Source: Halocynthiibacter sp. SDUM655004 (lineage in GTDB: Bacteria; Pseudomonadota; Alphaproteobacteria; Rhodobacterales; Rhodobacteraceae). Taken from it: a stretch of DNA of 64,000 nucleotides. Positions 1 through 64,000 of this stretch are shown piece by piece. A model generated the notes under the pieces. It saw nothing but the letters and a program-made list of their open reading frames with translations, ran no database searches and was not told the origin of the DNA. The DNA is taken from NCBI RefSeq assembly GCF_026015885.1, contig NZ_JAPDUG010000001.1, forward strand, positions 1,426,001-1,490,000, read 5' to 3'. The translations under genes were made by a program, and so were the position numbers. Position 1 is the stretch's first letter. The number at the start of each line of letters is the position of its first letter.

Positions 1-328
1 GGTATGTCTCTACGGGTTGGGACAAAAGGGCGCGCGCAAGATCTTCGCTCGGGGTTGGACCCCACAATTCACGCGGGAACCCTGTCACGCTAACAGGGAG
101 CAAGCCCACTCCATCCCGCGATGGTTGCCCAAGCGGAGATGTCTCGATCTCCTCGATCGCAGCGGAGTCGGTCACGTCGGAATTTGGTGCGGTCTGCGGT
201 GTCACAACCGTTTCCGACAACCAGTCAATCGCCGATAGCGGCTCTTCTTGCTGCGCGACAACAGGAGCGGAAAAACCGGAAAAGAGCGCGGCAACCGCCA
301 CGGTTTTCAAAAGAAATGCCCTGCGCAC
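1..328 (-). CDS. Secreted protein of unknown function (partial, N-terminal part)
   Basis: This leftward reading frame stays open from a GTG at 328 to the edge of the window, giving the first 109 codons. The first 25 residues form a clear signal peptide: MRRAFLLK, then a hydrophobic stretch ending at APVVA-QQ. The protein should therefore be exported to the periplasm or outer membrane. What follows is low in hydrophobicity, with the segments SAIDWLSETV and GLLPVSVTGFPRELWGPT. I recognise no domain, and the C-terminal part lies outside the window. The GTG lies one base after the stop of the 44-residue peptide, so the two are probably one transcript. An in-frame TGA just upstream rules out a longer start. 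The frame is real on signal peptide and coupling; the function is unknown. Confidence 0.65.
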   Translation of the reverse strand, partial: MRRAFLLKTVAVAALFSGFSAPVVAQQEEPLSAIDWLSETVVTPQTAPNSDVTDSAAIEEIETSPLGQPSRDGVGLLPVSVTGFPRELWGPTPSEDLARALLSQPVETY

Positions 329-329
329 G

Positions 330-464
330 TTAACCGTCGCTCAATGTGACGGGTTGGCGAATTTCGGTTATGTTCGGATCGAGATTGCCAAAATAGGCAA
401 ACGCCACAAATCCGATAAAGATTCCGATCAACAGCCCGATGATCAATTTTAGAAGTCGCCCCAT
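330..464 (-). CDS. Small single-span membrane protein, 44 residues
   Basis: An ATG at 464 with AGGA seven bases upstream opens a 44-codon frame. The sequence starts MGRLLKLIIG and contains one hydrophobic helix (residues 5-25, GLLIGIFIGFVAFAYF), followed by an acidic/polar tail ending RQPVTLSDG. It is probably an inner-membrane peptide with a short periplasmic tail. The GTG of the secreted protein follows one base after the stop, which suggests translational coupling. The 171 bases between this start and aroK form a divergent promoter region. No family is recognised. The good ribosome binding site, hydrophobic core and tight spacing support it as a real gene despite its length. Confidence 0.6.
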   Translation of the reverse strand: MGRLLKLIIGLLIGIFIGFVAFAYFGNLDPNITEIRQPVTLSDG

Positions 465-635
465 GACTCTGTCCTGTCTCTATTCTGTGTTTCTCGCCAT
501 TGTTTGGCGATGATGATTTCCTGCTGCCATGATTATGCAGTTTTTTGTCGGATATGTCTCTTTATATATGGCCTTTTTTGCAAGATCACGCCATTCAGGT
601 AAAGAAGTGAAAAATTAAGCGGATGGCAGCCTGTT

Positions 636-1184
636 TTGGGGTTCAAGTTACATAAGACGGTTGTGTTGGTCGGAATGATGGGGGCCGGAAAAACGGCCGT
701 CGGCAAAGCGCTCGCGGCGCGCATTGGTGTTCCGTTTCTTGATAGCGACGAAGAGATTGTTAAGGCAGCAAATATGTCGATTGCCGAGATTTTCGAGCGC
801 GATGGAGAGCCCTTCTTTCGTGACAAGGAAACGCAAGTTATTACGCGACTTTTGACCGAGGAGCGCTGTGTGCTTTCGACCGGAGGCGGCGCTTATCTAT
901 CCGAACGTAACCGTAAGATCATTTCAGAGAAGGGCAAAGCTGTTTGGCTCAACGCCGATCTGGCGCTTTTATGGTCGCGGGTTCGGCACAAGAATACGCG
1001 CCCTTTGCTGCGGACAGACAATCCCTACGAGACGCTCAAGACCCTCTATGAAGCGCGGGTGCCGTCTTATGAGCTGGCCGATCTGTCGGTCAAAGGTAAG
1101 GCAGAATATTCCATCGAGGATATGGTGGATGCCGTAGTGAGCGAATTGAAGAAACAAGATAATCTACTGGAGGAAATCGCGTGA
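636..1184 (+). CDS. aroK: Shikimate kinase
   Basis: Phosphorylates the 3-hydroxyl of shikimate with ATP, the fifth step of the common aromatic pathway, in the cytosol. The 182-residue length is normal for AroK. The P-loop GMMGAGKTAVG sits at residues 13-23, the shikimate-binding segment DSDEEI follows, and the FRDKET and STGGGAY motifs are in order. The start is a TTG at 636: the only in-frame ATGs lie inside the P-loop, and MGFKLHKTVVLVG matches the family N-terminus. The reading frame is closed upstream by TAA at 600-602. The last four bases overlap the GTG of aroB, so the two are co-translated. Function is assigned with high confidence; the TTG start is inferred. Confidence 0.95.
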   Translation: MGFKLHKTVVLVGMMGAGKTAVGKALAARIGVPFLDSDEEIVKAANMSIAEIFERDGEPFFRDKETQVITRLLTEERCVLSTGGGAYLSERNRKIISEKGKAVWLNADLALLWSRVRHKNTRPLLRTDNPYETLKTLYEARVPSYELADLSVKGKAEYSIEDMVDAVVSELKKQDNLLEEIA

Positions 1185-2314
1185 ATACCGCGTCGCAAAC
1201 CAACATCGAAACCGTAGAAGTTGCGCTTGGGGAGCGGAGTTACGAGATCAAGATTGGCGAAGGGCTGCTCGCAGATGCAGGGACCTATATCGCACCGTTG
1301 TTGCGCCGCAAGAAGGTTGCGATTCTGACGGATGAGACGGTGGCGAAGCTTCATCTTGCAACACTTCAAGACGGCTTGGCGGCGGCAGGGATAGAGTCCG
1401 ATGCGCTCGCATTGCCTGCTGGAGAGGCGACAAAAGCGTGGCCCCAATTTTCACGCGCCGTTGAGTGGTTGCTTGAGAGCAAAGTCGAGCGCAACGATGT
1501 TGTGATTGCGCTTGGTGGCGGTGTGATTGGCGATCTGGCAGGGTTTGCCGCAGCGGTCGTGCGCCGTGGCGTTCGGTTTGTGCAGATACCCACCTCGCTA
1601 TTGGCGCAGGTCGATAGTTCCGTTGGCGGGAAGACTGGGATCAACGCACCACAGGGCAAGAACCTGATTGGTGCATTCCATCAACCCTCGCTGGTTTTGG
1701 CGGATATCGGTATTCTCGCAACCTTGCCAGAGCGTGATTTCCTGTCTGGATATGGCGAGGTCGTTAAATATGGCCTTTTGGGAGATGCCGCGTTCTTTGA
1801 ATGGCTCGAAGAACATGCGCCTTCGATGGCAAAAGGTGATGTTGTGGCGCGTGCTTATGCGGTGAAGCGGTCCTGCGAGATGAAGGCCGATATCGTCGCG
1901 CGCGACGAAACAGAGCAGGGGGATCGCGCCCTTCTAAACCTTGGGCATACGTTCTGTCATGCGCTGGAAGCGGCGACGGGCTATAGCGACCGGTTGCTGC
2001 ATGGCGAGGGCGTTGCGATTGGGTGTGCGTTGGCATTGGAAACTTCTGCGCGTTTGGGGCTGTGTTCCCAAGAAGACCCAAGCCGTCTGCGCGCGCATCT
2101 GAAAGACATGGGGATGAAGGCGGATATCTCCGACATTCCTGGTGATCTTCCCAATGCAAAAGCGCTTCTTGATTTGATGGGGCAAGACAAGAAAGTCGTG
2201 GACGGTAAGATCAAGTTCATCCTGACGCGTGGAATTGGGGATGCGTTCGTTTCGCCAGACACAGATACCGATGTTGTTTTGGCGGTCCTGAAGGATGCCT
2301 TGGGCGAACGTTAA
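1181..2314 (+). CDS. aroB: 3-dehydroquinate synthase
   Basis: Converts DAHP to 3-dehydroquinate, the second step of aromatic biosynthesis, using NAD and a divalent metal. The 377 residues match the family. Visible motifs are the nucleotide-binding GGGVIGDLAGFAA, the segment PTSLLAQVDSSVGGKT, KYGLLGD, and the metal ligands in LNLGHTFCHALE and LLHGEGVAIG. The start is GTG at 1181, overlapping the aroK stop by four bases, with GGAGGAAAT just upstream as ribosome binding site. The aroK-aroB pair is a common bacterial arrangement. The gene ends before a strong terminator shared with ssb. With the DAHP synthase at 57164 the window holds three enzymes of the pathway, at two separate places. Confidence 0.97.
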   Translation: MNTASQTNIETVEVALGERSYEIKIGEGLLADAGTYIAPLLRRKKVAILTDETVAKLHLATLQDGLAAAGIESDALALPAGEATKAWPQFSRAVEWLLESKVERNDVVIALGGGVIGDLAGFAAAVVRRGVRFVQIPTSLLAQVDSSVGGKTGINAPQGKNLIGAFHQPSLVLADIGILATLPERDFLSGYGEVVKYGLLGDAAFFEWLEEHAPSMAKGDVVARAYAVKRSCEMKADIVARDETEQGDRALLNLGHTFCHALEAATGYSDRLLHGEGVAIGCALALETSARLGLCSQEDPSRLRAHLKDMGMKADISDIPGDLPNAKALLDLMGQDKKVVDGKIKFILTRGIGDAFVSPDTDTDVVLAVLKDALGER

Positions 2315-2345
2315 GCTTGCCGCGTTCTATATTGTTATTAAAAGA

Positions 2346-2373
2346 AAAAGCCGCTCCAAATGGGGCGGCTTTT
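2346..2373. terminator. Bidirectional Rho-independent terminator between aroB and ssb
   Basis: AAAAGCCGCTCC pairs with GGGGCGGCTTTT across a four-to-five base loop. Read rightward it ends in TTTT after aroB; read leftward the flanking run of A bases gives TTTTT after ssb. It lies between two convergent stops at 2314 and 2395. Confidence 0.85.
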
Positions 2374-2394
2374 GTCTTTGTGGTGTTGTCTTTT

Positions 2395-2895
2395 CTAGAA
2401 CGGGATTTCGTCGTCGATGTTGCCGCCGCCACCGCTTGGCGCGCCGCCTTGGGAGCCTCCACCGTAATCGTTGCCGCCACCACCGGAGTAGCCACCGCTG
2501 CTGCCGCCGGAATATCCGCCGCCGCCGCCAGAGCCACCGTCATTGCGTCCGTCGAGCATGGTCAATGTGCTGCCAAAGCCTTGCAGAACAACTTCGGTTG
2601 AATACCGGTCGTTGCCACTTTGATCTTGCCATTTGCGAGTCTGCAGCTGGCCCTCGATGTAAACTTTAGAGCCTTTTCGCAGGTATTGTTCAGCAACACG
2701 AACCAATCCCTCGCTGAAAATTGCCACAGTGTGCCATTCGGTCTTTTCGCGGCGTTCACCTGTATTGCGGTCTTTCCACGTCTCAGAAGTCGCGATACGC
2801 AGGTTGGCAACCTTACCACCGTTCTGGAAGGAGCGGATCTCTGGATCGGCTCCAAGATTACCAATTAGAATAACTTTATTGACCGAACCCGCCAT
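2395..2895 (-). CDS. ssb: Single-stranded DNA-binding protein
   Basis: Coats single-stranded DNA during replication, recombination and repair, and recruits partner proteins by its C-terminal tip. The N-terminal OB-fold covers about residues 1-110 ([19 protein letters not shown], then ETEWHTV-type core and [11 protein letters not shown]). A flexible linker rich in Gly and Ser follows, and the protein ends in the acidic tip DDEIPF. The length of 166 residues is typical. The ATG at 2895 was chosen because homologues begin MAGSVNKV; an open frame upstream to 3081 has no family similarity. It is divergent from the transglycosylase gene at 3097, with 201 bases between them that must carry both promoters. 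Confidence 0.96.
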
Positions 2896-3096
2896 GCAGG
2901 ATGCTCCCTTCGAATCTATTGTGTTGAACGCAAAGTTACACCACCCGCCAAGGTTCGGGGCAAGGTAAAATATGTGCAAATTTCCCCCGTTCCCATAGGC
3001 CGAGGTCCTAAGAGGGGTGGATTTAGCTTTCGTTTCGGGTATATTTTCCGAGTTGCGACAGTGTCGCTCGTTTGTTGCCAAGGAATTGTATTCAGG

Positions 3097-3672
3097 ATGT
3101 TTGTAAGAGTAATCACAACTTGCGCTGCTCTTCTTGTCGGAACGGCGGTCTTCGCTGACCCGCTTGCAACCGGTACAAAATCCAAGCGCAATCTGTTTTC
3201 CTCACAGCTTAAAGTTCTGGATACACGCGCGGCCACGCAATATCGCGGCTCCGAGCGCTTGCGCCCACGCGGTGCGGGCGATGCTGTTCCGGCTTATAAC
3301 GGCAAATACAAGGGGCAGTACCTTCCGATTGCCCGCGAGATGGCGCGTAAATACAATATTCCAGAAAACCTGTTCCTGCGGTTGGTACAGCAGGAAAGCG
3401 GCTGGAACATCTATGCGAAATCACACAAAGGTGCTACTGGACTCGCCCAACTTATGCCTGACACGGCGCGCTATCTTGGTGTGAATATCAACGATCCGGT
3501 GCATAACCTTGAAGGCGGCGCGCGCTATCTTCGGGAACAGTATATTCGCTTCGGCTCTTGGCGCCTTGCGCTTGCGGCTTATAACGCAGGCCCCGAGGCT
3601 GTCAGCAAACACTCCGGTGTTCCGCCCTACAAAGAAACCCAGAACTACGTTGTGGCCATTCTTGGCCGCTAG
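3097..3672 (+). CDS. Small lytic transglycosylase (SLT domain), periplasmic
   Basis: Predicted to cleave peptidoglycan between MurNAc and GlcNAc to give 1,6-anhydro ends. The first 21 residues are a signal peptide ([22 protein letters not shown]). The SLT (goose-lysozyme-like) domain spans roughly residues 74-191. Its catalytic Glu is E100 in LVQQESGWN, followed by [13 protein letters not shown] and the AYNAGP motif. At 191 residues it is a minimal enzyme without extra carbohydrate-binding modules. The start at 3097 is preferred because it begins the signal peptide; an open frame back to 2974 adds 41 unrelated residues. The stop is three bases from the convergent peptide-transporter ATPase stop, with no room for a terminator. 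Confidence 0.88.
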
Positions 3673-3675
3673 GGT

Positions 3676-5763
3676 CTAATCAGATTTTTCCGTATCTTTG
3701 GTTGCAATGACCGGCTTCATGCGTGCCAGCATGTCTTCGGAGAGGTGGCATTTGATCTTATGCCCGTTGGCAAGAGTGCGATCCGACGGAACCTCGGTCT
3801 CGCAGAGGTTGCCTTCAACCTTATCTTTCCAATGGCAGCGCGTCTGGAACGGGCAACCGCTTGGCGGGTTCATGGCCGAGGGGATATCCCCCTCAAGCAC
3901 GATATGCTGTTTCTCAATCGCGCGGTCCGCAATCGGAACAGCCGAAAGAAGCGCTTCGGTATAAGGGTGATACGGCGGGGCAAACACCTGATCGGTGGTT
4001 CCGATCTCAACCACATGACCAAGATACATGACCATCACACGGTCACTGAGATAGCGCACGATCGAAAGGTCATGACTGATGAATAGAAGCGTGGTTTTGT
4101 TCTTGCGCTGAAGCTCCATCAGCAAGTCCGTCACCGCCGCCTGAACCGACACATCAAGCGCAGAGACAGGCTCATCCGCAATCACGAGCTTTGCGTCGCC
4201 AGCAAAGGCGCGCGCGATACCGACGCGCTGTTTCTGACCGCCTGAAAGCTGGCGTGGCATCCGCTCGGCAAACTCACGCGGCAGTTTCACAAGATCAAGC
4301 AGTTCCAACATGCGCTCGTGCCGTTCTGCATCATTATCGCCAATCCCGAACACCTCAAGCGCACGGATGATTTGGCGGCCAATACCGATAGACGGGTTGA
4401 GCGTGTCAAACGGATTTTGGAACACCATCTGGAGCCGCGACACAAGTTCGGCCCCGCGGTCATCAATTGCAATGTCCTCAACCGGCTCGTCAAACAGGAT
4501 CGCTGTCCCTTCGGAGGCAGGCTCCAAGCCCATCAAAACCTTGGCGAGTGTCGATTTCCCACAGCCGCTTTCCCCCACAATGGCCAGCGTTTCGCTTTCG
4601 CGTGCTTCAAAACTCAAGCTCTCGTTGGCCTTCACGACGCGGTTTGGTCCACCAAAGTGGCCCGAGGGTACATCGTAGTATTTCCTGAGATTGTCGACTT
4701 TAAGAACCGTGCGACCCGCATCTGTAGCTTCGGTTTCGGTTTCAACCTTGAGGGGCGCGTCCCAGTCGATATCGGCAAATCGGGCGCAGCGGGTGGTGTG
4801 ACGGGCGTTATCTGGCACGGGGAACATGGCGATATCGCCCTGATCACAGATGCCGGCCTGAAAATAATCACAGCGCGGCCCAAAATTGCATCCTTGCGGA
4901 CGTTCGTTCGGCAGCGGGAAATTCCCCGGAATAGCCACAAGAGGGCGTTCGTTTTTATCGGCGCCGGGTAGGGGGATCGACCGGAACAGGGCCTGCGTAT
5001 AAGGATGACGCATATCGTCAAACACATCGGCAATGCTGCCGCGCTCGACGGCTTCGCCCGAATACATCACACATAGTTGGTCGCATGTTTCCAGAACAAG
5101 CCCAAGGTTGTGCGAGATGAAGAGCATTGATGTGCCGTATTTCTCGCCCAGACCTTTCACAAGATCAACAATCCCCGCCTCAACCGTCACATCAAGCGCG
5201 GTCGTGGGCTCATCAAGGATAAGCAGGCTGGGCTTACTCATCAGCGCCATGGCAATGACGATGCGTTGCTGTTGGCCTCCGGAGAGTTGGTGGGGGTAGC
5301 TTTTCAGGATGCGCTCGGGGTCTGGAAGCTTCACATCATTCACGACCTCAAGGGCGAGTGCGCGGGCCTCTTGCTTGCTCGCGCCTTGATGGATCATCGG
5401 AACTTCCATCAATTGCGCACCAACCCGCATAGCAGGGTTCAGGCTGGCCATCGGTTCCTGATAAATCATCGCGATTTCAGACCCGCGCAGGTCGCGCAGC
5501 TCTTCGGCAGAGTAGGTGGCAAGGTCACGGCCCTTGAACCGGATCGTGCCGCCCACGACGCGCCCGTTTTCGCCAAGATCTTGCATCACCCCAAGTGCGA
5601 CAGTGGATTTCCCGCACCCGCTTTCCCCCACAAGACCAAGCGCCTCGCCAGGTTGCACGGCACATGAAAAATCCATCACCGCAGGGATTTCGCCCTTTCG
5701 GGTGAAAAAGCTGATCGAGAGGTTGTCGATCTCAAGGATGGGGCCGGTATACTCATTTGTCAT
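3676..5763 (-). CDS. Peptide/nickel-type ABC transporter, fused double ATPase (DppD-DppF)
   Basis: Provides ATP hydrolysis for a dipeptide/oligopeptide-class importer. Two complete nucleotide-binding domains sit in one 695-residue chain. The first has Walker A GESGCGKST near residue 50, signature LSGGQQQR and Walker B LLILDEPTTALD. The second has a second GESGCGKST near 395, LSGGQKQR and LVIADEPVSALD. Each half carries the C-terminal oligopeptide-ATPase extension with clustered Cys (CNFGPRCDYFQAGICD; CPFQTRCHW...CETE). In E. coli DppD and DppF are separate proteins, so this is a natural fusion, a known form in this class. Its ATG lies three bases after the permease stop. The substrate cannot be told from sequence; peptides are likely, nickel or glutathione are possible. 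Confidence 0.93.
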   Translation of the reverse strand: MTNEYTGPILEIDNLSISFFTRKGEIPAVMDFSCAVQPGEALGLVGESGCGKSTVALGVMQDLGENGRVVGGTIRFKGRDLATYSAEELRDLRGSEIAMIYQEPMASLNPAMRVGAQLMEVPMIHQGASKQEARALALEVVNDVKLPDPERILKSYPHQLSGGQQQRIVIAMALMSKPSLLILDEPTTALDVTVEAGIVDLVKGLGEKYGTSMLFISHNLGLVLETCDQLCVMYSGEAVERGSIADVFDDMRHPYTQALFRSIPLPGADKNERPLVAIPGNFPLPNERPQGCNFGPRCDYFQAGICDQGDIAMFPVPDNARHTTRCARFADIDWDAPLKVETETEATDAGRTVLKVDNLRKYYDVPSGHFGGPNRVVKANESLSFEARESETLAIVGESGCGKSTLAKVLMGLEPASEGTAILFDEPVEDIAIDDRGAELVSRLQMVFQNPFDTLNPSIGIGRQIIRALEVFGIGDNDAERHERMLELLDLVKLPREFAERMPRQLSGGQKQRVGIARAFAGDAKLVIADEPVSALDVSVQAAVTDLLMELQRKNKTTLLFISHDLSIVRYLSDRVMVMYLGHVVEIGTTDQVFAPPYHPYTEALLSAVPIADRAIEKQHIVLEGDIPSAMNPPSGCPFQTRCHWKDKVEGNLCETEVPSDRTLANGHKIKCHLSEDMLARMKPVIATKDTEKSD

Positions 5764-5766
5764 GGC

Positions 5767-6957
5767 TTAATCCTTCAGGCTTTCTTCACGCAGCCCGTCG
5801 GCCAAGAGGTTGAGCCCAAGAACAAGGCTCATGAGCGCGATCGCAGGGGCAAGGGCCGCATGAGGATAGATGGAGAGGAGGCGACGACCATCGTTGATCG
5901 TACTGCCCCAATCAGGGCTTTCCGGCTCAAGACCGAGGCCAAAGAAGCCAAGTGTTCCGAGCAGGATGGTTGTGTAACCGATACGCAGACAGAAATCGAC
6001 GATCAATGGTCCGCGCGCATTAGGCAGGATTTCCCAAAGCATCACATACCACGCGCCTTCGCCACGGGTCTGTGCGGCGGCAACGTAGTCGCGGGTTTTG
6101 ATATCAAACACAAGCCCACGCACGATACGGAACACCAAAGGTGCGTTTACAAACACCACGGCCACAAAAACAATCAGCGTATTGCCAGGAATGCTAATGA
6201 AATCAATGGCGTTTGGTACGAAGTTCAGCGCCGTACCGCCTTCGCTGATTACGGCGAGATAAGCGGCACCACCGATGAGCAAGGTGACGCCAAGGATGCG
6301 GTTCCGTGTTTGCGGCTGGGTGTGGTAGCGCGAGTTGATAACAAGCGTAACAAAGATCAGCGGAAACAGGAAAAGCACAGCCGCCATATAGCTCGGCAGG
6401 CCCGTTTCAACGATTTCGGGCGTTACCAATAGGTAGAACAGCAGGATCACCGGAAACGCCAGTACAAGGTTCGCCGCAAACGATAGGCTCGTGTCGAGCT
6501 TCCCGCCATAGTAACCCGCCGGAAGGCCCAGTGTGATGCCGACCATGAAGGCGAAGATTGTCGCCAGAGGCACGAGTTTCAGAACTTCCCATGCACCGAC
6601 GACCATGCGGCTAAACACATCGCGAGCAAGGTTATCGCCGCCAAGGAGGTAATAGGGATAGCCTTCAACCCCGTCGGGCAGCGGTGTGCCTGGTACCTTG
6701 TTTTTCAGGCCAGAGATCTGTTCAAGCGGCGGATGGGTCAGGATAAAGCCTGCCGCGCCGAAGATGGCCGTAAAGACCCAGAACATCACAATCGCAAATC
6801 CGATCATGCCAATGGGGCTATCAAAGAGTTTGCCATATAGGCCCAGCCGTTTTTTATAGCGAACCGATAGGGCGAATATTGCCGCAAGCGCAATCCACAC
6901 GGGCCAGAATTGAAAGAGGATGCGTAGGATGATGGCGCCCCAACCGATGGTTTCCAT
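5767..6957 (-). CDS. Peptide-class ABC transporter permease (DppC type, enlarged)
   Basis: Inner-membrane permease of the importer encoded by the surrounding genes. The EAA loop that docks on the ATPase is visible near the C-terminus (YVAAAQTRGEGAWYVMLWEI followed by PNARGP). At 396 residues it is about 100 longer than a standard DppC. The extra length includes an additional N-terminal hydrophobic segment (METIGWGAIILRIL to about residue 30) and an inserted region of about 60 residues with its own hydrophobic stretch (LGVTLLIGGAAYLAV) before the EAA loop. The ATG at 6957 is preceded by GGAGG. It lies between the DppB-like permease and the fused ATPase in one transcription unit. Confidence 0.9.
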   Translation of the reverse strand: METIGWGAIILRILFQFWPVWIALAAIFALSVRYKKRLGLYGKLFDSPIGMIGFAIVMFWVFTAIFGAAGFILTHPPLEQISGLKNKVPGTPLPDGVEGYPYYLLGGDNLARDVFSRMVVGAWEVLKLVPLATIFAFMVGITLGLPAGYYGGKLDTSLSFAANLVLAFPVILLFYLLVTPEIVETGLPSYMAAVLFLFPLIFVTLVINSRYHTQPQTRNRILGVTLLIGGAAYLAVISEGGTALNFVPNAIDFISIPGNTLIVFVAVVFVNAPLVFRIVRGLVFDIKTRDYVAAAQTRGEGAWYVMLWEILPNARGPLIVDFCLRIGYTTILLGTLGFFGLGLEPESPDWGSTINDGRRLLSIYPHAALAPAIALMSLVLGLNLLADGLREESLKD

Positions 6958-6966
6958 GAGTGCCTC

Positions 6967-8049
6967 CTATGCCAACCGAATGCGCGGGTTGAGATAGACA
7001 TACCCGATGTCGGATATGAGCTGCGTCACCAAAACAACAACAACCGCAACAACAGAACAGCCCAGCAAGAGATCAATGTCGTTATTGCTTGCTGCTTGAA
7101 CCAATGTCCAACCGAAGCCCTTGTAGTTAAACAAAGTTTCAACAATCACGACCCCGTTCAAGAGCCAAGGGAACTGCAGCATGATAACAGTGAAGGGCGC
7201 AATCAAAGCGTTGCGGAGCGCATGTTTCATTACGATATTCGGAAAGCTTACACCCTTAAGCCGCGCGGTTCGGATGTATTGCGAGGTCATCACTTCGGTC
7301 ATACTCGCACGGGTCATGCGGGCGATATAGCCCATGCCGTAGGCGGCGATTGTTATGACGGGCAGCGTAAAGTTTTGCCAGTTGGCATCTTTGGCCGCGG
7401 TGGTTGCCGTTCCTTTGAACAGGGTTTTGCTTTCAATCCAGCCCCATTCCGCAAGGATTGGCGAAATTCCGACCTGAGAAGAGGCGAAAAAGGCGATCAG
7501 GATTACACCAGAGACATATTCAGGCGTGGCGGTCGAAAGGATTGATATGGTCGAGAAAGTCCTATCCGTACGGCTCCCTTCGCGCATGCCAGCCATAATG
7601 CCGACAAAGAGCGCGGCGGGCACCATGACCATCATCACCGCAAACATCAGCTTCCCAGTGAGAGCCAGTCTTTGCAACAAAAGCGGGCCAACCGCGGTTT
7701 TGAACACACTGCTTTCGCCCCAATACCCTTGCAGGATGCCGCAGTAGGTTCCCCATTGCTCACTGGTTGCAGCGTCAACACAGCGGCCGGAGATCTGTCC
7801 GTCGTCATTCTTATAGGTCCAACCGGGCACAACCCCGATCCATTCGCCGTAGCGGGTGACGAGAGGGCGATCAAAGCCGTTTTTCGTCAGCCAGCTTTCA
7901 ACCTGTGCGTCCTCCATACGGACGGAACCTTGGCTCTTGGCGAGTTTCTCAAGATTGGGACCAAGGTTGGTCAGGAAGAAAACAATGAACGTCAGGCACA
8001 GCGCGGTTAGCACCATCAAACCGACGCGGCGAAGAATGAAGTACCCCAT
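6967..8049 (-). CDS. Peptide-class ABC transporter permease (DppB type)
   Basis: Partner permease of the DppC-like protein. It begins MGYFILRRVGLMVLTALCLTF, the usual DppB start: a short cytoplasmic piece and then the first membrane helix. The EAA loop reads YIRTARLKGVSFPNIVMKHALRN. About 60 residues between the first and second helices (VPGWTYKNDDGQISGRC and following) form an enlarged periplasmic loop with two Cys. The ATG at 8049 with AGGG six bases upstream is preferred over a GTG at 8085 that would add 12 polar residues. It follows the binding-protein gene after a 124-base spacer with two hairpins, which probably set different expression levels for the binding protein and the membrane parts. 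Confidence 0.9.
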   Translation of the reverse strand: MGYFILRRVGLMVLTALCLTFIVFFLTNLGPNLEKLAKSQGSVRMEDAQVESWLTKNGFDRPLVTRYGEWIGVVPGWTYKNDDGQISGRCVDAATSEQWGTYCGILQGYWGESSVFKTAVGPLLLQRLALTGKLMFAVMMVMVPAALFVGIMAGMREGSRTDRTFSTISILSTATPEYVSGVILIAFFASSQVGISPILAEWGWIESKTLFKGTATTAAKDANWQNFTLPVITIAAYGMGYIARMTRASMTEVMTSQYIRTARLKGVSFPNIVMKHALRNALIAPFTVIMLQFPWLLNGVVIVETLFNYKGFGWTLVQAASNNDIDLLLGCSVVAVVVVLVTQLISDIGYVYLNPRIRLA

Positions 8050-8108
8050 GTAAAGCCCTGTTCTGAGGTGGTTTTTGCAGTCCACCCGTGCTTTTGTTTG
8101 GCTTGGTC

Positions 8109-8164
8109 CGCGATTTTAAACGCGGATCAGGCGAATGGCGCAGGGCCGGATAGCCCGACCCTGC
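8109..8164 (-). promoter_or_regulatory. Two intercistronic hairpins after the binding-protein gene
   Basis: Read leftward, a 10-base-pair stem (GCAGGGTCGG / CCGGCCCTGC, one G-U pair, five-base loop, 8140-8164) begins about ten bases after the binding-protein stop. A second stem CCGCG / CGCGG with an AT loop follows at 8109-8126. Neither is followed by a T run, so they look like mRNA-protecting or partial-attenuation hairpins. Such hairpins often lie between a binding-protein gene and its permeases. The role is inferred. Confidence 0.5.
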
Positions 8165-8173
8165 AGTCCGTTT

Positions 8174-9832
8174 TTAGGCTGCCCAGCCGATGAATTGCGG
8201 AGCAATCTCGAATTGCGGGTGCATCTCGTTGCCCACGAGGCCCGGCACCGAATGACGGTAAATCTTGCGCCAGAAGGATTGGATTGTAACTCCTTCATCT
8301 TGCATGATTTTTTCGAGTTTCGCCATAACCTCTCGCCGCGCGTCGGCGTCGGCTATTGCGAGCGCCTCATCAAGCAGCGCGTCAAACTCGGCATTGGCAA
8401 AGCCGGTTTCGTTCCATGGCACACCGCTCTTATAAGCAAGCACTAGAACCTGTACGCCAAGGGGACGCTGGTTCCATTCAGTGGAGCTGAACGAGAATTT
8501 TGCCCAGTCATTCCAATAGGTTGCGCCCGGAAGAACAATCCGCTTTACCTTCATGCCTGCATCACGCAGCTGCGCGGCGACGGCATCGGTTGCGTCGGTG
8601 TTGAACCCGGAGTCGATCGACACAAGCTGGTGCTCGTAATCGGCCATGCCTTCGTCCTGCATGATTTTGAACGCGCCTTCAGGATCGTGAACGGGGGGCG
8701 GAAGCTCTGCATACTCAGGATGAATTGGGCAAACATGGTGGTTTTCTGCCACGGTGCCGCGGTTGTTATACCCAAGCTCAAGAACAACGGCGTTATCCAC
8801 GGCCATCGCCAGAGCGCGGCGCACGGAGGCTTTCTCGTATGGTTTGATCCCGTCAACTTCGGTTTGCGAGTTGGGGCGAGTCACAAGAGTTGCGGCCGTA
8901 ACGGCGCTGGATTGCTCAAGGCCGAGGCTATCGAGAATGTCGATGAAATCGCCTGTGGATTGATACATGGTGTCGACTTCTTCGGCCTCAAATGCGGCGA
9001 CCCAAGCAGCAGGATCTTCGCCGTAGTCGATAAATTCGATCCGGTCGAGCCACGCGCCATTACCTTCGTTCCACCACGTATGGTTTTCGTTGCGCACGAG
9101 CACGCATCTTTCACCCACAGCGTAGCTTTCAGGGATGTAGGGGCCAGTTCCAACTGGATTGTCGAACGGATCGCCATGATTGAGGGATTTATGCGCAATC
9201 GCAGCAGGATAATCGGCCATACCCGCGATGAGCGTAATGTCAGGGCGCGGCAATGTGAGTTTGAGGGTCGTTTCGTCGATAACCTCAACAGCGCCATCGC
9301 GCAGTTTTTTGGTGTCTGGGTCAACCAGAACATCAAAACGCGTGGCCATGGAGTTGCCTTCGACTGTGCCGTCACACCACCATTCGATGTTCATCGCAAC
9401 ATCTTCGGCGGTGAACGGATCACCGTTGTTCCAAGTGACGCCTTTGCGCAGGTTGAGGGTATATTCGGTCGCGTCTTCGTTAATGTCCCAGCTCTCCATC
9501 AGGTAAGGCTCAAATGTACCTTCCTTGGTGTAAAGCACGAGATACTCGAGGAAACCGCGGGTCACATTGCCAAGCTCGGACCAATCATAAAGACGCGGTT
9601 CTTTCATAGCGCGTACGGATTGTTGAATGCGCAATGTGCCGCCCATCTGTGCTTCGGCAGCAGCAGCTGGTTTCGGTGTGCCCGCAATTGTCAGAGCCGC
9701 GGCACTTGTCAGACCAAAGGCCGTAGAGCGGGCCAAAAATTCGCGCCGGTCAAGTTTTCCGGCCTTGAATTCGTCAATAAAGGCGGCGGCGGCGGAATGC
9801 ACCGGCTTTCCGGTAATGGTCTTTTTCGTCAT
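8174..9832 (-). CDS. Peptide-class ABC transporter substrate-binding protein, Tat-exported
   Basis: Captures the substrate in the periplasm for the importer. The 552-residue length and family features fit the SBP_bac_5 (DppA/OppA) family: [23 protein letters not shown] near residue 130 and [10 protein letters not shown] further on. The N-terminus carries a twin-arginine signal ([14 protein letters not shown] at residues 28-41, then a hydrophobic stretch and an Ala-rich cleavage site near AAAAEAQ). Export is therefore likely to be in folded form, unlike Sec-exported E. coli DppA. It is the first gene of the operon. The 237-base region upstream, before the AraC-type regulator, should hold the promoter. 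The substrate is not predictable. Confidence 0.92.
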
Positions 9833-10069
9833 ATTTTTGGCTCCCTAGTCGTCAATTATTGTTTAAACACAGTCGCTAAGCCGCGCCGCACTATTGATGC
9901 AGCGTGACAGTGTGTTTTTTCTTATGAGGTTAAGGGTGCACGTATAATTGGGCGCGTCAACAGCGGGGACAGGCATTCCAAGTCACAAAAGCGACATGAA
10001 ACCTGTCAAAAAACGACAATCACCAAGCAGACAAGGGGTTGTAGCAGAATTTGAAAAGTCCGGAAAAAA

Positions 10070-10921
10070 TCAGTTGTCGCGACGGAAACTTGAGGGCGTG
10101 CAGCCGATGTGGTGCTGGAAGGCGCGGGTGAAATACGCCGCAGAGCGGAACCCGAGCGCTTCGGCGACGTCTTGGATTGGCTCTTCTGTTTCCACAAGGC
10201 GACGGCGCGCTTCAAAGAGAACGCGATCATTCAAAAGCGCAGAAGCAGGACGGCCGCAGGCTTTGTTACAGACACGTGTGAGATGCGTCGGTGTAACGCC
10301 AAGTGCGTCGGCGTAGTCATTGATCGTCATCCCCTCGGCGTAATGTTCTTCGACCATCTCCGAGAAGCGCGCGGCGAGGCGTTGGCCGGAATCTGCGCTG
10401 TTGTCATTGAGGTCGGCCAAGAGGCTTTGCCGTTGAAGCCAAACAGTTAGTAGCCCTGTGTGATAGGCCATGGCGCGGCGACGTTCCGGGCGATTTCCCT
10501 CAATTTCGCGCTGCAATGCTTCGAGCAACCCTGTCAATTCGCTCTGGGGCGCGGTTTCGCGAATGCGTAGGTGCATGTTTTTCTGGGGTAGGGAGATGCC
10601 ATCAAGCGGCGGAATAAACAGTGCGGACCCAAAGACTTGTGTCGAAACTTCAAAGCCGTGCATGACGCCGGCAGGAATGAAAATTGCATTATGCGCACCA
10701 TAGCCGCGCGTGACTCCGCCTACGGTGATGCGGCCTTGGCCGCGTGTAAACCACAGGAACACCGAGCTTGAGTAACTCCGCATCGCCTCAACCCGCCAGC
10801 GGCCACCTTTTGCAAGCTGTGGGATGGGTGTCATCCGCACTTCAGGCTCGGGCTGCGCGATCCGCTCCGCAAGTTCGGAGGGAGTCATGATGTGAGGTGA
10901 ATTGGTCGCAATTTGAGTCAT
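10070..10921 (-). CDS. AraC-family transcriptional regulator (cupin + HTH)
   Basis: A 283-residue DNA-binding regulator. The N-terminal half (about residues 30-140) looks like an AraC-type cupin sensor, with YSSSVFLWFTRGQGRITVGG and the downstream HNAIFIPAGVMHGFEV segment. The C-terminal 100 residues form the double helix-turn-helix: INDYADALGVTPTHLTRVCN for the first and IQDVAEALGFRSAAYFTRAFQ for the second, ending in the usual P-SFRR. It lies directly upstream of, and in the same direction as, the peptide transporter operon. It probably senses a ligand linked to that transporter and controls its promoter in 9833-10069. Both the ligand and the direct control are inferred. Confidence 0.88.
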   Translation of the reverse strand: MTQIATNSPHIMTPSELAERIAQPEPEVRMTPIPQLAKGGRWRVEAMRSYSSSVFLWFTRGQGRITVGGVTRGYGAHNAIFIPAGVMHGFEVSTQVFGSALFIPPLDGISLPQKNMHLRIRETAPQSELTGLLEALQREIEGNRPERRRAMAYHTGLLTVWLQRQSLLADLNDNSADSGQRLAARFSEMVEEHYAEGMTINDYADALGVTPTHLTRVCNKACGRPASALLNDRVLFEARRRLVETEEPIQDVAEALGFRSAAYFTRAFQHHIGCTPSSFRRDN

Positions 10922-11154
10922 GTCACAAGTCCGTTGTTTTTAATCGCAGGCAGCATTTCCGTAAGCAGACACAGAAATTGCGACATTCAAGTATTTGATC
11001 TGATTGTGAATACCGGGCGAGGGAGACACGTGAGATCGGTCGTATGTTCGTTGCTGACAAGTTTGACGCAGCATTCCGGCAATCCCAAAAGGAAAATGTC
11101 GGAAAAGGACAATTCAGCGCGAGTTATCCACAACCGTGACACGAAGGACGCGAA

Positions 11155-12036
11155 CTAAACGGGAACATAGGGGTGCCAGTGTTTCATCTTGCTTCGGAAC
11201 CATGTGCGTTGGCGCTTGGCATATTGGCGACTGGCAATGATCGCGGCTTCGATGGCCTCATCCAACGTGTGTTCGCCGCGCAGGTAACCAATCAACTCCG
11301 GCGCGCCAATGGCCTTGCTAGAAAGGTAGTTCGGATCGAAGGTTGGCTCCATTGCGCGGGCCTCATCCAAAGCGCCTTGTTCAATCATTAGGTGAAAGCG
11401 CCGCTCGATTCGGTCGTTGAGCCAGTCTTTCTCTGCCTGCATTACAATTGGAGCCGCCGCTTCAAGCGGCAGGAGCGGCGGCGGCGTATCGTCCTGCCAC
11501 GCGGCCAACCCACGACCCGTTGCGGTTAACACTTCCCAAGCGCGCTGAACACGCATGGGGTTTAGCGTATCGATGCGGCTTGCGGTTTCGGCGTCGATCT
11601 CTGCCAAAAGCGCCTCAAACCCTTCGGCGTTTTTGCGGGTATCCGCCAATTGCCTCACTTCGGCTGGAGTTTCCGGTATTTCCACAAGCCCTTGAGTGAG
11701 GGCCTGAAAATACAGGCCTGTGCCACCAACAATGATCGGCCGATCATTCCCCGTTCCTTGCAAAAAGGGCGTCACATCGCGCAACCAATGGCCAACGGAA
11801 TAGTTCGCGTCAAATGGCACATGCCCATAGAGGTAGTGCTGCGCTTTGGCGAGGTCTTCGGCGGGAGGGCGAGCGGTCAGGATGTTCCAACCATCAAAAA
11901 CCTGAAGCGCATCGGCGTTCACAATGACGCCGCCGTGACGCTCTGCAATCTCAAGGGCCAGCGCCGATTTACCCGAGGCCGTCGGACCGGCAATCAACAC
12001 CGGTTTGTCAGCGGGAATTTCGGGAAGGGCCTGCAT
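11155..12036 (-). CDS. miaA: tRNA dimethylallyltransferase
   Basis: Transfers a dimethylallyl group from DMAPP to N6 of A37 in tRNAs reading UNN codons. The P-loop [16 protein letters not shown] is at residues 16-31, the segment [13 protein letters not shown] follows, and [13 protein letters not shown] is clear. The C-terminal part has the [14 protein letters not shown] and [12 protein letters not shown] motifs. The length is 293 residues, normal for the family. The ATG at 12036 starts [11 protein letters not shown] with AAGG upstream; an open frame to 12186 adds 50 unrelated residues that overlap pyrH. It is divergent from pyrH. Its isoprenoid donor is a product of the pathway that includes dxr in this same window. 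Confidence 0.95.
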
Positions 12037-12173
12037 ATTGATTGCCTTGCTTTGCGAGATACTCGGGTTTTCGCTCAAATTGCACGGGAGACGGTGGTTT
12101 AGCCGTTGAACCCGCGTCCGTTTTGAGACATTTTGCCCCCTAAAGCAAACACACAAATTATAGGGGATGCGGG

Positions 12174-12923
12174 ATGAGCGAAGCACAAACAGAAAGCAGC
12201 GCCCAAAGCGCGGAGCCTGCGTTTAAGCGGGTGATGCTGAAGATTTCCGGCGAAGCGCTAATGGGCGACCAGGGTTTTGGACTTCATCCCCCAACCGTTG
12301 AGCGGATCGCGCGCGAGGTCAAAACGTGCCACGACCTCGGCGTGGAGATTTGCATGGTCATTGGCGGCGGCAACATTTTCCGCGGGCTTCAAGGCTCCGC
12401 ACAAGGGATGGAGCGCACAACCGCTGACTACATGGGAATGCTCGCCACGGTGATGAACGCACTGGCGATGCAGAGCGCGCTTGAGGGGCAGGGCATCCAT
12501 ACGCGGGTGATTTCGGCCATTCCGATGGATCAGGTCTGTGAGCCATATATCCGCCGCCGCGCCGTTCGGCACTTAGAGAAAAAACGTGTTTGTATCTTTG
12601 CGGCCGGAACGGGCAACCCCTATTTCACCACCGATACCGCTGCGACCCTGCGCGCAAACGAGATGTCTTGTGAGGCGATCTTTAAAGGCACCAAGGTTGA
12701 CGGTGTCTATGACAAAGACCCAGCCAAGAACGACGATGCCGTGCGCTATGACAACGTGTCTTATGATGATGTTTTGCAGAAGCGCCTTGGGGTTATGGAC
12801 GCCAGCGCAATCGCACTCGCGCGGGACAACAACCTGCCGATTATCGTATTCTCGCTGGACGAGCCTGGTGGCTTCAAAGGAATCCTTGCCGGTGAGGGCA
12901 CCTATACAAAGGTTGCCGGATAG
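12174..12923 (+). CDS. pyrH: Uridylate (UMP) kinase
   Basis: Makes UDP from UMP, the entry to pyrimidine nucleotides. It belongs to the amino-acid-kinase fold. Visible motifs are [17 protein letters not shown] near the N-terminus, [25 protein letters not shown] and [16 protein letters not shown] with the uridine-binding region after it. The length of 249 residues is typical. The ATG at 12174 has GGGGATGCGGG immediately upstream. It opens the long rightward block pyrH-frr-uppS-cdsA-dxr-rseP, a conserved order in proteobacteria that ties nucleotide supply, ribosome recycling and envelope lipid synthesis. The promoter must lie in the 137 bases between miaA and this start. Confidence 0.97.
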
Positions 12924-12968
12924 ACGTATAACGGAACGAACCGCCAGAATAAGAGAAAAGAGTGGACT

Positions 12969-13535
12969 ATGGCCGACGAAGATTTTGAAATTGACATGGA
13001 TGACCTTGAACGCCGGATGGACGGCGCCATGGGGGCGTTGCGTTCGGAGTTTGCATCGCTTCGCACAGGCCGCGCCAGCGCCAGCATGCTCGATCCGGTG
13101 ATGGTTGACGCCTATGGCTCGAAAACACCGATCAATCAGGTCGGAACCGTCAACGTTCCGGAGCCGCGCATGGTCACTGTGAACATTTGGGACAAGGCGC
13201 TGATCGGCCCTGCGGAGAAAGCCATTCGTGAAAGCGGTCTGGGGATTAACCCACAACTCAACGGCACGATCATTATGTTGCCAATCCCCGAGTTGAACGA
13301 AGAGCGCCGCCGCGACCTAACGCGCGTTGCTGCGCAATATGCCGAAAACGCCCGTGTTTCCGTGCGCAACGTGCGTCGTGACGGGATGGACCAGCTCAAG
13401 AAGGCCAAGAATGACGGCATGAGCGAGGACGACCACAAAATCTGGAGTGATGAGGTTCAGGATCTCACCGATAAATACATCTCCAGCATCGACAGCGCGC
13501 TTGAAGCAAAACAAGCCGAGATTATGCAGGTTTGA
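12969..13535 (+). CDS. frr: Ribosome recycling factor
   Basis: Splits the post-termination ribosome together with EF-G. The 188 residues form the usual tRNA-shaped protein. The motifs [38 protein letters not shown] and the C-terminal helix with [17 protein letters not shown] are all in place. It starts 45 bases after pyrH; the start is an ATG at 12969 with AAAGAG upstream. The adjacent order pyrH-frr is widely conserved. Nothing unusual is seen. Confidence 0.97.
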
Positions 13536-13559
13536 CCTTTATTTCGAAAGGTGGCCCGC

Positions 13560-14279
13560 GTGCCCCAATCAATTGAAAACGGCCCTGAACATGTTGCCAT
13601 TATTATGGATGGCAATGGGCGGTGGGCGCAAAAACGCGGGCGGCCGCGGCTTTTCGGACATCACGCGGGTGCGAAACGTGTTCGCGAGATCGTTGAAGCC
13701 TGTCCCGAACATGGGGTCAAATACCTGACGATTTTCGCGTTCTCGACAGAAAATTGGAAGCGTACACAGAGCGAGGTCGCAGGCTTGATGAGTCTGTTCC
13801 GCCGTTACATCCAGCGAGAGACACAAGAGCTCGTGGAAAAAGGCGTCTGCGTGCGGTTTATCGGGGATCGGCGACAGCTTGATCCGAAGCTGCAGAAGCT
13901 AATGGACAACCTCGAGGACCTGACCAAAGACAACACTTTGGTAAACCTCACCATCGCGCTGAACTATGGCGGTCGCGATGAGGTGGCTCGCGCGATCAAG
14001 AAACTGGCGCAAGATGTTGCGGGAGGCGAACTTGATCCGGAAACGGTCGATGAATCGACGCTGACGCGTTATCTCGATACGCATGTTTTACCAGACCCGG
14101 ACCTCGTGATCCGCACGTCTGGCGAGGCGCGGATCAGTAACTTCCTTCTTTGGCAGTCGGCCTATTCCGAGTACGAATTTATCGAAACACTTTGGCCTGA
14201 TTTCACGCGCGATGTTTTCGCCAAGACTTTGGCCAAATACGGAACTCGCGAGCGCCGTTTCGGAGCGGTTTTGACATGA
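13560..14279 (+). CDS. uppS: Undecaprenyl diphosphate synthase (cis-prenyltransferase)
   Basis: Condenses eight isopentenyl diphosphates onto farnesyl diphosphate to build the C55 carrier for peptidoglycan. The catalytic Asp is in the motif AIIMDGNGRWA. FGHHAGAK, TIFAFSTENWKR, NYGGRDE and the C-terminal RTSGEARISNFLLWQSAY are all present. Two GTG codons compete as start: 13551 gives MARVPQSIENG and 13560 gives MPQSIENG. I chose 13560 because AAAGG lies about eight bases upstream of it, while the first GTG overlaps that site. The length is 239 residues. The last four bases overlap cdsA (ATGA), so the two are coupled. Confidence 0.95.
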   Translation: MPQSIENGPEHVAIIMDGNGRWAQKRGRPRLFGHHAGAKRVREIVEACPEHGVKYLTIFAFSTENWKRTQSEVAGLMSLFRRYIQRETQELVEKGVCVRFIGDRRQLDPKLQKLMDNLEDLTKDNTLVNLTIALNYGGRDEVARAIKKLAQDVAGGELDPETVDESTLTRYLDTHVLPDPDLVIRTSGEARISNFLLWQSAYSEYEFIETLWPDFTRDVFAKTLAKYGTRERRFGAVLT

Positions 14280-14989
14280 ACGAATTACCGAAATCCAAGA
14301 CAAACTGGTCTGATCTCGCGCCGCGCACGTTGTCTGCGATTGCAATGGCGATAATCGCTGGCGGGGCGACGTGGGCTGGCGGCATTTGGTTTGTTGCGCT
14401 TCTTCTCGGGATTGCCGGCGCGATGCTCTGGGAACTCTGGCGTATGATGCGTGGGGCGCTTGCCGAAGGGCGGGATCGTGCGCGCTTCGTGATCTATGCT
14501 GTGGCGATTGTGATCGCGGCGGCATTCTTCATCTATGTGCGGCTTTTTGGTGGCGGCCTGCAAGCCACGGTGCAGCTTTTTGCGATTGTCGTAATCACAG
14601 ATGTGCTTGGCTATTTTGCGGGGCGTACGCTCGGAGGCCCCAAGTTTTGGCCCCGCATTAGCCCCAAGAAAACATGGGCTGGAACCGTGGCCGGCTGGCT
14701 TGGAGCTGCAACGCTCGGCATCTCGGTAACGCAGTTTGAGACGCGCGATATTGTTCATAGCTTTCACCTTGAAACCATCGGTACGATCATCCTGTTCATC
14801 GCACTGTCTTTTGCCGCGCAAATGGGCGACATCGTCGAAAGCTCTTACAAGCGTCGCTATGGCATTAAAGACAGCTCTAACCTCATTCCGGGACATGGCG
14901 GGTTTATGGACCGGTTCGACGGTATGGTTGGTCTTGGGTTTGTCGGCGGCATCGCCATGACAGTTGGCTCGTTGGTGGCCGGAGGCTGA
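14276..14989 (+). CDS. cdsA: Phosphatidate cytidylyltransferase
   Basis: Makes CDP-diacylglycerol from phosphatidate and CTP, the branch point of phospholipid synthesis, in the inner membrane. Several hydrophobic helices are visible. The signature region near the C-terminus reads GDIVESSYKRRYGIKDSSNLIPGHGG-x-DRFD, with the acidic residues that bind metal. A second typical motif is DVLGYFAGRTLGGPKFWPRISPKKTW. The length of 237 residues is on the short side of the family. The ATG overlaps the uppS stop by four bases. The stop at 14989 is one base before the dxr start. Confidence 0.95.
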   Translation: MNELPKSKTNWSDLAPRTLSAIAMAIIAGGATWAGGIWFVALLLGIAGAMLWELWRMMRGALAEGRDRARFVIYAVAIVIAAAFFIYVRLFGGGLQATVQLFAIVVITDVLGYFAGRTLGGPKFWPRISPKKTWAGTVAGWLGAATLGISVTQFETRDIVHSFHLETIGTIILFIALSFAAQMGDIVESSYKRRYGIKDSSNLIPGHGGFMDRFDGMVGLGFVGGIAMTVGSLVAGG

Positions 14990-14990
14990 C

Positions 14991-16181
14991 ATGCGGCGCG
15001 TTTCTGTATTTGGGGCGACGGGGTCTATTGGCCAGTCCACGCTTGATTTGATCGGCCGCGCGCCGGAGGCGTATCACGTTGTGGCGCTCACCGGTGGGCG
15101 CAATGTGAAAAATCTTGCAGAAGATGCGCGACGCTTGAATGCCGAGATTGCCGTGACAGGGTACGACGCCTGTTTGCCTGCGCTCAAAGAGGCGCTTGCG
15201 GGATCGGGGATCGAAGCCGCCGCTGGTGAACAAGCATTGCTCGAGGCTGCGGACCGACCAACAGATTGGACCATGAGCGCGATTTTCGGCGCAGCAGGGC
15301 TCGCGCCAGGTTTGCGCAGCTTGCGCCACGGGGGCACGCTCGCACTCGCCAACAAAGAAAGCCTTGTGACCGCAGGACCGCTTCTATTGTCCGAAGCCGC
15401 CAAACATGGCGCGAAGGTTTTACCCGTTGATAGTGAACATTCAGCGGTGTTTCAGGCGCTGGTGGGCGAGGATATTGCCCATGTCGAGCGCGTGATTATT
15501 ACGGCAAGTGGCGGCGCACTCCGAAGCTGGCCCAAGGAAAAGCTGGCCACGGCCACGGTCGCAGACGCCAGCGCACATCCCAATTGGGACATGGGCCAAC
15601 GCATCACAATTGACTCCGCTTCTATGTTCAACAAGGCGATGGAGCTTATTGAGGCTAAAGAGTTTTTCGGTTTCAGGCCTGACCAAATCGAGGTGCTCGT
15701 ACATCCCCAGAGTCTCGTGCATGCGCTTGTTGGGTTTAATGACGGCGCGCTGATGGCTCATGTGGGGCCGAGCGATATGCGGCACGCAATTGGTTATGCG
15801 CTCAACTGGCCAGAGCGCGCGCATCTTCCTGTTGAGCGGCTTGACCTCGCGAAGATCGGCCAGCTTGATTTTTCCGCTCCCGATTTCGAACGGTGGCCCG
15901 CGCTGACACTTGCGCATCATGTGATGGAGCGGGGTGGGCTATCTGGAACGATATTTAATGCGGCAAAGGAAACTGCGCTCGATCTCTTTATCGCGGGGGA
16001 AATCGGCTTCCAGGATATGGCGCGTTTGGTTGAGCGCGTTTTGCAGAAATTCTGGGCAGAGGAGCCTTCCGCAACGAATGGTCATAATAATGCCGTGATC
16101 CCTCTGGAAAACACGCTGGAATATGACCAGATTGCACGCATTCGCGCGCGAGAAATTGCGCCGGAGTTAACGGCAGGATAA
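14991..16181 (+). CDS. dxr: 1-deoxy-D-xylulose-5-phosphate reductoisomerase
   Basis: Second enzyme of the MEP isoprenoid pathway, making MEP with NADPH; target of fosmidomycin. The NADPH-binding motif FGATGSIGQSTLDLI is at residues 7-21. LANKESLVTAGPLL, LPVDSEHSAVFQAL and TASGGALRSW are the substrate and metal segments, and MELIEAKEFFGF lies further on. The length is 396 residues. The ATG at 14991 follows GGAGG by six bases; an in-frame TTG at 14964 inside cdsA is rejected. The enzyme feeds uppS in the same operon, so lipid carrier and precursor supply are co-expressed. Confidence 0.97.
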   Translation: MRRVSVFGATGSIGQSTLDLIGRAPEAYHVVALTGGRNVKNLAEDARRLNAEIAVTGYDACLPALKEALAGSGIEAAAGEQALLEAADRPTDWTMSAIFGAAGLAPGLRSLRHGGTLALANKESLVTAGPLLLSEAAKHGAKVLPVDSEHSAVFQALVGEDIAHVERVIITASGGALRSWPKEKLATATVADASAHPNWDMGQRITIDSASMFNKAMELIEAKEFFGFRPDQIEVLVHPQSLVHALVGFNDGALMAHVGPSDMRHAIGYALNWPERAHLPVERLDLAKIGQLDFSAPDFERWPALTLAHHVMERGGLSGTIFNAAKETALDLFIAGEIGFQDMARLVERVLQKFWAEEPSATNGHNNAVIPLENTLEYDQIARIRAREIAPELTAG

Positions 16182-16220
16182 TCGGCAGAGCGCCGACCGA
16201 ATTTAAAACGAGGACGACTC

Positions 16221-17558
16221 TTGGATTTATCAACGTTTTTACCATCGCTTGGCGGCGGGCTGGCGACATTTGTTGCCTTTGTTGTGGTGCTTTCGATTAT
16301 CGTGGCGATCCATGAATACGGGCATTACATCGTTGGCAAATGGTCGGGTATCCATGCGGATGTGTTTTCGCTTGGCTTTGGCAAAGTGCTCTTTTCGCGT
16401 GTTGATAAGCACGGAACCAAGTGGCAGGTCGCGGCTCTGCCGTTTGGTGGCTACGTCAAATTTGCTGGTGACGCCAATGCAGCGAGCGCGGCTGATCCAG
16501 AAGCGCTCACGGGGCTTTCGGAGCGAGAAAAGCGCCGCACGATGCAAGGCGCACCGTTGTGGGCGCGAACAGCAACCGTTGCGGCGGGGCCATTGTTTAA
16601 CTTTGCCCTTTCTATTGTAATTTTTGCAGCCATGGCGCTCGCAACCGGCGTTAGCAAAGAGCCTCTGACTGTTGGAGAGATATTGCCGCTACCGCAAGGA
16701 AGTGCGGAATTGCGAAGTGGAGATGTTTTGCTCGGGGTTGAGGAAATCGGCCTTGAGGGCGAAGAAACCCTAATTGCGGCCTTGCGAGATTTGCCACGAG
16801 ACGAGCCGTTCCTGACGTATGCGATCGAGCGTGACGGAACGCCGATGAGCATCCTCGGTCCACACCTTCAACCACCTCGCGTTCAGAATGTATCGCCGCA
16901 AAGCGCTGCTTTGGCCGCTGGTATTAAAGAGGGTGATGTAATCCTGCGTCTTAATGATACGCCAATTGCCACCTTTGAGCAGATGATTCCGATCGTCGAA
17001 GCCTCTGGTGGGAAGGAAATCGCTGTTGATCTGTGGCGCGATGGCGAAGAGATCAGCCTGACCCTCACACCAAAGCGCACGGACATTCCCGATGCGGACG
17101 GCGGATTTGAGACCCGCTACCTTATGGGCGTAAGCAGTGGCCTTGCCTTTACACCCGCAACAGAAAGCGTGGGGCTTTTTGAGGCCGCTGAGATCGGCGT
17201 GATGAGTACCTATGGCGTGATCAAACTGTCTCTGTCTGGAATGTACCACCTTGTGACGGGCGCAATCTCGACCTGTAACATCGCCGGGCCGCTTGGCATT
17301 GCGCAGGCAAGCGGGCAGGCGGCAAGTGGTGGATTTATGGATTTTGTTGGCTTTATTGCCCTGATATCGGCGGCAATCGGGTTGATGAACCTGTTCCCCA
17401 TTCCTGTTCTCGATGGCGGTCATCTGGTGTTTTACGCTTATGAAGCCGTATTCCGCAAACCTCCAAGTGATGGCGCGATGCGGATATTGATGTCGTTCGG
17501 GCTTGTCCTGATCCTGTCGCTCATGACGCTGGGGCTGACGACGGATATCTTCTGTTAG
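16221..17558 (+). CDS. rseP: RIP metalloprotease (RseP/MmpA type)
   Basis: Intramembrane zinc protease that cuts membrane-spanning substrates such as anti-sigma factors or, in Caulobacter (MmpA), PodJ. The zinc motif HEYGH is at residues 31-35 within the first membrane helix. The C-terminal helix carries NLFPIPVLDGGH, the third zinc ligand region. Periplasmic PDZ material lies between (VSPQSAALAAGIKEGDVILRLN). The length is 445 residues. The start is TTG at 16221 with GAGGA eight bases upstream; no better codon exists in frame, and the first residues match the family. It sits between dxr and the bamA cluster, the usual context. Confidence 0.94.
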   Translation: MDLSTFLPSLGGGLATFVAFVVVLSIIVAIHEYGHYIVGKWSGIHADVFSLGFGKVLFSRVDKHGTKWQVAALPFGGYVKFAGDANAASAADPEALTGLSEREKRRTMQGAPLWARTATVAAGPLFNFALSIVIFAAMALATGVSKEPLTVGEILPLPQGSAELRSGDVLLGVEEIGLEGEETLIAALRDLPRDEPFLTYAIERDGTPMSILGPHLQPPRVQNVSPQSAALAAGIKEGDVILRLNDTPIATFEQMIPIVEASGGKEIAVDLWRDGEEISLTLTPKRTDIPDADGGFETRYLMGVSSGLAFTPATESVGLFEAAEIGVMSTYGVIKLSLSGMYHLVTGAISTCNIAGPLGIAQASGQAASGGFMDFVGFIALISAAIGLMNLFPIPVLDGGHLVFYAYEAVFRKPPSDGAMRILMSFGLVLILSLMTLGLTTDIFC

Positions 17559-17638
17559 GGCAATTTTGCCGAGTTTGCCCAATTTGTGCCATATTCGATT
17601 GCTACATCTTCGGGTGATAGAAATGGATGAGGTACGTC

Positions 17639-17761
17639 ATGCAGACTTTGACAGCCGGATATCGTGGTCTTTCGCTCCTTGTTGGGCTGAATCTTGATCG
17701 GATCATCGCACTTGGTGTGATTGCAGGATCTCTAGCGGTCGGAGCGTATTTCGCTTCGTAG
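17639..17761 (+). CDS. Small membrane protein, 40 residues, unknown function
   Basis: An ATG at 17639 with GAGG eight bases upstream opens a 40-codon frame: MQTLTAGYRG, then one hydrophobic segment (LSLLVGLNLDRIIALGVIAG with a central Asp-Arg), ending AYFAS. It lies between rseP and bamA and is followed by its own Rho-independent terminator 43 bases later, which supports it as a separate short transcript or as the end of the pyrH-rseP operon. I recall similar short proteins with a GYRGLSLL start in other Rhodobacterales, but this is memory and not a search. The central charged pair suggests either a peripheral helix or a hairpin. Function unknown. Confidence 0.6.
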   Translation: MQTLTAGYRGLSLLVGLNLDRIIALGVIAGSLAVGAYFAS

Positions 17762-17803
17762 GACACGCCTGCGCGACCCAATTATTTTTATCAAAACGAG
17801 AAC

Positions 17804-17830
17804 AAGCGTCCTTCTGGGGCGCTTTTTCAT
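17804..17830 (+). terminator. Rho-independent terminator before bamA
   Basis: AAGCGTCC pairs with GGGCGCTT (one G-U) across a short TTCT loop, followed by TTTTTCATTTTT. It ends the rseP/small-protein transcript 70 bases before the bamA start, so bamA needs its own promoter in the short stretch after it. Confidence 0.8.
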
Positions 17831-17900
17831 TTTTGACTCAAAGGGCATTTCACGCTAAGTCAGGTTCATAGTAAAAAACATAAAAAATGGACGGGGGCCA

Positions 17901-20285
17901 ATGAGCGGATTTGTTGCGGCTGTGGGGACACACGCCAAGAGCGGCGCAGGACAGGCGATTTCAGCTTGGATGCGACGTTTTGCAGCTTTAGTTTTTCTTT
18001 GCGTGTCAGTTGTTTACACCGTTGCACCAACGGCAGCACAGGCGCAAAACTACACTTTCAGCAACGTGCAGATCGACGGAGCCATCCGCGTAGATCAGGC
18101 CACCGTGATCAGTTATCTGGGAATCGAGCGCGGAAAGCCGGTCTCAACAAGCGAGTTGAACGACGGCTACCAGCGGCTTGTGCGCTCAGGTCTGTTCGAA
18201 ACTGTGGAGATTACGCCACAGGGGAACACGCTTCGTGTTCAGGTTCGGGAATGGCCGACAATCAATCAGATCAACATCGAAGGCAACAAACGCCTGAAAG
18301 ATGACGTGCTGCTTGAAGTGGTCCGTTCGCAACCGCGCCTCGTGTACAACCCCACATTGGCGGAGCAAGATGCGTTCTCGATCACCGAAGCCTATGAGGT
18401 TTCTGGGCGACTTGCCGCAACTGTGACGCCAAAGATCATCCGCCGTTCTGACAACCGCGTTGACCTTGTCTTTGAGGTGACAGAGGGCAAAACCGTTGAG
18501 ATTGAGCGCCTGAGCTTCCTTGGCAACCGTGTCTATTCAGACCGTCGCCTGCGTCGTGTTCTGGAGACAAAGCAAGCTGGCCTGCTTCGGACCTTCGTTC
18601 AAGCAGACACTTTCGTTGCCGACCGCATCGAGTTTGACAAGCAGATCTTGAAGGAATTCTACAACGACAACGGGTATATTGATTTCCAGACGCTATCTGT
18701 AACGAGCGAACTTGCCCAAGAACGTGATGGCGTCTTCCTGACGTTCCGCATTCGTGAAGGTCAGCAATTCCGAGTAGGCAGAGTCTCTGTTGTGTCGGAA
18801 ATTCCGGAAGCAGATCCAGCCGATTTTGAGAGACAGAACCGTTTGCGTACCGGCAAGGTTTACTCGCCATTGACGGTTGAAGCATCTGTGACACGGATGG
18901 AAAACCTCGCGCTTAAGAAGGGGTATTCCTTCGTGCGGGTCGAGCCACGTATTACACGCAACAGCCGCAATCGCACGCTTGATATCCAGCTTGCGCTTGT
19001 TCGTGGCCCACGTGTGTTTGTGGAGCGGATCGACATCGAAGGCAACACAACAACGCTTGACCGCGTGATCCGTCGCGAATTCCGCACAGTAGAGGGCGAC
19101 CCTTACAACCCGCGTGAAATTCAGCAGGCTCAAGAACGCATCGAAGCGCTTGGTTACTTCGCAACAACAGACGTCAGCACCCGTGAGGGCAGTAGCCCGG
19201 ATCGCGTTATTGTCGATGTTGATGTTGAGGAAACAACGACTGGTACATTGGGGCTTGGCCTTGCCTATAGCACCAACGACGGCTTCGGTATCAACGCGAC
19301 CTATGACCAACGGAACTTCCTTGGTCGCGGGCAGCGTCTTGGACTTGGCATCAGTACCGCAGCTCAACAGAATAGCTATCGGTTCAGCTTCTATGAGCCG
19401 AGCATCTTTAGCCGTGAACTCGGTTTCGGGCTGGATTTGAGCTATGTGAACAACCAGAACGACAACCTGTTCTATAAAACGACAACAGGTAAATTCCGGC
19501 CGTATCTCGACTTCCCTGTAAGCGACCGTGGCCGTGTTCGGTTGAACTATGAGTATGAGAATACAGATGTGTATGACGTGGATCGCGATAACAGTTCGCG
19601 GATCATCGTAAAAGACGAAGGCCGCCGTCGCGATAACAGCATCGGCTACTATTACACCTTCGATACACGCCGCAGCAAAATTGACGAAGACTTCAGCTTT
19701 GTTGCGCGCTTCGGTCAGGATTTCGGTCTGAACGACGTAAACCCATTTGTACGCTCCACGGCTCTTGTTGGGATGCAAACAACCATCTTGAACGATCTGA
19801 TCACTATTCGGGCCGTTGCTGAAGGTGGCGCTATCGGAGTCTTCGACGGCGGCAGCACCAAGGTTGTGGATCGCTTCTACATGGGCACCAACGTGATGCG
19901 TGGCTTTGAAAGCTACGGTATCGGTCCTCGTGATCTTAATGTGCCGAACGAAGATGCTTTGGGCGGTAACATGTATGCCGTGATGCGTCTTGAAGCGGAC
20001 TTCCCGCTTGGCATTCCTGAAGAGTACGGTATTTCGGGCGGTGTGTTCCTTGATGTGGGCTCTGTTTGGTCATTGGATGATACAAACGGCGGTCCTGCGA
20101 ACGGCGCCTGTCCGGTTGCAGACTGTACCGTGGATGATTCCCTGCGGCTGCGTTCTGTGGTTGGTTTCGCGCTCTATTGGGACACGCCAATTGGTCCATT
20201 GCGCTTTAACTTTACCAAGGCGCTGCAGAAAGAAAGCTATGACAAGGAACAACAGTTCGAATTCACGATCTCGACAGAGTTCTAA
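17901..20285 (+). CDS. bamA: Outer membrane protein assembly factor BamA
   Basis: Inserts beta-barrel proteins into the outer membrane. The 794-residue protein has a signal peptide, about five POTRA repeats (roughly residues 50-450, for example RVQVREWPTINQINIEGNKRLKDD in the second) and a C-terminal 16-strand barrel from about residue 450, ending FEFTISTEF with the usual terminal Phe. The barrel contains the VMRGFESYGIGPRD segment that corresponds to the conserved VRGF loop. The chosen ATG at 17901 has GGGGG upstream but gives a long n-region of 23 residues before a second possible start, MRRFAALVF, at 17970. It heads the cluster of outer-membrane and lipid A genes. Confidence 0.96.
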   Translation: MSGFVAAVGTHAKSGAGQAISAWMRRFAALVFLCVSVVYTVAPTAAQAQNYTFSNVQIDGAIRVDQATVISYLGIERGKPVSTSELNDGYQRLVRSGLFETVEITPQGNTLRVQVREWPTINQINIEGNKRLKDDVLLEVVRSQPRLVYNPTLAEQDAFSITEAYEVSGRLAATVTPKIIRRSDNRVDLVFEVTEGKTVEIERLSFLGNRVYSDRRLRRVLETKQAGLLRTFVQADTFVADRIEFDKQILKEFYNDNGYIDFQTLSVTSELAQERDGVFLTFRIREGQQFRVGRVSVVSEIPEADPADFERQNRLRTGKVYSPLTVEASVTRMENLALKKGYSFVRVEPRITRNSRNRTLDIQLALVRGPRVFVERIDIEGNTTTLDRVIRREFRTVEGDPYNPREIQQAQERIEALGYFATTDVSTREGSSPDRVIVDVDVEETTTGTLGLGLAYSTNDGFGINATYDQRNFLGRGQRLGLGISTAAQQNSYRFSFYEPSIFSRELGFGLDLSYVNNQNDNLFYKTTTGKFRPYLDFPVSDRGRVRLNYEYENTDVYDVDRDNSSRIIVKDEGRRRDNSIGYYYTFDTRRSKIDEDFSFVARFGQDFGLNDVNPFVRSTALVGMQTTILNDLITIRAVAEGGAIGVFDGGSTKVVDRFYMGTNVMRGFESYGIGPRDLNVPNEDALGGNMYAVMRLEADFPLGIPEEYGISGGVFLDVGSVWSLDDTNGGPANGACPVADCTVDDSLRLRSVVGFALYWDTPIGPLRFNFTKALQKESYDKEQQFEFTISTEF

Positions 20286-20286
20286 G

Positions 20287-21009
20287 ATGTTTCAGCTTAA
20301 TACGGCATGTCGCGGTTTCCTAACGGGGGCCGCGCTTTGCGTTTTCTTCTCGACAATGCCCTCGTTCGGCTTTGCTCAGGCGCAAGGGACGGACCAGACT
20401 TCTTCGCAAACCACCGAACAGGTTGACGCGCTTGCGAACAGCCCCGAGGAGGAAGCAGACGCTCCCGAAACCGCGCCAGCTCAAGGCTTTCGCCCGATCG
20501 AGTTTTCGACGGGGACGCCTTTAAATGCGGCTGTTGCAGGCGGCGGTGTTAACGGGGCAGGGTTTGTTATTCTCAATCAGGATCGACTGTTCTTTGAATC
20601 GGCCTATGGGAAACGCGCGCTTGAGGAATTGCAGGAGCAAGCCCGTGCGTTACAATCGGAAAACAGCACCCTAACGCAGGACCTAGAGGCCGAAGAAAAC
20701 GAGCTTGCGCAGAACCGCAGCAATATGGAGCCAGACGAGTTTCGCCGTCGTGCAGATGCGTTTGACGAGAAGGTTCAAGCCATCCGCGCGGCCCAAGATC
20801 GTAAGCTTCAGGAACTGGGAGAGCAGGAAGAAGTGGCTCGCAACAACTTTGCCCGAGCTATTGTTCCAGTGCTTCAAGCGATCCTGAAAGAGCGGGGCGC
20901 GGCCGGCATTCTTGATTCTCGGGTTGTCTTGTTGCCCTCGCCAGATATCAATATCACAGACGATGCAATCCGCCTTGTAGATCAAATACTTGGCGACGGC
21001 GCTGAATAA
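20287..21009 (+). CDS. OmpH/Skp-family periplasmic chaperone
   Basis: Probable chaperone that holds unfolded outer-membrane proteins on their way to BamA. Residues 1-32 form a signal peptide (MFQLNTACRGFLTGAALCVFF, cleavage near GFAQAQ). A low-complexity acidic stretch follows, then the OmpH domain from about residue 95 (VILNQDRLFFESAYGKRALEELQ) with a long coiled-coil arm. It is 240 residues, longer than the 160 of E. coli Skp because of the acidic linker. The ATG at 20287 lies one base after the bamA stop. The much longer open frame upstream overlaps bamA and is not real coding sequence. Confidence 0.88.
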   Translation: MFQLNTACRGFLTGAALCVFFSTMPSFGFAQAQGTDQTSSQTTEQVDALANSPEEEADAPETAPAQGFRPIEFSTGTPLNAAVAGGGVNGAGFVILNQDRLFFESAYGKRALEELQEQARALQSENSTLTQDLEAEENELAQNRSNMEPDEFRRRADAFDEKVQAIRAAQDRKLQELGEQEEVARNNFARAIVPVLQAILKERGAAGILDSRVVLLPSPDINITDDAIRLVDQILGDGAE

Positions 21010-21136
21010 CGAAAATTCATCAAATATACGTTTTGAAACACGCCTGATTTAAGAGGAATCATGCAACGCCTATTGATGCGCTGCACCTCGCTTGATACTC
21101 AGGGAAAACATTTTTCGCGGTGCGAGAGGAGACCCC

Positions 21137-21601
21137 ATGCAGTCCAAACACATGACCGAAGCCGATCTGGATATTATTCAGCGGATCATTCCGCACCGTT
21201 ATCCCTTCCTGTTGATCGACAAAGTGGTTGATGTGGATCCGGGCAAAAGCGCCGTCGGAATCAAGAACGTCACCTATAACGAGCCGCATTTTCAGGGTCA
21301 CTTCCCGGGTGCACCGATTATGCCGGGTGTCACGATCATTGAATCAATGGCGCAATCGGCTGCGGTTCTTGTCGGTTTGTGGCTGGAGATGGTGGATAAG
21401 CCTTTGTTGGTTTATTTCATGTCCGTTGATAACGCCAAATTCCGCCAAAAGGTTGTTCCTGGTGATGTGCTGGAATTGCACGTTACGGTGAAAAAGGCGC
21501 GCGGCATGATCTGGCTGTTCCACGGCGAAGCCAAGGTCGACGGCAAAGTTGTTGCCGAAGCCGAGTTCAAAGCGATGATCGATCTGCAAGGTGAGGACTA
21601 A
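21137..21601 (+). CDS. fabZ: 3-hydroxyacyl-ACP dehydratase
   Basis: Dehydrates 3-hydroxyacyl-ACP in fatty acid elongation and competes with LpxA for 3-hydroxymyristoyl-ACP. The 154 residues include [14 protein letters not shown] and the catalytic His/Glu segments [15 protein letters not shown] and [11 protein letters not shown]. The ATG at 21137 has AGGAG upstream; an open frame from 21092 is an artefact. It follows ompH after 127 bases and precedes lpxA by three bases, so fatty acid and lipid A synthesis are linked in one transcript. In many relatives lpxD sits just before fabZ; it is absent here. Confidence 0.96.
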
Positions 21602-21604
21602 TCC

Positions 21605-22402
21605 TTGAGCATTGACCCATCCGCAGAGATTCACCCGAGCGCGGTTATCGAAGAGGGCGCGGTCATCGGCCCCAAGTGCCGGATCGGGCCATTCTCTGTT
21701 ATCGGGCCAAAGGTTACGCTTGGCACAGGGGTTATCGTCAAAAGCCACGTGGTTATTACCGGCTTGACCGAGATCGGTGACGAGACCGAGGTGTTTTCCT
21801 TTGCTTCAATCGGTGAGATTCCGCAGGACCTTAAGTTCGAGGGCGAGGAAACACGCCTGATCGTCGGTAAACGCAATTCGATCCGCGAGGGCGCAACCAT
21901 GAACACCGGTACCAAAGGTGGTGGTGGTGTCACGCGCGTGGGCGATGATTGTCTGTTTATGACAGGGGCGCATGTTGGCCATGACACGACGGTCGGCAAT
22001 CATGTCATCCTCGCCAACCAAGCCGCACTCGCTGGGCATTGCGAAATCGAAGATAACGTGATCATCGGTGGTCTTTCTGGAATCCATCAATGGGTGCGGA
22101 TCGGCACCGGCGCGATCATCGGTGCGGTCACCATGGTGACGAATGATGTTATTCCTCATGGTCTTGTACAGGGGCCGCGTGGCGAGCTTGACGGGCTAAA
22201 TCTTGTGGGGCTCAAGCGCAGAGGCGTGTCGCGCGCTGATATTTCCGCGCTGCGCGCAGCACTTCAAATGTTGCGACAGGGCGAAGGCGCCTTTCAGGAC
22301 CGAGCTGAGCGTTTGGCCGAGGAAAGCGACAGCCCCTATGTTCAGGAAATCACGCGCTTTGTCTTGGGCGAAAGCGACCGTGGATTTTTGACGCCAAGCT
22401 AA
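21605..22402 (+). CDS. lpxA: UDP-N-acetylglucosamine acyltransferase
   Basis: First step of lipid A synthesis: transfers a 3-hydroxyacyl chain from ACP to UDP-GlcNAc. The left-handed beta-helix is visible as hexapeptide repeats (IHPSAVIEEGAVIGPKCRIG and onward). The catalytic His region reads MTGAHVGHDTTVGNHVILAN. The C-terminal helical domain carries GLNLVGLKRRGVS. The length is 265 residues, typical. The start is a TTG at 21605 with GAGGA eight bases upstream inside the end of fabZ. Its stop is directly followed by the ATG of lpxI. Confidence 0.96.
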   Translation: MSIDPSAEIHPSAVIEEGAVIGPKCRIGPFSVIGPKVTLGTGVIVKSHVVITGLTEIGDETEVFSFASIGEIPQDLKFEGEETRLIVGKRNSIREGATMNTGTKGGGGVTRVGDDCLFMTGAHVGHDTTVGNHVILANQAALAGHCEIEDNVIIGGLSGIHQWVRIGTGAIIGAVTMVTNDVIPHGLVQGPRGELDGLNLVGLKRRGVSRADISALRAALQMLRQGEGAFQDRAERLAEESDSPYVQEITRFVLGESDRGFLTPS

Positions 22403-23257
22403 ATGAGCGAGGCGGGCAAAATCACAGGAGCCAAAACTGTCTCCGACACTGAACATGCCGCCACTGAGGGCCGTTTGGCCATTCTCGCTGGCGGAGGTCA
22501 ATTGCCTGCTACGCTTGCGAAGTCTGATCCGGATGCCTTTACGGTTTCGTTCAAAGGCGCCCCGATTGATTTTGAAACGGCCTATACCGCCAGCTTTGAA
22601 AAGCTCGGCCGCCTGTTCAAACGCCTTCATAAAGAGGGCGTGACACGCGTTGTTTTTGCTGGCGGTCTTGCGCGTCCTGCGCTCAATCCATTGCGGTTTG
22701 ACGCGACGATGATCCGTCTCGCACCGCGCATTCTGGCGGCGATGAAAGGGGGCGATGATGCGCTCCTTCGGCTGGTGATTGAGGTGTTTGAGGCTGAAGG
22801 GTTCGCAATCGTTGGGGCTCATGATGTTGAGCCGACTCTGCTCGCAACATTGGGTGTGATCTCGGGGTCTGAACCAGATGAGCAATCTTTGCAGGACCTC
22901 GCGCGCGCAGGCGCAATCCTTGAAGCGCTCGCAGATGTTGATGTGGGTCAAGGCTGCGTGGTTGCCAACGGGTTGTGCCATGGGATCGAAACCATTCAAG
23001 GCACCGACGAGATGCTGCGCTTTGTGGCGCGTTCCGATCTTGAAAGGTCCGGCATTCTGCTCAAACGCGCCAAGCGGGGGCAAGAGTTGCGGGTGGATAT
23101 GCCTGTGATTGGGCCACAGACGCTCAAGATGGCGCATCTGGCGGGTCTGGCGGGGATTTGTGTTCAGGCGGGCAAGGTGATGATCGTCGAGCGCGACGAA
23201 GTTCTACGTCTTTCTGAGGACTACGGCATTTTCCTTTTTGGGGAGGCGGGCCCGTGA
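22403..23257 (+). CDS. lpxI: UDP-2,3-diacylglucosamine pyrophosphatase LpxI
   Basis: Hydrolyses UDP-2,3-diacylglucosamine to lipid X and UMP. LpxI (formerly DUF1009) replaces LpxH in many alphaproteobacteria; this is established for Caulobacter. The 284-residue protein starts with a polar leader, then RLAILAGGGQLPATLAK. VFAGGLARPALNPLRFD, GAHDVEPTLLA and the C-terminal GPQTLKMAHLAGLAGICVQAG are family features. Its position between lpxA and lpxB supports the assignment. The ATG starts at the base after the lpxA stop, and its end overlaps lpxB by four bases. Confidence 0.92.
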   Translation: MSEAGKITGAKTVSDTEHAATEGRLAILAGGGQLPATLAKSDPDAFTVSFKGAPIDFETAYTASFEKLGRLFKRLHKEGVTRVVFAGGLARPALNPLRFDATMIRLAPRILAAMKGGDDALLRLVIEVFEAEGFAIVGAHDVEPTLLATLGVISGSEPDEQSLQDLARAGAILEALADVDVGQGCVVANGLCHGIETIQGTDEMLRFVARSDLERSGILLKRAKRGQELRVDMPVIGPQTLKMAHLAGLAGICVQAGKVMIVERDEVLRLSEDYGIFLFGEAGP

Positions 23258-24420
23258 AGGTATTTCTGATCGCCGGAGAACAGTCAGGCGATAAGCTTGG
23301 CGCAGCTTTGATGGTGGGGCTGAAAACTTTGGTGCCAGAAGTGGAGTTTCGCGGCGTTGCCGGACCACAGATGCAGGCCGAGGGTATGGTTTCACTCTTT
23401 GATATGAGCGAACTTTCGGTGATGGGCATAGCCGAAGTGCTGCCAAAATATCGGCACCTCAAGCGCCGTATCCGTGAAGTGGCCGAGGACGCTTTGGCAT
23501 GGGAACCGGATGTAATCGTATCAATCGACAGTCCCGATTTCTGCCTGCGCGTTGCGGCAATCGTTAAAGCCGCGCGCGATATTCCGACAGTTCATTATGT
23601 TGCGCCGAGTGTCTGGGCATGGCGCGAGGGGCGCGCGGCCAAAATGGCTAAGGTGATCGACCATGTGCTCGCGCTTTTGCCGTTTGAGCCGCCGTTGATG
23701 CAAGCTGCAGGGATGAGCTGTGATTTCGTCGGCCATCCAATTGTTGCCGAACCACAGGCCGGTTCCGAAGAGGCCGAGGTATTCCGAACCGCGCAGGGTA
23801 TTGCATCAGATGCTCCGCTGATCCTTGCTTTGCCTGGATCACGGCGCGGCGAAATCGAGCGGCTTGGCCCAGTTTTGGGTGATGCGCTTGCACGGTCAGT
23901 CGCGGATATTCCCAACGCGCGCGTTGTTCTTCCTGTGGCAAACGGCAAGTTGCCAATCGTTGAGCAGGTGGTTTCCCATTGGCCAGATACAATTGCGCCA
24001 ATTCTGCTGGAAACATCCGCAGAGACAATTGCAGACAAGAGAGCGGCCTTTGTCGCGGCAGATGTGGCAATTGCGGCATCCGGCACCGTATCGCTTGAGC
24101 TTGCAGCAGCGAGAACGCCAATGGTCATCGCTTATGACATGAATTGGTTCAGCCGAATGCTCATTGCACGCATGCTTAAGGTTGATACGGTCACCTTGGT
24201 CAATTTGGTGAGTGAGCGGCGTGATGTGCCGGAGTTTTTGGGCAAAGACTGCCAACCAGAACCGATTGCTAATGCGGTCGTTGAAACTTGGCTTGCACCA
24301 GACAAACAGCGCGCTGCGATGGAGCTTGCGATGAAGCGATTGGGCGAGGGGACTGATCCAGGTTTGCGGGCTGCGCAATCCGTCGTTGATGCTGTCTCCC
24401 GCCTTAAATCAAACGCCTAG
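23254..24420 (+). CDS. lpxB: Lipid-A-disaccharide synthase
   Basis: Joins lipid X and UDP-2,3-diacylglucosamine into the disaccharide backbone of lipid A, at the inner membrane. It is a GT-B glycosyltransferase of 388 residues. The first residues [17 protein letters not shown] match the family start, and [33 protein letters not shown] and [20 protein letters not shown] are in order. The start is GTG at 23254, overlapping lpxI (GTGA), with GGAGG upstream. The stop is shared in an overlap of four bases (CTAG) with the convergent mnmA, so no terminator fits between them. Confidence 0.96.
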
Positions 24421-25562
24421 TACCCGCGCCAAATCCAACCGCCACCGAAAATTCGTGTGCTTTCTGTATCGTAGAACACGCAGGCCTGTCCCGGAGACAC
24501 GCCTTCTTCTGGAGATAGTAATTCGACAGTCGCTTCTGTTTCCGAGATCGGACGCAAGATCGCTTCGCGCGGCGGGCGTGTTGAGCGCACCCGCACCGAA
24601 AGATGCCATTCCTCACGGCTGGTCATGGGCGCGTCGTGGAGCCAGTTGATTTCGCGAACCGGAATAGTCCGTGTAGCCAGTGCCGTTTTTGGCCCGACGA
24701 CCACTTGCTTCTTATCCGCGTCCAGCTTCACCACATAAAGCGGATCAGCCAAACCACCAATGCCAAGCCCGCGGCGTTGGCCGATTGTATAGTGGATCAC
24801 ACCTTTATGTTCGCCCAGCACGTTGCCTTCCAGATCAACAATCTGTCCTGGATCAGCGGCCTCAGGGCGCAGCTTCTCGATAACGCTGGCATAGTTCCCA
24901 TTGGGCACGAAACAAATATCCTGGCTGTCCGGCTTATCCGCCACAACTAGCCCGTATTTCGAGGCAAGCTTGCGGGTTTCATCCTTGCTCGGCAAATGCC
25001 CAAGTGGAAAGCGCAGGTATTCAAGCTGTTCTTCGGTTGTCGAGAACAGGAAATAACTCTGGTCACGGTTGGAATCGGCAGCACTATGAAGCTCAGGCCC
25101 ATTCGCGCCCATTTTACGCTGGATATAATGCCCCGTGGCCATGCAGTCGGCATCAAGGTCTTTGGCCGTTTCAAGCAAATCCTTAAACTTCACACGCTCG
25201 TTGCAGCGGATACACGGCACGGGAGTTGCGCCAGCAAGATATGAATCGGCAAACTCGTCGATCACCGCATCTTGGAAAATGTTCTCATAATCCAGCACGT
25301 AATGCGGAAAGCCCATTTCCTCTGCCACGCGGCGCGCATCGTGGATGTCCACGCCAGCGCAACATGCCCCTTTTTTGGCCAAAGCCGCGCCGTGATCGTA
25401 AAGCTGAAGCGTAACGCCAACCACGTCATAGCCTTCATCTGCGAGCATTGCTGCAACAACAGAGCTGTCGACGCCACCAGACATCGCAACCACGACCCGT
25501 GTTTCTGCGGGCGGTTTCGCAAAGCCTAACGAGTTAAGCGGCGGTGTGTTGTCAAGAGCCAT
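24417..25562 (-). CDS. mnmA: tRNA-specific 2-thiouridylase
   Basis: Adds sulfur to C2 of U34 in tRNAs for Glu, Gln and Lys. The PP-loop [17 protein letters not shown] is near residue 25. The first catalytic Cys lies in [12 protein letters not shown] and the second in [11 protein letters not shown]. The segment GHYIQRK follows the first. At 381 residues it is of normal length. The ATG at 25562 starts [11 protein letters not shown]; an open frame to 25619 adds 19 residues without family support. It is convergent with lpxB and divergent from sciP. Confidence 0.95.
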
Positions 25563-25688
25563 GTGTCGTTCCACTTCAAGAAGTCCAGCAGAATATAGGA
25601 AAATGCTAATTACTAACAAGGGGGCGTTTTCACCCTCCCTTAAGGGTGTTTGCTCAGATTGAACACCGGAAAATACGAGGGGAATCGC

Positions 25689-25967
25689 ATGTTTTTGAAA
25701 AAAGTAGAGGGTCCAAGAGCCGTAACCCTGCCGGATGGAAGTGTTTTATCGCGTGCAGACTTGCCGCCCGCCAACACCCGACGATGGGTCGCAAGTCGAA
25801 AAGCCGCCGTCGTACGTGGCGTTCTACACGGTTTAATTCCGTTAAAAGAAGCACTTTCAAAGTACGGATTAAGCGAAGAAGAGTTCGATTCTTGGTGCGC
25901 GGCGATCGAACAGCATGGAGAATCTGCCTTAAAATCCACGACTTTGCAAAAGTACAGACAACTTTAG
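25689..25967 (+). CDS. sciP: CtrA inhibitor SciP (DUF1153)
   Basis: Small helix-turn-helix protein of 92 residues. In Caulobacter, SciP binds CtrA at its target promoters and blocks transcription early in the cell cycle; this is known for the family, not shown here. The core [20 protein letters not shown] and [15 protein letters not shown], ending LQKYRQL, is highly typical. The ATG at 25689 has GAGGGG upstream. An open frame from 25650 is not needed. It lies 94 bases before ctrA in the same direction, an arrangement that places repressor and master regulator together. Confidence 0.93.
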
Positions 25968-25994
25968 GTTGTATTTAACTAAGTTTCTGCAATG

Positions 25995-26010
25995 GTAACT
26001 TGTGGTTAAC
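25995..26010 (+). promoter_or_regulatory. CtrA-box-like site upstream of ctrA
   Basis: The sequence GTAA-CTTGTGG-TTAAC matches the CtrA consensus TTAA-N7-TTAAC in all but the first base. It lies 52 bases before the ctrA start. This fits autoregulation of ctrA, which is established in Caulobacter. Binding here is inferred. Confidence 0.55.
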
Positions 26011-26061
26011 CAATTTTGGTCATGGTCCACTTGTGAGAAGGAAAAATAGCGGAGATTTAAA

Positions 26062-26775
26062 ATGCGAGTCCTCTTGGTAGAAGACGATCCAACAACATCA
26101 AAAAGCATCGAAATGATGCTGACCCACGCAAACCTGAATGTGTATTGCACCGACCTCGGAGAAGAAGGGGTCGATCTTGCGAAGCTTTATGACTACGACC
26201 TGATCCTATTGGATCTGAACTTGCCTGATATGAACGGTCACGAAGTGTTGCGACAGCTGCGCCTCGCACGGATTGATACCCCAATCCTCATCTTGTCTGG
26301 CGCGGACGATACCGAAAACAAAATCAAAGGTTTCGGATTTGGCGCGGATGACTACATGACGAAGCCATTCCATCGTGAAGAACTCGTTGCGCGTATCCAC
26401 GCAATCATCCGCCGTTCCAAGGGACACAGCCAATCCATTATTAAAACTGGGAAAATCTCGGTTAACCTTGACGCCAAAACAGTCGATGTTGACGGGAAAA
26501 CGGTTCACCTAACTGGTAAAGAATACCAGATGCTTGAATTGTTGTCCTTGCGTAAGGGAACAACCCTAACCAAGGAAATGTTCCTAAATCACCTTTATGG
26601 CGGCATGGATGAACCCGAACTCAAAATTATTGACGTGTTTATCTGTAAACTTCGCAAAAAACTCTCCGAGGCGACTGACGGGACCAATTATATCGAGACG
26701 GTGTGGGGCCGTGGATATGTACTTCGTGACCCGGAAGAAGCCAGCATGAAGGAGCCACTCGCCGTCGGCGCCTAA
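26062..26775 (+). CDS. ctrA: Cell-cycle response regulator CtrA
   Basis: OmpR-family response regulator of 237 residues. The receiver domain covers residues 1-115, with acidic pocket E7-D8-D9, phosphoacceptor D51 in [13 protein letters not shown], and K in [10 protein letters not shown]. The winged-helix DNA-binding domain spans about 125-225 with [17 protein letters not shown] and [11 protein letters not shown], ending VWGRGYVL. In Rhodobacterales CtrA is usually not essential and controls motility, gene transfer agents and quorum-linked traits; in Caulobacter it controls division. Which of these holds here is not visible. The CtrA-like site upstream suggests self-control. Confidence 0.96.
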
Positions 26776-26829
26776 AAAACGCATTGCTTTCTCGCTCTCT
26801 CCTCTGGACTCTCTGGGGTAGGCCCTTAA

Positions 26830-31058
<4,229 letters not shown>

Positions 31059-31097
31059 CGCAAATCTCTCTTTGGCAGTGCCGTTTTGTTCACAAAT

Positions 31098-31112
31098 GTT
31101 CTCAAAAAGTTC
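31098..31112 (+). promoter_or_regulatory. LexA-like site (GTTC-N7-GTTC) before the 40-residue gene
   Basis: GTTC-TCAAAAA-GTTC matches the GTTCN7GTTC form of SOS box known for Rhodobacter and Caulobacter LexA. A further GTTC lies at 31088. The left part, TGTTCTCA (31097-31104), also forms an eight-base inverted repeat with TGAGAACA (31133-31140), and TTTACG-AAG-CGTAAA lies between. The site is 56 bases before the small gene start, a sensible operator position. LexA binding is inferred. Confidence 0.5.
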
Positions 31113-31167
31113 TTTACGAAGCGTAAATAATATGAGAACAAAGTGTAAACAAAGATGGGAGAGAAAG

Positions 31168-31290
31168 ATGATTAAGGAAGTTCGCAGCGTTATCTCACGA
31201 TCATCCGGAACATTGGTTCAGGATTTCATCGGACTTACAGCACTGGTTGTAATTTTGATGGCATCATTGTTCCTGCCCGTTTTTGCCTAG
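31168..31290 (+). CDS. Small single-span membrane protein, 40 residues, possibly SOS-controlled
   Basis: An ATG at 31168 with GGGAGAG upstream opens a 40-codon frame: MIKEVRSVISRSSGTLVQDF, then a hydrophobic helix to the C-terminus (IGLTALVVILMASLFLPVFA). The N-terminal half is basic and the helix ends the protein, so it should sit in the inner membrane with the N-terminus inside. A LexA-like site precedes it and a strong terminator follows, so it has the layout of an independent one-gene transcript. In Caulobacter the SOS-induced division inhibitor SidA is a 29-residue inner-membrane peptide; the parallel is one of size and regulation only, with no sequence similarity claimed. Function unknown. 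Confidence 0.65.
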   Translation: MIKEVRSVISRSSGTLVQDFIGLTALVVILMASLFLPVFA

Positions 31291-31416
31291 TTGCCCGCCC
31301 GAGTGTTTTGGCTTTTGAGTATCTTGTCCCCAAAGTGATACCCCATATGCCACTGCCTGTTGCTGAAATCTGAGAATACCTCTTCCGGATTTATCACAAA
31401 ACACATCGGGTTTTAC

Positions 31417-31451
31417 TGCCGCCACCTGTCCCGAGGTGGCGGCATTTTTTT
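31417..31451 (+). terminator. Rho-independent terminator after the 40-residue gene
   Basis: GCCGCCACCT pairs perfectly with AGGTGGCGGC over a six-base loop GTCCCG, followed by ATTTTTTTAT. It ends the small-gene transcript and overlaps the stop of the convergent chemoreceptor gene at 31450. Confidence 0.9.
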
Positions 31452-32856
31452 ATCCGCGATAGGCAAGGCGTAGCCCGCCCCAATGTTCACCATTGATGAT
31501 GATCGGCGCGGATAGGTCTTTCATAAGAACAAACTCACCACCGCCCATTTCTCTACGATAGACTTGGAGCAGGAATGGTTCAGTGTTTCTTCCGGATTTC
31601 AAACCGACGCGGTCGTCAAAGACTCTACGATTTCGGCAGTTCGCCATATTCCAGACAGGGTCAGCAGATTGAGGATGTGAAAACTTCTTATTGTGGGTCG
31701 GAAGATATCCGTTCTGATCTACGCAGGCACAGAAGACGACTTTATCTGAGAAGCTGAGTGCTTCTTCCTGAATTGCAGGAAGAATGTTGTCCATGAAATG
31801 TGTGAATGGTGCGAGGAGTTGTTGCGGATCGGTGTTCGGGATTGCGCTGTAATTGCGAGAGAACAGTTCTGAATGGCTTATCTCTCCATTGTGCAGCCCT
31901 TTCTCAATACGCGCGTTTATTTTCGCTGCTGTCGCCTTAACAAAGTCAATGAACTCCCGGTCGTCGGTTGCGCCACCAAGTTCAGTCGAAAGTTGAACCA
32001 TGGTTTCGGACCGGTCGATCAGGCCATGTACTCGGCCACGGGTGTCGTGGATCCCATGGGCTGTTTCTTCGATGGTTTGGCCGATGTTTTGAAATCCAGG
32101 AATGAAAGCCGCACCTGCGTCGCGCACAGCGCTTGCGTGGGTAGCGATTTTTTCAGCCTGTTGATGCGTTGCTTTGACGGATTCAAATATCCCAGAGAGC
32201 GTCGAGTCCGTATTGGCGGCCTCGGCAATGACATCACTTGCTGTGCCCGAAACCTCAGCGGCTTCTGACTTCAGCGCCCCGACGGAACCGGAGAGCGCCG
32301 TGATGTTCTCTGATATTTCTTCGGCAGCGCGCGCAGTTTTGCGCGACAACTCGTTTATGGCCTCCGCAACAACAGCGAAGCCACGCCCGGATTCGCCCGC
32401 GCGGGCGGCTTCGATCTTGGCGTTGATGGCGAGGATGTTCACCTGACTGGCGATCTGGGCGATTTCGTCGTTGTTTTCCTGCACGGCAGTCAGGGTATTC
32501 TCAACCGAGGTCATGCGACGATCAATGTCCTGTACCCAGTGTGCAACCGATTGGGTTTGTTCGTTCGCGATGCGAAGATCTTTCATCGAAGTTTCAACAT
32601 CGGCGATCATCTGGGAGGTGGAGTTGGAAACGGTTTCCACAGCCGAGCTGACGGCGGTGTTGGCTTCCTGAACGCGCGCGGCGCCGGATCGAACTTGGTT
32701 AAGTGCCGCGAGTTGTTCTTTCGACTTTTCGTCAATCTGGTCAAGAAATCCCGCAATATCGACGATTTCAAACCCAAGGCCCGAAGCGCATTCGGCAATC
32801 TGGCTGAGCCGCGCGTCTGCGGGCATGGAATCGGTGAAATCTGGCGCAGGTATCAT
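31450..32856 (-). CDS. Soluble methyl-accepting chemotaxis-type protein
   Basis: A 468-residue receptor without membrane helices or HAMP domain. The MCP signalling hairpin covers about residues 60-270; the conserved tip reads [20 protein letters not shown] followed by [18 protein letters not shown], the usual CheA/CheW contact. The C-terminal 150 residues form a separate region with [44 protein letters not shown] and [15 protein letters not shown], which looks like a sensory domain placed after, not before, the hairpin. Several Cys could bind metal or sense redox state. The ATG at 32856 follows GAGGGAG; a TTG at 32895 is less likely. No che gene lies nearby, so its partners are elsewhere. Confidence 0.85.
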
Positions 32857-32910
32857 TGGCGGCTCCCTCTCAAGTTGGGCCAGTGTTACCGCCAATTGCT
32901 TGCGTAAGTG

Positions 32911-33372
32911 TTAAGCTGTGTCTTGTGCTTTGGCTGTCTCCGCAGCTTCGAGCGTCGCTTCGAAGGCGAGCAGAATGGAGGCGTGACGGTTTTTGTAGTC
33001 CCGTGCGGGCAAAAGCACCTTGAGCTCTTCGAACCTGCCTGTGGGGGCAGGGCCTTCATTCTTCAGCATATCCTTCAGCGCATCGCGGGCCTCGCGCACT
33101 TCTGAAACTTTGCTGCCGATCACCGATTGCGCCAACACAGCGGCCGATGCTTGCCCAAGCGCACAGGCTTTAACGTCTTGACCAAAGGCCGTAATCGTAT
33201 CGCTATTAAGCTTAAGATCGACAGTCACCGTGGAGCCGCAAAGGGGCGCGCGCTTCTTTGCGGTGGCATCAGGGGCATCGAGCCGATCCGTTAGCCCGAT
33301 ATCTGCGGCCAATGCAAGAATACGGGCCGAATAGAGCTTGACCAGATCGGTTTCGGGGCTTGGTGTTGTCAT
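32911..33372 (-). CDS. IscU/SufU-like iron-sulfur scaffold-type protein
   Basis: A 153-residue protein of the NifU N-terminal (IscU/SufU) fold. Family scaffolds use three Cys to hold the nascent cluster. Here two are present, C45 in RAPLCGSTV and C70 in VKACALGQASA. The position of the third is His, H130 in DYKNRHASILLAFEA, where SufU has RIKCATL. It may therefore still hold iron or zinc, or act in sulfur transfer, rather than be a standard scaffold. The ATG is at 33372. It lies between the chemoreceptor and hisI, with no other Fe-S genes nearby. The fold assignment is firm, the role is not. Confidence 0.82.
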   Translation of the reverse strand: MTTPSPETDLVKLYSARILALAADIGLTDRLDAPDATAKKRAPLCGSTVTVDLKLNSDTITAFGQDVKACALGQASAAVLAQSVIGSKVSEVREARDALKDMLKNEGPAPTGRFEELKVLLPARDYKNRHASILLAFEATLEAAETAKAQDTA

Positions 33373-33470
33373 ATCCGGTCCTTGCGGTGGCTAGGGCATT
33401 TCAGTGGTGTTTATTCGGCGTGTTATGTCTTAGATAAGCGGTGCAGCGAAGCAAGTACAAGGTATGAACC

Positions 33471-33827
33471 ATGAAATTTGATCCCGCGAGCCTGACTTAT
33501 AACGATCAAGGGCTGATTCCGGCGATTGCACAGGACACATCCGGCGAAGTCTTGATGATGGCGTGGATGAACGCAGAGGCCGTGGCACAGACGCTGGAAA
33601 CAAAGCGCGTGACCTATTGGTCGCGGTCACGACAGGCCTTTTGGATCAAAGGGGAAACGTCCGGTCATACACAGAAGCTGCTGGATATGCGGGTGGACTG
33701 CGACCGTGACTGTTTGTTGCTGGTGATAGAGCAGGAGGGCGCGGCCTGTCATACCATGCGTCGGTCTTGTTTCTATACATCGGTTATTGACGGAACCGAG
33801 CGCGAATTGATGAAACCAATCGCCTAG
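33471..33827 (+). CDS. hisI: Phosphoribosyl-AMP cyclohydrolase
   Basis: Third step of histidine synthesis, opening the adenine ring of phosphoribosyl-AMP. The 118-residue form contains only the HisI domain, without the HisE part that is fused in enterobacteria. The zinc and magnesium ligands are visible in DMRVDCDRDCLLLVIEQEG and AACHTMRRSCFY. The segment VLMMAWMNAEA and VTYWSRSRQAFW are typical. The ATG at 33471 follows AAGGT by about eight bases. It stands alone, 98 bases from the divergent IscU-like gene and convergent with gluQRS. Confidence 0.96.
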   Translation: MKFDPASLTYNDQGLIPAIAQDTSGEVLMMAWMNAEAVAQTLETKRVTYWSRSRQAFWIKGETSGHTQKLLDMRVDCDRDCLLLVIEQEGAACHTMRRSCFYTSVIDGTERELMKPIA

Positions 33828-33835
33828 CTCGTATC

Positions 33836-34681
33836 TTAAAGCCCGACCATGGTGCGAATGTCGGCGGGTGTAGCGCCTTCGGCTCGGTATTTGGCAATGG
33901 CGCGGGCGTCGTCGCGTTTGGCGAGGCGTTTACCAGCGTCATCACGAATTAAACGGTGGTGGTGATACTCGGGTGTCGGCAAACCGAGCAAATGTTGCAA
34001 CAAAACATGGATTTGCGTGGCTTCGGCAAGGTCGGCGCCACGCACGACATGGGTGATTTCTTGTGCCGCGTCATCAAGCACCACAGAAAGGTGATAAGAC
34101 GTTCCCATATCCCGCCGTGCCAAAACGATGTCGCCAACGGTTTCCGGCAACCTTGCTGTGTCTAGGCGGATTTCCTGCCGAGTTCCGCCACCTGTTTCGT
34201 AATAAACGAGTTCACCTTGCTCAAGAAACGTAACGGTTTTCGTCATATCAAGGCGCAGCGCGTCGTTCTCTTTGCGCTCTGAAAATTCACGGCCGCGGCA
34301 GGTTCCAGGATAGATCAGTCCATCGGGTCCAAACATCGGAGCGCCTTCCTGTGGAGCGGAGGCGGCCTGCTTAATGTCTTGGCGAGTACAGGAACAGGGG
34401 TAGAGCAACCCTAGATCGGCCAGACGGTTCAAACCGTCCTTATACGTGGCGAGATTGTCCGATTGCCGCAAAACGGGCAGGGGCCAGCTTAGACCAAGCC
34501 ACGCCAGATCGTCGTAAATCTGCTGCTCCCATTCGGGTTTGGCGCGGGACTGGTCAATGTCTTCAATGCGAAGCAGAAAGGTTCCGCCCGCCGCCTGTAC
34601 CATGTCAAATGCACAAAGTGCCGAGAACGCATGGCCAAGGTGCAGTGGGCCAGTTGGCGAGGGGGCGAAACGGGTTATCAT
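33836..34681 (-). CDS. gluQRS: Glutamyl-queuosine tRNA(Asp) synthetase
   Basis: Attaches glutamate to the queuosine base at position 34 of tRNA-Asp. It resembles the catalytic half of glutamyl-tRNA synthetase but lacks an anticodon-binding domain, as expected at 281 residues. The HIGH-like motif is in RFAPSPTGPLHLGHAFSAL, the KMSKS-like motif is KRLAKRDDA, and the zinc ligands are in YPCSCTRQDI and PGTCRGRE. The ATG at 34681 starts MITRFAPSP; the open frame to 34972 is an artefact. The start overlaps the stop of the Pmp3-like gene by four bases. Confidence 0.94.
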   Translation of the reverse strand: MITRFAPSPTGPLHLGHAFSALCAFDMVQAAGGTFLLRIEDIDQSRAKPEWEQQIYDDLAWLGLSWPLPVLRQSDNLATYKDGLNRLADLGLLYPCSCTRQDIKQAASAPQEGAPMFGPDGLIYPGTCRGREFSERKENDALRLDMTKTVTFLEQGELVYYETGGGTRQEIRLDTARLPETVGDIVLARRDMGTSYHLSVVLDDAAQEITHVVRGADLAEATQIHVLLQHLLGLPTPEYHHHRLIRDDAGKRLAKRDDARAIAKYRAEGATPADIRTMVGL

Positions 34682-34866
34682 CGCTCTCGCGAGACTGCGC
34701 CTTGATGGATCAGGAGCCATGCCAGAATGATAAACATCGGATGGGTCAAGCCGCCAGAAAAGATAAGCGCCGGAATCCAGATTAGGAAGGTCACGATGCC
34801 AAGGATCGGACGTCCGGCGATCATGATCGACAGAGGCGGGAGAAGTATGGCGAGGACGTAATTCAT
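34678..34866 (-). CDS. Pmp3/YqaE-like small membrane protein
   Basis: A 62-residue protein with two hydrophobic helices: [20 protein letters not shown], then [15 protein letters not shown] and a third stretch [11 protein letters not shown]. The N-terminal [10 protein letters not shown] is the hallmark of the Pmp3/UPF0057 family, small proteins that affect membrane potential and salt tolerance in yeast and plants; the bacterial role is not clear. It overlaps trmFO upstream and gluQRS downstream by four bases each, so three unrelated genes form one coupled leftward unit. Confidence 0.75.
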
Positions 34867-36245
34867 GCGTCTTCCGCTTCTTGCTTCGGAGCCGGCGCTT
34901 CATTCCCAAGCCAGTCACACCACGCGGTTTTTGCGCGATCTGTATAGGCTTTGTAGCGGTCCTTGCGCCCACGACGGCCAGATTTCAATCCATCAACTGG
35001 GCGGAACAGTCCGAAGTTAACGTTCATCGGCTGGAAGGTCTTGGCATCTGCACCGCCGGTGATGTGGTGAACAAGTGCGCCCATGGCCGTATCCTGCGGC
35101 AAATCAGGAACTGGTTTTCCAAGGATTTCCGCCGCTGCGAAACGCCCCGCGAGCAGGCCCATGGCCGCGCTCTCTACATATCCTTCGACACCGGTGATTT
35201 GTCCCGCGAACCGAATATTCGGCTTTGATTTCAAACGCATTTCGGCATCAAGTAATGTAGGCGAGTTGATAAACGTATTGCGGTGGATACCGCCAAGGCG
35301 GGCAAAACTCGCCTCTTCAAGTCCGGGGATCATCCGAAGAACTTCGGTCTGCGCTCCGTATTTCATCTTGGTCTGGAAGCCGACAATATTAAGCAGCGTG
35401 CCAAGCGCATTGTCACGGCGCAGTTGCACCACAGCATAGGGCTTGTTCTCTGGATCATGAGCATTGGTCAGGCCCACGGGTTTCATGGGGCCAAATCGCA
35501 ATGTATCGCGGCCACGCTCGGCCATCACTTCAATCGGCAAGCAGCCATCAAAATAGCCAGCTGTTTCGCCCTCGTGAAACTCTTTTTTATCCGCAGCCAA
35601 AAGCGCGTCGATGAAGGCGTCATACTGCTCCTTGGACATCGGACAGTTGAGATAGGCCGTGCGCTCTTCTTCGGTTTCACCTTTGTCATACCGGCTCTGG
35701 AACCAAGCGACATCCATGTTGATGCTCTCGGTATAGACAATCGGGGCGATGGCGTCGAAAAATGCTAGCGCATCTGCACCGGTTTCGGCTTGAATAGCTT
35801 TACCCAATCCTTGCGACGTCAGCGGACCAGTGGCGATAATCCAATGACCATCGCTCGGCAGTTCAGTGATTTCGCCAGCTTCAACGCTCACGCGCGGATG
35901 GGCGTGGAGCGCATCGGTTACAGATTGCGCAAACGGATCACGATCAACAGCCAGAGCGCCGCCCGCAGGGAGCTTGTGCTTGTCTGCCATTCCCATAATG
36001 AGCCCGTTTGCCTTGCGCATTTCCCAATGCAACAGGCCAACCGCGTTCTGCTCATCGTCATCCGAACGGAAGGAATTAGAGCACACCATTTCCGCAAGAT
36101 TGCCTGTACGGTGCGCGAAGGTTTCGACCTTGGGGCGCATTTCGTGAATGACCACGTCAACGCCAGCCTCTGCGGCTTGCCATGCGGCCTCTGATCCGGC
36201 CATTCCGCCGCCGATGATATGAAGTTTTTCTGTCATGAGTGGCAT
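34863..36245 (-). CDS. trmFO: Folate-dependent tRNA (uracil-54-C5) methyltransferase
   Basis: Makes ribothymidine at position 54 of tRNA with 5,10-methylene-tetrahydrofolate and FAD, in place of the SAM-dependent TrmA. The FAD-binding motif [16 protein letters not shown] is at residues 10-25, the catalytic Cys region is [12 protein letters not shown], and [11 protein letters not shown] and [16 protein letters not shown] are typical. The length is 460 residues. The start at 36245 has GGGG about eight bases upstream; MTEKLHIIG at 36236 is also possible. It leads the trmFO, Pmp3-like, gluQRS unit, two of whose genes modify tRNA. Confidence 0.95.
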
Positions 36246-36309
36246 GTAGCCCCGATGCGGTAAAATGAAAAGGGGGAAGGATTGGCGAAAGACGTCAAAA
36301 CACCCACGA

Positions 36310-36346
36310 AAAAGCCCCCGTCAACTTGTGGTCAACGGGGGCTTTT
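36310..36346 (-). terminator. Rho-independent terminator of gyrA
   Basis: AAAAGCCCCCGT pairs with ACGGGGGCTTTT around a loop of about 13 bases. Read leftward it ends in TTTTTCG, 26 bases after the gyrA stop, and separates gyrA from trmFO. Confidence 0.85.
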
Positions 36347-36371
36347 GATTTATTTTCCTGCGTTTAGCGGA

Positions 36372-39164
36372 TCATTCTTCGGCGCTGTCGCCTTCTGGCG
36401 CGGCGTCCGAAATCACCTCGGCGTCAATAACATCGTCTTCTTGGCTTTCAGCAATCCATGCAACCGAAACAACAGTTTCGCCTTTGCCAGTATCAAAGAC
36501 CTTCACGCCACCAGCCGAACGCGACCGGAAGGAAATGCCTTCGATTGGGCAACGGATGGATTGGCCTGTGGAGGTGGCGAGCATGATCTGATCGCCCATA
36601 TCCACGGGGAAGCTCGCAACTAGTGCGCCGCCGCGTGAACCCGCAGAAATCGCCTTCACACCCTGACCACCACGGCCACGGACCGGATAATCATGCGAGG
36701 AAGAGAGCTTACCCAGACCAGATTGCGTGATCGTCAGGATGAGATCCTGCGCGTCGCGCATCTCCAGATACCGCTCATCAGTGAGGATGCCTTCGCCTTC
36801 TTCTTCATCACCGTCGTTGACGTCATCAAGTGCTTCATCTTCGGCACCCAATTCAGCACGGTAACGTTTGATAAAGGCAGTGCGCTCCCACGGCTCGGCC
36901 TCGAAGTGGCGGATAACAGACATCGAGACGACCTTTTCGCCATCCTTCAGCTTCACACCGCGTACACCTGTGGAGGCGCGGCTTTGGAAGACACGAACTT
37001 CTGTCGTCGGGAAGCGGATTGCGCGGCCAGAGTTGGTCACGAGCATCACATCCTCATCCTCGGAACAAATCCGTGCGTTGACGAGCGACGCCTCGGCAAA
37101 ATCATCCTCGAACTTCATGGCGATCTTGCCGTTGCTCTTTACATTGGTGAAATCCGAAAGCGCGTTGCGCCGCACGGTACCTTTGGACGTGGCAAACATG
37201 ATCTGAAGGTTGCCCCAGTCCTCTTCGGGTGCATCCACCGGCATTATCGCCGCGATGGAAACGCCTGTCGGGATTGGCAGGATATTGACGATCGCCTTGC
37301 CTTTGCTGGTGCGGCCACCTTGGGGTAGGCGCCACGTTTTGAGCTTGTAGGCCATACCATCTGTCGTAAAGAACAGAAGTTGCGTATGCGTGTTGGCCAC
37401 AAAGAGGTTGGTGACAACATCCTCTTCCTTGGTCTGCATGCCCGACAACCCCTTGCCGCCACGGCGCTGCGCGCGGAAATCGGCGAGCGGTGTACGTTTG
37501 ATATAGCCGCCGGAGGTGATTGTCACGACCATGTCTTCCTGTTCGATCAGGTCCTCGTCGTCCATATCACCGGACCAATCCACGATCTCTGTGCGGCGCG
37601 GAACGGCGAATTGCTCTTTGACCTCACGAAGCTCATCGGAAATGATCGCCATGATCCGTTCACGGCTTCCAAGAATATCCAAATATTCCCGTATCTTACC
37701 TGCCAACTCTTGAAGTTCGTCGGTGACTTCTTTCACACCCATCGCTGTCAGGCGCTGAAGGCGCAATTCAAGGATAGCGCGGGCCTGTGTTTCCGACAGG
37801 TTATACGTGCCGTCATCATTGGCACGGTGGGTTGGGTCATCAATAAGCGCGATATACTCAAGGATGTCCTTCGCAGGCCAACGACGCGTCATCAGCTTCT
37901 CACGCGCTTCAGCAGGATCAGCAGAGCCACGGATGGTCGCCACGATCTCGTCCACGTTCGAAACTGCAACGGCAAGGCCACACAACACATGGCTGCGCTC
38001 GCGTGCTTTGCGCAATTCAAACGCGGTACGACGTGCAACAACTTCCTCGCGGAAATCGAGGAAGCACGTCAGGAACCGGCGCAGCGTGAGTGTTTCTGGG
38101 CGTCCACCGTTTAGCGCAAGCATGTTACAGCCAAAATAGGTCTGTGTCGGTGTGAAGCGGAACAGCTGGTTCAGAACCACTTCCGGCGTTGCATCACGTT
38201 TGAGTTCCACAACAACGCGGACACCATTACGGTCGCTTTCATCCTGAACGTGGGTGACACCCTCGATCTTCTTCTCGCGGACCTGCTCGGCGATTTTCAT
38301 AATCATCGCCGCCTTGTTTACCTGATAAGGAATCTCATCAATAACAATGGCGTAGCGGTCTTTCCTAATCTCTTCAACGCGGGTTTTTGCCCGCACGATG
38401 ACCGAACCGCGCCCTTCAAGATAGGCTTTGCGCGCACCGGAACGGCCAAGCATAATACCGCCCGTTGGGAAGTCAGGACCGGGGACGTATTCGATCAACT
38501 GCTCGCTGGTTAGATCAGGATCTTCGATCAGCGCAAGAGTTGCGTCTATGACCTCGCCAAGGTTGTGCGGCGGGATATTGGTTGCCATACCAACAGCAAT
38601 ACCGCCTGCGCCATTGACGAGCATATTGGGGAACCGGCTCGGAAGAACGCTCGGTTCCTTATCCTTGCCATCATAGTTGTCTTGGAAATCGACAGTATCC
38701 TTGTCGATATCGGCCAGCACAAACCCAGCAGGCTTGTCCATCCGAACTTCGGTATATCGCATGGCAGCAGGGTTATCGCCATCCATCGAACCAAAGTTGC
38801 CCTGACCGTCCAGAAGCGGCAGCGACATCGAGAAATCCTGCGCCATCCGTACGAGCGCATCATAAATCGCGCTATCGCCGTGGGGGTGGTATTTACCCAT
38901 CACATCGCCAACAGGGCGGGCCGATTTACGGTAGGCTTTGTCGTGGGTGTTTCCGGTCTCGTACATCGCATAAAGGATGCGTCGATGCACCGGTTTCAAC
39001 CCGTCTCGAAGGTCCGGAATCGCGCGGCTCACGATCACGCTCATGGCGTAATCGAGATAGGAGGTTTTCATCTCCTCTGCGATTGAAATTGACGGCCCGT
39101 CGTACTGAGGTCGTTCGGGCAGGTTTTCTTCTTCGTTTTCGGGGGTTTCTGGCGTGTCGTTCAC
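36372..39164 (-). CDS. gyrA: DNA gyrase subunit A
   Basis: Breaks and rejoins DNA to introduce negative supercoils with GyrB. The 930 residues cover the winged-helix/tower domains and the six-bladed C-terminal wrapping domain. The active-site Tyr is Y137 in AAMRYTEV. The quinolone-determining region [10 protein letters not shown] has Ser98 and Asp102, which match E. coli Ser83 and Asp87, so no resistance change is seen. The GyrA-box QRRGGKG opens the C-terminal domain. An acidic insert ([20 protein letters not shown]) lies in the C-terminal domain, and an acidic tail ends the protein. It is a single-gene transcript with its own promoter and terminator. Confidence 0.97.
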
Positions 39165-39189
39165 GTAATGATACCGCTCGTTTTAGTGT

Positions 39190-39240
39190 ACCCAAGATCT
39201 TGTTAGCGCGAGTATACACGCCCCATGATCTTGGGTGCAA
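39190..39240 (-). promoter_or_regulatory. Likely gyrA promoter inside an inverted repeat
   Basis: Read leftward, TTGCAC (39240-39235) and TATACT (39216-39211) are spaced by 18 bases, a good sigma-70-type promoter 46 bases before the gyrA start. A perfect ten-base inverted repeat, ACCCAAGATC (39190-39199) and GATCTTGGGT (39227-39236), places one arm in the spacer and the other just after the expected start of transcription. The promoter call rests on sequence match alone. Confidence 0.55.
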
Positions 39241-39302
39241 TGGCTGTGCGGTTTTTTATCCGGTTTTAGTCCGGTTTTTCACGCCAAATCCAAACGCCGT
39301 GG

Positions 39303-40364
39303 TCACTCGCCAGAAGAACGTTGCAGCATACCAAAGAGATCACGTGGATCATCCGGGTCTGCGAGCATGTCAAGCTGCTCCATGAATGGCGTACCTTTGA
39401 TGCGGTCGCGAACAAAACGCAGCGCCGAGAAATCCTCAATGGCAAAGCCCACACCATCAAACAACGTGATCTGGCTTTCCGATGTACGGCCTTGCTTGCG
39501 GCCGGCGATCACTTCCCAGACTTCCTCGACGGGGTAATCATCGGGCAGGGCCTGAATTTCACCTTCGATACGGGTTTGCGGCGGGTATTCCACAAAGATA
39601 TCCGATCGTTTCAGGATATCGACATGCAACTCGGTCTTTCCGGGGCAGTCGCCACCAATCGCGTTGATGTGCACACCCGCGCCAACCATATTGTCGCTCA
39701 AGATCGTGGCGCATTGCTTGTCGGCCGTGCAGGTGGTGAGGATTTGTGCGCCCTCGATAGCATCTTGCGCTGTGGTGCAAGATACGACCTCAAGCCCCTG
39801 ACCCTCAAGGTTTTTTGCGGCTTTGGCGGTGGCTGCGGGGTCAATATCATAGAGTTTCACGCGGCGAATTCCGCAGAGCTTCTTCATGGCAAGACACTGG
39901 AACTCGCTCTGCGCGCCGTTCCCGATAACTGCCATTGTATGGCTTCCCTTTGGCATCAGGTTCTTGGCCACAAGCGCGGAGGTTGCCGCTGTGCGCAAGG
40001 CTGTCAGCATCGTCATTTCAGAAAGCAAAACCGGATACCCTGTATCCACCTGCGCCAGAAGGCCAAACGCGGTCACGGTTTGAAGGCCTTCACGGGTGTT
40101 TTTCGGGTGACCGTTGACGTATTTGAAGCCGTAAACCTCGCCATTGCTGGTTGGCATAAGCTCAATCACACCTTCGGCAGAGTGGCTTGCCACCCGAGGG
40201 GTCTTGTCGAAGGCTTCCCAATTGCGGAAATCCTCTTCGAGATAGGCGGCAATCCCTTCGATAAAGCTTTCGACTCCGATGGATTGGACCAATCGCATCA
40301 TGTTTTGAACAGACACGAATGGGACGAATGCCAGATCGGATGGCGCCGGTGCGTCTGTTGTCAT
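39303..40364 (-). CDS. Ornithine cyclodeaminase
   Basis: Converts L-ornithine to L-proline and ammonia with bound NAD. The 353-residue protein has the OCD/mu-crystallin fold, with VASHSAEGVIELMPTSNG, YVNGHPKNTREGLQTVTAFG and LRTAATSALVAKNL near the substrate site and VIGNGAQSEFQ as dinucleotide-binding turn. GAGVHINAIGGDCPGKTEL contains the catalytic Asp region. Two starts have good binding sites: ATG 40364 (MTTDAPAPSDL, AAGGA upstream) and ATG 40412 (MNKVAQTIEN, GAGGA upstream). I chose 40364 on similarity to homologues. It follows arginase, so arginine is turned into proline in two steps. Confidence 0.93.
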   Translation of the reverse strand: MTTDAPAPSDLAFVPFVSVQNMMRLVQSIGVESFIEGIAAYLEEDFRNWEAFDKTPRVASHSAEGVIELMPTSNGEVYGFKYVNGHPKNTREGLQTVTAFGLLAQVDTGYPVLLSEMTMLTALRTAATSALVAKNLMPKGSHTMAVIGNGAQSEFQCLAMKKLCGIRRVKLYDIDPAATAKAAKNLEGQGLEVVSCTTAQDAIEGAQILTTCTADKQCATILSDNMVGAGVHINAIGGDCPGKTELHVDILKRSDIFVEYPPQTRIEGEIQALPDDYPVEEVWEVIAGRKQGRTSESQITLFDGVGFAIEDFSALRFVRDRIKGTPFMEQLDMLADPDDPRDLFGMLQRSSGE

Positions 40365-40421
40365 GATTGATCCTTTACCCATGTTTTCAATTGTTTGCGC
40401 TACTTTATTCATCTTCTGTCC

Positions 40422-41345
40422 TCAAATCCGAACTGTGTCACGGTCGAACACGCGCCGACCAAAGAGCGAGGCCGTAAGGTCCACCATGACTTCTGCAGTG
40501 CGGCCACGGTCATCCAGAAACGGGTTCAACTCGACCAAATCGAGTGACGTCATGAGGCCGCTGTCGCAGATCATTTCCATGGCAAGATGCGCTTCGCGGA
40601 TTGTCGCTCCACCAGGAACAGTTGTGCCAACGGCGGGGGCAATCGAAGGGTCAAGGAAGTCCACATCAAGCGAGACATGTAGAAGCCCGTTCATCGCCGC
40701 CACTTTGCGCAGGAAATCCCCGAGCGGCTTTGCGATACCGTGCTCATCAATATAACGCATATCGATGGCTTTCGGGCCATGCTCGGCCACGGCTTTGCGC
40801 TCCTCAGGGTCAACCGAGCGCAGGCCGATATAGCAGATATGCGCGCCGGGAACTTTCGGCATAGGCGCAAACCCTTCGAATCCATCCAGCCCCATCGCAT
40901 AAGCCACAGGTGTTCCGTGGAGGTTCCCAGTTGTGGTGGTGTTGAGCGTGTGAATATCGGTGTGCGCATCGAGCCAGAGTAGAAAGAGCGGGCGGCCAAC
41001 TTCTTGTGCATAATCCGCTATGCCTGCAACGCTTCCGAGCGAAATGGCGTGATCGCCGCCAAGGAACACTGGGGTACCTTTCTTAACCGCGGCATGCCCA
41101 GCCTCGCGGATGGCCGCGCTCCAGCCAATCGTTTCGGTAAGCCCATGCACGGCGGGGTTGCTGCTTAAAACTTCCGGTCCAGTTTGCGGGGTAAGGTTAC
41201 CCCAATCCTCAACCTCGTGGCCGAGGTCCTTCAGCGCAAGATCAAGCCCAGCCACACGAAACGCGTCTGGCCCCATTACGCAACCACGTCGGGCCTTGCC
41301 GCAATCCACAGGCGCACCGATCAGATGGCAAGTTTGCTTTTCCAT
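40422..41345 (-). CDS. rocF: Arginase
   Basis: Hydrolyses arginine to ornithine and urea with a two-manganese centre. The metal ligands are visible in LGGDHAISLGS, WLDAHTDIHT and VSLDVDFLDPSIAP. The length is 307 residues. The ATG at 41345 starts MEKQTCHLIGAPVD, preceded by GGGA; a TTG at 41363 would add six residues. The ornithine cyclodeaminase gene follows at once, and a divergent Lrp-type regulator lies on the other side of a 111-base gap. Together they form an arginine catabolic unit that gives proline, urea and ammonium. Confidence 0.95.
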   Translation of the reverse strand: MEKQTCHLIGAPVDCGKARRGCVMGPDAFRVAGLDLALKDLGHEVEDWGNLTPQTGPEVLSSNPAVHGLTETIGWSAAIREAGHAAVKKGTPVFLGGDHAISLGSVAGIADYAQEVGRPLFLLWLDAHTDIHTLNTTTTGNLHGTPVAYAMGLDGFEGFAPMPKVPGAHICYIGLRSVDPEERKAVAEHGPKAIDMRYIDEHGIAKPLGDFLRKVAAMNGLLHVSLDVDFLDPSIAPAVGTTVPGGATIREAHLAMEMICDSGLMTSLDLVELNPFLDDRGRTAEVMVDLTASLFGRRVFDRDTVRI

Positions 41346-41456
41346 TGAGTATTCCCAAGACAATTAGTGTTTTGTCGAAAGTACCACCAAAACGAGTCGC
41401 GTTTACCATGAGATTCGGATAATTTGAGAGGTAGTTTTGCATTATGGAACCACATT

Positions 41457-41891
41457 ATGGACGAAACGGACAAAAAACTCATTGGCGCACTTCGTCAAAA
41501 CGCACGACGTGGTCTATCCGATTTGGCGCATGACTTGGGGGTCTCGCGAACCACCGTTCGATCGCGGCTTGAGCGGTTGGTAGAGAGCGGAGAGATCGTC
41601 GGTTTCACCGTACGCCTACGTCAGGACGTGGAAACTGATGCCGTGCGTGGCCTAATGATGCTGGCGATTGAGGGGCGGGGAACTGATCGGATTTTGCATC
41701 GGTTGCTCGGGCTCACGGCAGTTCGCGAGGTTCACTCCACCAATGGGAAATGGGATTTGATCGTAGAGATCGGCACCGATAGCCTTGCTTCGCTCGATAC
41801 GATCCTAGCCGATATTCGCCGGATTGATGGCGTTCAGAACAGCGAAACGAACCTGCTGCTTAAATCGCGCCGCACGCGCAGCTTGAAGTAA
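41457..41891 (+). CDS. Lrp/AsnC-family transcriptional regulator
   Basis: A 144-residue regulator with an N-terminal helix-turn-helix (LSDLAHDLGVSRTTVRSRLERL, about residues 21-42 of the protein) and a C-terminal RAM/AsnC ligand-binding domain. Its divergent position to arginase suggests it controls the arginase-cyclodeaminase pair in response to arginine or ornithine; this is inferred from position. The start is uncertain. ATG 41457 (MDETDKKLIGAL) matches homologues but has no close binding site. GAGAGG lies 26 bases upstream, nearer to an out-of-frame ATG at 41444, and an in-frame TTG is at 41424. The start lies within a duplicated CATTATGGA. Confidence 0.9.
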   Translation: MDETDKKLIGALRQNARRGLSDLAHDLGVSRTTVRSRLERLVESGEIVGFTVRLRQDVETDAVRGLMMLAIEGRGTDRILHRLLGLTAVREVHSTNGKWDLIVEIGTDSLASLDTILADIRRIDGVQNSETNLLLKSRRTRSLK

Positions 41892-42347
41892 CTATCCGCG
41901 CAACCAAGCAGCAAACCAGACACCAGCCAATACCAACGAGGCGATGCCGTTCCAGCTCGCCATTGAAAGGCCAAGGAACTCCCACGCGACCTCGTCACAC
42001 CGCACCAGAGGGGCGTTCATGATCTGGTCCATGAGTTGTTCAGGCGAGAGCTCTGCTATTGCGCCGGAGGTGCATGTAGACGGGCCTTCCCACCACGCAC
42101 GCTCAACACCTGTGTGAAATAGCGCAATGCCCGCTGTGGTTAGGGCCGACAGACCACCAAGCAGCGCAAGAATGCGTGGACCACCCGAAAGGGCCAGAAC
42201 ACCAAGCACAATTGCGATTACATGCGGATACCGCTGCCAGAGGCACATGGGGCAGGGCGCAAGCCCGCCGATGTACTGGAAACCGAGCGCCCCAATCATC
42301 AGAGCCGCAGAGCCAAGCGTGGCAATCAAAAGCAAGAGGCGTGTCAT
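41892..42347 (-). CDS. dsbB: Disulfide bond formation protein B (DsbB family)
   Basis: Inner-membrane quinone reductase that reoxidises DsbA-type thiol oxidases. Four hydrophobic helices are visible in 151 residues. The first redox pair is C32 and C35 in LAPCPMCLWQRY. The second periplasmic pair is in GPSTCTSG and APLVRCDEVAW. The ATG follows directly after the stop of the DedA gene, so both are one unit. No dsbA is in the window. The stop abuts the stop of the convergent Lrp gene. Confidence 0.93.
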   Translation of the reverse strand: MTRLLLLIATLGSAALMIGALGFQYIGGLAPCPMCLWQRYPHVIAIVLGVLALSGGPRILALLGGLSALTTAGIALFHTGVERAWWEGPSTCTSGAIAELSPEQLMDQIMNAPLVRCDEVAWEFLGLSMASWNGIASLVLAGVWFAAWLRG

Positions 42348-42926
42348 TTACATAACCTTTACCGCATAGAATCCGCCAAAGAGGAGCACGCAAAAGACGA
42401 TAAATACAAGCCCCAATCGCCGCTCTATAAAGTCGCGGATTGGCTCGCCGAATGCACGCAAAAGAGCCGCCACAATAAAGAAACGCAGGCCCCGCGCGAT
42501 AATCGAGGCAACGATAAACACAGGGAATGACAGCCCCGTTGTTCCTGACAATATCGTGATAACCTTGAACGGGAATGGAGTTACCCCGGCGATCAGCACC
42601 GCCCATGCGCCATATTCGTTATAGCGCGTGGCGAATTCACCGAAATAGGCGTCTTTGCCATAAAATTCCAAAACAGGCCGTCCGACTGAGTCAAACAATG
42701 CCGCGCCGATGTAATACCCAAGCAACGCGCCAAGCACAGAACCGACGAGCGCGACACTGGCAATGATCCACGCCCGCTTTGGCGCGGCGATAATCATCGG
42801 GATCATCAAGACGTCTGGCGGGATCGGAAATACAGAGCTTTCAAAAAACGCGACAATACCAAGCGCAAGCAGGGCGTAACGGCTTTGAGCCAGTCCCATT
42901 GTCCAGTCGTAAAGGGATCGTAACAT
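42348..42926 (-). CDS. DedA-family inner-membrane protein (YqaA-like)
   Basis: A 192-residue membrane protein of the SNARE-associated/DedA family. Members help flip undecaprenyl phosphate or other lipids and support membrane energetics; the specific role here is unknown. The N-terminal AFFESSVFPIPPDVLMIPMI and the central GSVLGALLGYYIGAALFDSVG are typical, as is the Arg-containing segment VTPFPFKVITILSGTTGLSF. It is the first gene of a two-gene unit with dsbB. The 175 bases upstream separate it from the divergent TRAP genes. Confidence 0.85.
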   Translation of the reverse strand: MLRSLYDWTMGLAQSRYALLALGIVAFFESSVFPIPPDVLMIPMIIAAPKRAWIIASVALVGSVLGALLGYYIGAALFDSVGRPVLEFYGKDAYFGEFATRYNEYGAWAVLIAGVTPFPFKVITILSGTTGLSFPVFIVASIIARGLRFFIVAALLRAFGEPIRDFIERRLGLVFIVFCVLLFGGFYAVKVM

Positions 42927-43101
42927 GCGCGCCTCTTGGTTTTGTTTTTTGCCTGTTTAGCCGGATGTATCCGATCCAACCCGTTTGTGGAAGCCTGAGA
43001 ATGCCCAACAAACAGTCGCATTTGAAATACAAGAGTTGCGCGAGTGGGGCATTAACAGGTAAAGCCGCAAAAACTCACGTTGACTGCTCCCAGATTGCGC
43101 C

Positions 43102-43659
43102 ATGACTCCAACGCCTGAAGATTGTCCAAAACTGCTGCGCCGTGCTGTAAAAAGCTGGGCTGTTGTTGTGGGCTGTGGCTTGGTATTGGCGGCTCTTATC
43201 ACGGTTCTTTCTGTTGCAGGACGTGCGCTCGCGCCGCTTGGGCTTCATGCGATTTCCGGTGATTTCGAATTGATTGAGCTTGCAACGGGCATTGCGGTGT
43301 TTGGTTTCCTTGGGTTTGCCCATATGGAAGGAAAGCACGTAAGTGTTGGTGTTCTGGTTGACCGATTTCCACCACGAACGCGCGCCTTACTCGGTGGTGT
43401 ATCCGAAATCCTCATGGCAATTGTTGCGGGCATTTTACTCTGGCGGCTGTACCTTGGTTTCGCCGAAAAGTTCCCCTACGGGCCGGAGGGGCTTCGCTCT
43501 GTTCTTGCGATGGGAAGCAAACCGTTTTTCGCCGAAACGACCTATGAACTTCAGATCGAAATCTGGATACCTTACGCGCTTTGTCTGGTCGGTGCGGCGC
43601 TGTTTTTCGCTGTAGCGATGGTGCGGGCCATTCAATCCCTAAAAAGAGGTGACGCATGA
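43102..43659 (+). CDS. TRAP transporter small permease (DctQ)
   Basis: The 185-residue small membrane subunit of a TRAP importer for organic acids or similar anions. Four hydrophobic helices are present with the segment FELIELATGIAVFGFLGFAHMEGKHVSV, which is characteristic of DctQ. The ATG at 43102 has no strong binding site upstream; no alternative in-frame start exists nearby. Its stop overlaps the ATG of the large subunit by four bases. The matching substrate-binding protein is not next to it. Confidence 0.85.
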   Translation: MTPTPEDCPKLLRRAVKSWAVVVGCGLVLAALITVLSVAGRALAPLGLHAISGDFELIELATGIAVFGFLGFAHMEGKHVSVGVLVDRFPPRTRALLGGVSEILMAIVAGILLWRLYLGFAEKFPYGPEGLRSVLAMGSKPFFAETTYELQIEIWIPYALCLVGAALFFAVAMVRAIQSLKRGDA

Positions 43660-44993
43660 CCGGCGTTGAAATTGCGCTCATCGGCTTTGCGCTCATGCTG
43701 ATTGCGATTTTTTTGCGGGTGCCGATTGCCGTGGCTATGGGGATCACGGGATTTGTAGGCATCTGGGTCATGCGCGGAAGTGCAGCTGCGCCGCTTAGCC
43801 AATTGAAAACACTGGGGTTTGATACATTCTCCAGCTACTCGCTTTCTATCGTTCCCATGTTCCTTTTGATGGGGCAATTCGCAACCAAATCCGGCATGAG
43901 CCGCGCCTTGTTTCAGGCCGCAGCGGATTGGCTTGGGCATCGGCGCGGCGGTATTGCTATGGCAACCGTCGGGGCCTGTGCAGGGTTCGGTGCAATATGC
44001 GGAAGTTCACTCGCAACCGCCAGTACCATGGGGCAGGTGGCCTTGCCCGAGATGCGGCGCGCCGGATACTCTGATCGCCTTGCAACCGGTGTATTGGCGG
44101 CGGGCGGCACACTTGGCATTCTAATCCCGCCCTCGGTGATCCTTGTGATCTATGCGATCCTGGCCGAACAAAACATCGCCAAGATGTTTAGCGCCGCAAT
44201 CGTTCCCGGTATTCTGGCGGCACTCGGCTATATGATAACGGTGCGCGTCATGGCGGGGTTTGATCCGGCCCATGTTGAATACGAGCGCGCGCCAATATCC
44301 GCACGCTTGCGCTCGCTCGTTGGGATTTGGCCTGTCATCGCCATTTTTGCCCTAGTGATGGGCGGCATTGCGGCGGATTGGAACTGGAGCAAGGAGGGGG
44401 TGCAGGCACTATTTACGCCAACCGAAGGCGCGGCCGTGGGGATGATCTTGACGGGTCTCTATGGAGCACTTCGCGGCGATCTGACCCGCGCTGGATTTGT
44501 CGATAGCTTGCTCGAAGCGGCCTCTGCTACTGCGATGATCTTCCTGATTTTGCTGGGCGCACAACTTTTCAACTCTTTCCTCGCCTTTACCCAAGCGCCA
44601 CAAATGCTGGCACAATGGATTGCAGCAAACAGCGTCGCGCCTCTTGCGGTTCTTTTGGCGATGTTATTGTTCTACCTCATATTTGGCTGCGTCATGGACT
44701 CGCTGTCTATGATCCTGCTGACGATCCCGATATTCTTCCCGATCATCGAAACACTCGATTTCGGCCTCGGCGCAGAGGGAACCGCGATCTGGTTCGGTAT
44801 CCTTGCGCTTATCACTGTCGAGGTCGGACTAATTACGCCGCCAGTTGGGTTGAACCTGTTTATTATCAACGGACTGTCGAAGGATACTGCCATCGGCGAA
44901 ACCTACCGCGGCGTGCTTCCCTTTATCGCAACAGATATCCTGCGTGTGGCACTGATCTTGCTCGTTCCCAGCCTTGCACTGTGGTTGGTTTAA
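43656..44993 (+). CDS. TRAP transporter large permease (DctM)
   Basis: Large channel subunit, 445 residues with about twelve hydrophobic segments. The N-terminal LIGFALMLIAIFLRVPIAVAM and the motifs CGSSLATASTMGQVALPEM and AAGGTLGILIPPSVILVIYA are diagnostic. Near the C-terminus FGILALITVEVGLITPPVGLN is conserved in the family and lines the sodium site in known structures. It is coupled to the small permease. No periplasmic binding-protein gene lies up- or downstream: the next feature is tRNA-Leu. The substrate is therefore unknown. Confidence 0.93.
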   Translation: MTGVEIALIGFALMLIAIFLRVPIAVAMGITGFVGIWVMRGSAAAPLSQLKTLGFDTFSSYSLSIVPMFLLMGQFATKSGMSRALFQAAADWLGHRRGGIAMATVGACAGFGAICGSSLATASTMGQVALPEMRRAGYSDRLATGVLAAGGTLGILIPPSVILVIYAILAEQNIAKMFSAAIVPGILAALGYMITVRVMAGFDPAHVEYERAPISARLRSLVGIWPVIAIFALVMGGIAADWNWSKEGVQALFTPTEGAAVGMILTGLYGALRGDLTRAGFVDSLLEAASATAMIFLILLGAQLFNSFLAFTQAPQMLAQWIAANSVAPLAVLLAMLLFYLIFGCVMDSLSMILLTIPIFFPIIETLDFGLGAEGTAIWFGILALITVEVGLITPPVGLNLFIINGLSKDTAIGETYRGVLPFIATDILRVALILLVPSLALWLV

Positions 44994-45084
44994 GGCCCAT
45001 CGGGCACCCAAGAAAAGAAAATTCCATCATTTTGCGTTTTTGACCTTTTCCCCGCCAAAATCTCGCGCTACATCCCTTTCCGTG

Positions 45085-45170
45085 GCCCGAGTGGCGGAAT
45101 GGTAGACGCAGGGGATTCAAAATCCCCCGCCTTCACGGGCGTGAGAGTTCGAGTCTCTCCTCGGGCACCA
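45085..45170 (+). tRNA. tRNA-Leu(CAA)
   Basis: An 86-base cloverleaf with long variable arm, as expected for a class II tRNA. The acceptor stem GCCCGAG (45085-45091) pairs with CTCGGGC (45160-45166), followed by A and an encoded CCA. The anticodon stem GGGGA/TCCCC holds the loop TTCAAAA, so the anticodon is CAA (45118-45120), reading UUG. The T-arm contains GTTCGAGTC. It stands alone between the TRAP permease and marC. Confidence 0.97.
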
Positions 45171-45213
45171 CAATCAGATATCAAACTTGACGGTTGAGTA
45201 GGTTGGGTCGGCT

Positions 45214-45846
45214 TTACGCCAACCCAGGCAATACCGCTTTCAGGCCGTCCACGATCATCTCCACCGCAATTGCCAAGAGGATCATACCCATAAGCCGTGT
45301 CATGATAACACGCATGGTGCTGGTCAGTGCTTTGCCAAAGAACGATGCGAAGTAGAGAACTATAAACAGCATCAAAAGGATAACGCCAACGACTCCGGCC
45401 AACGTCAGCAATTCAATGCGGTCTGTGGTGTTGCCGGCATAGATGATCAGCGTCGCAATGGTGCCGGGGCCGACGATGATAGGGAATGTGGTGGGATAGA
45501 ACGCAAGTCCTGACAAGTCTGTCTGCTGTTGCTTTTCCTCTCCGGTCCCGTGATGAGAGGCAATATTCCCGCCGTTCAGCATCGTCCATGCGATATGAGC
45601 AAGGACAGCACCACCAGCAATTCGAAACTGATCTACGTTAATGCCGAAAAATCCGATGATTTGTTGGCCCATAACCAAGATCACACCGCACATAATGGCG
45701 GAAAAAAGCGTAATCTTCACCGCCAGTGTACGTTGCTGCGCCACCGAGAGGTCAGACGTAAGCGCCATGAATATTGGCAAGTTCACAAATGGGTTCATGA
45801 TCGCGAAGAACGCGCCGAAAGCTTTGATGAGTTCGCTATGATCCAC
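45214..45846 (-). CDS. MarC-family integral membrane protein
   Basis: A 210-residue protein with about six hydrophobic helices: FGAFFAIMNPFVNLPIFMAL at the N-terminus, the internal repeat FYPTTFPIIVGPGTIATLI, and MTRLMGMILLAIAVEMIVDG at the C-terminus. These are the signature regions of the MarC (UPF0056) family. The early link of MarC to multiple antibiotic resistance was not confirmed, and the function is unknown. It is a single gene, divergent from modABC. Confidence 0.88.
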   Translation of the reverse strand: MDHSELIKAFGAFFAIMNPFVNLPIFMALTSDLSVAQQRTLAVKITLFSAIMCGVILVMGQQIIGFFGINVDQFRIAGGAVLAHIAWTMLNGGNIASHHGTGEEKQQQTDLSGLAFYPTTFPIIVGPGTIATLIIYAGNTTDRIELLTLAGVVGVILLMLFIVLYFASFFGKALTSTMRVIMTRLMGMILLAIAVEMIVDGLKAVLPGLA

Positions 45847-46067
45847 ATTCGCCCCTTTTCACTGCCAACTATTACTTACTGGTAACGGTAAACCAAAGGA
45901 TTTCAATAAGAAACGGTTTGTTGGACTCGCTGCTGCTGTAAGCACATGCGGTCTCACAGCTCCGTGCAGAGAATGTCGTTCTATCTGCTAAACGCTTGCA
46001 TTACGGTTAGGGTCAGGGGCAAAAAGGTACGGTAAAAAATCGCCGCAAACGCAAGGGGTTGGAACGG

Positions 46068-46808
46068 GTGAGAATTTTGACGCGAGCGATCACCTATTGG
46101 GTGCGGCTGTCGGTTTGGGCGGTCGGATTTACGCTTGTTGGCCATGCGGCGATGGCACGCGAAGTCACCTTGGCTGTTGCAAGTAATTTTGTGCCCGCAC
46201 TCGCTGTTCTCGCGCCCACAATCGAAGCAGAGACGGGGGTTAAACTGCGCGTGGTAAATGGCGCAACGGGGAAGCTCTATGCGCAAATTACTCAGGGCGC
46301 ACCCTTTGATCTGTTCCTCGCTGCGGATGCGCTGCATGTGGAGAAATACTTAACAAACAAACCCGACACATTGCACGCGACATATGCAATTGGCCAACTT
46401 GCACGGCTGTCTCGACCAGATGCTCCCGAATTGGCGCAGGCCCGCATTGCTATCGCAGACCCCGCGGTTGCGCCTTATGGTGTCCTCGCCATGGAAGCAC
46501 TTTCAGAAGCAGGTGTTGAAGCGGGTGAACTTGATCTTGTCTTTGGGCCGAATGTCTCTGCTGTTGCGGGGTTTCTGGCCACAGGGAATGTGGATATTGC
46601 CTTTGTTGCCGCGTCGCAGATCAGCGGAATTCAGGGATTTGACGCCGAAATACTTCCAGAGAAAACAATCGCGCAGGATATGCTTCTGATCAACGACACC
46701 CCAGATGCCCGCGCCGTGTTTGACGCACTGCAAAGTGCACGTGTGAGAAATGCATTGCCGCAACTCGGCTATCTCGTGCCTTCTCTTGATAAGGGCGTGG
46801 CCGAATGA
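46068..46808 (+). CDS. modA: Molybdate ABC transporter substrate-binding protein
   Basis: Binds molybdate or tungstate in the periplasm. A signal peptide occupies the first 30 residues or so, ending AAMA-REVTLAVASNF. The following motifs NGATGKLYAQITQGAPFDLFLAAD and ADPAVAPYGVLAMEAL match ModA. The start is not certain: GTG 46068 (MRILTRAITYW) is preferred because AAGGGG lies nine bases before it; a TTG at 46059 would touch that site. The length is about 246 residues. It overlaps modB by four bases. No clear ModE operator was seen in the 220 bases upstream. Confidence 0.92.
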   Translation: MRILTRAITYWVRLSVWAVGFTLVGHAAMAREVTLAVASNFVPALAVLAPTIEAETGVKLRVVNGATGKLYAQITQGAPFDLFLAADALHVEKYLTNKPDTLHATYAIGQLARLSRPDAPELAQARIAIADPAVAPYGVLAMEALSEAGVEAGELDLVFGPNVSAVAGFLATGNVDIAFVAASQISGIQGFDAEILPEKTIAQDMLLINDTPDARAVFDALQSARVRNALPQLGYLVPSLDKGVAE

Positions 46809-47521
46809 CTGGTGCCAGTGATATCGCACAGATCTCTGCGCTTTGGCCGTCGCTTTGGCCTTCGGTTTGGTTATCTTTGCAATTGGCGGCGATCACCACC
46901 GTGATCCTTTTGGCGCTCGGTATACCGCTGGCGTGGTGGCTGACGGTGACGAAGTCACGCCTGCGTCCCGTTGTCGAAACAATAACCGCCTTACCGCTTG
47001 TGGTTCCGCCAACCGTTCTTGGGTTTTACTTCCTCATCCTTTTGTCGCCCAATACGGCAATTGGCGGCTTTTTCCTGCGCCTTACTGGCGAGACACTGAC
47101 CTTTTCATTTACCGGTTTGGTCCTAGCTTCGGTGATATACTCGCTTCCGTTTGCCGTACAACCGCTACACACGGCGTTTCAATCGGTTGGCACTGGATTG
47201 GTTGAGGCGGCGCAAACCATGGGCGCTGGTCGCGTCTCTTTGTTCTGGCGGCTCATTCTGCCGCTCTCACGTCGTGGTGTACTGACAGCTGCGGTTCTGA
47301 CATTCGCGCACACCATCGGCGAGTTCGGTGTTGTCTTAATGGTTGGCGGTAATATTCCAGGCAAAACACGTGTCATCTCGATCGAGATCTTCAATCGTGT
47401 GGAGGTCTTGGATTATTCCGCCGCACATGTGCTCGCGGCTGGACTTCTGGTGTTTTCCTTTGCGGCTTTGCTGGCGATTTATGTCCTAAATGGGCGGGCG
47501 ATGGCGAGGGTGCATGATTGA
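46805..47521 (+). CDS. modB: Molybdate ABC transporter permease
   Basis: Inner-membrane channel of the molybdate importer, 238 residues with five to six helices. The cytoplasmic EAA loop that contacts ModC reads GLVEAAQTMGAGRVSLFWRL followed by PLSRRGVLTA. ITALPLVVPPTVLGFYFLIL is typical of ModB. Start and stop overlap modA by four and modC by eight bases, so the three subunits are made together. Confidence 0.95.
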   Translation: MTGASDIAQISALWPSLWPSVWLSLQLAAITTVILLALGIPLAWWLTVTKSRLRPVVETITALPLVVPPTVLGFYFLILLSPNTAIGGFFLRLTGETLTFSFTGLVLASVIYSLPFAVQPLHTAFQSVGTGLVEAAQTMGAGRVSLFWRLILPLSRRGVLTAAVLTFAHTIGEFGVVLMVGGNIPGKTRVISIEIFNRVEVLDYSAAHVLAAGLLVFSFAALLAIYVLNGRAMARVHD

Positions 47522-48536
47522 TTTAGACCTCATCCTGCGGCATCCGAACTTTCAACTCTCGGCACAAGTGTCGCTGCCGGACCGTGGCATTACGGGCCTT
47601 GTGGGGCCGAGCGGGTCTGGCAAGACGAGCCTGTTGCGCAGTATCGCGGGCTTGAACACACCGGAACAAGGCACGATCAGATTTAACGGACAAACGTGGT
47701 TTGACGACACGGGCGTTAACCTTTCGCCACAGAGCCGACCCGTCGCGGTTGTCTTTCAGGATATGCGGTTGTTTCCGCATCTGACGATCGAAGGCAACCT
47801 AACGCAAGCCGCAATATGGGGTAAGGCTCCGCCGCTCACAACAGAGATCATTGATGCCTTGGAGCTTGCGCCGCTGTTGCATCGGTATCCGCAAGCGCTG
47901 TCCGGCGGTGAGGCGCGCCGCGTTGCCCTTGCTCGTGCATTGGCGCAATCTCCCAAATTATTACTTCTTGATGAACCTCTGGCCGGCCTTGATACAGGGC
48001 AAAAGGATCGCATCCTGCCTTATATCGCGCGTGCACTTCATGCGGCCAATCTACCCGCAATTTTCGTGAGCCACGACGCTGAAGAGGTCGCGCGACTTTG
48101 TCCAAAAACAGTCACTCTCGCGCCAGAAACGAGTGATACGCGGTCGTTCACGATCAGCCAACCAGCAGCAAGTGGGCTTCAAATACCCGCACGTGTGCAA
48201 GACACAGATGCGCATTCGGTGACGCTGGCCGTGGGCGATCAAAGGATTACGTCGACTCCGGTTTTACCCTTTGAGCAGGGCGCAGGCGTTACTATTCAGA
48301 CGCTGCCGCAAACTCTGATGTTTGGCGGAGAGAGTTTTGCATCGCCTTTGGATTACGCCAGCCTAAAGGTTTCGGTTCGGGAGGCAGGGGTATTTGCCGA
48401 TGAAACCATGATATTTGAAGCAGGATCGCAAGAGCACGAACAAATCGCTGAATTGGCCAAGCAGGCCGGAGCGAGGGATGGCGTCGGTTGGCTGTATTTT
48501 CGCGTGATTGCTGTATTCGCAGATGATTCTGGTTAA
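47514..48536 (+). CDS. modC: Molybdate ABC transporter ATP-binding protein
   Basis: ATPase of the importer, 340 residues. Walker A is GPSGSGKTSLLRSI, the signature LSGGEARRVALARAL and Walker B LLLLDEPLAGLD. A C-terminal Mop/TOBE region follows from about residue 225 (QIPARVQDTDAHSVTLAVGD), which in other ModC proteins binds molybdate for feedback. The ATG at 47514 lies inside the end of modB; an open frame from 47490 is not used. It ends the operon. No terminator hairpin is apparent right after it. Confidence 0.94.
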   Translation: MIDLDLILRHPNFQLSAQVSLPDRGITGLVGPSGSGKTSLLRSIAGLNTPEQGTIRFNGQTWFDDTGVNLSPQSRPVAVVFQDMRLFPHLTIEGNLTQAAIWGKAPPLTTEIIDALELAPLLHRYPQALSGGEARRVALARALAQSPKLLLLDEPLAGLDTGQKDRILPYIARALHAANLPAIFVSHDAEEVARLCPKTVTLAPETSDTRSFTISQPAASGLQIPARVQDTDAHSVTLAVGDQRITSTPVLPFEQGAGVTIQTLPQTLMFGGESFASPLDYASLKVSVREAGVFADETMIFEAGSQEHEQIAELAKQAGARDGVGWLYFRVIAVFADDSG

Positions 48537-48949
48537 CGCAGAGCTATTCCCGCGCCTTTTCTGAAACTTTTAGACAAAATTGTGACGTTCATTTCCGAAC
48601 TAGAAACAGTCGCCACTCAAAACAATGCGTGAGCTTCTTTAAGACCAGATTTTCTCTGGGTCGGTGCGTGTTGCGCAATGTGAAACAATCACCCGCTTAA
48701 ATAAGCGTAAGTGCCGAAACTTGCGGTCAAACAACCAGTTTCCGAAACAATGACACCGTTTTTTACGTTTCCCGCTATGAATACCGCTTGGTGGAAGCTC
48801 AGGTGCTCACGCCAACGTGCATTTGGCGACAAGGCGTTTGCTGCGAAATTGGAAACAGGCTGCTATAACGTCTCAACGGCAAGTCGTCGTTTGTAATACG
48901 TAAAATTGTCCAGTGTCGGGCACGATGAGTAACGAGTGTTAGGAGAGAG
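48537..48949. other. Gene-free stretch rich in GAAAC
   Basis: These 413 bases between modC and the Hint gene hold no convincing reading frame. The pentamer GAAAC occurs six times on this strand (48563, 48603, 48682, 48716, 48744, 48852), where less than one is expected by chance. Some copies lie in the palindrome-like TTTCCGAAAC. The stretch could carry the promoter region of the Hint gene or an untranslated RNA; neither can be shown. Confidence 0.5.
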
Positions 48950-49642
48950 ATGCGACCTGTTGGTTTCCGTCAATCTGAAGGCGTATGCGTTCCGTATCAA
49001 TCACGGGACACTTCCGATGTTGGAACACAGATCGTGCGGCATCTAACGCTAATTCCGATGTGTTTTACCCCTGGTACCTTGATTGCCACACCGCGCGGCG
49101 AAAAGCGGATCGAGACACTGAGCGTTGGCGATAGGATCATCACACGCGACAACGGCCTTCAACAAATTCGTTGGATTGGCACAAACACCATTCCTTGGCA
49201 GCGGCTTGAAGCCGAACAACACCTTCGACCCATTCTGATCCGCGCAGGGGCACTTGGCGATGGGCTACCCGAACAGGATATGCTTGTGAGTCCGAACCAC
49301 CGTGTTTTGGCGTTGGCGGCGCAGGCCGTTATCGAGTTTTCCGAGCCCGAGGTTTTTGTTGCTGCGAAGCATCTTGTGAATCACCGCGGCATCAAGCCTG
49401 TCGATACCCTTGGCACCACCTATATCAACATGATGTTTGACCGCCACGAAGCGGTTCTTAGCAACGGCGTGTGGAGCGAAAGTTTCCAGCTTACAGATAT
49501 GAGTCTGTCAACTGTGGGAAATTCGCAGCGGATTGAACTTGTTGAAATTTTTCCTGAGTTGATACCCTTGGGAAAGGTTGACCCCATGCCAACAGCCCGT
49601 AAAACTATCGACAAACGCGCAGCGCGACTGCTCGCGCGCTGA
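48950..49642 (+). CDS. Stand-alone Hint (hedgehog/intein) domain protein
   Basis: A 230-residue protein built almost wholly of a Hint_2-type domain. It begins with 37 unassigned residues, then the splice-type block CFTPGTLIATPRG with Cys38, and LSVGDRIITRDNGLQQIRW. A second block with His117, VSPNHRVLALA, corresponds to the His of block B. HLVNHRGIKPVDTLGTTYIN and MFDRHEAVLSNGVWSESF complete the domain. There is no obvious intein C-terminal Asn or extein. Such domains are frequent in roseobacters, often after secreted repeat proteins. It could act by self-cleavage of its short N-terminal segment, or be a remnant. The ATG follows AGGAGAGAG. A terminator follows. Confidence 0.85.
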   Translation: MRPVGFRQSEGVCVPYQSRDTSDVGTQIVRHLTLIPMCFTPGTLIATPRGEKRIETLSVGDRIITRDNGLQQIRWIGTNTIPWQRLEAEQHLRPILIRAGALGDGLPEQDMLVSPNHRVLALAAQAVIEFSEPEVFVAAKHLVNHRGIKPVDTLGTTYINMMFDRHEAVLSNGVWSESFQLTDMSLSTVGNSQRIELVEIFPELIPLGKVDPMPTARKTIDKRAARLLAR

Positions 49643-49647
49643 AGCGT

Positions 49648-49676
49648 GCCCCGGATCTGCCAATCTGGGGCCTTTT
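49648..49676 (+). terminator. Rho-independent terminator after the Hint gene
   Basis: GCCCCGGAT pairs with ATCTGGGGC (one G-U) around a six-base loop and is followed by CTTTT. It begins six bases after the Hint stop codon. Confidence 0.7.
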
Positions 49677-49729
49677 AGCTCTCATGAATTGTTGGATGTA
49701 ACTGCGTGTTGGCGCGGTTTTGCAGATCG

Positions 49730-50335
49730 CTATGCGTCTGGATTGGCCTTACGCCATGCGGCCCAATTTTCGGGCGTATCCAAGTCACGGATCGCACGCT
49801 CATCGCAAAGGGGCAGAAGTGCAACGCGGTTTGCCTGTGCCTTGAGAATAGATTTCGCGCCAGTGTCGCCTTCGAGTTTAGACAATACCTTAAAGCACCA
49901 ATTCGGGAGCAAAACCGGATGACCGGGCCTGCCGTCTTCTGTTGCGGCGCGCAGGATGGGTTGGTCGGGGAATGCGGTGAAAGCATTCAGCATCAGCGCC
50001 ATATCTTCGCCGGTGATGTCAGGCATGTCAGGCAAGGCGATGAGCAGAGATTGAATTGACTTTGGCAATTCAGCCTGCGCTACACGAAAGGACGCTGCCA
50101 TTCCCGTTGCGGCGTCTGGGACGGGCAAGGTGACCACGTCTACCCCCTTGAGTGCAGCCATGCGCGGATGATCAAGTGCGGGGACCGTCACAATCACCAA
50201 AGCTCCCGTTGCCTGCGCGCGTTTGACCACGCGGCGCAAGATCGGTTCGCCGAACACAGGCTCGAGGAGCTTGTCGCGATCGCCCATGCGGCGCGAAGCA
50301 CCGGCGGCGGGAATGAGAATGGCGCAGCTTGTCAT
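49730..50335 (-). CDS. MocA-like molybdenum cofactor nucleotidyltransferase
   Basis: A 201-residue NTP-transferase of the MobA/MocA family. The N-terminal signature ILIPAAGASRRMGDRDKLLEP binds the nucleotide, LLIALPDMPDIT is the metal-binding segment, and GRPGHPVLLPN closes the site. MocA attaches CMP to molybdopterin for xanthine-dehydrogenase-type enzymes; this is the best match but MobA (GMP) is not excluded. The ATG at 50335 starts MTSCAIL; an ATG at 50362 adds nine residues and lacks a binding site. Its location two genes from modABC supports a role in molybdenum use. Confidence 0.82.
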   Translation of the reverse strand: MTSCAILIPAAGASRRMGDRDKLLEPVFGEPILRRVVKRAQATGALVIVTVPALDHPRMAALKGVDVVTLPVPDAATGMAASFRVAQAELPKSIQSLLIALPDMPDITGEDMALMLNAFTAFPDQPILRAATEDGRPGHPVLLPNWCFKVLSKLEGDTGAKSILKAQANRVALLPLCDERAIRDLDTPENWAAWRKANPDA

Positions 50336-50374
50336 GCCGCTAAAGTGGCGGCTAACGATCATCTAATCAACAAA

Positions 50375-50405
50375 AAAGGCCGGACGCGCGTGGCATCCGG
50401 CCTTT
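50375..50405 (-). terminator. Rho-independent terminator of the liv operon
   Basis: AAAGGCCGGA pairs with TCCGGCCTTT around an 11-base loop. Read leftward it is followed by TTTTTTG and lies 23 bases after the livM stop. Confidence 0.88.
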
Positions 50406-50427
50406 AAGTAAGTTTGTAAACTGCGGG

Positions 50428-51759
50428 TTAGTTCTCTGGAACAAGGCCGCGCGGGCTAAACCTCAGCACCAGCAAAAGCACCAGCCCCATGGTAAAGAGA
50501 CGCATATGTGCCGCACTTCCGAGCAGGTGGCTCTTGAGCGCGCCATCTTCCATGCCCGACGTGATGAGTTGCATCAACCAATTGCCAAGTGGCTCGACCT
50601 GCACCCAGAGGAACCAAATCAGGAAACCGCCAATAACGGCGCCATAGTTGTTACCGGAACCGCCTACAATCACCATCACCCAGATCAGAAAGGTAAAGCG
50701 CAGCGGCTGATAGCTTCCTGGCGTAAGCTGGCCATCTAGCGTGGTCATCATCGCGCCTGCAATGCCACAAATCGCAGAGCCAAGAACAAAGATTTGTAGG
50801 TGACGTGCGGTGACATTTTTGCCCATTGCTTCGGCAGCAACTTCATTGTCGCGGATCGCGCGCATCATACGACCCCATGGCGATTTCAACGCCAATTGCG
50901 CCAGCACCAGAAGGATCACGAGCACAATGGTGAAGAGGAACGCATAGGAGAATTTGACGTAAAGCGTAGAGGCCGTTGTGACGTCGATCCCCAGATTTGC
51001 TGCGGTTTCGGCAAAGCCCGGATCGCGTTGCAGATCAACCTCGTAGGCCACAGGGCGCGGGAGGCCGATGACGTTTTTCACGCCACGTGCGAGCCAGTCT
51101 TCATTCTTGAGCATCGCGATGATGATCTCAGAAATCCCGAGTGTAGCAATCGCAAGGTAATCAGAGCGCAGCCCAAGAGCCGTTTTCCCAATCACCCACG
51201 CCGCAGCGGCGGCGAAGAGGCCGCCAACGGGCCAAGCGAGAATAATCGGTAGGTTAAGCCCGCCGATGTTGCCGAATTGCGCGGGGTTAATTGCTTCGAT
51301 CTTGCCAACCGCCGGATCAAACAGGGCACGGTACAGAACGAAGCCAACCACAAGGATTGCAACAACCGTGATGTTGCGCGTGCGGGCTTTGGCTATTTTC
51401 TGAGCGGCAACGATAGCAACGACGATTGTTGCAACGCCCATCAACAGCCCTGAAATCAACTGAATACCGGCAACTTGCCAAGCCTCTTCAACGGGCGGCA
51501 TGGAGACGAGCACGGTGGCCAAACCACCAAGAGCAACAAACCCCATGATCCCGACATTAAACAGGCCGGCAAAGCCCCACTGGAGGTTCACGCCAAGCGC
51601 CATAATCGCAGAGATGAGGCCCATGTTAACAATCACAAGCGCGAGGTTCCAACTCTGGAACATACCTGTGCCAATGATAAGCAGGGCAACAACAGCGGTT
51701 GAAAGCCAAAGGCGCAAAGTGTTTGAACTTGCAGGTGCGTGTGCAGTTGTCTGGCTCAT
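50428..51759 (-). CDS. livM: Branched-chain amino acid ABC transporter permease LivM
   Basis: One of two permeases of a LIV-I-type importer, 443 residues. The characteristic N-terminal segment is ALVIVNMGLISAIMALGVNLQWGFAGLFNVG. The ATPase-contact region AAEAMGKNVTARHLQIFVLGSAICG and GSYQPLRFTFLIWVMVIVGGSGN are present. It is longer than the usual 320-420 residues, with a helix-rich insert around residues 110-180 (RTRNITVVAILVVGFVLYRAL). The ATG overlaps the livH stop by four bases. It is the last gene of the operon. Confidence 0.93.
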   Translation of the reverse strand: MSQTTAHAPASSNTLRLWLSTAVVALLIIGTGMFQSWNLALVIVNMGLISAIMALGVNLQWGFAGLFNVGIMGFVALGGLATVLVSMPPVEEAWQVAGIQLISGLLMGVATIVVAIVAAQKIAKARTRNITVVAILVVGFVLYRALFDPAVGKIEAINPAQFGNIGGLNLPIILAWPVGGLFAAAAAWVIGKTALGLRSDYLAIATLGISEIIIAMLKNEDWLARGVKNVIGLPRPVAYEVDLQRDPGFAETAANLGIDVTTASTLYVKFSYAFLFTIVLVILLVLAQLALKSPWGRMMRAIRDNEVAAEAMGKNVTARHLQIFVLGSAICGIAGAMMTTLDGQLTPGSYQPLRFTFLIWVMVIVGGSGNNYGAVIGGFLIWFLWVQVEPLGNWLMQLITSGMEDGALKSHLLGSAAHMRLFTMGLVLLLVLRFSPRGLVPEN

Positions 51760-52766
51760 ACCGATTTCCCCTTAAACAGGCCCGTTGGTTTCACGAGGAG
51801 GACAATAATCAGGATCACAAAGCTCACGGCGAATTTGTAGTCCGTCGAGAGAAGCTGGACGAGGCTGTCCGGCTCAAGGCTTTCAGGCAAGAGATAGCCC
51901 AGAACCTTTTTGAACGCATAGGTCACCGAGACTTCGGAAAAGGCAATCACAAATCCGCCCGCAATCGCGCCAAGCGGATTGCCCAGACCGCCGACAATCG
52001 CCGAGGCAAAGATCGGAAGCAGCAGTTGGAAATACGTGAAAGGCTTAAAGGTTTTGTCGAGGCCATAGAGAACACCCGCGATTGTCGCGAGGCCCGCCAC
52101 GATGATCCAAGTCACCATCACAACGCGTTCGGGATTGATACCCGACAAAAGCGCAAGATCTTCGTTGTCACTAAAGGCGCGCATGGATTTCCCCGTCCGC
52201 GTACGGTTGAGGAAATAGAACAGTGCGGCAACAACAATGATTGCGGTCACAACGGTAATGCCTTGGGTAAAGCGGATGGCGAGCCCTTCTTGAAGGCCCG
52301 TCATGGCTTTGAATTCACGGGTCGAGATAATGAACCGCTCACCATCGGCAAAGCGTTGGTCGCCTGTTCCGATAATGAAACGCACGATACCGTTCATCAT
52401 GAACATCACACCAAGAGAGACGATCACAAAGATCACAGGTTCGGATTTCTTCTCGCGATAGAACTTATAGACCACACGGTCTGTTCCAAGCAGGAAGAGC
52501 GAGGTTATGGCGATCCCGAAGGGCAGGGCGAGCAGGGCGGTCGGCAGAATGCCGAAGTTGATCCCCATGCTCTGGAACCACCATGTAATCAGGATTGTAA
52601 CCATGGTCCCGAAGGCCATTGTGTCGCCATGGGCGAAGTTGCTGAACCGCAGAATGCCGTAAATCAGCGTCACGCCAAGCGCACCGAGCGCAAGCTGGCT
52701 GCCGTAGACGGTTGCGGGGATGATAACGAAGTTTGCCAGAGCAACGATTGCGTTGAGAAAATCCAT
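51756..52766 (-). CDS. livH: Branched-chain amino acid ABC transporter permease LivH
   Basis: Second permease, 336 residues, about eight helices. ALGALGVTLIYGILRFSNFAHGDTMAFG is the signature N-terminal region, and RAFSDNEDLALLSGINPERV is the cytoplasmic ATPase-contact loop. YGLDKTFKPF and SAIVGGLGNPLGAIAGGF near the C-terminus also match. It follows livF by three bases and overlaps livM, within one leftward operon. Confidence 0.94.
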   Translation of the reverse strand: MDFLNAIVALANFVIIPATVYGSQLALGALGVTLIYGILRFSNFAHGDTMAFGTMVTILITWWFQSMGINFGILPTALLALPFGIAITSLFLLGTDRVVYKFYREKKSEPVIFVIVSLGVMFMMNGIVRFIIGTGDQRFADGERFIISTREFKAMTGLQEGLAIRFTQGITVVTAIIVVAALFYFLNRTRTGKSMRAFSDNEDLALLSGINPERVVMVTWIIVAGLATIAGVLYGLDKTFKPFTYFQLLLPIFASAIVGGLGNPLGAIAGGFVIAFSEVSVTYAFKKVLGYLLPESLEPDSLVQLLSTDYKFAVSFVILIIVLLVKPTGLFKGKSV

Positions 52767-52769
52767 GCC

Positions 52770-53483
52770 TCAGCCCCCCAAGAAAGATTTGCGGACTTCA
52801 GGATCGGCCAAGAGCGCCTGTCCTGTATCGGTGAAACGGTTGCGGCCTTGCACGAGGACATAGCCTTTGTCGGCGATCTCAAGCGCCTGACGGGCGTTTT
52901 GCTCGACCATGAGGATCGAGATGCCGGTGCGGGCCACTTCGATGATGCGATCAAACAACTCGTCCATCACAATTGGCGAAACACCCGCAGTAGGTTCATC
53001 AAGCATTAGAAGCTTGGGTTGTGTCATCAAAGCACGCCCCACGGCGACTTGCTGACGCTGACCACCGGAAAGCTCGCCAGCGAACTGGTTTCGCTTCTCG
53101 CGCAGGATCGGGAACAACTCATAAACCTGTTCCATGGTTTGGCTGTAATCATCCTCGCGAATGAAGGCACCCATTTCGAGGTTCTCTTCGACGGTCATCG
53201 AGGTAAAGATGTTGTTCACCTGTGGCACGAAGCCCATTCCGATGCCTACACGTGCCTGCGGCGAAAGGTTTGTGATATCTTCGCCATCAAGAGTTACCTT
53301 GCCGGTGTGGATGTTGAGCATCCCGAACACGGCCTTCATCGCAGTGGATTTGCCAGCACCATTGGGGCCGACGATCACGGCGATTTCGCCCTTGTCCACA
53401 GTGAGGGTCAGATCGTGCAGAATATCCGCACCTGTACCATAGCCGCCCGTCAATCCGGCAGCGTTCAGATAGGGGTCGCTCAT
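52770..53483 (-). CDS. livF: Branched-chain amino acid ABC transporter ATPase LivF
   Basis: One of two ATPases of the importer, 237 residues. Walker A is VGPNGAGKSTAMKAVFG, the signature LSGGQRQQVAVGRALM, and Walker B LLMLDEPTAGVSP. The order TGKVTLDGEDITNLSPQ and MGFVPQVNNIFTSMTVEENL is typical of LivF. The ATG overlaps the livG stop by four bases. All catalytic motifs are intact. Confidence 0.95.
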   Translation of the reverse strand: MSDPYLNAAGLTGGYGTGADILHDLTLTVDKGEIAVIVGPNGAGKSTAMKAVFGMLNIHTGKVTLDGEDITNLSPQARVGIGMGFVPQVNNIFTSMTVEENLEMGAFIREDDYSQTMEQVYELFPILREKRNQFAGELSGGQRQQVAVGRALMTQPKLLMLDEPTAGVSPIVMDELFDRIIEVARTGISILMVEQNARQALEIADKGYVLVQGRNRFTDTGQALLADPEVRKSFLGG

Positions 53484-54265
53484 GCGGATGCTCCTACTGT
53501 TTTATTCTTCAAACCCGTGCCGAGATAAGCTTCGATCACGTGTTCATTGGCCTTGATCTCGGCGAGGGTACCTTCGGCAAGCACTTTGCCCTCGGCCATA
53601 CAAATAACCGGATCACAGAGGCGGTCGATAAAGTCCATGTCGTGCTCGATCACGACGAAAGTATAGCCGCGCTCTTTGTTCAGGCGGATGATCGCGTCAC
53701 CAATTGTGTTGAGCAATGTGCGGTTCACACCGGCGCCAACTTCGTCAAGGAACACGATCTTCGCGTCCACCATCATCGTGCGGCCAAGCTCAAGCAGCTT
53801 TTTCTGTCCGCCAGAGAGGTTGCCTGCTTTCTCGTCTTTGAGATGGTCGATCGTGAGGAACTCAAGCACCTCATCAGCACGTTTTAGAAGCGTGGCTTCT
53901 TCTTCGCGGATGCGGGCGCGATGGAACCAAGTGTTCCAGAGCGTTTCGCCCGTTTGACCGCCGGGAACCATCATCAGGTTCTCGCGTACAGTCATTGACG
54001 AAAACTCATGCGCAATCTGGAACGTGCGCAGAAGACCTTTATCGAAAAGCTCGTGCGGGGGGAGGCCTGTGATGTCCTCGCCCTTCATAGTCACGCGTCC
54101 AGATGTGGGCGGCAAGACACCAGCGATAACATTGAACAGGGTGGTTTTCCCCGCGCCGTTCGGACCAATCAATCCTGTGATTGACCCCTCAGCGATTGAA
54201 AGACTCGCTCCATCGACCGCATGAAAGCCACCAAAGTGCTTATGCAGATCTTCGACCACGATCAT
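53480..54265 (-). CDS. livG: Branched-chain amino acid ABC transporter ATPase LivG
   Basis: Partner ATPase, 261 residues. Walker A is [17 protein letters not shown] and the signature [16 protein letters not shown]. Walker B reads [12 protein letters not shown], with Val where most LivG proteins have Pro after the catalytic Glu; the Glu itself is kept. [22 protein letters not shown] is the switch His region. It begins 288 bases after the binding-protein gene, behind a terminator-like hairpin, so its level should be lower than that of the binding protein. Confidence 0.94.
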
Positions 54266-54506
54266 ATGACATTCCCCTCAAGTCTTCGCCGAATGCTCTC
54301 CCAACTCCTCCCCCGAGTGTTCATCGGGTATTGGTGACGTCCTGCGGCGATCTTACTCGTTCTTTGATTTCTGCGCCTCTAATCATCGTTTCCCTTATTG
54401 GCAAGCTCTGAATGGCTCTTTGTGCGGGTTTCAGCTGAAACCTGACCCAACGGAAAGGAAGCGGACGAAAGATTGTGCCAATCGGCACGCGGCGTCTGTA
54501 TACAGA

Positions 54507-54534
54507 AAAGCAGCCCGACGGTGATCGGGCTGCT
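54507..54534 (-). terminator. Terminator-like attenuator hairpin between livK and livG
   Basis: Read leftward, AGCAGCCCGA and TCGGGCTGCT form a perfect ten-base stem with a six-base loop, followed by TTTTCTG. It lies about 20 bases after the binding-protein stop. Partial read-through would give more binding protein than transporter. The rest of 54266-54506 has no gene and may hold a second promoter. Confidence 0.75.
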
Positions 54535-54553
54535 CTCAGTCACGTTAGGCGGA

Positions 54554-55738
54554 TTAGCGGTATTTCACCGTTTCAAATACGCCACCTTTGATTTCGATTT
54601 CGCGGTAGTTACCAGCGCTCTCACCGGGCTCGATGAGCTCAACTGCGGAACCGCCCACATAATCGATCTCGCCACCTTCTGCGAGGATCTCAAGCGCTTT
54701 TTCCAGCTCACCCGGGAAGATTTGCTCGCCCGGTGCGTTGGCCACTTTCATCACGTGGTCTTTGTAGACGCTGGAATCTGTGGAGCCAGCCGACTGCATC
54801 GCCAGAAGCATCAGAGCCGCAGCATCGTAGCTTTCTGGTGCGTATGGTGCGTCACCCGTGTAACCGGCTGCTGCGCCAAGCTCAGCAAGCATGCCTGTAC
54901 CTGGGCTGTCTGTGCCTGGAACCTGACCGAACGATCCTTCGATTTCGTCGCCGAATTTGTCAGAGATCGAGTCACCAACCATCGCATCCGGCAGAACGAA
55001 CAGATCAAACGCACCTGTATCTAGGGCAGCACGGATGATGCCTGGGCCACCTTGGTCAAGGTATCCAACAACAACGAGCGCTTCACCACCAGCAGAGGCC
55101 ATCGCGCCAACTTCGGCGGAGTAGTCTGCTTTGCCGTCTTCGTGAGCAACCGAAACAGTGACTGTTCCGCCAGCTTCGGTGAAGGCAGATGCAAATGCAT
55201 CGGCAAGACCTTTACCATAGTCGTTGTTTGTATAGGTCACGGCGACTTCTTTGAGGCCGCGTTCCATGATCACTTCTGTCATGATCTGACCCTGACGGGC
55301 GTCAGACGGGGAAGCACGGAAAAACAGGCCGTCGTCTTCCATTGTTGTGAGGCCCGGAGAAGTCGCGGAAGGCGAGATCATCACGATGCCGTTTGGAAGG
55401 GCTACACTTTGGAACACAGCGCCAGTTGCACCGGAGCAGAGCGCGCCGATGATGCCAACAACTTTGTCGGATGTAACTTGACGTTCGCCAGCTGCAACAG
55501 CAGCGGCAGCGTCAACGCAAGTGGAGTCGCCAACAACGGTGGAAACTGTTGTGCCATCAAGGAATTTACCGCTGTCGCTAACTTCGGACACGGCGAGCTT
55601 GATGCCTTCGCTCATGTCAGGTGCAAGCGATTCCGCAGGTCCGGTGAAGCCGAGCAGTACGCCGAGTTTGATTTCCTCCGCAGACGCAGCGCTGGCAAAA
55701 AGTGCGGTTGCCGCGGTTGCCATCAGTAATTTTTTCAT
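54554..55738 (-). CDS. Branched-chain amino acid ABC transporter substrate-binding protein
   Basis: Periplasmic binding protein of the Leu/Ile/Val type, 394 residues. The first 20 residues are a Sec signal (MKKLLMATAATALFASAASA-EE). The mature start EIKLGVLLGFTGPAESLAPD and the central VVGIIGALCSGATGAVFQSV, SPSATSPGLTTMEDDGLFFR and YTNNDYGKGLADAF are family motifs. The ATG at 55738 has GGGAG upstream; a longer frame to 55843 is an artefact. It is followed by livG, livF, livH and livM. The exact amino acid specificity cannot be read from the sequence. Confidence 0.93.
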   Translation of the reverse strand: MKKLLMATAATALFASAASAEEIKLGVLLGFTGPAESLAPDMSEGIKLAVSEVSDSGKFLDGTTVSTVVGDSTCVDAAAAVAAGERQVTSDKVVGIIGALCSGATGAVFQSVALPNGIVMISPSATSPGLTTMEDDGLFFRASPSDARQGQIMTEVIMERGLKEVAVTYTNNDYGKGLADAFASAFTEAGGTVTVSVAHEDGKADYSAEVGAMASAGGEALVVVGYLDQGGPGIIRAALDTGAFDLFVLPDAMVGDSISDKFGDEIEGSFGQVPGTDSPGTGMLAELGAAAGYTGDAPYAPESYDAAALMLLAMQSAGSTDSSVYKDHVMKVANAPGEQIFPGELEKALEILAEGGEIDYVGGSAVELIEPGESAGNYREIEIKGGVFETVKYR

Positions 55739-55957
55739 CTTGTTCTCCCAAGTTGTATCAGAGCTTTTCCCTCTGATTGATGCGGTGAGGTTATTCTTGG
55801 ATTTTCCGATTGGAAAGGGGGGATTTCCCAATTTTCGACCCAAAACAGAAGATTATTACCCTTGCTTCGTTGATTTCTTGCGGTTAATGCGCCGAAGCCC
55901 TCAAGTTACGCAGGGGCAATTAAAGCCATGCTCCATTCCCCTCATAATCTTCTAAAT

Positions 55958-56983
55958 TCATGAATGCTGACTCGGCTCCTTCTCGGCACGCGGCGTGGCC
56001 TTGGTTCCGCGTTCGCGATAGGGCGTCGTGTCATATTGCGCTCGGTAGCATTTCGAGAAGTGACTGGGGGAGGTGAACCCGCTCGCAAGAGCAACGTTGA
56101 TCACGCTCATGTCCGTCTGGATCAGCAAGTTGCGCGCCTTCTGGAGGCGGATCTCCATATAATAGCGTTTCGGCGAACGATTTAGATACCGGCGGAACAA
56201 GCGTTCAAGCTGCCGCGTACTCATCCCAACCTGCTCGGCCAGAACAGACGGGCTGATCGGGTCTTCAAGGTTGTTCTCCATAGTCTGGATTACAGTCGCA
56301 AGCTTCGGATGACGCACCCCAATGCGCGTCGGCGTTGATAGGCGTTGGCGGTCCTGATCTGTGCGGATCGATGTATAGATCAGTTGGTCCGCAACTGAAT
56401 TGGCGAGGTCTTCGCCTTGATCTTCGGCAATGAGCTTGAGCATCAGATCAATTGAACTGGTTCCACCCGCTGTTGTTGCGAACTTTCCATCAATCACAAA
56501 AACCGACCGCGCCATATGCACGTCGGGGAAATCCTCAAGGAAACCGTCCTGATTTTCCCAATGGATGGTGGCGCGACGCCCGTTAAGCAACCCTGCCTTG
56601 GCCAAAACATGCGCCGACGTGCACAGGCCAACAATAGACAGCCCACGACGACTTTCGCGGCGTATCCAAGAGAGCAGTTTCGGCGTGGTGGCCTCGGCGA
56701 TGTTTAAACCGCCGCACAAAATAACGGTATCGTCCCGCTGCAGTTCGGCCAATGGCCCATCTACATTATACTCGACCCCCGCCGAACACGTCACCGGCGC
56801 GCCATCTTCACTCAGCAGTGTCCAGCTATAAATATCGTGTTGGGCGTTTCTGTTGGCGATCCTTAGAGCTTCGACCGCGCTGGCAAAACCGAGCATGGTG
56901 AAATTACTCAACAGAACAAAGACAAACCGCTTGCGCACATTGAGGTGGGGAACAGGCGCTTCTTGGGGGCGACTCGGATCCAT
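55958..56983 (-). CDS. GlxA-type AraC regulator (DJ-1/PfpI-like + AraC HTH)
   Basis: A 341-residue activator. The N-terminal part (about 15-190) is a DJ-1/PfpI-like domain: [33 protein letters not shown] and [20 protein letters not shown] with the nucleophile-elbow Cys. The C-terminal AraC helix-turn-helix pair (about 225-325) reads [20 protein letters not shown] and [20 protein letters not shown]. Relatives include GbdR and ArgR/CdhR, which control use of glycine betaine, arginine or carnitine. It lies upstream of livK in the same direction and may control that operon; the ligand is unknown. The ATG at 56983 has GGGAG five bases upstream. Confidence 0.88.
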
Positions 56984-57163
56984 TTTGTCTCCCAAATTCA
57001 GATCATTTGCAACGGAACCAATTTTGGCGGGGCCTTGCAAGACAAATTGATGCGAGAAAAACAGAATTTGGCAGAATCCAGAGGAAAATGCGCATTTCAT
57101 CTGTTGGCAATTCTGATTCCTGTCGCCATAAATGCACCTCATTCTAATTTTGGAGCAAAGACG

Positions 57164-58534
57164 ATGACGAATTGGCAAAAATCTGGTTGGCGTGCAAAAC
57201 CGCGGATCCAGATGCCCGAGTATACGGATCAGGCCGCGCTGGAGGCCGTGGAGGCTCAGCTGGCGAAATATCCGCCGCTCGTCTTTGCGGGCGAAGTGCG
57301 CAATCTCAAAACCAAGCTCGCAGCAGCGAGCCGTGGCGAGGCGTTTCTTCTTCAAGGTGGGGATTGCGCCGAGAGCTTCGAGCAATTCTCTGCTGACGGT
57401 ATCCGCGACACATTCAAAGTGATGTTGCAGATGGCAATGGTTCTCACATACGGCGCCAAGGTGCCTGTGGTGAAGGTTGGCCGTATGGCTGGCCAATTCG
57501 CCAAACCACGTTCGGCTCCAACCGAGACAGTGGATGGTGTAGAACTGCCAAGCTTCCGCGGTGACATCATCAACGAGCTTGCCTTCACACCCGAAGCGCG
57601 TATCCCTGATCCGAAGAAGATGCTTCAGGCATACACGCAGGCCGCCGCGACCCTCAACCTTGTGCGGGCCTTCTCGCAGGGTGGTTATGCGGATGTTCAT
57701 CAGGTTCACGCTTGGACACTCGGTTTCACAGAGGCCGACAATGCTGCGAAATACCGTGACATGGCCAAGCGCATCACCGATACGCTCGATTTCATGAAGG
57801 CCGCAGGCGTCACGCAGGACACTGCGCACACGCTGCAATCGGTAGACTTCTACACCTCGCACGAAGGTCTTCTGCTGGAATACGAAGAGGCACTGTGCCG
57901 CATCGATTCCACTTCCGGTCTGCCTGTTGCAGGTTCCGGCCACATGATCTGGATTGGTGACCGTACCCGCCAGCCAGACGGCGCACATGTTGAATTCTGT
58001 CGTGGTGTTCAGAACCCAATCGGTCTGAAATGTGGTCCTACAACCACCGCCGAAGACCTTAAGATTCTGATGAACAAGTTGAACCCGGAAAACGAAGAGG
58101 GTCGCCTGACTCTGATCGCGCGTTTCGGGGCCGGCTCGGTCGGTGATCACCTGCCGCGTCTCATCAAGACAGTTCAGGAAGAGGGCGCAAACGTTCTTTG
58201 GTCCTGTGACCCGATGCATGGCAATACGATCAAATCTTCGACTGGTTACAAAACTCGTCCGTTTGATAGCGTGCTGCGTGAGGTTCACGAGTTCTTTGAT
58301 ATCCACAACGCAGAGGGCACAGTTCCTGGCGGCGTGCATTTCGAGATGACCGGCCAAGACGTAACCGAATGCACCGGTGGTGTGCGTGCCGTGACCGAAG
58401 AAGACCTCTCGGATCGCTACCACACAGCCTGCGACCCGCGCCTCAATGCAAGCCAATCGCTTGAGTTGGCGTTCCTCGTGGCCGAAGAGCTTCAAAAGCG
58501 CGGCGCCAAAGTTGCCGAAGCCGCCAACGGCTAA
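57164..58534 (+). CDS. Class II DAHP synthase
   Basis: First step of aromatic biosynthesis: condenses PEP and erythrose 4-phosphate. This is the plant/Mycobacterium-type (class II) enzyme of 456 residues, unrelated in sequence to E. coli AroF/G/H. The metal-binding Cys is in [68 protein letters not shown] and [18 protein letters not shown] are in order. The ATG at 57164 starts [13 protein letters not shown] with GGAG upstream; an open frame from 56945 adds 73 unrelated residues. It is a one-gene unit with its own terminator, far from aroK-aroB. Confidence 0.96.
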
Positions 58535-58559
58535 GCCCAACGATCTTCACAAATAAATG

Positions 58560-58592
58560 GCCCCCGTAAAACGATGTTTGCGGGGGTTTTTT
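58560..58592 (+). terminator. Rho-independent terminator of the DAHP synthase gene
   Basis: CCCCCGTAAA pairs with TTTGCGGGGG (one G-U) around a short loop and is followed by TTTTTT. It begins 26 bases after the stop and lies before the convergent PAS gene. Confidence 0.88.
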
Positions 58593-58611
58593 CTTGCGCT
58601 GTTGAGCGATG

Positions 58612-59385
58612 CTAATCGTTGAACGTGAGCAGCCGCAAAAATGGTTTGCGCCGACGTTTATTAGACGTGCCGGAGACAGATGATGTGTGGCTGCGCTCAA
58701 ACGGAACTGACGGTTCGGAAAAGGCAACTGGGCGCTCTGGTTCTGGTTTGGGTTCAAAAACATCTCGCCCCGCACGATAACCCGCATCCGATTGCGCCGT
58801 TGATAGAGAGCCATCAATGACATGTGTCTCAACCGCGTCTATTTCAAACCGTCGCGGTGTGCGGCCAATTTTGCCGCGGGTCACCAACACCCCCATCGCG
58901 CGGCTCACATCACCAAGATCAGACTTCAACGGCAAGAGAACAATCCGCGCAGTGAGTGGTGGCCGACCAATGCCACGCTCCGCCGAAGCCGTTAGCTCGA
59001 CGATGCGCGGCCCTTCAAACACATCTTCCAACGCGCAGGCCATTTCGGCGCGGGCAGACGGCGTGAAAAAAGACGTGAAGGGCATGCCACGGACTTCCAT
59101 GCCCAAAAGATCAGTCAGATGTGAACCCGCAACTCGTATCCGCGCAACTCGCGGCGCGATCCGTTCAAGAATAAATGCGTATTCCAATGCATTCTGAATG
59201 CCGCGCGGATCCACATCACTTCGACGCGGAACGGTTTGCCCCTGTCTCAGCCCCTCCCAATAGGCGCGCACTTCGGTGATCACGGGGTCTGTCATGCGCC
59301 TGCGCAGATCGGTAAAGCGAACAACATTTTCCGCAGGATTGCGATGATCGCGGCCATCCGAATTTTCATTTGAACCAAAAGACAT
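58612..59385 (-). CDS. PAS_5 (DUF1457) domain protein
   Basis: A 257-residue cytosolic protein. The PAS_5 domain covers about residues 28-175: ITEVRAYWEGLRQGQTVPRR and RGIQNALEYAFILERIAPRV, then RIRVAGSHLTDLLGMEVRGM. The C-terminal tail is polar and ends with the basic KRRRKPFLRLLTF. In Caulobacter the DUF1457 protein MopJ links stationary phase and ppGpp to CtrA-controlled polarity. The present protein is of the same domain type, but a similar role is only a guess. The ATG has AAGGACG upstream. It is divergent from yicC and convergent with the DAHP synthase gene. Confidence 0.8.
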   Translation of the reverse strand: MSFGSNENSDGRDHRNPAENVVRFTDLRRRMTDPVITEVRAYWEGLRQGQTVPRRSDVDPRGIQNALEYAFILERIAPRVARIRVAGSHLTDLLGMEVRGMPFTSFFTPSARAEMACALEDVFEGPRIVELTASAERGIGRPPLTARIVLLPLKSDLGDVSRAMGVLVTRGKIGRTPRRFEIDAVETHVIDGSLSTAQSDAGYRAGRDVFEPKPEPERPVAFSEPSVPFERSHTSSVSGTSNKRRRKPFLRLLTFND

Positions 59386-59597
59386 AAGATCGTCCTTTTA
59401 CTTAACACTCGTACCAAAACTCCCCAGTATTTGCACCGCGACTGTCCTGACATTCACGACGGAACAGAAATTGGCCTCTGGGGATTGTTGTTCCGCACCA
59501 TGGGCTCTGTTAACCTTCCGGCAGAACAACAAAACAAACCAAAATACTGGCATGAGTATAGGCCGGTCAGGATCGTTTGGGGGAGATTTCAGGCAAT

Positions 59598-60488
59598 ATG
59601 GTTAATTCGATGACAGGCTTTGCAACCCTTACGGGTGAGCATGGGCAGCACGAGTGGGTTTGGGACATGCGCGGCGTCAATGCGAGGGGGCTGGATGTGC
59701 GCCTCCGTGTGCCGGATTGGATTACTGGGTTAGAGCAAGAAATTAAGACCAAAACCAACAAATCCTTTGCCCGCGGAAGCCTCCAGATCAGCTTGAAAAT
59801 CGGACGTCGCGAAGAGGAAGGACAACTCGCCCTTGACGGTGCTGCACTTGATGGCGTTCTTGCCGCGTTAAACGAGATAGAGAGCCGCGCGGCAGCACAT
59901 TCGTTAACCTTAACACCGACATCAGCGGCCGAGATTCTTGGCATCCGAGGTGTTCAGAAAACCTCGCAAGAACCGGATGATATCACGGCCCTTAAAGCCG
60001 CTTTGTTAACCAATTTTGACGGTGTCCTAGAGCAGTTTGCACAGATGCGCGCAAAAGAGGGCGCATCACTTGAGGCGGTTCTTTCCGCTCAGATTGACGA
60101 GATCGAAACCCTTACGGATGCCGCCGCAAAAGCCGCCGAGGCCCGCAAACCGCATGTCGCCGAGACGCTCAAAACAAATCTAGCGCGCGTGATGGACAAT
60201 ACCGATGGCGCCTCTGCGGATCGCGTGGCGCAGGAACTCGCCTTGCTGGCGGTGAAAGCCGATGTCACCGAAGAGATTGACCGACTGCACGCGCATATTT
60301 CAGCCGCCCGCGACCTTCTGGCCCAGTCCAAGCCGATTGGCCGCAAGATGGATTTCCTGACACAGGAATTTAACCGCGAGGCCAATACACTGTGCTCCAA
60401 GTCGCAGTTTTCAGAATTGACGCGGATCGGGCTTGACCTGAAGGCTGTGATCGATCAGATGCGCGAGCAAGTGCAAAACGTGGAGTAG
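59598..60488 (+). CDS. yicC: YicC-family endoribonuclease
   Basis: A 296-residue YicC protein. The N-terminal [20 protein letters not shown] and [15 protein letters not shown] and the C-terminal [20 protein letters not shown] followed by SKSQFSELT are diagnostic. E. coli YicC has been described as an endoribonuclease acting on RNA such as RyhB. The ATG at 59598 starts [11 protein letters not shown] at 59577 would add seven residues, and MTGF at 59610 is another possibility. Three bases separate its stop from gmk, an order (yicC-gmk) that is common in bacteria. Confidence 0.92.
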
Positions 60489-60490
60489 TC

Positions 60491-61147
60491 ATGGCCGAAC
60501 TGTCCAAACAATCCCGCCGTGGGATCCTGATCATCTTGTCCTCACCCTCAGGCGCAGGAAAATCAACCTTGGCAAAGCGGTTGATGGCATGGGACCCAAG
60601 CATCCAGTTTTCAGTCTCCGCAACAACCCGCAAACCGCGAGAAGGTGAAGAGCACGGTCGCGAATACTATTTCCATACACGTGAAGAATTTCAGGAAATG
60701 GTCGAGAACGACGAGATGCTCGAACACGCCGAAGTTTTTGGGAATTTCTATGGCTCGCCCAAGAAAAAGGTCGTCGAAGCGCTCGATGCTGGCCATGATG
60801 TGCTGTTCGATATTGATTGGCAGGGCGGGCAACAAATCCGCAATTCCATGCAAGGTGATGATGTAGTTTCGGTCTTCGTATTGCCACCATCAATTGCAGA
60901 GCTGGAGCGCAGGCTTCGTGGCCGCAATCAAGACAGTGACGAAATTATCGAAGGGCGCATGTCTCGGAGCCGTGACGAGATCAGCCATTGGGCCGAATAT
61001 GATTTTGTGCTCGTAAACGAAGATGTTGATCAGGCCGAGGCAGAGGTAAAAGCCATTGTGATGGCAGAACGCCTTCGCCGTAGCCGCCAAACCGGATTGA
61101 ACGATTTAGTTCGTGGACTCAACGCAGAATTCGAGGCAATGAAATGA
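60491..61147 (+). CDS. gmk: Guanylate kinase
   Basis: Makes GDP from GMP, needed for GTP and for recycling cyclic GMP and ppGpp precursors. The 218-residue enzyme has the P-loop [15 protein letters not shown] near residue 17. [34 protein letters not shown] and [14 protein letters not shown] are the GMP-binding and catalytic motifs. It follows yicC and overlaps the gamma-carbonic anhydrase gene by four bases. Confidence 0.96.
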
Positions 61148-61671
61148 CTCTCTATGCTTTAGGAACTCGCCGTCCGGTTGTGTACAAAAATGGATGGGTA
61201 GCACCCGATGCCAACGTGATCGGCGACATAGTAATTGCAGAGGATGCCTCCGTCTGGTTCGGTTCAACTCTGCGCGGTGACAACGAGCAAATTGCCATTG
61301 GTGCCGGAAGCAACGTTCAGGAAAACTGCGTGCTGCACACAGATATGGGGTTTCCACTTACCGTTGGAGCCGGATGCACCATCGGGCACAAAGTTATGCT
61401 GCATGGCTGCGAAATCGGGGAAAACACACTCGTCGGCATGGGCGCAATAGTTTTAAACGGCGCAAAGATCGGCAAAAATTGTCTGATCGGGGCAGGGGCG
61501 TTAATCACCGAAGGCAAGGTCATTCCAGACGGATCGCTGGTCATGGGCATGCCAGGGAAAGTGGTTCGTGATCTGGATGAGGCCGCGATAGAGGCCAACC
61601 GAAAAAGTGCACTTGGTTATCAAGCCAATATGCGTCGCTTTCGCGAAGGCTTGAATAAGATAGACGAATAA
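61144..61671 (+). CDS. Gamma-carbonic anhydrase-family protein (LbetaH)
   Basis: A 175-residue left-handed beta-helix protein. Three His that bind zinc in gamma-carbonic anhydrases are visible: H65 in NCVLHTDMG, and H82 and H87 in [14 protein letters not shown]. Hexapeptide repeats run through residues 20-140, and a C-terminal helix ([18 protein letters not shown]) packs against the helix in known structures. Many members (YrdA, PaaY) have weak or different activity, so hydratase function is not certain. It is the third gene of yicC-gmk. The stop lies in an AT-rich hairpin region shared with the convergent gene. Confidence 0.9.
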
Positions 61672-61689
61672 ATATTTGAATTATATATA

Positions 61690-62073
61690 TTAATTCATAC
61701 GCCTATCTGCGCTATCATCAACGATAAACAGATCAAAATCGATCTTAGGACACAAAGATTTAACCTCTTTGAGTATCAATTTCGGGTTCGGAAGGTCTGG
61801 GCTTAGCGCACGAAATCTTCCTTTATAGCCGAAGATATCAAGCTGGATTGCAAGGTCCATCGCATCGAAACCTTGGCCGAGGAGCGGTGCCAAAACGATG
61901 TCAGGATTAATATCATCTAGAAGATCTTTGCTTAGGTCTTCATAGCTCGTGTAGTGGAGCCCTTTGTCGTCCGGAAGGCTCCGACCCGCTGATAACCATG
62001 CTGCGGCATCTCCAACAATCAGAGTTAAAGGTTCGCGGCTCGGGTTCACACCGATTTTTTCTTGTTTACTCAC
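61690..62073 (-). CDS. Protein of unknown function, receiver-like in outline
   Basis: A reading frame of about 127 residues that I do not recognise. The composition is more AT-rich than its neighbours. The pattern LTLIVGDAAAWLSAGRSL, then INPDIVLAPLLGQGFDAMDLAI and FRALSPDLPNPKLILKEVKSL, alternates strand and helix somewhat like a response-regulator receiver. It lacks the acidic pocket and Lys, so any likeness is structural at best. The start is uncertain: GTG at 62073 (MSKQEKIGVNP) was chosen; TTG at 62121 would add 16 residues rich in Arg and Trp. It is convergent with the carbonic anhydrase gene and divergent from phoR. Confidence 0.6.
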   Translation of the reverse strand: MSKQEKIGVNPSREPLTLIVGDAAAWLSAGRSLPDDKGLHYTSYEDLSKDLLDDINPDIVLAPLLGQGFDAMDLAIQLDIFGYKGRFRALSPDLPNPKLILKEVKSLCPKIDFDLFIVDDSADRRMN

Positions 62074-62187
62074 AACCAGAACTGTCCATGGTCTTCGCTT
62101 TATTATCCAAAACACGCGCAATTCTAAGCGACTGAAACTGCGGTATTTATCACTTACAATTAAACTATAGGGCGAAGAGCGTCGGTG

Positions 62188-62219
62188 GTAAATCGCTTTG
62201 TAACAACGGCGTGATTTAC
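62188..62219. repeat. Inverted repeat upstream of phoR
   Basis: GTAAATC (62188-62194) and GATTTAC (62213-62219) form a perfect seven-base inverted repeat with 18 bases between arm ends, about 55 bases before the phoR start. It may be an operator or a hairpin in the phoR leader. No known consensus was matched. Confidence 0.4.
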
Positions 62220-62273
62220 AATCTGTTTCGAATTCAGCATGTTTCGAGCGATTTTAGGCACAGGATTCTCTAC

Positions 62274-63311
62274 ATGACCGACCGCCACTTTGATAATCTT
62301 ATTTCCGCATTTCCACTCGCATCAATGCTGATCGATCCATCGGAAACCATCATTTCCATGAATGACGCTGCATGCGAAATTTTCGGCAAAGCGGGCGAGG
62401 GGCGGCATTATATTACCGTTTTACGTCAACCAGTTCTGCTGGATTCAGTCGCCAAATGCATGACGGACGGAGTCACGCGAAAGCCGGTCTTCGAGAAAAT
62501 GCGCTCAACTCATACCACCCGCTATGAAGCCACCTGTACACAAGTTGACGTAAGGGAAGGTAAAGGCATTCTGATAAGTTTCCAAGACATCAGTGTGTTT
62601 GAGGAAGCAGGGCAGATGCGTCGCGACTTTGTTGCAAATGTGTCGCATGAGTTGCGTACGCCGCTTACTGCAGTACTCGGTTTTATTGAAACACTGCGCG
62701 GTCCAGCCAAGGACGATTCGGAAGCGCGGGACCGTTTTCTAAGTATAATGGAGCATGAAGCCACCCGTATGAACCGGTTGGTCGAGGATTTGTTGTCGCT
62801 CTCTCGCGTTGAAAGCGAAGAGCGGATGCGCCCGAACGACAAACAAAATATCGTCGGGTTACTCAACACATGCCTGCGGACACTGCGTCCAACAATTGAA
62901 ACAAGCAAAGTCAGTGTTCATTTCACACCGCCAGTTGACGATCTGCGTGTGCCTGGCGATTGGGATCAATTGCAGCAAGTGTTTTTGAACCTGATCGAAA
63001 ACGCCATCAAATACGGCAGCAGTGGTGGCGATATCTGGATTGACATGACACAGATCGAGAAAGACATGCCATTGCGTGGCCCTGCGGTCCGCATTGATGT
63101 GCGAGACGCGGGCGAGGGGATAGATCCGCTGCATATTCCGCGTCTGACAGAAAGATTTTACAGAATTGACGGTCATCGTTCCCGCGAATTGGGCGGTACT
63201 GGACTGGGCCTCGCAATTGTAAAACACATCATAAATCGCCATCGCGGACGCCTAAAAATCACCTCTGAACTGGGTAAAGGCTCTTGTTTCTCGGTTTATT
63301 TGCCGGTTTGA
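62274..63311 (+). CDS. phoR: Phosphate regulon sensor histidine kinase
   Basis: A 345-residue kinase. A PAS domain covers about residues 8-110 (FPLASMLIDPSETIISMNDA), followed by HisKA with the phosphorylated H125 in FVANVSHELRTPLTAVLGFI, and the ATPase domain with N box NLIENAIKYGS, DAGEGIDPLHIPRLTERFYR and GGTGLGLAIVKHII. No membrane helix is seen, unlike E. coli PhoR, so it is probably cytosolic or bound to the Pst-PhoU complex. The ATG at 62274 has AGGAT upstream; a longer frame from 62211 is less likely. Its position right before a Pho-box-controlled pstS supports the PhoR call. Confidence 0.9.
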   Translation: MTDRHFDNLISAFPLASMLIDPSETIISMNDAACEIFGKAGEGRHYITVLRQPVLLDSVAKCMTDGVTRKPVFEKMRSTHTTRYEATCTQVDVREGKGILISFQDISVFEEAGQMRRDFVANVSHELRTPLTAVLGFIETLRGPAKDDSEARDRFLSIMEHEATRMNRLVEDLLSLSRVESEERMRPNDKQNIVGLLNTCLRTLRPTIETSKVSVHFTPPVDDLRVPGDWDQLQQVFLNLIENAIKYGSSGGDIWIDMTQIEKDMPLRGPAVRIDVRDAGEGIDPLHIPRLTERFYRIDGHRSRELGGTGLGLAIVKHIINRHRGRLKITSELGKGSCFSVYLPV

Positions 63312-63337
63312 CGCCTTTTTTCCAACAAAATCCAGCA

Positions 63338-63366
63338 TTGTCATAAACCTGTTACATGACTGTCAC
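63338..63366 (+). promoter_or_regulatory. Triple Pho box upstream of pstS
   Basis: Three seven-base PhoB half-sites repeat every 11 bases: TTGTCAT-aaac-CTGTTAC-atga-CTGTCAC. The last two form a near-consensus Pho box (CTGTCAT-N4-CTGTCAT). It lies 77 bases before the pstS start, a normal distance for activation under phosphate starvation. Confidence 0.85.
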
Positions 63367-63442
63367 AAAAGCATAGCCGACGAAGCCTAGACCTCGCGTC
63401 GAGGGTCCGCTCTTGGATCCATTAATGACATTAGGAGTTCAT

Positions 63443-64000
63443 ATGTCTTTTGCTAAACTGAGTGTTTCCGCACTTGCCATGACAGTTGCTGCAACTGCTG
63501 CTTCTGCCCGCGATCAAGTACAGGTTGCAGGTTCTTCCACCGTTCTTCCGTACGCTGCTATCGTAGCTGAAGCTTTTGGCGAGAACTTTGACTTCCCGAC
63601 ACCGGTTGTTGAATCCGGCGGTTCTTCTGCTGGTCTTAAGAAATTCTGCGAAGGTCTTGGCGAAGGCACAATCGACGTTGCCAACGCATCCCGCAAAATC
63701 AAAGACAGCGAAATCAAAGCCTGTGCTGAAAATGGTGTAACAGACATCATCGAAGTTCAGATCGGTTATGACGGCATCGTATTTGCCTCTGACATCAACG
63801 GCGAGAGCTTCGAATTCACTCCAGAAGACTGGTTCCTCGCGCTATCGGACAAAGTTGCTGTTGACGGTGCGCTCGTTGACAACCCGAACAAGACTTGGGC
63901 CGACGTTAACGCCAACTTCCCAGCACAGCCACTCGCAGCATTCGTTCCTGGCACAAAGCACGGAACCCGTGAAGTATTCGAAGACAAAGTGATCCTCGCT
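63443..64000 (+). CDS. pstS: Phosphate ABC transporter substrate-binding protein (partial, N-terminal)
   Basis: The first 186 codons run to the window edge without a stop. Residues 1-22 are a signal peptide (MSFAKLSVSALAMTVAATAASA-RD). The mature protein starts QVQVAGSSTVLPYAAIVAEAF, the phosphate-binding STVLP loop. ESGGSSAGLKKFCEG and DVANASRKIKDSE are further phosphate contacts, and PGTKHGTREVF is typical of this PstS type. The ATG at 63443 has AGGAG upstream. With phoR before and a triple Pho box in front, it should begin the pst operon; pstC, pstA, pstB and phoU would be expected beyond the window. Confidence 0.95.
   Translation, partial: MSFAKLSVSALAMTVAATAASARDQVQVAGSSTVLPYAAIVAEAFGENFDFPTPVVESGGSSAGLKKFCEGLGEGTIDVANASRKIKDSEIKACAENGVTDIIEVQIGYDGIVFASDINGESFEFTPEDWFLALSDKVAVDGALVDNPNKTWADVNANFPAQPLAAFVPGTKHGTREVFEDKVILA

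Follow-up and report, generated by a model that had tools for sequence, protein, structure and literature searches.

A recG-linked small membrane peptide of Rhodobacteraceae with a conserved, predicted two-box LexA operator

We analysed a stretch of 64,000 nucleotides from Halocynthiibacter sp. SDUM655004 (hereafter the window, to which all coordinates refer), focusing on the region that follows recG. In the ORF listing this context gene spans 28968-31058 on the forward strand, and in the loci examined the peptide gene comes next. On the same strand, beyond the end of recG, lie an additional, third GTTC half-site (31088-31091; GTTC is found here in 96 of 116 loci) and, after six further bases, a first predicted LexA-type box, GTTC-TCAAAAA-GTTC (GTTCTCAAAAAGTTC, 31098-31112), which was located by motif scan and is backed by conservation and by a matrix of lexA and recA boxes. 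It is followed by a probable −35 region, TTTACg (31113-31118, forward strand; TTTAC at 31113-31117), by TGAGAAC at 31133-31139, and by a second predicted box, GAAC-N7-AAAC, which is opposed to the first on the reverse strand (31136-31150) and is likewise assigned from the letters, conservation and the matrix. A ribosome-binding sequence, GGGAGAG (31157-31163, forward strand), corresponds to a purine-rich GGAGG-like block that relatives carry 8-12 nt ahead of their start codons, and precedes an ORF at 31168-31290 on the forward strand (ATG at 31168, TAG at 31288-31290) that encodes a 40-residue single-helix membrane peptide, MIKEVRSVISRSSGTLVQDFIGLTALVVILMASLFLPVFA, supported by homologues, codon conservation and an AlphaFold2 model. 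An intrinsic terminator-like hairpin of 11 pairs followed by seven T residues was found by hairpin scan at 31417-31444 (forward strand). The earlier note on this DNA had described a GTTC-N7-GTTC motif, an eight-base inverted repeat, a good ribosome binding site, a one-helix peptide and a strong terminator, all of which we recover, with the correction that the terminator lies outside the interval 31088-31290 to which it had been assigned. The second box, the extra half-site and the extent of conservation across the locus go beyond that description. Downstream, the convergent neighbour at 31450-32895 (reverse strand) encodes an MCP-like protein that adjoins the locus in several relatives too; since it is convergent, the small peptide gene stands alone.

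Homologues of the peptide are widespread within the family. A profile matches 132 of 149 Rhodobacteraceae genomes, sampled at one genome per genus, and a single-sequence search likewise recovers homologues in most of the same-family genomes sampled. In nearly all loci read their length is 39-40 residues, and they follow recG directly wherever recG could be identified; the gene occupies this same place 3′ of recG wherever its position was checked. When the recG ends of genomes missed or barely matched by the profile were re-examined, most were found to keep the paired GTTC/GAAC boxes together with a diverged hydrophobic ORF of 34-43 codons, often with a canonical GAAC-N7-GAAC second box. The unit seems absent from four genomes (G133, G078, G017 and G009; loci L367, L372, L373 and L370), in which recG is present and is followed by neither the operator nor a small hydrophobic ORF. 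Within the alignment of homologues the majority base is kept at 78%, 66% and 54% of codon positions 2, 1 and 3, respectively, and dN/dS falls below 1 in close pairs (median 0.56, down to 0.16 among Ruegeria); the frame therefore shows the pattern expected of coding DNA under moderate purifying selection and, on these comparative grounds, the 40-codon ORF at 31168-31290 is a real gene. Outside the family the profile found nothing: among 289 genomes sampled across the class, four same-family genomes match and none of the approximately 285 from the rest of the class does. No convincing match was obtained in Pfam, NCBIfam, PHROGs or PDB sequences, and the peptide family was not found in the protein libraries or the literature searched, though it may have been mentioned earlier elsewhere. 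An origin from phage or plasmid was considered and rejected, as the peptide is absent from the phage and plasmid records searched and from PHROGs, and the operator pattern has no match in the viral contigs of IMG/VR.

The most conserved part of the locus is the operator, which is conserved more strongly than the peptide itself. Across 107 to 126 loci it reads GTTC-N6-GTTC-N7-GTTC-TT(T/G)AC-N15-TGA-GAAC-N7-(C/G/T/A)AAC, and its information averages 1.22 bits per base; upstream of it the mean is 0.18, and both within the N15 spacer and on the 3′ side of the stop codon it is 0.13. Its spacing is rigid: a GTTC stands 11 nt ahead of the third GTTC of this pattern in 115 of 116 loci, and the distance from GTTC to GAAC is exactly 27 in 107 of 116. 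The second tetramer of box 2 is CAAC in 94 of the relatives' loci, GAAC in 9, TAAC in 6 and AAAC in 5. The earlier note had set out beforehand, as one of the tests of its reading, an alignment of relatives for joint conservation of box and peptide. That check came out in the note's favour: 119 of 126 loci have an exact GTTCN7GTTC in the 250 nt ahead of the peptide. It is this joint conservation, and not the number of motif occurrences, that makes the motif at the locus significant. The bare GTTCN7GTTC was rejected as evidence in its own right, as its counts do not rise above chance, either in the window (4, against 2.3 expected) or in the genome (116, against 156 for a backwards-read control).

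Searching with the operator instead of the peptide leads back to the same loci. The pattern GTTCTTTAC-N15-TGAGAACA, with no more than two mismatches allowed, is present in 110 of the 149 genomes, typically once in each, and a longer operator-only pattern run over public genomes matched at least 119 stretches; among the matches listed, all titles denote Rhodobacterales or unclassified alphaproteobacterial or pseudomonadotal bins. In the 80 of these operator-only loci that were read, recG lies immediately upstream on the same strand in every case and the peptide lies downstream in 78; of the two exceptions, one is truncated where the locus ends, and L309 (Paracoccus amoyensis) has a diverged short ORF. 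Across the sequences compared, operator and peptide are inseparable. We also considered whether the eight-base inverted repeat, TGTTCTCA (31097-31104) and TGAGAACA (31133-31140), forms an RNA hairpin, and rejected this reading: changes in the left arm (TGTTCTCA or TGTTCTTA) are not compensated in the right arm, which never varies. The symmetry follows from each arm being a LexA-type half-site.

The identity of the regulator was assessed by comparison with the lexA and recA promoters of the same bacteria, the genome itself encoding both genes, each with its own box. The consensus GTTCN7GTTC is that of LexA in Caulobacter, where approximately 97% of SOS promoters contain only one box (PMC12700426). 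In these bacteria the lexA promoters carry GAACACnnnTAGAAC, and the recA promoters of the same genomes carry GAGAACAAGAGGCGAACA after an upstream TGTTCTC, to which the arrangement at the peptide gene, GAGAACAAAGnGGCAACA after TGTTCTC, bears a close likeness. Under a matrix trained only on 34 lexA and recA boxes of relatives, boxes 1 and 2 rank second and third among all sites in the 64-kb window, and box 2 is the window's best recA-type site. Over the family, 120 and 115 of 126 loci in the two orientations exceed the 1e-4 background level under this matrix, compared with 3 of 126 downstream controls. Cross-scoring points the same way: with the lexA matrix, box 1 of the peptide gene has a median of 11.3 against 8.1 for recA sites, and with the recA matrix, box 2 scores 16.7 against 13.4 for lexA sites. 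Under the lexA-trained matrix box 2 scores a low 1.5, so it is less secure than box 1 as a complete LexA site; also on the negative side, its second tetramer is CAAC instead of GAAC in most relatives. The site with the best lexA and recA matrix score in the window (34388-34410, GGAACAGGGGTAGAGCAAC) lies inside a glutamyl-tRNA-synthetase-like ORF, has no full second GAAC and is probably a chance occurrence. The fourth-best site is a GAACTAAACGGGAAC box at 11152-11166, at the 3′ end of a miaA-like gene, where no obvious promoter target is seen.

A different protein that recognises GTTC half-sites, for example a response regulator that binds direct repeats with 10/11-bp spacing ahead of a weak −35, could in principle place the gene outside the SOS response. 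A sub-optimal −35 is indeed closely preceded by three GTTC repeats spaced 10 and 11 bp apart. The invariant blocks AAAGTTCTTTAC and TGAGAACAAA also extend past the LexA box, which counts against a plain LexA site; a different DNA-binding protein or special requirements of the promoter could account for them. We nevertheless consider another regulator very unlikely, as the fit of the boxes to the independent lexA and recA matrices is as good as that of recA and lexA sites to each other's, and as diverged members of the family drift towards canonical GAAC-N7-GAAC and towards the lexA-like TTGAC...GAAC-N7-TAGAAC. The one specific candidate considered, the Caulobacter activator DriD, which controls DidA at ATACGAC-N7-GTCGTAT (PMC12340889), was rejected on reading 31040-31167, where this consensus is missing. 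The fit of the boxes to the matrices, together with the absence of the DriD consensus, makes control of the peptide gene by LexA very likely, and we infer that LexA binds here and that DNA damage induces the gene. The recA promoters of Rhodobacteraceae (loci L222-L239) show a two-part layout of their own, TGTTCTC ... GAGAACAAGAGGCGAACA, and the paired arrangement may thus extend to the family's strongly controlled SOS promoters more generally.

The promoter that these boxes would control is atypical. A promoter scan found no standard −35/−10 pair. TTTAC is present in most relatives and is replaced by TTGAC-like sequences in others, and these TTG variants suggest that it is the probable −35 element. 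The −10 candidates, GAGAAC and GAACAA, both overlap box 2, and neither is assigned with confidence; the −10 is a poor one and stands at an unusual distance from TTTAC. The leader is short, with 25-74 nt from the GAAC of box 2 to the start codon in the relatives' loci.

The peptide itself has the features of a small single-helix membrane protein, as judged by hydropathy (averaging 2.33 over residues 20-36), charge (a net of about +1 over residues 1-18) and an AlphaFold2 model consisting of one helix from residue 2 to 39 (mean pLDDT 84). Among the 104 forty-residue members Asp19 and Gly22 are invariant, and Leu34 (103/104) and Pro37 (97/104) nearly so. The peptide would enter the inner membrane with its positive N-terminus inside, a helix from about residue 19 to 38 and almost nothing outside, and a conserved face formed by Asp19, Gly22, a small residue at 25, Leu26, Leu30, Gly/Ala33, Leu34 and Pro37 would most likely bind a membrane partner.

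Size, single helix and a very tight-looking LexA-type operator are also what a TisB/DinQ-like membrane toxin or dormancy peptide would present; such a product would be LexA-repressed and would depolarise the membrane after damage, with an RNA antitoxin limiting its toxicity. TisB and DinQ of Escherichia coli are SOS-induced single-helix membrane peptides of similar length, and a toxic product would suit the two boxes. Those systems, however, are paired with RNA antitoxins, and TisB has a long regulatory leader as well; neither feature is evident here. The leader, at 25-74 nt, is short. An Rfam search gave no match indicating an antitoxin RNA, and no flanking block is conserved, the operator being the only conserved non-coding block (0.13 bits per base 3′ of the stop), although such an RNA might lie inside the coding region. 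The invariant Asp19 and Gly22 and near-invariant Leu34 and Pro37 likewise point towards a specific partner and away from unspecific pore formation. We regard a peptide of this type as unlikely.

Further parallels are found among SOS-controlled and damage-checkpoint proteins that act on cell division. Like SidA of Caulobacter crescentus, the Rhodobacteraceae peptide is a tiny single-helix membrane protein of an alphaproteobacterium, encoded by a separate small gene with a GTTCN7GTTC LexA box. SidA has 29 residues, compared with 40 here. Unlike sidA, the peptide gene is fixed next to recG and has two boxes plus a half-site, and its role in division is proposed by analogy. The earlier note had taken the peptide to be unrelated in sequence to SidA. 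In its sample of genomes the class-wide profile search detected no relative outside the family, and profile and database searches gave no match tying the peptide's sequence to SidA, DidA or another known inhibitor of division. DidA of Caulobacter, another small single-helix membrane protein, serves a DNA-damage checkpoint; the promoter studied here differs in having LexA-type boxes in place of a DriD site. YneA of Bacillus and SosA of Staphylococcus are LexA-regulated single-helix membrane proteins that stop division via septal peptidoglycan synthesis. They come from different phyla and carry extracytoplasmic domains, whereas the Rhodobacteraceae peptide has almost nothing outside the membrane. 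We suggest that the peptide works like these known LexA-controlled small membrane inhibitors, and claim no membership of their families.

SidA acts on FtsW/FtsI/FtsN (PMC4211646), and sidA causes the filamentation of a Caulobacter lexA deletion (PMC12700426); by analogy, the divisome would be the likeliest target of the peptide. A LexA-controlled peptide could instead act on some other membrane process, such as an inner-membrane sensor, a protease, a transporter or DNA uptake. LexA control is supported, yet the sequence names no target and has no family matches, which leaves room for such a role; the well-studied SOS single-helix peptides SidA, YneA and SosA act on division, and we think a target outside division improbable.

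Taken with its conserved operator, the peptide is best explained as a damage-induced, tightly repressed membrane effector, most likely a SidA-like division inhibitor with no detected relation to SidA, an account to which we give somewhat better than even chances. LexA would shut the promoter through two opposed GTTC-type boxes, box 1 over the probable −35 and box 2 over the start-site region, with the extra half-site probably helping repression. RecA on single-stranded DNA would trigger self-cleavage of LexA and so release the gene, and the peptide would hold back septation until repair is complete, in the manner of Caulobacter SidA. Two boxes and a half-site, where a single box is usual, suggest that leaky expression is harmful, and the peptide is probably made only after DNA damage. 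The joint conservation of box and peptide and the lexA/recA-like scores support the earlier proposal of a LexA-controlled small membrane effector in Rhodobacterales; that the locus is a one-gene SOS unit whose product inhibits division, taken as a whole, seems to us modestly favoured. A broader proposal, to which we would give slightly less than an even chance, is that the peptide represents a family-wide DNA-damage checkpoint protein of Rhodobacterales: an undescribed family, independent of SidA, locked to recG throughout the history of the group and governed by a bipartite, rigidly spaced LexA operator that works unlike single-box SOS promoters.

Rhodobacterales, one of the most abundant groups of bacteria in the sea, include laboratory models such as Rhodobacter and Dinoroseobacter, in which LexA feeds into gene-transfer-agent production and the cell cycle. 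In the literature searched we found no damage-induced division inhibitor of this order. The kind of system proposed here, a LexA-controlled small membrane inhibitor, is known; the protein family is absent from the libraries searched, and the operator is unusual. The conserved operator offers a way to examine how direct-repeat boxes are recognised by LexA and why one SOS promoter would need two of them, and the locus offers a single, easily deleted candidate for a damage-induced division inhibitor in Rhodobacterales, its peptide being the best candidate for the missing damage-triggered division brake of the Rhodobacter/Roseobacter family.
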